A stretch of 32,109 nucleotides of DNA, taken from the NCBI GenBank assembly GCA_947629955.1, contig CANRFT010000027.1:1-32109 (forward strand). The letters are read 5' to 3'. This document shows positions 1 to 32,109 of this stretch, piece after piece. Under the pieces are notes generated by a model, which saw nothing but the letters and a program-made list of their open reading frames with translations, made no database searches and had not been told where the DNA came from. Position numbers and translations under genes: made by a program. Positions within the stretch are counted from its first letter, which is position 1, and every line of letters begins with the position of its first letter. This DNA is from an uncultured Oscillospiraceae bacterium. Lineage in GTDB: Bacteria; Bacillota; Clostridia; Oscillospirales; Oscillospiraceae.

Positions 1-356
1 GCGGTGGCCACGCCGGCGTTGAGGGCGGCGGCGATCTGGACCCCGTCGGCCTCGTCCAGCTCCTTCAGGGTCTTGGCGAAGCCCCGGAACAGCAGGGACA
101 GGATGACGCCGGAGTTCCCCCGGGCCCCCCGCAGCAGGGCAGAGGCGTTGGTGGAAGCCGCCTGTCCGATGGACTTTGAGGGCTTCTTCAGCGCCTCGGC
201 TGCGGCGGTGCCGATGGAGAGGGACATATTGGTGCCGGTGTCCCCGTCGGGCACCGGGAACACATTCAGGTCGTTGATCCCCTGCTTCTGGGCGTTGATG
301 GAGGCGGACGCGTGGATCACCATGCGCTGAAAGACAGCGCCGTCTATCTTGTTCAT
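1..356 (-). CDS. DAK2-domain protein, FakA/YloV-like (partial, runs off the left edge)
   Basis: Only the first 118 codons lie in the window; the gene continues past base 1. The N-terminus carries the DAK2/DhaL signature: NDLNVFPVPDGDTGTNM for ATP/metal binding at about residues 28-44, then LRGARGNSGVILS. Proteins of this family next to an Asp23 protein are the kinase subunit FakA (YloV), which phosphorylates fatty acids held by a FakB/DegV partner and feeds exogenous fatty acids into phospholipid synthesis. The start at 354-356 follows an AGGAAA ribosome site. It lies 34 bases downstream of the Asp23 gene and is probably co-transcribed with it. The FakA assignment rests on domain plus neighbour, since the C-terminal half is not visible. 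Confidence 0.85.
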   Translation of the reverse strand, partial: MNKIDGAVFQRMVIHASASINAQKQGINDLNVFPVPDGDTGTNMSLSIGTAAAEALKKPSKSIGQAASTNASALLRGARGNSGVILSLLFRGFAKTLKELDEADGVQIAAALNAGVAT

Positions 357-390
357 GTTCGGAAGTTTCCTTTCTGTCTGGGCGGGCGTG

Positions 391-741
391 TCAGCCAACC
401 ACCATAGAATCGACGCAGACGTTGACGCCGCGCACCTCCACCCCGGTCAGGCGGTGGACGTTGTACTTGACCTCGTTCTGGATGGAGCGGCCCACAGCCA
501 CAAGGTTCACCCCGTTGTCCACGATGATGTGCAGCTCGATGGTGATGGACTGGTCGTCGTGATGGATGATCCTCACGCCCTTGGCCATGGACTCCTTGCG
601 GAGCAGATGGACCAGGCCGTCGGTCTTGGAGCGGAAGGCCATGCCCTTGACTCCGTAGCAGCTGGTGGCCACCGCGCCGGTCAGATTGGTGTACACGTCG
701 TTGCTCAGCTTGATGCGGCCCTTCTCGGTTTGTATCTTCAT
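391..741 (-). CDS. Asp23/Gls24 family envelope stress protein (YloU-like)
   Basis: The 116-residue protein has the usual length and pattern of the Asp23/Gls24 family: an N-terminal strand (GRIKLSNDVYTNLTGAVA), CYGVKGM, an ITIELHIIVDNGVNL strand, and a helix ending in VNVCVDSMVVG. The YloU group is a small cytoplasmic or membrane-peripheral protein normally encoded just before yloV/fakA, as here, and its exact biochemical role is unsettled. The start follows a GGAAGGAG ribosome site. A sigma-A promoter at 794-822 points into it. It is the first gene of a two-gene operon with the DAK2 protein. Confidence 0.92.
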   Translation of the reverse strand: MKIQTEKGRIKLSNDVYTNLTGAVATSCYGVKGMAFRSKTDGLVHLLRKESMAKGVRIIHHDDQSITIELHIIVDNGVNLVAVGRSIQNEVKYNVHRLTGVEVRGVNVCVDSMVVG

Positions 742-793
742 GGAATCTCCTTCCTTTCTTGCGGATCAGTCAGGCTTGGCGCAGGTTTTTCTT

Positions 794-822
794 ATTGTAT
801 TCTATTTCTCCGCAAATTACAA
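794..822 (-). promoter_or_regulatory. Sigma-A promoter of the Asp23-fakA operon
   Basis: On the minus strand TTGTAA (817-822) is followed after exactly 17 bases by TACAAT (794-799). Transcription would start near 787, about 45 bases before the Asp23 start codon. Confidence 0.75.
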
Positions 823-832
823 GTGCGATTTG

Positions 833-862
833 CGCGGCGGGGCAGGATATTGTCCCGCCGCG
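833..862. promoter_or_regulatory. Inverted repeat between divergent promoters
   Basis: Arms 833-844 and 851-862 pair over 12 positions (one G-T) around a 6-base loop. It sits between the minus promoter at 794-822 and the plus promoter at 903-931, with no T-run on either side, so an operator or structural site is likelier than a terminator. Function is not known. Confidence 0.4.
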
Positions 863-902
863 GGAAATTTCGGAAATCTGCCCGGAATTTTTCAATTTCC
901 CA

Positions 903-931
903 TTGTAATTTTTCCCGCAATCGTGTAAACT
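903..931 (+). promoter_or_regulatory. Probable sigma-A promoter for the two small membrane proteins
   Basis: TTGTAA (903-908), a 17-base spacer, and TAAACT (926-931). The start point would be about 938, some 30 bases before the first small gene. Confidence 0.55.
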
Positions 932-968
932 AAAGGCAGCCACCCATTACATCAAGGAGGAACGTATC

Positions 969-1070
969 ATGAAACAAGCCGGATTCGTTATGAGTATCGC
1001 CGCCCTGGCGGTGGCCGTGGGCGCTCTGGTCTGCGCCATCATCGCCCTCGCCTCCCGCTCCCACGACTGA
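969..1070 (+). CDS. 33-residue single-span membrane microprotein
   Basis: The short frame MKQAGFVMSIAALAVAVGAL... ends in ALASRSHD and is one hydrophobic helix (residues about 6-28) with a polar tail. I do not recognise a family. Support for it being real: an excellent AAGGAGG site seven bases before the ATG, a promoter at 903-931, and a second small membrane gene 26 bases downstream. Length alone (33 residues) gives weak statistical support. Confidence 0.55.
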   Translation: MKQAGFVMSIAALAVAVGALVCAIIALASRSHD

Positions 1071-1096
1071 TTTCCCCGGAGGAGGCACGTCTCAAC

Positions 1097-1300
1097 ATGG
1101 AAAAAAACCATTGGCTGCTCAAGCTGATCGGCGCCGTCCTGCTCTTGGGCGCAGCCGCCTGCGCCGTCACCGTCTACTGGGAGAAGCTGGTTGATCTGTT
1201 CTACACGCTCTGTGACACGATAGAGGAGCGCCTGGCCAACCGGGCCGCCGTCCCCAGCGAGTACGACGACTACGACGACAGCGCCCTGATGGACGAGTGA
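1097..1300 (+). CDS. 67-residue single-span membrane protein with acidic tail
   Basis: The protein starts MEKNHWLLKLIGAVLLLGAA, has one membrane helix at about residues 8-27, and ends in an acidic, tyrosine-rich tail (EYDDYDDSALMDE). A GGAGGAGG site precedes the ATG. It follows the 33-residue gene and is closed by the terminator at 1313-1345, so the two probably form a small operon. No family is recognised. The acidic cytoplasmic or extracytoplasmic tail suggests protein or metal contact, but that is only inference. Confidence 0.7.
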   Translation: MEKNHWLLKLIGAVLLLGAAACAVTVYWEKLVDLFYTLCDTIEERLANRAAVPSEYDDYDDSALMDE

Positions 1301-1312
1301 CCACGCCTGTGG

Positions 1313-1345
1313 AAATCCCCTCGACAAAACGTCGAGGGGATTTTT
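1313..1345. terminator. Intrinsic terminator, probably bidirectional
   Basis: A 13-bp stem (1313-1325 with 1331-1343) closes on a 5-base loop and runs into TTTTT on the plus strand. It lies between the convergent small membrane operon (plus) and the DUF1015 gene (minus, stop at 1350), and can serve both. Confidence 0.85.
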
Positions 1346-1349
1346 GCGC

Positions 1350-2636
1350 TTATCGGATCCTTCTGGCCTCCAGATAAAACCGCTTGTCGTGGGCCTCCCC
1401 CATGGAGAAGGTCTTTCTGGGGAGCACCCCGTCGTGGATGACGGCGGGGAACAGCCCCTCTTTAGCCATAGGAGGCAGCAGGAAGGCGATATTGCCGGGC
1501 CGGGCGGCGAACTCCCGGGCTACATCCTCGCCGTGGATGTAGTCCACCCGTCCCCCATGGCCTGTCAGCCAGTCGTCCAGAAAACTCTGGAGGGCGGCCA
1601 CCGGCAGCTGGGCGGTGTCGAAGGGGACGGTCACGGCCCCCTCTCCCCCGGCGGTCACATAGGGGAGCACATGACCCTGGCCGGGATGGGCCCCCGGCTC
1701 CGCGCCGGGATACCGGGCGAGGAGGGCCTGCAGCAGCTCCTCCGGCCTGGTGTTGAACACCACCCGGTGGATGGGCTCGAACTCCAGGGAATCGTCGTGG
1801 AGATTCACCAGCTCGCACAGGGCGAACCGGGCGGGCAGGGAATCCCACCGCTCCGGGGGCGTCAGCCGCTTCTGCCGCTCATAGCACTCCTTGGCGGTGG
1901 CCAGGGAGTGGTTCCCGTCCCCCACCGCGAAGAGCATGACGGGCTGGCCCTCGGCGTGATAGCGCTTCCCAAAGGCCTCCGGGTCGGCCAGGGCGGACAG
2001 GGCGGCGGCCACATGGGCCAGCTGCTCCTCCACCAGCTTCCACCCGGCGATGTGCCCGCCCCGCTCCATCAGATCGAAGTCGTAGAGCTTCTCCATCTTT
2101 CCCTTCTGGGCGGTGAGGGGCTCGATGACGTTGCGTTCGGGGTCGTCGGTGAGCACCATGACGTGGGGCAGCTCGATGGGGGCGTTCTTCCGCACCGCCA
2201 CTCTCGGCGGGATGCGGGAGAGGACCACCCCCTCGGTGGCCCGGACAGCGGCCCCGGAGCCGGGCTCGTAGTCATACTGCTCCAGATCCACCATGCCCAT
2301 CAGCCCCCGGCGGACCCTGCCGCTGTCCAGGGTGCGCTCCACATAGATCATGGCGGCGGGCAGCTCGTGGAACATACCGTCCCGCAGATACCGGCTCATG
2401 GTGTGGTTGATGTCCATGATGTCGGTCTCCACATGGGGGCCGTCCAGGCTGCTCTCGGGCAGGATCAGCCGCAGGGCGGAGGGGGCGCGGCCCACCCGCT
2501 CCTCCACCCTCTGCCAGTATTCCGGCTGGGAGGTGTACTGGTCGCAGGCCACCACGCTCCAGAGGGACAGGTCGCAGTCCTTCGGAAGCAGGATGTCGGC
2601 GGGACGGAAGGGCAGCTTGTCAAACAGTTCTGCCAT
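1350..2636 (-). CDS. DUF1015 family protein
   Basis: The 428-residue product matches the DUF1015 family (COG4198) by length and hallmark stretches: an N-terminal PFRPADILLP, SVVACDQYTSQPEYW, ALRLILPE, and GDGNHSLATAK in the middle. The biochemical function of the family is unknown. In many Clostridia it sits beside serine or amino-acid metabolism genes, as here after thrH and an aminotransferase. The start follows a GAGGAG site. It is the last gene of the Lrp-aminotransferase-ThrH operon, ending at the 1313-1345 terminator. Confidence 0.88.
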   Translation of the reverse strand: MAELFDKLPFRPADILLPKDCDLSLWSVVACDQYTSQPEYWQRVEERVGRAPSALRLILPESSLDGPHVETDIMDINHTMSRYLRDGMFHELPAAMIYVERTLDSGRVRRGLMGMVDLEQYDYEPGSGAAVRATEGVVLSRIPPRVAVRKNAPIELPHVMVLTDDPERNVIEPLTAQKGKMEKLYDFDLMERGGHIAGWKLVEEQLAHVAAALSALADPEAFGKRYHAEGQPVMLFAVGDGNHSLATAKECYERQKRLTPPERWDSLPARFALCELVNLHDDSLEFEPIHRVVFNTRPEELLQALLARYPGAEPGAHPGQGHVLPYVTAGGEGAVTVPFDTAQLPVAALQSFLDDWLTGHGGRVDYIHGEDVAREFAARPGNIAFLLPPMAKEGLFPAVIHDGVLPRKTFSMGEAHDKRFYLEARRIR

Positions 2637-2670
2637 GGTGTCTCCTCCTCAAAAAGTCGGCGCTGTCAGA

Positions 2671-3270
2671 TCAAAGGGCGGCCTTGATGGCGGCCAGCAG
2701 GTCGGGGAACTCCTCGTAGGCGGGCAACTCCGGGTGGGCTGCCTTGATGGCGTCGGTGGACTTGAACAGGAAACCCGCCTTGCTGGCCTGGATCATGGCC
2801 AGGTCGTTGAAGCTGTCCCCGGCGGCGATGGTCTCGAACCCGCAGGACTGGAGGGCCCTCACCGTGGTGAGCTTGGACTTCTCGCACCGCATCTGATAGC
2901 CGGTGATCTCGCCGTTTTCCCCCACCTTCAGGGTGTTGCAGAAAATGGAGGGCCAATTCAGCTTCTCCATCAGGGGCTTGGCGAACTGCTCAAAGGTGTC
3001 GCTGAGGATGACCACCTGGGTGATGGTGCGCAGCTCGTCCAAAAACTCCTTTGCCCCGGGCATGGGATCGATCTTCGCGATGGTGGCCTGGATCTCCTTC
3101 AGGCCCAGACCGTGCTCCTTCAAGATGGCCAGGCGGTACTCCATCAGCTTGTTGTAGTCGGGCTCGTCCCTTGTGGTGCGGCGCAGCTCGGGGATGCCGC
3201 TGGTCTCGGCAAAGGCGATCCAGATCTCGGGCACCAGGACGCCCTCCATATCCAGACATACGATGTTCAT
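2671..3270 (-). CDS. thrH: ThrH: phosphoserine phosphatase / homoserine phosphotransferase
   Basis: The 199-residue HAD-superfamily protein carries the ThrH form of motif I, DMEGVLVPEIW (residues 7-17), where ordinary HAD enzymes have DxDGT. It also has the motif II region VVILSDTFEQF and motif IV GDSFNDLAMI. ThrH proteins remove phosphate from phosphoserine and can move it to homoserine, linking serine and threonine synthesis. Being next to a class I aminotransferase and an Lrp-type regulator fits amino-acid metabolism. It follows the aminotransferase by 18 bases and is probably in the same operon. Which activity dominates cannot be read from sequence. Confidence 0.88.
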   Translation of the reverse strand: MNIVCLDMEGVLVPEIWIAFAETSGIPELRRTTRDEPDYNKLMEYRLAILKEHGLGLKEIQATIAKIDPMPGAKEFLDELRTITQVVILSDTFEQFAKPLMEKLNWPSIFCNTLKVGENGEITGYQMRCEKSKLTTVRALQSCGFETIAAGDSFNDLAMIQASKAGFLFKSTDAIKAAHPELPAYEEFPDLLAAIKAAL

Positions 3271-3288
3271 AGGGTGATCTCCTTTGTA

Positions 3289-4452
3289 TTATAGAGTTTT
3301 CAGAAAACGCTCCAGCCGTCTCAGCGCCTCGTCCAGGTCCTTCATGGAGGCGGCGTAGCAGGCCCGGACAAAGCCCTCTCCGCCGGGGCCGAAGGCGGAG
3401 CCGGGGATGACCGCCACCTTCTCCGCCTCCAAAAACCGGTCGCAGAACTCCATCGAGGTGAGGCCGGTGGACTTGATACAGGGGAAGGTGTAGAAAGCCC
3501 CCCTGGGCTCGAAGCAGTCCAGCCCCAGAGAGCGGAAGCCGTCCACCAGGAAGCGGCGGCGGCCGTCGTACTCGTCCCGCATGGCCTCGATGTCCCCGTC
3601 GCCGTTGTTCATGGCCTCGATGGCGGCGTACTGGCTGGTGGTGGGGGCGGACATGATGCCGTACTGGTGGAGCTTGGTCATGGCGGCGATGAACGGCTTC
3701 GGCCCGCACACATAGCCCAGCCGCCAGCCGGTCATGGAGTATGCCTTGGAGAAGCCGTTGACCACCACGGTGCGCTCGTACATACCGGGGATGGAGGCGA
3801 TGGACACATGCCGCTGGCCATAAGTCAATTCCGCGTAGATCTCATCGGAGATGACCAGGATGTTGGTGCCCCGCAGCACCTCCGCGACGGCCTCCAGATC
3901 CTCCCTGGCCATGATGCCGCCGGTGGGGTTGCAGGGGAAGGGCAGCACCAGCGCCTTGGTCTTCGGCGTGATGGCGGCCCTCAGCTCCTCCGCGGTGAGG
4001 CGGAACTCGTTCTCCGCCTTGGTCTCCACGTACACCGGCACTCCGTGGTACATAGAGGTCAGCGGCCCGTAGCACACGAAAGAGGGGGTGGGGATGATGA
4101 CCTCGTCCCCCGGCTCGATGATGCAGCGGAGGGTCAGGTCCAGCCCCTCGCTGCCCCCCACGGTGAGCAAAACCTGGCCAATGGGGGCGTACTCCAGGCC
4201 GAACCGCCGTTTCATATAGGCGGAGACGGACCGCCGCAGGTCGGACAGGCCGGCGTTGGGGGTGTATTTGGTGAAGCCCTTCTCCAACGAGTAGATGCCC
4301 GCGTCCCGGATGTGCCAGGGGGTGGGAAAGTCCGGCTCGCCGATCCCCAGGGAGATGCCCCCCTCCATGCCCTGGAGCAGGTCGAAATATTTGCGGATGC
4401 CGGAGGGGGGGATGGCCTTTACCCGGCCGCACAAAAGCGCGTCGTAATTCAT
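3289..4452 (-). CDS. Pyridoxal-phosphate class I/II aminotransferase
   Basis: A 387-residue fold-type I aminotransferase. Visible landmarks are ISLGIGEPDFPTP near the N-terminus, the substrate-loop stretch PFPCNPTGG, the cofactor aspartate in VISDEIYAEL, the Schiff-base lysine in NGFSKAYSMTGWRLGY, and a C-terminal substrate-carboxylate region (FVRACYA). It belongs to the aspartate/alanine/aromatic group; substrate cannot be fixed by eye. Its ATG overlaps the stop of the upstream Lrp/AsnC gene by the ATGA arrangement, so the two are translationally coupled and the regulator very likely controls it. Confidence 0.92.
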   Translation of the reverse strand: MNYDALLCGRVKAIPPSGIRKYFDLLQGMEGGISLGIGEPDFPTPWHIRDAGIYSLEKGFTKYTPNAGLSDLRRSVSAYMKRRFGLEYAPIGQVLLTVGGSEGLDLTLRCIIEPGDEVIIPTPSFVCYGPLTSMYHGVPVYVETKAENEFRLTAEELRAAITPKTKALVLPFPCNPTGGIMAREDLEAVAEVLRGTNILVISDEIYAELTYGQRHVSIASIPGMYERTVVVNGFSKAYSMTGWRLGYVCGPKPFIAAMTKLHQYGIMSAPTTSQYAAIEAMNNGDGDIEAMRDEYDGRRRFLVDGFRSLGLDCFEPRGAFYTFPCIKSTGLTSMEFCDRFLEAEKVAVIPGSAFGPGGEGFVRACYAASMKDLDEALRRLERFLKTL

Positions 4453-4928
4453 TCCAGAACGAACCTCTCCTCCTGCTCCTCCTGGGCGGGGAAGATCAGG
4501 TGCTTCTCTTTGTATTTCTTCAAAATGAAGTGGGTGGCGGTGCCGGTCACATCCTCCAGGGTGGACAGCTTCTGGGTCACAAAGGTGGCCACCTCCTTCA
4601 GCGTCCGCCCGGAGATGATGACGGTCAGGTCAAAGGCCCCGCTCATCAGGTAGACCGATTCCACCTCGTCGTACTGGTAGATGCGCTCGGCCACCCGGTC
4701 GAAGCCGTTGCCCCGCTGTGGGGTCACCTTCACCTCGATCAGCGCGGTGACCGACTCCCGCTGGGTGCGGTCCCAGTCCACGATGGCCTTGTAGCCCAGG
4801 ATGATCTGATCCTTCTCATATCGGGCGACGGCGTCCCGAACCTCCTCCTCGCTCATGCCGGCCAGGGCGGCCAGCTGGGGGGTGGTCAGGGTGGCGTCGT
4901 CCTCTAAAAGCTGAAGCAGCTGTTTCAT
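4449..4928 (-). CDS. Lrp/AsnC family transcriptional regulator
   Basis: The 159-residue protein has an N-terminal winged-helix region (TTPQLAALAGMSEEEVRDAVARYE) and a C-terminal RAM/ligand domain (LMSGAFDLTVIISGRTLKEVATFV). Lrp/AsnC proteins sense amino acids and act on nearby metabolic genes. I chose the ATG at 4926-4928 because it follows a GGGAGGAAA site. A longer reading to 4991 would begin upstream of the transcription start expected from the TATAAT at 4994-4999. The helix-turn-helix part is somewhat shorter than in canonical Lrp. It is the first gene of the operon and probably autoregulated. Confidence 0.9.
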   Translation of the reverse strand: MKQLLQLLEDDATLTTPQLAALAGMSEEEVRDAVARYEKDQIILGYKAIVDWDRTQRESVTALIEVKVTPQRGNGFDRVAERIYQYDEVESVYLMSGAFDLTVIISGRTLKEVATFVTQKLSTLEDVTGTATHFILKKYKEKHLIFPAQEEQEERFVLE

Positions 4929-4993
4929 ACGGTTTCCTCCCACGCCCCGGCAGACAAAATCGCCGCTGCCGGAGCTGAAATTCTTAATCATAT

Positions 4994-5022
4994 ATTATAC
5001 AGAAATACCGGCGAAATAGCAA
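4994..5022 (-). promoter_or_regulatory. Sigma-A promoter of the lrp-aminotransferase-thrH operon
   Basis: Minus-strand TTGCTA (5017-5022), a 17-base spacer, and a perfect TATAAT (4994-4999). The leader to the 4928 start is about 60 bases and contains a 7-bp CCGGCAG/CTGCCGG hairpin. Confidence 0.8.
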
Positions 5023-5106
5023 CCCCATTTTCGCCCGGTTTATGGGCCGGATAATCCCCGTCCCGCGGGGCATACTGTCCCCGACTACGCGAAGGGCGGT
5101 ACCGGC

Positions 5107-5838
5107 ATGGGCAAGCGGATACGACAGGCAAAACTCTACATTCTGGCCACAGCGCTGCTGCTGCTCATCGAACAGCCAGTGCTGTGGGACCTGTACCGCC
5201 CGGCGGCGACCGCCAACGCCCCCCTGCCGACGGGCCCCTTCGTGGCCCTCACCTTTGACGACGGCCCCAAGGCGGAGACCACCTCCCGCCTGCTGGACGG
5301 CCTCTCCCAGCGGGGGGTCCGCTGCACCTTTTTCGTGCTGGGCGTCCAGTTGGAGGGCAACGAGGACCTGCTCCGCCGCATGGCGAACGAGGGCCACCAG
5401 ATCGGCCTGCACACCGCCCACCACAAGGCCCTGGCCGGCCTGGGCCCCGCCGACTTCTCCGCCGAGGTGGATGAACTTCGATTTGCCCTCACCGCCCTGC
5501 TGGGCCCGGAGGACTATATGCTCCGCCCGCCCTACGGCATGATCAGCCGCGCCGTGGAGGATCGCGCCGCCGCCCCCATCGTCCTGTGGTCGGTGGACCC
5601 GGAGGACTGGTCGGACCACGACGCCGCCCGCATCGCCGCCCACATCATCGACAACGCGAAAGACGGGGACATCATCCTGCTCCACGACATCTACGACGCC
5701 AGCGTGGACGCCGCCCTGGAGGCGGTGGACGCCCTCATGGCAAAGGGTTACACCTTCGTCACCGTGGAGGAGCTGTTCGCCCTTCGGGGGGTGGAGCCGG
5801 AGAACGGAAAGGTGTACCGAAAGCTGCCGCCGGCATAG
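5107..5838 (+). CDS. Polysaccharide deacetylase family protein (NodB homology)
   Basis: A 243-residue protein with an N-terminal hydrophobic anchor (about residues 8-22) and a NodB-homology domain. The metal and catalytic motifs are all present: TFDDGP (about 49-54), HTAHH as the His-x-x-x-His metal pair, RPPYG, WSVDPEDW and LLHDI. Such enzymes remove N- or O-acetyl groups from peptidoglycan, chitin-like or other cell-wall sugars outside the membrane. It stands alone, divergent from the Lrp operon, with an AAGGGCGG-like ribosome site before the ATG. Substrate is unknown. Confidence 0.9.
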   Translation: MGKRIRQAKLYILATALLLLIEQPVLWDLYRPAATANAPLPTGPFVALTFDDGPKAETTSRLLDGLSQRGVRCTFFVLGVQLEGNEDLLRRMANEGHQIGLHTAHHKALAGLGPADFSAEVDELRFALTALLGPEDYMLRPPYGMISRAVEDRAAAPIVLWSVDPEDWSDHDAARIAAHIIDNAKDGDIILLHDIYDASVDAALEAVDALMAKGYTFVTVEELFALRGVEPENGKVYRKLPPA

Positions 5839-5841
5839 CAG

Positions 5842-5868
5842 AGGCCCCGCTCGGTTCGAGCGGGGCCT
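5842..5868 (+). terminator. GC-rich hairpin after the deacetylase gene
   Basis: An 11-bp perfect stem (5842-5852 with 5858-5868) around a 5-base loop lies three bases past the stop codon. There is no T-run on the plus strand, so termination strength is uncertain. Confidence 0.5.
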
Positions 5869-5890
5869 GCGATAAACTGGAATTTGCAGA

Positions 5891-6442
5891 TCACAACCGT
5901 TTCAGCATCATATACTCATTTACAAAAGTGCCGTCTTTCAACCGTATCGCATCCGGTTTAATTCCCGTAATACGAAACCCCATCTTCTCATACAGCCTTC
6001 TCGCCCTGGTGTTTCCCTCTATGAAATCCAGTTCGATTTGGCGGACACCATCGCGTTTTTCTGCAATTTGAATCATTTCCTCAAACATCTTTGTTCCAAT
6101 TCCAAGGTTCCAATACTCTTGCAGGATTGCAATCGCGACAGAGGCTCTATGGCGGTCTTTCATTCTGGTACGAAAAGAAATCTGACAATTCCCGGCTACC
6201 TTTCCGTTCACAAAGCAAGCAATCATCATCTCATTCTGATTGCAGCAATTCTTATTTATGAAAGACGTTTCCTGCTCCAGAGTGAAATCCGCAAATTCTT
6301 CCGGGTACATATTCAGATAATCCGTCTCACCAGACGCTCTGATGATATACTGCAACATTTGCTCCGCATCCTTTTCGCAAGGGCTCCGAAGCAATGCCTC
6401 CCGGCCATCTTTTAATTCAAACTTTGTTTCTTTGAAAACCAC
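5891..6442 (-). CDS. GNAT family N-acetyltransferase
   Basis: A 183-residue GNAT protein of the RimJ/RimL-like type. Visible features are LRSPCEKDAEQMLQYI near the N-terminus, VAIAILQEYWNLGIGTKMFEEM with the acetyl-CoA loop (Q/R-x-x-G-x-G/A, here NLGIGT), and the C-terminal NTRARRLYEKMGFRITG. It transfers acetyl from acetyl-CoA to an amine; the acceptor is unknown. The start is GTG at 6440-6442, chosen for the GAGGTGA site eight bases before it. The gene is clearly AT-richer and uses different codons from its neighbours, suggesting recent transfer. Confidence 0.9.
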   Translation of the reverse strand: MVFKETKFELKDGREALLRSPCEKDAEQMLQYIIRASGETDYLNMYPEEFADFTLEQETSFINKNCCNQNEMMIACFVNGKVAGNCQISFRTRMKDRHRASVAIAILQEYWNLGIGTKMFEEMIQIAEKRDGVRQIELDFIEGNTRARRLYEKMGFRITGIKPDAIRLKDGTFVNEYMMLKRL

Positions 6443-6497
6443 TAACTTTCACCTCGGTAAATCCCGCTTTATCACACCGCTGGCCGGCAACAGGCGT

Positions 6498-7571
6498 TCA
6501 ATCCAATTTCAGATCTCCCTCTTTGATCCACCCGATCTTCCGCAGGGCCAGGCAGAACACCCAGGACAGCAAGGCGGGCAGGATGAAACACACCAGGGCC
6601 ATCCCCAGCCAGTCGAACCCGGTGGGGGCGATGGCGGCGGCCCCTTTGGCCAGGGCCTCCTCCCCGGGGGCCAGCCAGCCCGTCCACACCCCGATGGGCC
6701 CGCAGAGGCCGCAGGTACCCATGCCGGAGTTGATGGGGGCCCCGTTCATCTGGAGCTTGAACACGCAGGTGGCGATGGGCCCCGTGATGGCGGAGGCCAG
6801 GGTGGGCGGGATCCAGATCCGAGGGTTTTTGATGATGTTGGGCATTTGCAGCATGGAGGTGCCCAGGCCCTGACTCACCAGCCCGCCCCACCGGTTCTCC
6901 TTGAAGGACATGACGGCGAAGCCCACCATCTGGGCGCAGCACCCCGCCACCGCCGCCCCGCCGGCAAGGCCCGTCAGGGCCAGCACCTGGCAGATGGCGG
7001 CGGAGGAGATGGGCAGCGTCAGGGCCACGCCCACCAGCACCGACACGGCGATGCCCATCCAGAAAGGCTGGAGCTTGGTGGCGTTGTCGATGACCGTGCC
7101 GAAGGCGCTTGCCGCCGTGCCGATGGGGGGCGCGATGAGCTTTGCCAGGGCCACGCCCACCAGGATGGTGACGGCGGGGGTGACCAGGATGTCCACCTTG
7201 GTCTCCTTGCTCACGGCCTTGCCGCACTCAGCGGCCACGATGGCGATGACCAACACCGCCAGCGGCCCGCCGGCCCCGCCCTCGGCGTTGGCGGAGGCCC
7301 CCACGGCGGCCAGGGAGAACAGCACCATGGGGTCGGCCTTCAGGGCGTAGCCGATGGCCACCGCCATGGCCGGGCCGGAGACACCCATGGCATAGGTGCC
7401 GATGTCGGTGAGGAACTGCGCCCCCAGTTGGGTCCCCAGGGTCTTGATGATGGTGCCGATGAGCAGTGAGCAGAACAGGCCCTGGGCCATTGCCCCCAGG
7501 GCGTCGATTCCATAGCGCTTCGCGGAGAACACGATGTTCTTCCGCTTCAAAAACGCCTTTACTTTTTCCAT
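6498..7571 (-). CDS. PTS EIIC-like transporter (PTS_EIIC_2 type)
   Basis: A 357-residue, very hydrophobic protein with about nine to ten membrane segments. The pattern (MEKVKAFLKRKNI start, YGIDALGAMAQGLF, GGPLAVLVIAIVAAE, INSGMGTCGLCGPIG, ALRKIGWIKEGDLKL end) fits the PTS_EIIC_2 family, membrane proteins related to the IIC subunit of sugar phosphotransferase systems. No IIA or IIB gene is nearby, and members of this family often occur alone, so phosphotransfer-coupled uptake is unproven. A consensus sigma-A promoter at 7636-7663 and a large hairpin at 7604-7635 precede it. Confidence 0.85.
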   Translation of the reverse strand: MEKVKAFLKRKNIVFSAKRYGIDALGAMAQGLFCSLLIGTIIKTLGTQLGAQFLTDIGTYAMGVSGPAMAVAIGYALKADPMVLFSLAAVGASANAEGGAGGPLAVLVIAIVAAECGKAVSKETKVDILVTPAVTILVGVALAKLIAPPIGTAASAFGTVIDNATKLQPFWMGIAVSVLVGVALTLPISSAAICQVLALTGLAGGAAVAGCCAQMVGFAVMSFKENRWGGLVSQGLGTSMLQMPNIIKNPRIWIPPTLASAITGPIATCVFKLQMNGAPINSGMGTCGLCGPIGVWTGWLAPGEEALAKGAAAIAPTGFDWLGMALVCFILPALLSWVFCLALRKIGWIKEGDLKLD

Positions 7572-7603
7572 AGCGAATCCCGCCTTTCAACGCGCAAAAA
7601 AAC

Positions 7604-7635
7604 AGTCCGCAGCAGAGAGATCTCTGTTGCGGACT
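7604..7635 (-). terminator. Terminator of the XRE gene, overlapping the PTS IIC leader
   Basis: A 32-base palindrome (7604-7617 paired with 7622-7635, one G-T) is followed on the minus strand by seven T residues (7596-7602). It would stop transcripts from the XRE gene. The PTS promoter -10 box ends at 7636, so RNA initiated there starts inside the left arm and cannot form the full hairpin. Confidence 0.75.
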
Positions 7636-7663
7636 ATTATAGTCATCGCGGCGGATTTGTCAA
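7636..7663 (-). promoter_or_regulatory. Consensus sigma-A promoter of the PTS IIC gene
   Basis: Perfect TTGACA (7658-7663) and perfect TATAAT (7636-7641) on the minus strand with a 16-base spacer. The -35 box overlaps the stop codon of the XRE gene (7660-7662). Confidence 0.85.
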
Positions 7664-8367
7664 TCGTCATTTCGACCACGTCGGTACAGCCAGACCGCCA
7701 ACGCGATCCCGACAATCAGGACCACCACCCCGGCCACGAGGATGGCGGTGGCAAAGCCCTGGAACAGCCGTCCCATATCGCTGACCACACTCACGCCGCC
7801 AAGGCTGCCTGTGCCGCCGCCCAGTTCTCCGATGATCTGATCTACCACCTCCGGCGGCAGGTTCTCCGCCCCCTCGATGGTGACGCCGCCCATGCCGCCG
7901 AAACCGCCCATGCCGTTGAAGGCGTCCAGAGAGATCCGGAACATCCGCCCGAACAGGAACCGGGCCAGCCCTCCCACAAAGGCGAGCCCCAGCCCGGACA
8001 GGGCCACATACACCCCCGCCAGCCAGCCGTACCGCCGGATCAGGCGGATCAGAAAGCCGGGCAGCCGGTCCAGCGCGTCAGACGGGGCGCCGCCCCCCTG
8101 CCCGTAAGAATAGGGCTGGGGTCCCTCCGTCCGGGGCTCCTGTTCCGGCTCCGGGCCGGATTGAGACGGCTCCTCCTCGCTGAGCAGCTCGTCGGCTGTG
8201 ACGCCGAAGGCCCGCGCCAGGGCCAGCAGCTTATCCACCTCCGGGGTCGCGTCGCCAAGCTCCCACTTGCTCACCGCCTGGCGGCTGACGCCCACGGCGG
8301 CGGCCAGCTCCTCCTGGGACAGCTTCGCCCGCCTGCGGTAGTATAAGATCTTCTCGTTCAGCTTCAT
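7660..8367 (-). CDS. XRE family regulator with C-terminal membrane segments
   Basis: A 235-residue protein. Residues 1-60 are an XRE/Cro-type helix-turn-helix (LSQEELAAAVGVSRQAVSKWE), then an acidic Pro/Glu/Gln-rich linker (about 65-95), and two hydrophobic segments (about 110-135 and 205-228) separated by a Gly-rich stretch. The layout suggests a membrane-tethered DNA-binding protein that reads an envelope signal; the signal is unknown. The start follows a GAGAGGAG site. It is divergent from cdd, and a perfect 23-bp palindrome at 8455-8477 lies upstream, matching the one before the second XRE gene at 19011-19589. Confidence 0.88.
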   Translation of the reverse strand: MKLNEKILYYRRRAKLSQEELAAAVGVSRQAVSKWELGDATPEVDKLLALARAFGVTADELLSEEEPSQSGPEPEQEPRTEGPQPYSYGQGGGAPSDALDRLPGFLIRLIRRYGWLAGVYVALSGLGLAFVGGLARFLFGRMFRISLDAFNGMGGFGGMGGVTIEGAENLPPEVVDQIIGELGGGTGSLGGVSVVSDMGRLFQGFATAILVAGVVVLIVGIALAVWLYRRGRNDD

Positions 8368-8454
8368 GGGATCCGCTCCTCTCTGTCAGTAATCTCCTGA
8401 CAGGTATAAGATAGCAGAAAACCCGGTTGCGGTCTACCAGCCGGGGCTGGAAGT

Positions 8455-8477
8455 TTTCGCAACCGTCGGTTGCGAAA
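8455..8477. promoter_or_regulatory. Putative XRE operator (palindrome) between XRE gene and cdd
   Basis: A perfect 11+1+11 palindrome with half-site TTTCGCAACCG. An additional half-site (CGGTTGCGG) lies at about 8424-8432, near the likely XRE promoter region. The same palindrome type recurs at 19661-19683 before the other XRE gene. Confidence 0.65.
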
Positions 8478-8608
8478 GCCGTTTCGCGGGAAATTCGAGC
8501 CTTCACCGCTCCCAGAGTATACCATCCCGCCGGATCTGTCAACCCGCCCTTCCCTTTCGCCGGAAAGTGTGCTATCATAGAGGAAATCGCTTGAAAGGGG
8601 CCCTTCCC

Positions 8609-9001
8609 ATGACCGACCGTGAGCTCGTCGACCTGGCCTTCACCATGCTGGACCGCGCCTATGTGCCCTACTCCAGATTCCCCGTGGGGGCCGCCCTGGA
8701 GACGGCGGACGGCTCGGTGTTCACCGGCTGTAATGTGGAGAACGCCGCCTACGGCTCCACCATCTGCGCCGAGCGGTGCGCCCTGCTGAAGGCGGTGAGC
8801 GAGGGACACCGAGACCCGGCGCGGATCGCCATCGCCGGCATGGGGGAGGACTACTGCTGGCCCTGCGGCGCCTGCCGGCAGATGCTCTACGAGTTCAACC
8901 CGGACATGACCGTGCTGTGCGCCGATCGGGACCGGGATTTCGTGAAAATCACCCTTCGGGAGTTGATGCCCCACGGATTTGGCCCCGCTTCCCTCTGTTA
9001 A
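8609..9001 (+). CDS. cdd: Cytidine deaminase
   Basis: A 130-residue homotetrameric-type cytidine deaminase that converts cytidine and deoxycytidine to uridine forms in pyrimidine salvage. The zinc and catalytic motifs are clear: CNVENAAYGSTICAERCAL, with the Cys-Ala-Glu zinc ligand and proton shuttle, and PCGACRQMLYEF with the two zinc cysteines. YVPYSRFPVGAAL near the N-terminus is also typical. I chose the ATG at 8609 because it follows AAAGGGG and fits the family start; a longer in-frame reading adds unrelated residues. An extended -10 (TGCTATCAT, 8570-8578) lies upstream. It is divergent from the XRE regulator. Confidence 0.95.
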   Translation: MTDRELVDLAFTMLDRAYVPYSRFPVGAALETADGSVFTGCNVENAAYGSTICAERCALLKAVSEGHRDPARIAIAGMGEDYCWPCGACRQMLYEFNPDMTVLCADRDRDFVKITLRELMPHGFGPASLC

Positions 9002-9013
9002 AGCAAAAAAGGC

Positions 9014-9042
9014 TTGCAATTTTCCGCCGTCCGCTATATGCT
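9014..9042 (+). promoter_or_regulatory. Probable sigma-A promoter of the shikimate operon
   Basis: TTGCAA (9014-9019), a 17-base spacer, and TATGCT (9037-9042), 37 bases before the aroF start. I see no terminator between cdd and aroF, so some read-through is possible. No T-box or other leader motif is recognisable in this short gap. Confidence 0.6.
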
Positions 9043-9079
9043 GTGACCGGCAAAATCCATCTGGAAGGGATGTTTTACT

Positions 9080-10099
9080 ATGGTAATCGTCATGAAGCCC
9101 GGCACCAGCCAGGCGAAGATCCGGGCCCTGGTGGCCCGTCTGGAGAAGGACCACGGGGTCAAGGTGGGCATCACCAACGGCGTGGACTGCTCCATTCTGG
9201 GTCTCGTAGGGGACACCACCCACATCGACATGGACAAGCTGTCCATGAACGAGGATGTGGAGCGGGTCATGCGGGTGCAGGAGCCCTATAAAAAGGCCAA
9301 CCGCAAATTCCACCCGGAGGACACCGTAGTGGATGTCAACGGCGTCAAGGTGGGAGGCGGCGCCTTCACCGTCATCGCCGGGCCCTGCTCGGTGGAGAGC
9401 GAGGAGCAGATCGTGGGCATCGCCCGGAATGTGATGGCCTCCGGTGCCTCCATGCTCCGGGGCGGCGCCTTCAAGCCCCGCACCTCCCCCTACTCCTTCC
9501 AGGGCATGGGGGCCCCCGGCCTGGACCTGCTGCTGGAGGCCAAGGCGGCCACCGGCCTGCCCATCGTCACTGAGCTCATGAGCCCCAAATACTGCGAGCT
9601 GTTCGAAAGCGAAGTTGACCTGGTCCAGATCGGCGCCCGGAACATGCAGAACTTCGACCTGCTGAAAGAGGTGGGCAAGATGTCCAAGCCCATCCTGCTG
9701 AAGCGGGGCCTGTCCAACACCTATGAGGAGTGGATCATGTCGGCGGAGTACATCATGGCCTCCGGCAATGAGAACGTGATCCTCTGCGAGCGGGGGGTCC
9801 GCACCTTCGAGACCTACACCCGGAACACCCTGGACCTGTCCGCCATCCCGGCCATCCGGCGGATGAGCCACCTGCCCATCATCGTGGACCCCTCCCACGC
9901 CGCCGGCATGTACTGGATGGTGGAGCCCCTGTCCATGGCCGCCGCCGCCGTGGGGGCGGACGGCATCATGGTGGAGGTCCACAACGACCCGCCCCACGCC
10001 AAGTGCGACGGGCAGCAGTCCCTGACCCCTGAGTCCTTCCAGCACCTGATGGACAAGGTAAAGCCCCTGGTCTCCCTGGTGGGCAAGACGCTGGCGTGA
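9080..10099 (+). CDS. aroF: 3-deoxy-7-phosphoheptulonate synthase (DAHP synthase)
   Basis: The first enzyme of the shikimate pathway joins phosphoenolpyruvate and erythrose 4-phosphate. The 339-residue protein is the type I-beta form: an N-terminal ferredoxin-like regulatory domain (residues 1 to about 70, starting MVIVMKPGTS) followed by the KDO8P-synthase-like TIM barrel. Barrel landmarks are GPCSVES (101-107), KPRTSPYSFQG (132-142), LLKRG (206-210) and DPSHAAG (270-276). The N-terminal domain in this group mediates feedback inhibition by aromatic amino acids or pathway products. It is the first gene of the aro operon and is followed four bases later by aroB. Confidence 0.95.
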   Translation: MVIVMKPGTSQAKIRALVARLEKDHGVKVGITNGVDCSILGLVGDTTHIDMDKLSMNEDVERVMRVQEPYKKANRKFHPEDTVVDVNGVKVGGGAFTVIAGPCSVESEEQIVGIARNVMASGASMLRGGAFKPRTSPYSFQGMGAPGLDLLLEAKAATGLPIVTELMSPKYCELFESEVDLVQIGARNMQNFDLLKEVGKMSKPILLKRGLSNTYEEWIMSAEYIMASGNENVILCERGVRTFETYTRNTLDLSAIPAIRRMSHLPIIVDPSHAAGMYWMVEPLSMAAAAVGADGIMVEVHNDPPHAKCDGQQSLTPESFQHLMDKVKPLVSLVGKTLA

Positions 10100-10103
10100 C
10101 GCG

Positions 10104-11183
10104 ATGAAAACCTTGACTGTGGCCCTTCCGGGCCGGGAATATGACATCCTCATCCAGCGGGGCCTGCTGGACGCCGCCGGCGAGCGCGTCCGGGCCGTCT
10201 GCCCCAGAGCCCGGCGGCTGTTCATCGTCACCGACGACAACGTGGCCCCCCTGTATCTGGACTGGGTGGAGGCCAGCCTGCGCGGGGCGGGCTTTGAGAC
10301 CGCCGCCGCCGTCCTCCCCGCCGGGGAGGAGACCAAGTGCGGCTCCATGCTGCTGGAGCTGTGGGAACGAATGATGGACTTCGGCCTCACCCGCACCGAC
10401 GCCGTGGTGGCGTTGGGCGGTGGGGTCGTAGGGGACCTGGCGGGCTTTGCCGCCGCCACCATCCTCCGGGGGGTGGACTTTGTGCAGATCCCCACCACCC
10501 TGCTGGCCCAGGTGGACTCCTCCGTGGGCGGCAAGGTGGCCGTGGACCTGGAGCACGGCAAGAACCTGGCCGGGGCCTTTTGGCAGCCCAGGCTGGTGCT
10601 CATGGACCCGGACGTGCTGGATACCCTGCCCCTGCCGGTGTTCATGGCGGGGATGGCAGAGGTGCTGAAATACGGCTGCATCCGGGACGGGGACTTCTTC
10701 GATTTCCTGGCCGCCCGGCCAAGCCGGGAGGCGCTGATGGCCGATATTGAGCACATTTTGTATACCTGCTGCGATATTAAACGGCAGGTGGTCATGGAGG
10801 ACGAGCGGGACACCGGCCTGCGGATGATCCTGAACTTCGGCCACACGGTGGGCCACGCCTTTGAGAAGGCGGGCCGCTATGTGGAGTGGAGCCACGGGGA
10901 GGCAGTGGCCGCCGGCATGTGCGTGGCCGCAAAGCTGGGCGTGGCCCTGGGCGTCACCCCGGCCGATGTGCCCGCGAAGATCGAGGGCGCCGCGGCCGCC
11001 CTGGGTCTGCCCACTCACATCTCCTGCGGCTGGAACGACATCGTGGAGGCCGTCGGACTGGACAAAAAGAGCGCCGGCAGCCAGATCAGCCTCATTCTGC
11101 TGGAGAAAATGGGCCATGCCGTGGCCGTGAAGATGGAAAAAGACGCGGTCCTCCGCACGCTGAAGGCCGTTTACGAGGGGTGA
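10104..11183 (+). CDS. aroB: 3-dehydroquinate synthase
   Basis: A 359-residue enzyme that cyclises DAHP to 3-dehydroquinate using NAD and a divalent metal. Visible are GGGVVGDLAGF (105-115), PTTLLAQVDSSVGGK (130-144), the metal-ligand region MAEVLKYG, and NFGHTVGHAFE plus SHGEAVAAGM with the metal histidines. Length is normal. It lies four bases after aroF and four bases before aroA, in the same operon. Confidence 0.96.
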   Translation: MKTLTVALPGREYDILIQRGLLDAAGERVRAVCPRARRLFIVTDDNVAPLYLDWVEASLRGAGFETAAAVLPAGEETKCGSMLLELWERMMDFGLTRTDAVVALGGGVVGDLAGFAAATILRGVDFVQIPTTLLAQVDSSVGGKVAVDLEHGKNLAGAFWQPRLVLMDPDVLDTLPLPVFMAGMAEVLKYGCIRDGDFFDFLAARPSREALMADIEHILYTCCDIKRQVVMEDERDTGLRMILNFGHTVGHAFEKAGRYVEWSHGEAVAAGMCVAAKLGVALGVTPADVPAKIEGAAAALGLPTHISCGWNDIVEAVGLDKKSAGSQISLILLEKMGHAVAVKMEKDAVLRTLKAVYEG

Positions 11184-11187
11184 GCGA

Positions 11188-12357
11188 ATGAACATCACCA
11201 TCACGCCCGCGAAACTGGCCGGAACGGTCACGCCCCCGGCCTCCAAGTCCCAGGCCCACCGGGCGGTGCTGGCCCTGGCCCTGTCCGGCGGGGAGGGCAT
11301 CCTGACCAACCTGTCCCCCTCTCAGGACATCGAGGCAACCCAGAACTGCGTGTCCGCTCTGCTGGCCCCCTCTGACGGCCTGCCACTGCTGGACTGCGGG
11401 GAGAGCGGTTCCACCCTGCGGTTCCTGATCCCCGTGGCCCTGGCCCTCCGGGGCGGGGCCCGGTTCATCGGCCGCGGGCGGCTCATGGAGCGGCCCCAGG
11501 GGCCCTATTTTGAGATTTTCGAGGAAAAAGGCATCTTTTATGAACAGAAGGACGGTATCTTGACCGTCCGGGGGACCCTGCCCGCCGGGGAATACCGCCT
11601 CCAGGGAGACGTGTCCTCCCAGTTCGTCACCGGGCTGCTGTACGCCCTGCCCCTGGTGGAGGGGGACAGTGAGATCGTCCTCACCACCCCGCTGGAGAGC
11701 CGGGGTTATGTGGATATGACCCTGGACGTGCTGGACCGGTTCGGCGTGGCGGTGGAGAACGGCAGCTATCAGCGGTTCCGCGTCCCCGGCGGCCAGAGGT
11801 TCCGCCCCCGGGACTTCATCATCGAGGCCGACTGGTCCCAGGCCGGCTTCTGGTACGCCGCGTACGTCCTGGGCAATGCGGTCAAAGCCGTGGGTCTGGA
11901 CCTTCGCTCCACCCAGGGGGACAAGGTGGTGGCCGCCCAGGCCGAACTGCTGTCAAGGCCGGGGGACGTGGAGCTGGACGTGTCCCAGTGCCCCGACCTG
12001 GTGCCCCCTCTGGCGGCCATGGCCGCCGTCCGGGAGGGGACCACCCGGATCGTCAACGCCGCCCGTCTCCGCATGAAGGAGAGCGACCGGCTCTCCGCCG
12101 TGACTGAGGTGCTCACCGCCCTGGGGGCTAACGTGGAGGAGCACCCGGACAGCCTCACCATCGTGGGGAGGCCCGCTCTGACCGGCGGCGTCACCGTGGA
12201 CAGCCACAACGACCACCGCATCGCCATGATGGCGGCCATCGCCGCCACAAGGTGCGAACGGCCCGTCACGATCACCGGAGCGGAGTGCGTGGCGAAATCC
12301 TACCCCACCTTCTGGGTGGACTATGAGAAGCTGGGCGGGCGGCTCATAAAGGAGTAG
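11188..12357 (+). CDS. aroA: 3-phosphoshikimate 1-carboxyvinyltransferase (EPSP synthase)
   Basis: A 389-residue enzyme, shorter than the roughly 427 residues of E. coli AroA but within the range of short clostridial forms. It transfers enolpyruvate from PEP to shikimate 3-phosphate. Motifs are SKSQAHR (19-25), GESGSTLRF (71-79) in place of the E. coli GNAGTAMR, DVSSQFVTG (141-149), the catalytic aspartate in CPDLVPPLA (268-276), MKESDR (296-301), and HNDHRIAMMAA near the end. The residue set around the PEP/glyphosate site differs from E. coli; any effect on inhibitor sensitivity would need assay. Confidence 0.95.
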   Translation: MNITITPAKLAGTVTPPASKSQAHRAVLALALSGGEGILTNLSPSQDIEATQNCVSALLAPSDGLPLLDCGESGSTLRFLIPVALALRGGARFIGRGRLMERPQGPYFEIFEEKGIFYEQKDGILTVRGTLPAGEYRLQGDVSSQFVTGLLYALPLVEGDSEIVLTTPLESRGYVDMTLDVLDRFGVAVENGSYQRFRVPGGQRFRPRDFIIEADWSQAGFWYAAYVLGNAVKAVGLDLRSTQGDKVVAAQAELLSRPGDVELDVSQCPDLVPPLAAMAAVREGTTRIVNAARLRMKESDRLSAVTEVLTALGANVEEHPDSLTIVGRPALTGGVTVDSHNDHRIAMMAAIAATRCERPVTITGAECVAKSYPTFWVDYEKLGGRLIKE

Positions 12358-12363
12358 AGACAT

Positions 12364-12831
12364 ATGGGACCGTGGCACGACGTACAAAATCAAAATGACA
12401 TCGACGCCCTGCTGTCCGCCTTCGGCGGGTTCCACGACAGCTGTCTGGTAAAAGCGGACTATCAGGCGGGGGCCCATGTGGACCAGCGGAACGCCATGGG
12501 CCAGGGTGCCCCTGGCGACTACCAGCTGCGGCTGCTGTTCCACAGCCAGTGGGCGAGGCCCCTGGAGCTGTGCTTCACTGGCGTCCGGTCGTTCCACATC
12601 GTGGGCTGGCAGGAGCGGTACTTCTGCGACATTTTCGACTGTTACCTTAACATCCGCACCGATCTGGTCCCCGGCCGGGACGACCCCGTGGTGGTCTGGG
12701 CCGACGGGAACTGCTTCGACCCGAAAAATCTCACCACCCAGGATATCCTGAACGAGGGCGGATACAGCTATGTGGCCGCCCAGGGTCTCCGGTGGCGCTG
12801 GTACACGGAGGAAACGGAGGAAACACCATGA
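12364..12831 (+). CDS. Conserved hypothetical protein inside the shikimate operon
   Basis: A 155-residue soluble protein that I do not recognise by name. It begins MGPWHDVQNQNDIDALLSAF, has an FHDSCLV stretch (about 23-29), a run of alternating hydrophobic residues around LRLLFHSQ and LELCFTGVRSF suggesting beta-strands, and a Trp/Tyr-rich C-terminus. A similar FHDs-type pattern occurs in unnamed Firmicutes proteins, by memory only. It starts six bases after aroA and its stop overlaps the aroC start (ATGA), so it is translationally coupled within the operon. No shikimate enzyme is missing that it could replace. Confidence 0.75.
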   Translation: MGPWHDVQNQNDIDALLSAFGGFHDSCLVKADYQAGAHVDQRNAMGQGAPGDYQLRLLFHSQWARPLELCFTGVRSFHIVGWQERYFCDIFDCYLNIRTDLVPGRDDPVVVWADGNCFDPKNLTTQDILNEGGYSYVAAQGLRWRWYTEETEETP

Positions 12832-13874
12832 AATACACCATTTTCGGTGAGTCCCACGGCCCCGCCATCGGCGTGGTGCTGGAGGGGATCCCCGCCGGTT
12901 TGGCGCTGGATATGGACGCCGTCCGGTTCGACCTGGCCCGCCGGGCCCCCGGCAAGAGCGCCCTCTCCACCGCCCGGAAGGAGGGGGACGAGCCCCACAT
13001 CCTCTCCGGCGTGTTCGAGGGCAGGACCACCGGCGCGCCCCTGTGCGCCGTCATCCAGAACACCGACACCCGCTCGGGGGACTATGAGAAGACGAAAGAC
13101 CTGGCCCGTCCCGGCCATGCCGACTACGCCGCCCACGTCCGCTATGAGGGCTTCAACGACTACCGGGGAGGCGGCCATTTCTCCGGGCGGCTCACCGCGC
13201 CCCTGGTATTCGCGGGGGCGGTGGCCAAGCAAATATTAGCCCGGCGCGGGGTGACCGCGGCCGCCCACATCAGCTCGGTGTACGGCATCAACGACGACCC
13301 GCTGGAGGATCTGGGTCCCCTGCTGGCCGCCCAGCGGAAGGACTTCCCAGTGCTGAACGACGGGGCGGGAGAGCGAATGCGGGAGGCCATCATGGACGCC
13401 AAGCGGGACCTGGACAGCGTGGGCGGAGCCATCGAGTGCGGGGTGTTCGGCCTGCCCGCCGGCCTGGGCGGCCCCGACTTCGGCCAGAACGCCGAGGGTG
13501 TCTTCTCCCAATACCTGTTCGCCGTCCCCGCGGTCAAGGCGGTGGGCTTCGGGGCCGGAGCGGCCTTCTCCCTCATGCGGGGGTCCGAGGCCAACGACCC
13601 CCTCTATGTGGACGACGACGGTTCGGTGAAGGCCGAGCAGAACTGCGCTGGGGGGATCAACGGCGGCATCACCAACGGTATGCCGGTGGTCTTCGAGGTC
13701 ACCATGCGGCCCACCCCGTCCATCGCCCGGCCCCAGTTCACCGTGGACATGGCCAGGAACGAGAACGCGGTGCTGGAGCTCCAGGGCCGCCACGACCCCT
13801 GCGTGGTCCACCGGGCGGTGCCGGTCATCGAGGCCGCCGCCGCTCTGGCCGCCTGTGAACTGCTGCGCGTCTGA
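12828..13874 (+). CDS. aroC: Chorismate synthase
   Basis: A 348-residue FMN-dependent lyase making chorismate from EPSP, the last common step. Motifs include the start MKYTIFGESHGPAIG with the active-site histidine, RPGHADY, YRGGGHFSGRLTAP for FMN binding, GGINGGITNGMPV, and RHDPCVVHRAVPV near the C-terminus. The ATG at 12828 follows GGAGGAAA and overlaps the stop of the preceding gene; the family start fits this position and not a longer frame. Confidence 0.96.
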   Translation: MKYTIFGESHGPAIGVVLEGIPAGLALDMDAVRFDLARRAPGKSALSTARKEGDEPHILSGVFEGRTTGAPLCAVIQNTDTRSGDYEKTKDLARPGHADYAAHVRYEGFNDYRGGGHFSGRLTAPLVFAGAVAKQILARRGVTAAAHISSVYGINDDPLEDLGPLLAAQRKDFPVLNDGAGERMREAIMDAKRDLDSVGGAIECGVFGLPAGLGGPDFGQNAEGVFSQYLFAVPAVKAVGFGAGAAFSLMRGSEANDPLYVDDDGSVKAEQNCAGGINGGITNGMPVVFEVTMRPTPSIARPQFTVDMARNENAVLELQGRHDPCVVHRAVPVIEAAAALAACELLRV

Positions 13875-13886
13875 GGAGTGATGAGC

Positions 13887-15047
13887 ATGGAACGCACGGA
13901 ATTGGAAGATTACCGCACCCAGATCGACGCCATCGACCGGAAGTTGATGGAGCTGTTCCGCCGCCGGATGGAGGTCACCCGGCAGGTGGGAGAGTACAAA
14001 AAGGCCAACGGCCTCCCCGTGCTGGACGAGGCGCGGGAGCGGCAGGTGCTCCAAAACAAGGGAGAGCTGGCGGGCCCCGCCCTCCGCCCCGCCGCCATCA
14101 CCCTGTTCCAGACCATCCTGTCCCTGTCCCGCCGGCAGCAGCGGGACCTGATGGGGGCGGAGGATTCCAACCCCGGCCTGGCCCGCTACGGAGAGGCCCG
14201 CATCCGGGTCCGCCGGCCCATCGAGCACCCCAGGGTGGTCTACCAGGGGGTCCCCGGCGCGTACAGTGAGCAGGCCGCCGTCAACTTCTTCGGGGACGGG
14301 GTGGACTCCACCGGCCTGGAGCAGTTTGAGGACTGCTTCGCCGCCGTGAGGGAGGGCCGGGCCGACTACGCCGTGCTGCCCATCGAGAACTCCTCCACCG
14401 GGGCCATCCGGCAAATTTACGATCTGATGACCCAGTACGAGTGCTTCATCGTGGGGGAGACCACGGTGAAGGTGGAGCACTGCCTTATGGCCCTCCCCGG
14501 GGCCACGTTGGAGGGCATCACCCACGTCTACTCCCACGAGCAGGGTTTGTTCCAGTGTGAGCGGTACCTGAACGCCCACCCGGACTGGAAGCAGGTGCCC
14601 CAGGCGGACACCGCCGGCTCCGCCCAGATGGTGGCCTCCAGCGGCGATCTCACCAAGGCGGCCATCTGCTCGGAGCGGGCCGCCGCCATCTACGGGCTGG
14701 AGATTTTGGCCCACGCCATCAACCACAACACCCAGAACACCACCCGCTTTGTAGTGGTCTCCCCCCGGATGGAGCTGCGAGCCGGCGCGGACAAGATCAG
14801 CACCGTGTTCGTCATCCCCCACGAGGCCGGGTCCCTCCACGAGATCCTGTCCACCTTCGCCGTCCACGGTCTGAACATGGTGAAGCTGGAGTCCCGGCCC
14901 CTGCCCGAGCGGAACTGGGAGTACATGTTCTTCCTGGAGTTCACCGGCGCGCTGGACGACCCCGAGGCCGCCGACGCCCTGCTGGAGCTGGCCCAGACCA
15001 CCGGGGACTTCCGGGTGTTGGGGAACTTCAAGAGCAATCTGAACTGA
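13887..15047 (+). CDS. pheA: Bifunctional chorismate mutase / prephenate dehydratase (P-protein)
   Basis: A 386-residue fusion that converts chorismate to phenylpyruvate. An AroQ-type chorismate mutase helix bundle spans about 1-90 (IDAIDRKLMELFRRRMEVTRQVGEYK). A prephenate dehydratase domain follows at about 110-290 (YQGVPGAYSEQAA, LPIENSSTGAI, NTTRFVVV). A C-terminal ACT domain at about 300-385 has the phenylalanine-binding ESRP motif in KLESRPLPERNWEY, so feedback by phenylalanine is expected. The ATG at 13887 is chosen because GAGGAG ends eight bases before it; GTG 13878 and ATG 13881 are too close to that site. It lies 12 bases after aroC. Confidence 0.95.
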   Translation: MERTELEDYRTQIDAIDRKLMELFRRRMEVTRQVGEYKKANGLPVLDEARERQVLQNKGELAGPALRPAAITLFQTILSLSRRQQRDLMGAEDSNPGLARYGEARIRVRRPIEHPRVVYQGVPGAYSEQAAVNFFGDGVDSTGLEQFEDCFAAVREGRADYAVLPIENSSTGAIRQIYDLMTQYECFIVGETTVKVEHCLMALPGATLEGITHVYSHEQGLFQCERYLNAHPDWKQVPQADTAGSAQMVASSGDLTKAAICSERAAAIYGLEILAHAINHNTQNTTRFVVVSPRMELRAGADKISTVFVIPHEAGSLHEILSTFAVHGLNMVKLESRPLPERNWEYMFFLEFTGALDDPEAADALLELAQTTGDFRVLGNFKSNLN

Positions 15048-15060
15048 GGGAGGGAACTCC

Positions 15061-15570
15061 ATGCCCCGCAAAAACCTGGTTTTGATCGGTATGCCCGGCT
15101 CCGGCAAGACCTCCGTCAGCGCCGTTTTATCCGAACTGCTGTCCATGCCCGCCGCGGACACCGACGTCCTGGTGGAGGAGGCCGCCGGCCGCTCCATCCC
15201 GGACATCTTCGCCACGGACGGAGAGGACGCTTTCCGGGCCATGGAGACCGCCGCCGCGAAGCAGGCCGCCGCTCTGGACGGCGCCGTCATCGCCACCGGG
15301 GGCGGAATCGTCCTCCGCCCCGAGAACATGGAGGCCCTGTCGGCCACAGGGACCGTCTTCTTCCTGGACCGGGACCCCGCCGCCATCGCGGGGGAGGACC
15401 ACTCGGGCCGGCCCCTCATCGGGTCGGACAGGGAGCGGGTGTGGCGGCTGTACGAGCAACGCCTGCCCCTCTATCGGAAATACGCCCGCCACACCGTGCC
15501 CAACGCCGGAACGGTGGAGGAGGCCGCCAAGACCATCGCCGAGCTGTACGGAAAGGAGTGCGGACAATGA
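15061..15570 (+). CDS. aroK: Shikimate kinase
   Basis: A 169-residue P-loop kinase that phosphorylates shikimate. It has the Walker A GMPGSGKTS at about 10-18, the shikimate-binding DTD (about 35-37) and GEDAFRAME, ATGGGIV, the lid region HSGRPLI, and YEQRLPLYRKYA. Length and motif order are normal. It overlaps the aroQ start by the ATGA arrangement, so the two are coupled. Confidence 0.94.
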   Translation: MPRKNLVLIGMPGSGKTSVSAVLSELLSMPAADTDVLVEEAAGRSIPDIFATDGEDAFRAMETAAAKQAAALDGAVIATGGGIVLRPENMEALSATGTVFFLDRDPAAIAGEDHSGRPLIGSDRERVWRLYEQRLPLYRKYARHTVPNAGTVEEAAKTIAELYGKECGQ

Positions 15571-15998
15571 GATTTCTCATCATCAACGGGCCCAACCTGA
15601 ACCTACTGGGCAAGCGGGAGCCGGGCATCTATGGGGATCAGAGCTACGACGCCCTGTGTACCCTTATCAGGGACTACGCCGCCGCCCACGATTCTACCGC
15701 CGACTGCTTCCAGTCCAACCACGAGGGGACCATCATCGACGCCATCCACGCCGCCGATGGGAAATACGACGCCATCGTCATCAACCCCGGGGCCTACACC
15801 CACTACAGCTACGCCATCCTGGACGCGCTGAAGGCGGTGGACGTGCCCGCCTATGAGGTCCACATCAGCCACATTGACCGGCGGGAGCCCTTCCGGGCGG
15901 TGTCCGTCACCGCCCCCGCCTGCGTGGGGCAGATCTACGGTCTGGGCTTTGACGGCTACCTCCGGGCCATGGACCACTTCCTGGAGGGCGGCCAATGA
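15567..15998 (+). CDS. aroQ: Type II 3-dehydroquinate dehydratase
   Basis: A 143-residue enzyme with the type II signature: IINGPNLNLLGKREPGIYG at the start (catalytic arginine and tyrosine), QSNHEGTIIDAIH, NPGAYTHYSYAI, and EVHISHI with the catalytic histidine. It dehydrates 3-dehydroquinate to 3-dehydroshikimate, normally as a dodecamer. The ATG at 15567 is fixed by the family start and overlaps the aroK stop; its own stop overlaps the aroE start. Confidence 0.95.
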   Translation: MRFLIINGPNLNLLGKREPGIYGDQSYDALCTLIRDYAAAHDSTADCFQSNHEGTIIDAIHAADGKYDAIVINPGAYTHYSYAILDALKAVDVPAYEVHISHIDRREPFRAVSVTAPACVGQIYGLGFDGYLRAMDHFLEGGQ

Positions 15999-16822
15999 GC
16001 GCCTTGCAGGTCATCGGCGACCCGGTGCTCCACTCCAAGTCCCCCCTGCTCCACGGCGGGATGCTGCGGGCGCTGGGGCTGGACGTCCCCTACACCGCCC
16101 ATGTGGTGAAAAAGGGGGAGCTGCCCGCCTATCTGGCCTGGGCGGCAGACAACGGGATCACCGGCTTCAACGCCACCATGCCCCACAAGGAGGACCTGCT
16201 GCCCCTGCTGGACGGACTGGACGACAGCGCCGCCCGGTGCGGGGCCGCCAACACCGTGGCCCGCCGGAAGGGGAAGTGGATTGGCTTCAACACCGACGGC
16301 CCCGGCTGTCTGGAGGCCCTGAAAGAGGCCGGGATGGACCCGGCGGGCAGGACCGTGCTGGTCCTGGGGGCCGGCGGGGCCGCCAGGGCGGTGGGCCCGG
16401 CGCTGGCCGCCGGCGGCGCGGATCAGGTGTTGGTGGCCAATCGGAACCTGGCCCGCGCCCAGGCCCTCTGCGGCGATGATCCCCGCCTCTCCCCCGCACC
16501 CTTCGATTTGGATACCCTGCGCCGTCTGGCCGGGCAGAGCGGCCTCATCGTGAACTGCACCAGCTTAGGGATGGCGGACACCCCCTCCCAGTTCGGCAGC
16601 TTCAACTTTCTGGACACCCTGCCCCATGGAGCCGGGGTGTTCGACCTGATCTACCACCCGGCGGAGACCGAACTGCTGCGGCAGGCCCGCCTCCGGGGAC
16701 ATCCCGCCGCCAACGGCCTGGGGATGCTCGTCTGGCAGGCGGTGCTGGCGTTGGAAATTTTCTTAAACCAGCCCCTGGACCGGCCCCGGATGGCCGCCGC
16801 CGCCCGTGCCGCCCTCAACTGA
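15995..16822 (+). CDS. aroE: Shikimate dehydrogenase
   Basis: A 275-residue NADP-dependent reductase of 3-dehydroshikimate. The shikimate-binding motif SKSPLLHGGML, the catalytic lysine and neighbours in NATMPHKED, NTVARR, NTDGPG, and the glycine-rich VLGAGGAARAV are visible, followed by NCTSLGM and the C-terminal NGLGMLVWQA. It overlaps aroQ and precedes ispE by 13 bases. With this gene all seven shikimate steps are present in one operon. Confidence 0.95.
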   Translation: MSALQVIGDPVLHSKSPLLHGGMLRALGLDVPYTAHVVKKGELPAYLAWAADNGITGFNATMPHKEDLLPLLDGLDDSAARCGAANTVARRKGKWIGFNTDGPGCLEALKEAGMDPAGRTVLVLGAGGAARAVGPALAAGGADQVLVANRNLARAQALCGDDPRLSPAPFDLDTLRRLAGQSGLIVNCTSLGMADTPSQFGSFNFLDTLPHGAGVFDLIYHPAETELLRQARLRGHPAANGLGMLVWQAVLALEIFLNQPLDRPRMAAAARAALN

Positions 16823-16835
16823 CAAAGGAGGCCCC

Positions 16836-17687
16836 ATGGAACTCTCCGCCTGTGCCAAGATCAATCTGACCCTGGACATCCTCCGCAAGCGGGAGGACGG
16901 CTACCACGACCTCCAAATGGTCATGCAGACGGTGACGCTGGCCGACGCCCTCACCGTGGAACCGGCGGAGGGCCGGGAGGGGGCTATGGCCTCCGATCTG
17001 CGCTACCTCCCCGCCGACGGGCGCAACCTGGCCCAGATGGCGGCGGCCGCTTTTCGGGAGGCCGTGGGAAAAGGGCCCCAAGTCGACATCACGATTCAAA
17101 AGCATATCCCCGTGTGCGCCGGCCTGGCCGGGGGCAGCGCCGACGCCGCCGCCGTCCTCAAAGCCATGAACGAGCTGACCGGCGCGGGGCTGTCCGCCCA
17201 GGAGCTGGCCGCCATCGGAGAAAAGGTGGGGTCCGACGTGCCCTACTGCGTGCTGGGAGGCACCGCCCTGGCGGAGGGCCGGGGGGAACTGCTCACCCCC
17301 CTGCCGCCCCTGCCGAACTGCCATGTGGTCCTGTGCAAGCCCCCCTTCCCCATCTCCACCCCTCAACTGTTCGCCAAGGTGAATGTGCGCAAGATCGTCT
17401 GCCGGCCGGACACCCCCGGTGTGCTGGCGGCCCTGGAGGCGGGGGACCTGGCCGGGGTGGCCCGCCGCCTCTATAACGTGTTCGAGGACGTGCTGGAGCC
17501 CCGGCGAAAGAGCGAGATCGACGCCGTCAAGGCCGCCCTCATCGACTGCGGGGCCCTGGGGGCCTCCATGTCGGGCAGCGGCCCCACCGTTTTCGGCCTA
17601 TTCGACGACGACCGCGCCGCCCGGGCCGCCTTTGAGCGGCTGAAGGAGAATTACCAGCAGGTTTTCCTCTGCGAGACGCTGAACTGA
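16836..17687 (+). CDS. ispE: 4-diphosphocytidyl-2-C-methyl-D-erythritol kinase
   Basis: A 283-residue GHMP-superfamily kinase of the MEP isoprenoid pathway. The substrate loop CAKINLTLDILRKREDGYHDL, the ATP loop PVCAGLAGGSADAAA and the C-terminal SMSGSGPTVFGLF are characteristic. It starts after AAAGGAGG, 13 bases past aroE, so it is probably co-transcribed with the aro genes although it belongs to another pathway. The operon terminator at 17700-17748 follows. Confidence 0.95.
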   Translation: MELSACAKINLTLDILRKREDGYHDLQMVMQTVTLADALTVEPAEGREGAMASDLRYLPADGRNLAQMAAAAFREAVGKGPQVDITIQKHIPVCAGLAGGSADAAAVLKAMNELTGAGLSAQELAAIGEKVGSDVPYCVLGGTALAEGRGELLTPLPPLPNCHVVLCKPPFPISTPQLFAKVNVRKIVCRPDTPGVLAALEAGDLAGVARRLYNVFEDVLEPRRKSEIDAVKAALIDCGALGASMSGSGPTVFGLFDDDRAARAAFERLKENYQQVFLCETLN

Positions 17688-17688
17688 G

Positions 17689-17718
17689 GTATAAAACGCA
17701 AAAACACCGTCCAAACTG
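17689..17718 (+). promoter_or_regulatory. Putative sigma-F promoter of spoIIR
   Basis: GTATA (17689-17693), exactly 15 bases, then GTCCAAACTG (17709-17718). This fits the Bacillus sigma-F consensus GYATA-N15-GGnnAnAHTR with one mismatch (second G of the -10). spoIIR is a classic sigma-F gene. The -10 lies in and past the left arm of the upstream terminator, so transcription would start near 17725 inside the hairpin loop. Confidence 0.6.
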
Positions 17719-17748
17719 TAGTTACACGCTACATAGGACGGTGTTTTT
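17700..17748 (+). terminator. Terminator of the aro-ispE operon, abutting the spoIIR start
   Basis: Arms 17700-17712 and 17736-17748 pair perfectly over 13 bp; the loop holds a nested 5-bp stem. The right arm ends in TTTTT one base before the spoIIR ATG (17750) and contains the only SD-like sequence (AGGACGG) for that gene. Confidence 0.8.
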
Positions 17749-17749
17749 C

Positions 17750-18379
17750 ATGTTCAAGACCTCCAACCGGCTCCACCTGTGGGAGTCCGCCCTGCTCATC
17801 GCTTTCGCCCTGACCCTGACGGCGGGCTGCTGGGCCTCCGCCGCCGAGAGCACCCTGGCGTCCCGGGTGCTGCGGCTCCACGTCATCGCCAACTCGGACA
17901 CGGAGGAGGACCAGGCATTGAAGCTCACCGTGCGGGACGCGGTGCTGGAACAGGCGGCCCCCTGGCTGGAGGGCGCCGCCTCCCAGGCGGATGCCGAGGC
18001 CGCGCTGACTCCCCATCTGGACGAGTTGGCACAAACGGCGGCGGACACCCTGGCCGCCCAGGGCCGCGGCGACCCGGTGAAGGTGTCCATGGAAAGCGCC
18101 TGGTTCCCCACCAAGGTTTACGACGGGTTCTCCCTGCCGGCGGGCCGCTACCGGGCCCTGCGGGTGGTCATCGGGGAGGGGGCCGGCCGCAACTGGTGGT
18201 GCGTGGTGTTCCCGCCCCTGTGCCTGGGCTCCATCACTGAGGAGGCCGCCGAGACCGCCCTGGAGGGCGGCCTGTCGGAGGACCAGGTGTCCCTGATCAC
18301 CGGGCGGGACGGGGGCTATGTGCTGAAATTCAAAATCGTCGAGTGGTGGGGCCAGTTGATGGAAAAGCTGGGCCTGTGA
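17750..18379 (+). CDS. spoIIR: Stage II sporulation protein R
   Basis: A 209-residue secreted signalling protein made in the forespore; in Bacillus it triggers SpoIIGA to process pro-sigma-E in the mother cell. An N-terminal signal or membrane segment (about 14-32) is followed by the family hallmarks LRLHVIANSDTEEDQ, LPAGRYRALRVVIGEG and GRNWWCVVFPPLC. The ATG at 17750 is chosen; an in-frame GTG at 17741 lies inside the terminator stem. A sigma-F-type promoter (17689-17718) supports forespore expression. The SD is weak and buried in the terminator's right arm in any read-through RNA. Confidence 0.93.
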   Translation: MFKTSNRLHLWESALLIAFALTLTAGCWASAAESTLASRVLRLHVIANSDTEEDQALKLTVRDAVLEQAAPWLEGAASQADAEAALTPHLDELAQTAADTLAAQGRGDPVKVSMESAWFPTKVYDGFSLPAGRYRALRVVIGEGAGRNWWCVVFPPLCLGSITEEAAETALEGGLSEDQVSLITGRDGGYVLKFKIVEWWGQLMEKLGL

Positions 18380-18385
18380 GAAGGG

Positions 18386-18418
18386 AAGCGCCTTTCCAAA
18401 CACGGAAAGGCGCTTTTT
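18386..18418. terminator. Bidirectional intrinsic terminator between spoIIR and the CmpB-like gene
   Basis: A 12-bp perfect stem (18386-18397 with 18404-18415), 6-base loop, and a run of T on the plus strand. It separates the convergent spoIIR (plus) and CmpB-like gene (minus, stop at 18417). Confidence 0.85.
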
Positions 18419-18956
18419 ACGGCACGTACCATCTCAGCACCTCGGTGGTGCCGGTCCGCCGGAGGGCGGCAGAGGACACCAGGGCGTCGCACACCAGCAG
18501 GATGGCCGCCGGCGGGCCCAGCCCATCCGGAATGGCGGAGGCTAGCGCCGCCGCCACTGGGTGGACCCAGTACACCAGGGCCAGGGCCAGCAGCCCCCAC
18601 ACGGCGGCGAACTGGGGGCACACCAGCCCCGCCGCGTTGCCGGGGAAGTCCGAGTAGTCCCAGAACTCCACCCCCACGGCGTACCGGTAGAACAGCCCCA
18701 TGAGCAGCTCCGCTCCCGTGGCCGCCAGCCCCCCGGCAAGAAACACCCACGCCGGGCCGTATCCCGGCCGGGCGATCCACAGGATCAGCAGCGCCCCCAG
18801 GCCGTACACCGGGCACAGGGGCAGCAGCAGAAAGCACTTCCTGTCCCGCTTGGGGTGGCCGATGAGGTGGGCGAAGGTGATCTCCAGCAGAAAGCCCAGG
18901 GCGCTGTAGATGATGAAATACCAAAGCCAGCGCAAAAACATCCCCCCGTTTTTCAT
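18417..18956 (-). CDS. CmpB-family putative ABC transporter permease
   Basis: A 179-residue membrane protein with five or so hydrophobic segments. The FIIYSALGFLLEITFA motif, CFLLLPLCPVYGLGAL and the YSDFPGN-like stretch fit the ABC_trans_CmpB family (PF06541), whose transport role is only presumed. A near-perfect sigma-G promoter (18966-18995) suggests forespore expression. The start is uncertain: ATG 18956 gives the longest form but would be almost leaderless from that promoter; ATG 18941 (MFLRWLW) fits the family start but has no good SD. Both lie inside the right arm of the upstream XRE terminator. Confidence 0.82.
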   Translation of the reverse strand: MKNGGMFLRWLWYFIIYSALGFLLEITFAHLIGHPKRDRKCFLLLPLCPVYGLGALLILWIARPGYGPAWVFLAGGLAATGAELLMGLFYRYAVGVEFWDYSDFPGNAAGLVCPQFAAVWGLLALALVYWVHPVAAALASAIPDGLGPPAAILLVCDALVSSAALRRTGTTEVLRWYVP

Positions 18957-18989
18957 CCTTTGAATTAGGATGGGAAAACAGGGGGATGT
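18938..18989 (-). terminator. Terminator-like hairpin of the second XRE gene, covering the CmpB-like start
   Basis: On the minus strand the arms 18989-18967 and 18959-18938 form a roughly 22-bp imperfect stem with a 7-base loop, followed by TTTTT. It begins 22 bases past the XRE stop. The start codon region of the next gene is its right arm. Confidence 0.65.
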
Positions 18990-18995
18990 CCATGC
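18966..18995 (-). promoter_or_regulatory. Putative sigma-G promoter of the CmpB-like gene
   Basis: Minus-strand GCATG (18991-18995), exactly 18 bases, then CATCCTA (18966-18972). This matches the Bacillus sigma-G consensus gMATR-N18-CATnHTA at every position. Transcription would begin near 18959, at the start of the terminator's right arm. Confidence 0.6.
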
Positions 18996-19010
18996 CAGAC
19001 AAATTTTACA

Positions 19011-19589
19011 TTACGCGTTCGGTTTGTTTTTCCGCTTTAGGAAGGAGATCCCCAGGCCCGACAGGCCCAGGGCGGCCAGCGCCGCGCCTACGGCCAAGAC
19101 CGCGGCGGACAGGGTGAACAGGACCGGCATGGGCATTTCGGAGGCGTACTGTATCGGCTCGGGCAAAAACCCCGCGCCCAGGCTGACCGCCGACTCGATC
19201 GACGCATAGCAGATGGGATACAGGGCCAGGTAGCATCCCATCAGCATCAGCGCGCCCACAACCGCCACAATACAGCCCATGGTAAACACCCGCTTCATAA
19301 AGTTCAGCCGCGCCGCCGCCTTCAAAGCGCCGCTGTCCGGTGCGGGGACGGGCGCCGCCGGTCCCCCGGACCCCTCCGCCGGGGCGGGGCCGTTCCCGGT
19401 GCCCAGCAGCTCGTCGGCGGACAGGTGGAACAGGCCGCAGAGCTTTGTCAGCTTGTCCACGTCGGGGCAGCTCTGGTCCATCTCCCACTTGCTCACCGCC
19501 TGCCGGGACACATCCAGCGCCGCCGCCAGCTCGTCCTGGGACAGCCCGGCGATCCTCCTGGCCTGCCGCAGATTCTCACCAAATGACAT
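19011..19589 (-). CDS. XRE family regulator with C-terminal membrane segments (second copy)
   Basis: A 192-residue protein. An XRE helix-turn-helix occupies residues 1-60 (LSQDELAAALDVSRQAVSKWE), then a Gly/Pro/Ala-rich linker and two hydrophobic segments (about 98-125 and 155-180), ending KRKNKPNA. Its recognition region VSRQAVSKWE is identical to that of the XRE protein at 7660-8367, and the upstream palindromes match too. I start it at ATG 19589, eight bases after AAAGGAG; a GTG three codons earlier overlaps that site. It is divergent from pyrB. Ligand unknown; autoregulation is likely. Confidence 0.87.
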   Translation of the reverse strand: MSFGENLRQARRIAGLSQDELAAALDVSRQAVSKWEMDQSCPDVDKLTKLCGLFHLSADELLGTGNGPAPAEGSGGPAAPVPAPDSGALKAAARLNFMKRVFTMGCIVAVVGALMLMGCYLALYPICYASIESAVSLGAGFLPEPIQYASEMPMPVLFTLSAAVLAVGAALAALGLSGLGISFLKRKNKPNA

Positions 19590-19660
19590 ATGCGTCACTC
19601 CTTTCTATGGCCGTATCCTACCATATTTTGCGGTGGCGTTCCACCTCTTTCGGCTGGAAT

Positions 19661-19683
19661 TTCCGCAACTCAGAGTTGCGCAA
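19661..19683. promoter_or_regulatory. Putative XRE operator (palindrome) between XRE gene and pyrB
   Basis: An 11+1+11 palindrome with half-site TTCCGCAACTC and one mismatch. The core GCAAC-N5-GTTGC, and the neighbouring TTCCAGCC when read on the minus strand, are shared with the palindrome at 8455-8477. Confidence 0.65.
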
Positions 19684-19725
19684 GCGGTCCAAGGCCCATT
19701 TTGAGGTTTTGTGTGAATTTCCCTG

Positions 19726-19754
19726 TTGTCCCGCCGGGAAAAGTGTGTTACAAT
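19726..19754 (+). promoter_or_regulatory. Sigma-A promoter of pyrB
   Basis: TTGTCC (19726-19731), a 17-base spacer, and TACAAT (19749-19754) with an extended TG. No PyrR-binding loop or attenuator hairpin is seen in the short leader. Confidence 0.75.
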
Positions 19755-19781
19755 AGATCGATTGCAGGGGAGGGACGGCAT

Positions 19782-20837
19782 ATGCGCCATCTGATCGACT
19801 TTGGGGACCTGACCCGCCGGGAGTGGGATGAGCTCTACGCCCGGGCGGACAAGATCATCGACGCGCCGGAGAAGTTCATCGACGTGTGCCGGGGAAAGGT
19901 GATGGCCTCCCTGTTCTATGAGCCCTCCACCCGCACCAACTTCTCCTTCCAGACCGCCATGCTCCGGCTGGGCGGCTCGGTATTCGGCTTCGCCGACCCC
20001 CGCTCCTCCTCTGTAGCCAAGGGAGAGACCCTGAAAGACACCATCAAAATGGTCTCAGGCTACGCCGACGTGATCGTCATGCGCACCCCCTGGGAGGGGG
20101 CCGCCCGGGCCGCCTCCCTCTACTCCGACGTGCCCGTGGTCAACGCGGGAGACGGCGGACATATGCACCCCACCCAGACCACCGCAGACCTGACCACCAT
20201 CACCCGGCTGCGGGGCTCGGTGGACGGCCTGTCCATCGGCCTCTGCGGCGATCTGAAATACGGCCGCACCGTCCACTCCCTCATCAAGGCCCTGGCCAAA
20301 TTCAAGGACATCCGCTTCTTTCTCATCGCCCCCAGGGACCTGGCCATCCCCGACTACCTGCGGCAGTTCATGCGGGAAAACGGCATGCCCTTTGTGGAGG
20401 TCACCGGCCTGGAGCCGGTCATCCCCCAGCTGGACGTGCTGTATATGACCCGCATCCAGCGGGAGCGGTTCGTTGACCCGCTGGAGTACGAGCGGAACAA
20501 GGGCATCTACATCCTCACCCGCTCCAAGCTGGCCCGTGCCAGGGAGAACCTGCTGGTGATGCACCCCCTGCCCCGGGTGGACGAGATCGCCGTGGACGTG
20601 GACGACGATCCCCGGGCCGTCTACTTCCGGCAGGCCCGGTTCGGCATGTTCGCCCGGATGGCCCTGCTGTCCGACCTGGCCAATCAGCCCAGAAAAACCC
20701 CGGAACCGGTGGAGATCGGCAAAGGGCCCATCTGCCATAACCCCATTTGCATCACTCAGACGGAGCACTATCTGCCTCCCCTCATCAGATATAACGGCGG
20801 AGTGAAATGCTGCGCTTTCTGCGACACCCCTCTGTAA
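19782..20837 (+). CDS. pyrB: Aspartate carbamoyltransferase with a PyrI-like zinc tail
   Basis: A 351-residue catalytic chain that makes carbamoyl-aspartate in pyrimidine synthesis. The carbamoyl-phosphate motif FYEPSTRTNFSF (45-56), KGETLKDT, MRTPWEGAA, MHPTQTTADL and MHPLPRVDEI are present. Beyond the normal end there is an extra tail with cysteines at 318, 323, 344 and 347 (C-x4-C-x20-C-x2-C), the same order as the zinc site of the regulatory chain PyrI. No separate pyrI gene follows. The ATG at 19782 is chosen for its GGGGAGGG site; the longer in-frame reading begins upstream of the promoter. Confidence 0.94.
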   Translation: MRHLIDFGDLTRREWDELYARADKIIDAPEKFIDVCRGKVMASLFYEPSTRTNFSFQTAMLRLGGSVFGFADPRSSSVAKGETLKDTIKMVSGYADVIVMRTPWEGAARAASLYSDVPVVNAGDGGHMHPTQTTADLTTITRLRGSVDGLSIGLCGDLKYGRTVHSLIKALAKFKDIRFFLIAPRDLAIPDYLRQFMRENGMPFVEVTGLEPVIPQLDVLYMTRIQRERFVDPLEYERNKGIYILTRSKLARARENLLVMHPLPRVDEIAVDVDDDPRAVYFRQARFGMFARMALLSDLANQPRKTPEPVEIGKGPICHNPICITQTEHYLPPLIRYNGGVKCCAFCDTPL

Positions 20838-20864
20838 CCGATTTGTAACTTTTTGATTTTGGGA

Positions 20865-20893
20865 TTGCATTGTGGGGAAAAGTCTGCTATAAT
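20865..20893 (+). promoter_or_regulatory. Sigma-A promoter of the membrane protein at 21025
   Basis: TTGCAT (20865-20870), 17 bases, then a perfect TATAAT (20888-20893) with extended TGC. The leader of about 125 bases (20900-21024) is GC-rich with several short hairpins; I recognise no riboswitch class in it. Confidence 0.8.
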
Positions 20894-21024
20894 AGCTTTT
20901 GTTTTCTGCGGATCCCCTCCGATTTGCGGAGAGGAACGGTCTCCCGGCGGCGCTGTGCGCCCCGTCCCGGCCGCTCAGAGGGCGGCCCTCTGTCAGTTGA
21001 GATACAAAGGAATGGTGTTAGGAT

Positions 21025-21792
21025 ATGATGGATAAAGGCAAGCGGGAGCGGCGCCGCAGCGATGAGGACGCGGTGTTCAACCGGATGCTCATCTGGCTGG
21101 CCATTGCGTTGGCGGTAGAACTGCTTATCTTTCTGCTGCGGCGGCTCTATGTCGACATGGCGTTCGGCGTGGATCTGGTCCTCGTCCTCAACGGGTTCTT
21201 CTCTGTGTTCAGTTTCCTGGGTCTTGCGCTGACCGCGGCCGGAGTCGTCTGGCTGGCCGTCAGCGCCCGTCAGGGCCGGCTTTTGACGCTCCCCGCCGCC
21301 GTCACCGGCGCGGTCGCGGTGCTGTGGGTCATCTCCGTCCTGCTGTATTATTTCTTCGATACCGGCCTGCAGGTACTGCTGTATCTTCCCCCCGCGGCGG
21401 CGGTGCTCATCCTGATCTGGTTCCTCTATCAGCGCATCTTCTTTTTCAGCGCTCTCGTCACCGGCTGCGGCGCCGCCGCCCTGTGGCTGTGCCGGCTGTA
21501 TTACGACGGACACCCCGCCCGTGTGCGGATCATCTTCGCCGTGGGATTCGTCCTGCTGGGCCTGGCCATGCTGGCGGCTGTCAAGGTAAAATCGGCGGGC
21601 GGAAAGATCGGCCCCGTGCGCGTCCTGCCCTCGGACTCCCTTTACCCGGTGTTCTACCTGACCTGCGCCGTCACCGCGGTGACCATGGCGCTGGCCCTGC
21701 TGCTGGGCGCCGCCGCCGCCTTCTACCTGATGTTCGTCCTTATCGGCTGGCTGTTCGTCCAGGCGGTCTACTTCACCGTCAAGCTCATGTAA
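21025..21792 (+). CDS. Polytopic membrane protein of unknown function
   Basis: A 255-residue protein with a charged N-terminus (MMDKGKRERRRSDED) and about seven membrane segments spread over its length. I do not recognise a family, and no catalytic or transport motif stands out. It has a strong sigma-A promoter and its own terminator (21808-21843), so it is a single-gene unit. The start could be the second ATG at 21028; the ribosome site (TTAGGA) is close to both. Confidence 0.8.
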   Translation: MMDKGKRERRRSDEDAVFNRMLIWLAIALAVELLIFLLRRLYVDMAFGVDLVLVLNGFFSVFSFLGLALTAAGVVWLAVSARQGRLLTLPAAVTGAVAVLWVISVLLYYFFDTGLQVLLYLPPAAAVLILIWFLYQRIFFFSALVTGCGAAALWLCRLYYDGHPARVRIIFAVGFVLLGLAMLAAVKVKSAGGKIGPVRVLPSDSLYPVFYLTCAVTAVTMALALLLGAAAAFYLMFVLIGWLFVQAVYFTVKLM

Positions 21793-21807
21793 AATCATTC
21801 GCATCAA

Positions 21808-21843
21808 AAATCCCCGCTGGATTCGCTCCAGCGGGGATTTCTT
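21808..21843. terminator. Bidirectional intrinsic terminator
   Basis: A 14-bp perfect stem (21808-21821 with 21827-21840) around TTCGC, with T-runs outside on both strands, between convergent genes ending at 21792 and 21855. Confidence 0.88.
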
Positions 21844-21854
21844 CATGCTTCGGT

Positions 21855-23258
21855 TCAGCCCAGCTTCTCGCAATACCGCTGGATCATGACCGCCACTTCC
21901 TTCCGGGTGGCGGTGCCCAGGGGCAGCAGCTTTCCATCGTCGGTGCCGTTGATGATGCCGTTCTCCACGCACCAGGCCATGGCAGAGGTAGCCTCACTGC
22001 CGGGGATAGAGGACGCATCCGGCCACTTGTTCATCTGGCTGGTGCTCACCGCGGGGCTGTTGGCGCAGCGGTACAGCAGGGTGGCAAGCTCCGCCCGGGT
22101 GATCGTCTCCTCGGGCTTCTCGCCGTCGGACACGCCCTTCTCCTTGGCCCACTCCACGCCCTTTGTGTACCAAGTGGCCCCGCCCTCGGTGTCCACCCCC
22201 GCCTGACGGGCCAGAAGGGTCAGGATCTGGCCCCGGGTGAAGATACCGTCGGGGTCAAATTTGCCGCCGGGGATGCCCTGCATCAGGCCGTGCTCCACGG
22301 CATATTCCACCTCGGCGGCGTACCACGCGTTGGCGGGCACATCGGTGAAGCCGGTCTCAGGGTCGGGGATGGCGCTGTTGTAGTGAATGGTGGCGTTGAG
22401 CAAGGCATCGTTGAGGCCGTTTTCGTTATCAATCTTAATCGCTTTCCACTGAGCCTGAGAGCCGCCGTAGTATACGTCCGTCAGGCTATCGCACAGCAAT
22501 GTTGCTCCGTAGCCAATCGTGGTCACACTGGCTGGGATAGTGAGACTGGTCAGGCCGAGGCAATGGGAAAACATTAACTTGCCAATGGAAGTCACGCCAT
22601 TGGGAATCGCAACGCTGGTCAGGCTGGGGCAGTCCTCAAGCGCACGTTCATCAATGGTGGTAACACTGCCTGGGATGGTTATACTGGTCAACTGTTCGCA
22701 GGCGCTGAACGCTGCTATGCCGATTGTCTTGACCGGTACGCCATTGATAGCGTTGGGGATGACCGCTTTGGTAACAGCCTGTTGGCAAGTGATGATTGTC
22801 CCCGTGGTGAGGTCGAACAGCAGGCTGCCGCCCTCCAGAGGATACCAAGCCTGCCCCTCTTCGGCAGGTGGTGTGGTCGGGTTGGACGGTTTGCCGGTGG
22901 ACTTGCGGATCGTCACATGGTAGGACGCGGTCGGGGCCGGGCTGTGATTCCAGTAGTAGGCGGTGCCGCTGTCAAGCTGTACGGTAAAGGTATTGCCGTC
23001 CCAGGTCCCCGGACACTTGGTGTCGGCGTTGTAGTCATACAAGGCGAATTGATCCGTAGCAGGGGGCATTGGGGAGATGGTGATGGTAAATGTGCCGCTG
23101 CTGAAGCAGAAGAACATATACTCGCTGTTCATGTCCTGCCTTGTGGTGTAGGAAAACTCCAAGCTGTCAATCAAATCCTCACCGTCCGCATATGCCACCG
23201 TGACCAGCGACGCGGCAAGGCAGATCAACAAAAGAATGGATAAGACACGTCTCTTCAT
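21855..23258 (-). CDS. Secreted BspA-type leucine-rich repeat protein with SLH anchor
   Basis: A 467-residue surface protein. A signal peptide (cleavage after about residue 24, VAYA|DGED) is followed by an N-terminal beta-rich region (about 30-120). Next come BspA-type leucine-rich repeats (about 165-285) with units such as LTSITIPGSVTTI and LTSVAIPNGVTSI. Three S-layer homology domains at about 305-467 (FTDVPANAWYAAEVEYA, WYTKGVEWAKEKGV, AMAWCVENGIINGT) bind secondary cell-wall polymer. Role is likely adhesion or surface structure; the ligand is unknown. The start follows AGAGGAGG. Its upstream region is a MITE-like element that supplies the TTGACA -35 box. Confidence 0.92.
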   Translation of the reverse strand: MKRRVLSILLLICLAASLVTVAYADGEDLIDSLEFSYTTRQDMNSEYMFFCFSSGTFTITISPMPPATDQFALYDYNADTKCPGTWDGNTFTVQLDSGTAYYWNHSPAPTASYHVTIRKSTGKPSNPTTPPAEEGQAWYPLEGGSLLFDLTTGTIITCQQAVTKAVIPNAINGVPVKTIGIAAFSACEQLTSITIPGSVTTIDERALEDCPSLTSVAIPNGVTSIGKLMFSHCLGLTSLTIPASVTTIGYGATLLCDSLTDVYYGGSQAQWKAIKIDNENGLNDALLNATIHYNSAIPDPETGFTDVPANAWYAAEVEYAVEHGLMQGIPGGKFDPDGIFTRGQILTLLARQAGVDTEGGATWYTKGVEWAKEKGVSDGEKPEETITRAELATLLYRCANSPAVSTSQMNKWPDASSIPGSEATSAMAWCVENGIINGTDDGKLLPLGTATRKEVAVMIQRYCEKLG

Positions 23259-23274
23259 ACAAGTTCCTCCTCTT

Positions 23275-23413
23275 TTTAAAAAAGTGTAGTTTTACAAACT
23301 CTTTCTTTGACAGAAATTCGGTCCAATAAAATGCTTGATTTTTCCGCTTTACGGTGTTACACTGGACCTGTCAAATTTCTACATGGAGATTTGCGAAACT
23401 ACACTTTTTTAAA
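23275..23413. mobile_element. MITE-like element with 18-bp perfect terminal inverted repeats
   Basis: The ends 23275-23292 and 23396-23413 are perfect 18-bp inverted repeats (TTTAAAAAAGTGTAGTTT). Homology continues imperfectly inward (CAAA, TTTGACAG, GGTCC on both sides), so the whole 139 bp is quasi-palindromic. CTT flanks both ends and may be a 3-bp target duplication. It has no coding capacity. A minus-strand TTGACA (23369-23374) with TAAAGC 17 bases on (23346-23351) may drive the LRR-SLH gene. A palindromic regulatory region is the alternative. Confidence 0.5.
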
Positions 23414-23462
23414 CTTTTCGTGGGCCTTCGACGTCCACAGCTCAAATGATCGCCCCGCATGA

Positions 23463-23494
23463 AAAAAACCTCTGCCACTCGGCAGAGGTTTTTT
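23463..23494 (-). terminator. Intrinsic terminator of the metA-ZIP operon
   Basis: A 14-bp perfect stem (23463-23476 with 23481-23494) around ACTC; on the minus strand it runs into a T-tract. It lies 15 bases past the ZIP gene stop. Confidence 0.88.
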
Positions 23495-23508
23495 CACGTT
23501 TATTCATT

Positions 23509-24288
23509 TCAGTGCTCCAGTCCCAGCACCAGGGCCAGTCCGGCGGCAAAGCCCAGCACCGTGGCCAGGATGGTCCATTTGGACTTCCACTGATCGGCGG
23601 CCTCGGGCAGCAGCTCGAAGAACACCACGTAGAGCATGGCCCCTCCGGCCAGGCCCATGGCCCCGGCCAGCGCCGCGGAGGCCTGTCTGCCCACGAAATA
23701 TCCCGCCAGCGCCCCCAGCACCGTGGGCGCCCCGCTGAGGGCCGCCACCGCGATGGCGGAGACGGCTCTGGAGCCGTCATGGATCAGCGGGATGGCGATG
23801 GACATGCCCTCGGGCAGGTTGTGCAGGCCGATGGTGACGGCGGCCAGCGCCGCCCCCCAGCAGATCCCCTCCACCGCCACCGTGGCCCCCACCGCCATGC
23901 CCACCGGCACGTTGTGGAGGGCCACCGCCGCCGCCAGCACGATGCCGGCGGTGTGCAGATCATGGCGGCCGCAGGCGCAGTGATGGGGGTCGCCCTCCAC
24001 CTCGTGGTGGGCGCTCTTGTCGATCCAGCAGTTCAGCAGCCAGGTGACGGCAAAGCCGATCACCAGAAATACCGGCACCAGCCAGAGCATGCCCTCCGCC
24101 GCCTCCACGGCCTCCGGCACCATATCCACAGATACGATGCACAGCATCAGCCCCCCGGTGAAGGACAGGAGCAGGGCCTCCCCCCGGTGGGACTGCCGCT
24201 TCATCAGCGCGGCCAGGCATCCGCCCAGGGCCAGCCCGCCCACCCCGGTGGCGGCGGTGAGCGCAATGACGAACAGGACTTCTCCCAT
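23509..24288 (-). CDS. ZIP family divalent metal transporter
   Basis: A 259-residue protein with about eight membrane segments. The metal-path motifs typical of ZIP proteins are present: HNVPVGMAVG in helix IV and HNLPEGMSIAIP in helix V, plus a histidine/cysteine-rich cytoplasmic loop (HHEVEGDPHHCACGRH). It imports zinc, iron or a similar divalent cation. It follows metA by 27 bases and shares its terminator. The ribosome site is weak (AGAGG). Confidence 0.92.
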   Translation of the reverse strand: MGEVLFVIALTAATGVGGLALGGCLAALMKRQSHRGEALLLSFTGGLMLCIVSVDMVPEAVEAAEGMLWLVPVFLVIGFAVTWLLNCWIDKSAHHEVEGDPHHCACGRHDLHTAGIVLAAAVALHNVPVGMAVGATVAVEGICWGAALAAVTIGLHNLPEGMSIAIPLIHDGSRAVSAIAVAALSGAPTVLGALAGYFVGRQASAALAGAMGLAGGAMLYVVFFELLPEAADQWKSKWTILATVLGFAAGLALVLGLEH

Positions 24289-24315
24289 ATCGAAAAACCT
24301 CTGAAAAAAACCGTC

Positions 24316-25269
24316 TTACAGCCGCGTCCCGTCCTCCGGCGGCACCTGCAGATCCCGGATGGTCCGCACGTCATAGGGCGTGGTCTGGTATACGAAATAG
24401 TTGAGCCAGTTGGAGTAGAGCAGATGGGCGCTGGACCGCCAGGTGCAGGGAGGCGTCCGCGTGTCATCGTCGTCCGGGAAGTAGTTGACGGGGACATGGA
24501 TGGGCAGACCTGCGTCCTTGTCCCGGCGGTACTCCAGGGCAAGGGTCTCCGCGTCGTACTCCGAGTGGCCGGTGATGAAGATCTGCCTGCCCCCGTTGGT
24601 GGACACGGCGTACACCCCCGCCGCGTCGCTCTCCGCCAGGATCTTCAGCTCGGGCACGGCGGCCACGTCCTCCCGGCGGACGGTGGTGTGCCGGGAGTGG
24701 GGCACCAGGAACTCGTCGTCGAACCCCCGGAACAGGATGGAGCCCTTGTGGGTGACCCGGTGTTTGAACACGCCGAACAGCTTCTCTGGCAGGGGGACCT
24801 TTTCGATCCCGTAGTGGTAATAGAGGGCGGCCTGGGCCCCCCAGCAGATGTGGAAGGTGGAGTGGACGTGGCTCTTGCTCCACTCCATGATGCGGCACAG
24901 CTCGTCCCAGTACTCCACCTCCTCAAAGGAGAGGTGCTCCACCGGCGCGCCGGTGATGACCATGCCGTCGAAATACTGATCCCGCACCTGGTCGAAGGTC
25001 TTGTAAAAGGTGAGCATATGCTCCTCCGGCGTGTGCCTGGGCACCCGGCCCTCCACCTTTAACAGCTCCATCTCGATCTGGAGCGGGGTGTTGCCCAGCA
25101 GGCGGGCCAGCTGGGTCTCTGTGGTGATCTTGGTGGGCATCAGGTTCAGGATGAGCAGCCGCAGGGGGCGGATGTCCTGGGATACCGCGCGCCCCTCGGT
25201 CATGACGAAGATGTTCTCCCGCTCCAGGGTCTTTGCGGCGGGTAAACTGGCCGGTATTTTGATGGGCAT
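24316..25269 (-). CDS. metAA: Homoserine O-acetyltransferase (MetA family)
   Basis: A 317-residue enzyme that acylates homoserine in methionine synthesis. It has the family start [21 protein letters not shown] (first 20 shown in part by motif: [10 protein letters not shown]), the catalytic Cys142 in [10 protein letters not shown], and [12 protein letters not shown] near the C-terminus. Residue 111 in GAPVEHL is Glu; in this family Glu111 marks acetyl-CoA users while E. coli MetA, with Gly111, uses succinyl-CoA. So it is called an acetyltransferase despite MetA ancestry. It has its own promoter (25328-25357). Confidence 0.93.
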
Positions 25270-25327
25270 GGAAAGCTCTCCCTCCTGATAAAGAAAGAAC
25301 CGCAGGGTCCTCCGCGGCTCGCGTCTG

Positions 25328-25357
25328 ACTATACCACAGGGCCGGGGCGGTTGTCAA
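25328..25357 (-). promoter_or_regulatory. Sigma-A promoter of metA
   Basis: Minus-strand TTGACA (25352-25357), an 18-base spacer, and TATAGT (25328-25333). The leader of about 50 bases has a small GC hairpin followed by a pyrimidine stretch (TTCTTTCTTT); it is too short for a SAM riboswitch or T-box. Confidence 0.78.
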
Positions 25358-25423
25358 CAAGGTTTTGACCGGCGGGGCCGGGCTGTTCATAAAAATTTCA
25401 TACTCTCCCGGTGAAAAAGACTG

Positions 25424-25452
25424 TTGACAAAAAACACGGAAAGGATTACAAT
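25424..25452 (+). promoter_or_regulatory. Sigma-A promoter of the 96-residue protein
   Basis: Perfect TTGACA (25424-25429), 17 bases, TACAAT (25447-25452). It may also serve the SH3-NlpC gene downstream, as I see no terminator between the two. Confidence 0.82.
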
Positions 25453-25499
25453 AGTTACAAATCAGTTACAAATTTCCCTATCCCCAAAAGGAGGCCCCC

Positions 25500-25790
25500 A
25501 TGGCAGACAAGAACGGCACCCTGATCTACAAAGGCCATCCCCTGCGCCGGAAAGGCAACCTGGTGTACTACGGTTCGATGGCCGACAAATACATCGTGAT
25601 GATCCAGGTGATGAGCTCCGAGAAGGAGGGCGATCTGGATGTGGCCAACAAGGTACACCTCCAGCTCCAGCTCACCGACCCCGATCTGAAGAGCCGGGAC
25701 CGTGTCGTGAAAAAGAGCGACCTGCCCGACCTGTTCTCCGCCATCGACATGGGCTCCATCTGGCTCATGCGCGCGCTGGCCGGCAAGTGA
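25500..25790 (+). CDS. Small conserved protein of unknown function
   Basis: A 96-residue soluble protein (MADKNGTLIYKGHPLRRKGN..., ending WLMRALAGK). I cannot name a family. The alternating pattern in LIYKGHPLRRKGNLVYYG and YIVMIQVM, then VHLQLQL, suggests a small beta-rich fold. It has a consensus promoter and an AAAAGGAGG ribosome site, so it is probably well expressed. It lies 41 bases before the SH3-NlpC hydrolase. Confidence 0.8.
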   Translation: MADKNGTLIYKGHPLRRKGNLVYYGSMADKYIVMIQVMSSEKEGDLDVANKVHLQLQLTDPDLKSRDRVVKKSDLPDLFSAIDMGSIWLMRALAGK

Positions 25791-25831
25791 CCTGTCCTTT
25801 ACTAATGATCAGAGAGTTGGAGTGATTTCCT

Positions 25832-27046
25832 ATGACCATGAGAGAAAAGCTGGTCCGGGGTCTGGTGGCCGGCGGGCTGGCAGTCGTACTCACCGCCGGG
25901 ACGGCCTTTGCCTCCATCGGCACCGGCACTGTCACCGCGGGCAGCTCCCTCCGTCTCCGGGCGGAGCCCAACACCTCCTCCGCCACCCTGGCCGTCGCCC
26001 CCAAGAACGCCCAGGTGGATGTGCTGGAGGATGCCGGCAGCGGCTGGTACAAAGTATCCTATAAGGGCGTTGAGGGCTATATGTCAGGCCAGTGGCTGTC
26101 CGTCGTCCCGAACGGCGACGCGGCGGACGCCGCCGATCCGGCCGATGATGCCGCCGACGCCGGGACGAACGAGACCGACGAAGCCCCGGCTCCCGCCGAG
26201 ACCTCTGAGGCCGCCTATGTGAACGCCGGTCCCCTGAACGTCCGCTCCGGCCCCGGCACCGGCTACAGCCGGGTGGGCTCTCTGAGCACGGGCTCCTCCG
26301 TCACCGTGGTGGAGACGCTGGACGGCTGGTACAAGGTCACCAGCGGCAATGTCACCGGCTACGTCTCCGCCCGCTACATAACCTTGGGCACGGCCCCCCA
26401 GCCCGCCGCCGAGGTGCGGGGCAGCACGGCCCCCGATCCCCAGAAGGGCTATGTCAGCACCAGCGCGCTGAACGTCCGCTCCGGCCCCGGCACCGACCAT
26501 GATAAGATCGGTTCCCTGGGCTACGGCGACACCGTCACCATCGTGGGCGAGGAAGACGGCTGGTATCAGATCACCAGCGGCAGCCTCGCCGGCTATGTGT
26601 CCAAGGAATACATCTCCTCCTCGCCGGTGTCCGTTGCCGACGCCAGCAGTCTGGGCGCCAAGGCGGCCGCGCTGGCAAAGAAGCAGGTGGGCAAGCGGTA
26701 TGTCTACGGCGCTACCGGTCCCAACTCCTTCGACTGCTCCGGTCTGGTCTATTACGTGTACCGCTCTCTGGGTGTCAATATGTCTCGCGGCGCCTCCGGC
26801 CAGTATTACAACAACGGACGGTTCATCTCCAAATCTCAGTCCGCGATGCAGCCCGGCGATCTGGTGTTCTTCTTCAACCGGAAGAACGACTCCTCCGGCG
26901 GCCGCCTGCCTGTGACCCACGTGGGCATCTACGTCGGCGACAACAAGTTCGTCCACGCCTCCAGCCCCTCCACCGGCGTCGAGATCGAGACCCTGTTCGG
27001 CGGCTATCACAGTCAGTATCTGGTCGCTGTCAAGCGGATCGGCTGA
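25832..27046 (+). CDS. SH3-domain NlpC/P60 cell-wall hydrolase
   Basis: A 404-residue secreted peptidase. A signal peptide (about 1-27) is followed by three bacterial SH3 domains (about 33-92, 127-188 and 204-268; each with the LNVRSGPGT or LRLRAEPNT core) separated by an Ala/Asp-rich linker. The C-terminal NlpC/P60 domain (about 283-404) carries the catalytic Cys in FDCSGLVYY, His in VTHVGIYVG and a third polar residue in FVHASSP. Such enzymes cut gamma-D-Glu-diaminopimelate bonds in peptidoglycan stem peptides. The start follows TTGGAG; the terminator at 27066-27095 closes the unit. Confidence 0.94.
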   Translation: MTMREKLVRGLVAGGLAVVLTAGTAFASIGTGTVTAGSSLRLRAEPNTSSATLAVAPKNAQVDVLEDAGSGWYKVSYKGVEGYMSGQWLSVVPNGDAADAADPADDAADAGTNETDEAPAPAETSEAAYVNAGPLNVRSGPGTGYSRVGSLSTGSSVTVVETLDGWYKVTSGNVTGYVSARYITLGTAPQPAAEVRGSTAPDPQKGYVSTSALNVRSGPGTDHDKIGSLGYGDTVTIVGEEDGWYQITSGSLAGYVSKEYISSSPVSVADASSLGAKAAALAKKQVGKRYVYGATGPNSFDCSGLVYYVYRSLGVNMSRGASGQYYNNGRFISKSQSAMQPGDLVFFFNRKNDSSGGRLPVTHVGIYVGDNKFVHASSPSTGVEIETLFGGYHSQYLVAVKRIG

Positions 27047-27065
27047 ACCCTCTTCCATACATATC

Positions 27066-27095
27066 GCCCGTCCGGTGTTGCCGGGCGGGCTTTTT
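27066..27095 (+). terminator. Intrinsic terminator after the NlpC/P60 gene
   Basis: A 10-bp stem (27066-27075 with 27081-27090, one T-G) and five T residues. Confidence 0.88.
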
Positions 27096-27142
27096 GTGTC
27101 CCGAACATTTGTTACAGTTTCATTAATTTTTCACTTCTCCCC

Positions 27143-27171
27143 TTTACATTTTTATGATTGTGGTCTAAAAT
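27143..27171 (+). promoter_or_regulatory. Sigma-A promoter of the ireB-like gene
   Basis: TTTACA (27143-27148), 17 bases, TAAAAT (27166-27171). It places the transcript start near 27178 and rules out a start codon further upstream. Confidence 0.72.
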
Positions 27172-27202
27172 AAGTCTATCTTTTTCAGGGGAGGTGCGCC
27201 CA

Positions 27203-27457
27203 GTGAGCGAGATGGATTATACCCGTAAATTCAGCGTAAATCTTGATAAAGACCAGGAGATCAGGACTATTTTGACCTCGGTCTACAATGCCCTTCGGGA
27301 GAAGGGATATAACCCCATCAATCAGATCGTGGGCTATATCCTCAGTGAGGATCCCACTTACATTACAAACCACAACAACGCCCGCACGCTGATCCGCCAA
27401 TTGGACCGGGACGAACTGTTGCAGGTGCTGCTGAAAAGCTACCTCACAGGGAAATGA
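27203..27457 (+). CDS. IreB family regulatory phosphoprotein
   Basis: An 84-residue protein of the IreB (UPF0297) family, recognised by [28 protein letters not shown] (core [13 protein letters not shown]), the [16 protein letters not shown] helix and KSYL at the end. In Enterococcus IreB is phosphorylated by the kinase IreK and affects cephalosporin tolerance; it often precedes ruvX, which is absent here. I chose GTG 27203, six bases after GGGGAGGTG; ATG 27212 is too far from that site. Confidence 0.9.
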
Positions 27458-27464
27458 ATACCGG

Positions 27465-27495
27465 CGCCGGAGGGGTCTCCCTCCGGCGTTTTTTT
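27465..27495 (+). terminator. Intrinsic terminator after the ireB-like gene
   Basis: A 10-bp perfect stem (27465-27474 with 27479-27488), GTCT loop and seven T residues. Confidence 0.9.
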
Positions 27496-27573
27496 GAATA
27501 TTTACAGTTTATCTATGGTTTCTCCCTCCGCGGCGCGGTATACTTTTCAAAACCGTAAGCGAGGTGTCCCGAT

Positions 27574-28854
27574 ATGAAGCGGATCGTCTCCATCCTTTTG
27601 CTGCTGGCCATGGCCCTGTCCCTCTGCGCCTGCGAACAAAGCGCTCCGGCGGAGAGCGGACCGCCCTCCGCCGCCCCTACGGCCTCCCCCGCCCTCACCG
27701 CGGACGGGCTGGCCCGGGCTGCCGTGTCCGCCTCCGGCAGGGACCCGGACGAACTGGAAAAGCTGAACGACAGGCTGGAGAGCGACGCCCTGGCGGAATA
27801 TATCGCCAGCTATTACGGCATTGAGGCGTGGGAGGACTGCGCCGTCTACCGGGCCGGCGGGGCCGAGGTCTATGAGGTCGCCGTGCTGGAACTGGCGGAC
27901 GCCGTCTCCAACAGCGACGCTCTCTCCGGCCTGGAGCAGTACATCCATGACCGGGAGGGAGACTTCACCGGCTACGCCCCCCAGCAGGCGGACATCGCCG
28001 CCCACGGTCTCACCGCCGTCCGGGAGCGGGACGGGAAGCGCTTCGCCGCCCTGCTGCTGTGTGAAGATCCCGAGGCCGCCCGGGACGCCTTCTTCGGCGA
28101 TCCCCGGCCGGACGCGTCTGCCGCCCCATCTCCGGCGCCGGCCGTCTCCGCCCCTCCGTCCGCCCCGGACCCCACCCCTGCACCCACTCCGGGACCCACT
28201 CCCAGCGGTCCGGTAACCTATCCTGGCCGCACCCCCTTCACCGATCCCAACATCGACGATATGACGGTGTACGACACCTCCGCCATCCTGTCCGCCTGGG
28301 AGGAGCGGGACCCCTCCGGCCTGTCCGACTACGACAGGGCCATCTATGATGCGGCGGAGGCGGTCATCGACAGCCAGATCGGTCCGGATATGACCGACCT
28401 GGAGAAGGAGTATGCCCTGTACCTGTGGACCATCACCCACATGGAGTACGATTACGACCATCAGGACCCCACCGTCACGGTGAGTCGGGATTCCTTCACC
28501 CCCTATGGCGGCCTCATCAAGGGCAAGGGGGTGTGCCTGGGGTTCTCCTCAGTGTTCCAGCTGCTGATGGATATGGCGGGCGTAGAGTGCATCACGGTGG
28601 TTGGCGCGGCCTACAACAGTGAAGACGACCACGCCTGGAACATGGTCCGCCTGGACGGGGAATGGTACTGCGTAGATGCCACCTGGGACTGGACCTATTA
28701 CAACGACATGGGCTATATGCGCTATTTCAACGTGACCAGCGACTTCATGGCGGAAGAACACCAGTGGGACTACAACAATGTGCCCGAGGCGGATTCTCCC
28801 TCTCCCTGGACCCCGCCCCGCAACCCTGATTTCAACGGCTTCTGGCCCTGGTAG
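27574..28854 (+). CDS. Lipoprotein with DUF4358-like and transglutaminase-like domains
   Basis: A 426-residue protein. A lipoprotein signal ends at Cys20 (LCAC box). Residues about 45-180 resemble DUF4358 (YYGIEAWEDCAVYRAGGAEVYEV in part, then FTGYAPQQADI). A Pro/Ala/Ser linker covers about 183-222. The C-terminal half (about 270-400) is transglutaminase-like with the Cys in GKGVCLGFSS, His in DDHAWNMV and Asp in CVDATWDW, the expected catalytic triad order. It probably acts on peptides at the cell surface as a protease or cross-linker. A TATACT -10-like box (27539-27544) lies upstream, without a good -35. Confidence 0.9.
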   Translation: MKRIVSILLLLAMALSLCACEQSAPAESGPPSAAPTASPALTADGLARAAVSASGRDPDELEKLNDRLESDALAEYIASYYGIEAWEDCAVYRAGGAEVYEVAVLELADAVSNSDALSGLEQYIHDREGDFTGYAPQQADIAAHGLTAVRERDGKRFAALLLCEDPEAARDAFFGDPRPDASAAPSPAPAVSAPPSAPDPTPAPTPGPTPSGPVTYPGRTPFTDPNIDDMTVYDTSAILSAWEERDPSGLSDYDRAIYDAAEAVIDSQIGPDMTDLEKEYALYLWTITHMEYDYDHQDPTVTVSRDSFTPYGGLIKGKGVCLGFSSVFQLLMDMAGVECITVVGAAYNSEDDHAWNMVRLDGEWYCVDATWDWTYYNDMGYMRYFNVTSDFMAEEHQWDYNNVPEADSPSPWTPPRNPDFNGFWPW

Positions 28855-28865
28855 CACCGCAGTTT

Positions 28866-28899
28866 GCCCTCCCGCGCCAACGCATCGACGCGGGAGGGC
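28866..28899 (+). terminator. Hairpin after the transglutaminase-like gene
   Basis: An 11-bp perfect stem (28866-28876 with 28889-28899), 12-base loop. No T-run follows, so it may be a weak or factor-assisted terminator. Confidence 0.5.
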
Positions 28900-28937
28900 C
28901 GCTCAAGTTCCCGCTTGAAATTTTCCGTGTTTTCCTC

Positions 28938-28965
28938 TTTACAAATCATTTTTTTCTGATATAAT
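28938..28965 (+). promoter_or_regulatory. Sigma-A promoter of the tRNA-Ala locus
   Basis: TTTACA (28938-28943), 16 bases, perfect TATAAT (28960-28965) with extended TGA. It is the only strong promoter found before the intact tRNA, which lies about 670 bases downstream; two truncated tRNA halves come first. Confidence 0.75.
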
Positions 28966-28997
28966 ATCTTTCGTTGCCGCGTCCAGCGAGTTGCTAT

Positions 28998-29035
28998 GGG
29001 CCCGTAGCTCAGTTGGGAGAGCGCTGCGTTCGCAA
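28998..29035 (+). pseudogene. Truncated tRNA-Ala(CGC), 5' half A
   Basis: Positions 1-38 of a tRNA: acceptor 5' strand GGGCCCG, full D arm, anticodon 5' strand CTGCG and loop TTCGCAA, after which the tRNA ends and GCATACGAATCC begins. It differs from the other two copies at five of 38 positions, so it derives from a different tRNA-Ala gene. It lacks the anticodon 3' strand, T arm and acceptor 3' strand and cannot make a tRNA. Confidence 0.85.
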
Positions 29036-29355
29036 GCATACGAATCCCCATCCTACACCCCATTTCCCCATCAATCCGGCCAAAATTTTTCGCCACTCCC
29101 TGCCGAAAAATTTTGGTTCGGCGGCAAAGCCGCCGCCAATTTTCGTCACCTGCTCCTCTTTTCCCCTCTTCCCCTCCTCTTCCCCCCTCCTTCCTCCGCC
29201 GTCACAATCTTCTATTATTATATATAAAAACACCCTAATTCCCCCGTTTTGTCTCATAAATACAAAGAAAAATACCCATGTCCCCCTTAACACCTCACAT
29301 AACGGTGAGATTAATATGGGCCTGTAGCTCAGTTGGGAGAGCGTTCGGTTCGCAT
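29036..29355 (+). repeat. 320-bp tandem repeat, copy 1
   Basis: Runs from GCATACGAATCC to the end of tRNA 5' half B. It contains a 13-bp inverted repeat (29080-29092 with 29104-29116), a GGCGGC-AAA-GCCGCC hairpin (29120-29134), a pure pyrimidine tract of about 45 bases (around 29150-29198), an AT-rich stretch, and a CTCAC/GTGAG hairpin before the tRNA half. I see no gene in it. It differs from copy 2 only at 29067 (C) against 29387 (T). Together with copy 2 it fills the 28855-29637 interval that lacks a protein gene. Confidence 0.95.
29318..29355 (+). pseudogene. Truncated tRNA-Ala(CGC), 5' half B
   Basis: Positions 1-38, identical to the same part of the intact tRNA at 29638: acceptor GGGCCTG, D arm, TTCGG and loop TTCGCAT. 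It is then joined to GCATACGAATCC, exactly as half A is. Confidence 0.88.
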
Positions 29356-29675
29356 GCATACGAATCCCCATCCTACACCCCATTTCTCCATCAATCCGGC
29401 CAAAATTTTTCGCCACTCCCTGCCGAAAAATTTTGGTTCGGCGGCAAAGCCGCCGCCAATTTTCGTCACCTGCTCCTCTTTTCCCCTCTTCCCCTCCTCT
29501 TCCCCCCTCCTTCCTCCGCCGTCACAATCTTCTATTATTATATATAAAAACACCCTAATTCCCCCGTTTTGTCTCATAAATACAAAGAAAAATACCCATG
29601 TCCCCCTTAACACCTCACATAACGGTGAGATTAATATGGGCCTGTAGCTCAGTTGGGAGAGCGTTCGGTTCGCAT
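29356..29675 (+). repeat. 320-bp tandem repeat, copy 2
   Basis: Second copy, 319 of 320 bases identical to 29036-29355. Its last 38 bases are the first 38 bases of the intact tRNA. The hairpins recur at 29400-29436 and 29440-29454. Confidence 0.95.
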
Positions 29676-29713
29676 CCGAGAGGTCGAGAGTTCGAGTCTC
29701 TTCAGGTCCACCA
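29638..29713 (+). tRNA. tRNA-Ala(CGC)
   Basis: A complete 76-base cloverleaf with encoded CCA. Acceptor GGGCCTG pairs with CAGGTCC and includes G3-U70, the alanine identity pair. D arm GCTC/GAGC, anticodon stem TTCGG/CCGAG with loop TTCGCAT (anticodon CGC, reads GCG), T arm GAGAG/CTCTT with loop TTCGAGT, discriminator A. It is the only complete tRNA in the window and follows two truncated 5' halves. Confidence 0.95.
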
Positions 29714-29719
29714 AACGGA

Positions 29720-29750
29720 AACCACCGCGGATCATTCCGCGGTGGTTTTT
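29720..29750 (+). terminator. Terminator of the tRNA-Ala locus
   Basis: A 12-bp stem (29720-29731 with 29736-29747) around TCAT with five T residues at its end, seven bases past the tRNA CCA. Confidence 0.88.
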
Positions 29751-29781
29751 CGTTTGACCACAGGAATACCACAGAGAGGGT

Positions 29782-30237
29782 TCAGTTTATTTTCATTTCC
29801 CCCCTGGCCTGGGCGATCTCCGCTTTCATCTCCAGGATCAATTTTTTCAGCTTTTCCTCGCACTCGGCCTCGGTTTTGGCATAAATATTTCGGGAATGTT
29901 TTTTGCCGTCAGGCCAGACCGGGGAGTACCTTCCCTCCCACAGATGGGGCCTCAGCTGGCTGACGCAGCCCGTTCCGGGCCGTCGGCGGGGCGTCTTGTA
30001 CGGGATGAACTCCGGCGCAGGAGCCGTCTCCTCCGCGTTCTGTGCCCCTTCCAGCGCCTCCGCGCCGGCGATGCCTTGGTCTATCTTTGCCGCCGCGCTC
30101 TGCCGCATCTCGTCGGTGATGTGGGCGTAGACGTTCAGCGTGGTAGTGCTGGACACATGGCCGATGATGGCCGAGAGGGTCTTTACATCCATGCCGTGTT
30201 CCAGGGCCATGGTGGCGAAGGTATGTCTCAAATCCAC
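29782..30237 (-). pseudogene. Tyrosine recombinase (integrase), C-terminal fragment
   Basis: About 151 residues holding the end of the catalytic domain: DLRHTFATMALEHG (second active-site Arg with the HxxR region), IGHVSSTTTLNVYAHI (active-site His and Tyr), then a long tail. The N-terminal arm-binding and core domains and the first catalytic Arg are missing; a stop codon directly precedes the frame at about 30238. The tail contains WEGRYSPVWPDGKKH and YAKTEAECEEKL, which resembles the AP2-like arm-binding domain normally found at the N-terminus. It lies 68 bases past the tRNA-Ala gene, the classic place for a tRNA-integrating element, and looks cut by the serine-recombinase element. Confidence 0.85.
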
Positions 30238-30331
30238 CTATGTCAAGCACAGACTAAGGGAATTTTGTAAATAAAATGTGAATTGAGTCAAATCGTGGTG
30301 CCTTGTGTCGAATTATGGCGTTAATCCATTG

Positions 30332-30778
30332 TCAGACAATATCTCGCACTCTCACAGTCAGGCCATTCATAGATACCCTCATGTTCCCGACCAGATAATA
30401 GTCAAACCCGTCATACTCCACGCGGGTCAAAGTCCAGTAAGGGCCATCGTGATATTCATCGGTCACAAGAGCCTCAATGCGGCTCCCGCAACAGTAGTAA
30501 TGACCACCGACCGTCTCATACTTGCCGAGCTCATTTCTATGAAGGTTACTGACCTCCAGGACAGGGCTGTTCAAGTAGGAGATCACATCGTCCACGTCAG
30601 CCAGCTTTTCCATTGCCAGCCGCAGTTCATCTCTTAGCAAAACCTGCTCTGGATCAGAGAGGTCTACGTCAAGTCCGCTCAGGTCTTCATTGTCATTGTA
30701 GGTAGACAGTTTGAGAAGCCGCCGAATACTTAGGTTCAGCTTGTTTGTTTCCTCGTATACCCTCTGCAAGGTTAGCAT
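30332..30778 (-). CDS. DUF5348-like protein
   Basis: A 148-residue protein. The N-terminal part (1 to about 85) is helical and charged. The C-terminal part (YETVGGHYYCCGSRIEAL in part, WTLTRVEYDGFDYYLVG, GLTVRVRDIV) fits the DUF5348 family, small proteins common on clostridial plasmids and integrative elements. Function is unknown. It lies 18 bases after the small recombinase-like gene and is probably co-transcribed with the serine recombinase. Its association with mobile DNA suggests a role in element maintenance or conjugation, which is inference. Confidence 0.72.
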   Translation of the reverse strand: MLTLQRVYEETNKLNLSIRRLLKLSTYNDNEDLSGLDVDLSDPEQVLLRDELRLAMEKLADVDDVISYLNSPVLEVSNLHRNELGKYETVGGHYYCCGSRIEALVTDEYHDGPYWTLTRVEYDGFDYYLVGNMRVSMNGLTVRVRDIV

Positions 30779-30796
30779 AACTACCGCCTTTCTTGT

Positions 30797-31201
30797 TCAT
30801 TCCCGCTCTGAAGCTGTGATGCCGCTGTAACACGTTGCTAAGCCCCCATAAAGCCGTTTGGCTGCCAAGAGGCAAGCCTCAATCCCATCCGCGCTTTCAG
30901 AAACAAAGAGCAGCTTTTTTTCGCGCATTTTGAGAGCTTCCCAAAACTCCAAGCAGGTAAGGGAATCACGGCTGACACGGGCAGGGTTAAAGACGAGAAC
31001 AGCATCGAAAAGGTCCGAGTCAGCCAGCTGAAGGATCGCATCGAGGGAAGACGTATTGGCCAAACCTGAGATTCCACAGTCCTCTATTACAGCGGTAACT
31101 TTATGGCCCCCGTCAGCGGCGTATTCCTTTAGCCGTTGTGCCTGGATTTGGAGAGCCAACTGTTCCTTTCTGTCAACTCGGGCATAAATACATACATTCA
31201 T
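30797..31201 (-). CDS. Stand-alone resolvase-fold protein lacking the catalytic serine
   Basis: A 134-residue protein with the N-terminal resolvase fold: VCIYARVDRKEQLALQIQ, AADGGHKVTAVIEDCGISG and VFNPARVSRDSLTCLEFW. In active serine recombinases the first motif is YARVSxxEQ with the nucleophile Ser; here it is Asp10 (YARVD). The arginine usually following SG....R is also absent (NTSSLDAIL). It has no recombinase or zinc-ribbon domain. It is therefore probably inactive in strand cleavage and may regulate or partner the large recombinase just upstream. The start follows GGGGAA. Confidence 0.8.
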   Translation of the reverse strand: MNVCIYARVDRKEQLALQIQAQRLKEYAADGGHKVTAVIEDCGISGLANTSSLDAILQLADSDLFDAVLVFNPARVSRDSLTCLEFWEALKMREKKLLFVSESADGIEACLLAAKRLYGGLATCYSGITASERE

Positions 31202-31215
31202 TGTTCATTCCCCTA

Positions 31216-32109
31216 TTATAATTCATTTTGCGCTGAGGCTCCATGAACCTGACCAAGCGTGCTTGCAATATCATCGAGGTAGTTCAGCGATATTTCCACC
31301 CTGCCGTCCTGCCAAATCGTTATACGGTCAAGCAGGTCGGCAGCGATCTCCGTTGTCAGCTTGTCCAGTTCAGCATACCCCTGATACTTTGCAACAAAGT
31401 CAGGGCTGGGAGTACTGATTTCCAACACCTTTGATTTTGCTTCAGCTTCCGACCGACGGAGGGCGTCACGTTGGTCCAAGATGACGGCTTTGCGCTGTGC
31501 GTAGGTATCCCGCGATATAGTTCCCGCGATAAATTCCTCATACAGCTTTTGAGTCTGCTCCGCTGCTTGGGCCAGCTGCTCATGGATCTGTCTGAGTTCC
31601 TGTTGAAGCGAACGGGCCGTGTTCTCCTGCTCGGCACGAAAACGATCAGCGATATGCTTCAGCTCTATCGCGTATCTGGCCTGCGCCCGGATCGCCTCGA
31701 CCACCATCTCCATGAGATCCTTCTCAAAGATCTTCTCCTGGCAGCAGGTCAGGCCGGGAACCGTCCGAGGTTTGCCGCAGCGGTAATACTTATTCTTAGA
31801 ACCGCGACGGACGATTGCATAGTGGCAGACGCCGCAGTAAACCTTTCTGCTCAGGGGATTGTCGATTCTTCTTTGACAAATCTGCTTATATCCACCTCCA
31901 AGCTGTTCCTGAGCCATCTGAAACAGATTTTTCGATACCAGCGGTTCATGGCAGTCATCTACCACGATCCAGTCCTCCAGCCTCGCGGTCAAAGTCCGCC
32001 TGACGCCGATCTGCCTGCGGGTCCGTTTCCCAAAAACATTGCTCCCAATGTACTGGCGGTCACGCAGGATATAATACACGTTATTTTTCGACCAGTATTC
32101 ATTGGACCA
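31216..32109 (-). CDS. Large serine recombinase (partial, runs off the right edge)
   Basis: The last 297 residues of a large serine recombinase; the reading frame stays open to base 32109, so the N-terminal catalytic domain is outside. Visible are the recombinase domain (VYYILRDRQYIGSNVFGK, VDDCHEPLVSKNLF), the zinc ribbon (YCGVCHYAIVRR, then CGKPRTVPGLTCCQEKIFEK), and a long coiled coil (about residues 150-245 of the fragment) typical of the integration-direction switch. Such enzymes integrate and excise phages and transposons at attP/attB sites. It is followed 14 bases later by the small resolvase-like gene. Confidence 0.9.
   Translation of the reverse strand, partial: WSNEYWSKNNVYYILRDRQYIGSNVFGKRTRRQIGVRRTLTARLEDWIVVDDCHEPLVSKNLFQMAQEQLGGGYKQICQRRIDNPLSRKVYCGVCHYAIVRRGSKNKYYRCGKPRTVPGLTCCQEKIFEKDLMEMVVEAIRAQARYAIELKHIADRFRAEQENTARSLQQELRQIHEQLAQAAEQTQKLYEEFIAGTISRDTYAQRKAVILDQRDALRRSEAEAKSKVLEISTPSPDFVAKYQGYAELDKLTTEIAADLLDRITIWQDGRVEISLNYLDDIASTLGQVHGASAQNEL

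Follow-up and report, generated by a model that had tools for sequence, protein, structure and literature searches.

The broken tRNA pieces that precede the tRNA-Ala(CGC) gene in the window (the whole stretch of 32,109 nucleotides analysed here, from an uncultured Oscillospiraceae bacterium) are probably the stacked scars of mobile elements that entered this tRNA gene one after another and each supplied a complete tRNA in its place. Read 5' to 3' on the forward strand, the locus consists of a promoter, a 38-nt tRNA-Ala 5' half, a 282-bp spacer (X), another half, another X, and an intact tRNA-Ala(CGC); from the first half onward, the preliminary description of this DNA was correct in order and coordinates. 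The conserved promoter (TTTACA..TATAAT, 11 of 12 consensus matches) lies at 28938–28965 and is followed by half A (28998–29035), the native tRNA-Ala(CGC) 5' half, which stops at the end of the anticodon loop (TTCGCAA). X copy 1 (29036–29317), the putative left-end spacer of an integrated element, separates half A from half B (29318–29355), the 5' half of an element-type tRNA-Ala, whose 38 nt are the same as those with which the intact tRNA begins. X copy 2 (29356–29637) then leads to the intact tRNA (29638–29713; RF00005, 63.6 bits), which presumably arrived with an element. The two copies of X match at 281 of 282 positions. The single base that had been said to distinguish the 320-bp units holds in the register 29036–29355 versus 29356–29675 (C/T at 29067); counted from half A to half B, the units match at 314 of 320 positions because the two halves differ at 5 of 38.

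A hairpin with a T run follows the tRNA on the same strand (29722–29750; read by eye and not listed by the computed scan), and its sequence recurs after the tRNA in two loci of relatives (L050 and L053). The arm-like repeats TGACCACA and TACCACAG (29755–29774, the second recognized by eye) are proposed as arm sites of an integrase, and the target tRNA is adjoined by a C-terminal piece of a tyrosine integrase, IntA (PF00589; 29782–30237, reverse strand), whose N-terminal side is cut off. Other DNA (30238–32109), with DUF5348, resolvase, and recombinase genes, interrupts IntA at about residue 323; in the relative G030 (L153, near 8030) IntA is broken at nearly the same residue, and the junction looks similar by eye. 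A strong double hairpin is present inside X at 29080–29150 (z −5.65 versus shuffles). Two terminators were found inside X versus 0.8 expected (S.D. 1.1), and half B is no more stable as a folded RNA element than its shuffles. An upstream partial copy of a gene's own 5' part within 1 kb was seen for 2 of 65 distinct tRNA genes, a set comprising the loci of 30 of the 32 tRNA matches in the same genome and the integrase loci of relatives. The two are the tRNA-Ala of the window and tRNA-Arg(CCT), both in one genome, and given this count the arrangement of tRNA halves is not due to chance.

The identity of half A is apparent from relatives. Five genomes of the same genus (G005, G017, G026, G032, and G064) have an unbroken tRNA-Ala(CGC) at the same locus, behind the same promoter and a transglutaminase gene, and the first 38 nt of that intact gene are the same as half A. 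Because half A has this sequence and is unlike half B at 5 of 38 positions, it was not copied from the present tRNA, and to judge from these comparisons it derives from the native tRNA-Ala(CGC) gene, the 5' half of which still stands at its promoter. The promoter pattern was found in 34 of the 42 genomes of the genus, that of the window included (the match in G028 needs two mismatches), and the tRNA pattern in 32 of 42. All 32 of the latter were examined, and the complete tRNA was located in all except G022. Among the resulting 31, a recognizable 5' half lies between promoter and tRNA in 13: the genome of the window (G000), G013, G016, G018, G021, G023, G024, G029, G030, G033, G036, G061, and G062. 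Three others (G027, G060, and G063) have a long leader with no recognizable half, and G004, outside the set of 31, has a strongly decayed one. A similar stretch around GGGCCAGTTATATGC is common to the outermost Ala halves of G036, G033, G013, G030, and G029 (L159, L215, L216, L161, and L162). G016 (L171) has two 107-bp half-spacer units with a changed loop at its tRNA-Ala(CGC), which look identical by eye; the 11 kb examined downstream contain nothing like IntA or IntB at E 1e-6. The acceptor and anticodon stems of tRNA-Ala(CGC) vary among species of the genus; in the anticodon stems of the species compared, the partner strands match by eye.

The spacer itself is restricted in distribution. 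The preliminary description had proposed searching X for copies after other tRNA halves; in the same genome and in 59 others it was found at the tRNA-Ala locus alone, beyond the tRNA part in three of the 59 (G023, G029, and G030). These same-genus metagenome-assembled genomes (MAGs) carry two to three diverged X units each. The nine X parts compared, including those of the window, are 167–282 bp long, and whole units are 83–95% identical in every pair except the window's own pair (98%). Two distinct types of X are common to G023 and G029, so that the clade has long had more than one unit. A different spacer, X', occupies the same place in G018, G024, and G062 and, decayed and free of arm-like repeats, in G004. 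Several identifications of X were rejected. It is not the same sequence as X', with which it shares no clear homology beyond 20 bp at E 0.47. Nor is it a dispersed repeat, the genome of the window having no further copy, or recognizable phage DNA, since the top match in a phage collection, H1, proves on inspection by eye to be a tRNA-Ala and its flank in a record that bears no annotation. Two patterns used to look for a circular form revealed none; one gave nothing, and the single viral match to the other (L055) lies inside a 341-residue ORF of a phage contig and was taken as chance.

The remainder of the Ala element is best seen in G023, in which the tRNA is followed by two full-length tyrosine integrase genes in tandem, IntA and IntB, and the contig beyond them contains a DUF6809 match below the family cut-off, a Fic gene, and a MobL relaxase; in the window the element is cut off. 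In G023 and G029, and at two sites in G030, the right end of the element (Y-TTCGCAT) is fused to an orphan tRNA 3' half. In G029 it adjoins an ADP-ribosylglycohydrolase gene, and one of the G030 right ends runs directly into the element's own terminator and integrase and is thus a stacked junction; a related right end, likewise followed by a terminator, is present in G009. Neither a right end nor an orphan 3' half was found in the genome of the window, and in G023 one right end was found versus three X units. Two candidate markers on this side were discarded: flank sequence of G030 matched a locus on contig C17 of the window's genome that has no 3' half, and TrkH is next to the tRNA in just 4 of the 31 located loci.

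The orphan 3' halves of G023 and G029 pair with half A of the window at 7/7 acceptor and 5/5 anticodon stem positions and with half B at 7/7 and 3/5. The outermost half of G023 pairs with the G023 orphan at 7/7 and 3/5, and for its anticodon stem later recombination must therefore be assumed. Position 38 is A, the native base, at the half A junction of the window and T at the right end in G023, as predicted for a reciprocal exchange after this position. A native 5' half combined with an element 3' half would pair at 6/7 and 3/5 positions, whereas the element's own halves pair at 7/7 and 5/5. All six loci with arm-like repeats readable after tRNA-Ala carry X or X', but these come from related genomes and do not represent six independent events. 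Relatives of IntA at E 1e-60 or better are present in 28 of the 42 genomes, that of the window included, with Val or Pro tRNAs as neighbours in some cases or a Thr tRNA nearby; no arrays of 5' halves were seen at these same-family integrase loci with Val, Thr, or Pro tRNAs in the stretches examined.

The same half-plus-spacer build, with a spacer of about 66 bp, is found at tRNA-Arg(CCT) in the genome of the window. Halves are present in 9 of 22 Arg loci displayed (G000, G004, G008, G013, G015, G016, G019, and two in G033), which are a selection from the Arg matches together with the window's genome, and are less clear in a tenth (G030). One strict pattern retrieves the build from 14 of 394 genomes, in 13 of the 168 genera of the order, the window's genome again included, and 11 of these 14 loci passed the display filter. 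The proposal of a small tRNA-targeting repeat family thus holds in part, though in altered form: X is not dispersed, but the build, with different spacers, recurs at one further tRNA in this genome and in other members of the order. In all six Arg loci followed, each along one contig, a convergent integrase match starts 300–390 bp after the tRNA. The element in G212 has a relaxase and a weak TraG match among the 10 ORFs scanned of 40 listed. On contig C23 (L247), five consecutive ORFs of similar size (420–440 residues) follow tRNA-Arg(CCT) at 3903–10433; only the first was scanned, and Pfam gave no match for it.

At two Arg loci an orphan 3' half pairs fully with a single upstream half. In G212, about 68.5 kb separate the orphan from the upstream junction, and of three 5' halves it pairs 12/12 only with the adjacent upstream one. 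The tRNA-Arg of G178 is preceded by four different halves, and an orphan that lies behind the right-end sequence of G212 (100% identity over 100 nt, 98.5% over 200) pairs 12/12 with the outermost half alone among five 5' halves; this half adjoins the spacer type that G212 carries with the shared right end. The tRNA of G265 has five halves before it, in an array in which three 93-bp units are identical and a fourth matches them at 87/93 positions. The G265 orphan 3' half has no pairing partner among six halves; the pairing counts are rough, since the 38 nt taken include one base past the CCA end, but inspection by eye also gave no partner. No orphan 3' half was seen in the stretches examined of G223, G200, and G112.

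The position at which identity between loci rises bears on what an element carries. In several pairs of genomes a step occurs at the spacer and not within the half: for the 100 bp before the half, the half, the spacer, the tRNA, and the 100 bp after it, identities are 55, 77, 98, 100, and 90% for G349 versus G033, which are of different families, 59, 90, 96, 100, and 97% for G265 versus G223, and 59, 82, 92, 100, and 100% for G018 versus G024. The step is less or absent for G349 versus G212 (78, 97, 98, 100, and 89%) and G018 versus G062 (60, 82, 78, 84, and 83%) and weak for the window versus G023 (68, 87, 91, 99, and 99%). These boundary identities appear to favour the carriage of a whole tRNA by the element over that of a restoring fragment. 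The classical reading, in which the element restores only the 3' half, was abandoned as the main reading on the strength of the boundary identities and the orphan pairing. What speaks for it is the geometry of the arm-like repeats, which are placed about evenly round the tRNA core, at −135 and +86 for Ala and, as calculated from offsets, at about −146 and +150 for Arg, and suit a compact classical attP with a tRNA core better than one that contains the spacer.

In the mechanism that we propose, the tyrosine integrase of the element would act on the native tRNA-Ala(CGC) by recombination inside its 7-nt anticodon loop, and the insertion would split the native gene into half A and a far-off 3' half. 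Just inside the left end of the element would lie spacer X and a complete tRNA-Ala(CGC), followed by the arm-like sites and the integrase. Because the element carries a complete tRNA, it would replace the gene that it destroys, and little beyond the loop need be common with the target; badly paired mixed tRNAs would also be avoided. Transcription would presumably run from the native promoter through the scars to the tRNA. Since the new tRNA presents the same loop, a later element could insert there and leave another 5' half and spacer, in which case the halves nearest the promoter would be the oldest; the second X of the window may have been added by this same route.

The number of units, as distinct from the origin of the halves, may also have a local explanation, to which we assign a probability only a little short of even: one integration would have set half A, X, and tRNA, and the second X-half unit would have arisen in the lineage by unequal recombination or slippage. 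The near identity of the window's X copies suits this explanation, as do the three identical units of G265 and the two of G016 that look identical by eye, and the genome of the window yields one integrase end and no right end. However, a crossover between half A and the tRNA 5' half predicts A at position 38 of half B, where T is found, followed by the start of X; homology alone does not give the half B–X junction from present sequences, and the two X types shared by G023 and G029 are evidence of multiplicity already old in the clade. Unequal recombination, one of the explanations offered initially, may thus have doubled the unit but leaves unexplained the native type of half A and a junction exactly at the end of the anticodon loop, whereas repeated integration at the tRNA, the other, is supported as the origin of the halves; the doubling of X in the window may be due to a second integration or to local duplication.

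The placement of the arm-like repeats as in a compact attP also keeps a role for small mobile units alive, alongside local duplication, in the multiplication of units. A more far-reaching reading, which we consider unlikely, is that the arrays are ordered archives of integrations, each unit the left end of a different element and the oldest nearest the promoter, in which a half with its spacer can be excised and reinserted by the integrase between two cores; tRNA genes would then be growing cassette arrays swapped whole by mobile DNA. It is likewise doubtful, and somewhat more so, that the half-spacer units are themselves small cassettes, circles of spacer and 5' half that an integrase inserts into the anticodon loop independently of the large element. 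Each unit is indeed bounded on both sides by the same loop, a tRNA core suits the placement of the arm-like sites better than a spacer core does, and spacers are mixed within arrays; yet spacer, next tRNA, and the 100 bp beyond stay alike between families, orphan 3' halves mark large elements, and no free unit occurs elsewhere in the genome of the window. There is very little likelihood that the arrays arose by tandem duplication of tRNAs, with later decay of the 3' half in the upstream copies. The Arg spacers T3 and T4 resemble a shrunken 3' half (mononucleotide-shuffle P 0.008–0.016), but X, X', S, T1, T2, and T5 do not (P 0.37–0.89), several halves differ in type from the tRNA that comes next, and the boundary falls at the loop. 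Moreover, at two Arg loci an upstream half has a perfect partner 3' half across the element, orphaned tens of kilobases away; for Ala, perfect partners are found only between genomes (half A of the window and the G023 and G029 orphans). A short-read assembly artefact is hardly credible: the genome is in 75 contigs and the unit exceeds short-read length, but arrays of diverged units in three other MAGs indicate that assembly error does not explain the array itself.

Stacking of invading elements as proposed here has parallels in known systems. In CIME/IME accretion, elements stack site-specifically at one attachment site and their remnants keep att sites; the loci described here are similar in their stacking, but their remnants are 5'-side spacers, 43–282 bp long among the cases compared, and a tRNA 5' half accompanies each. 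In integron cassette arrays, too, short units stand in order and have grown at one recombination site beside a tyrosine recombinase, although the units here look like the ends of large elements.

Of the 3919 Islander tRNA-gene islands, according to the available part of their account, 159 have a 5' fragment and 2083 a site that is centred on the anticodon (PMC4383910); these islands share with the present elements a tyrosine integrase, an anticodon-loop crossover, an end-marking tRNA fragment, and tandem stacking. Their attP carries a tRNA fragment that restores the gene (PMC4383910), whereas here a whole tRNA is seemingly carried behind a spacer, and here 5' halves pile up upstream, with 3' halves at the far end. 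In Caldiarchaeum, as in the window, a 5' fragment of another form, in that case of tRNA-Thr, lies upstream of the complete tRNA, and a mobile element has been proposed as the cause; that case differs in being archaeal and in having a single fragment, which a recombinase element of 1.8 kb separates from the tRNA, and the available part of the account contains no array of halves (PMC3293823). Fragments of tRNA produced by integration are described as a known source of misannotation (PMC9897764, in part). The portions of the literature searched contain no description of arrays of tRNA 5' halves, which is not proof that none is in print.

If the proposed reading is right, mobile elements repeatedly swap whole tRNA genes instead of mending half of one and require little beyond the anticodon loop to be shared with the target. 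Such whole-gene swaps would explain why the stems of tRNA-Ala(CGC) vary among species within the genus. From the halves left behind, the order of earlier invasions could be read even after the loss of the elements, a record that searches for a fragment together with an intact element would miss.
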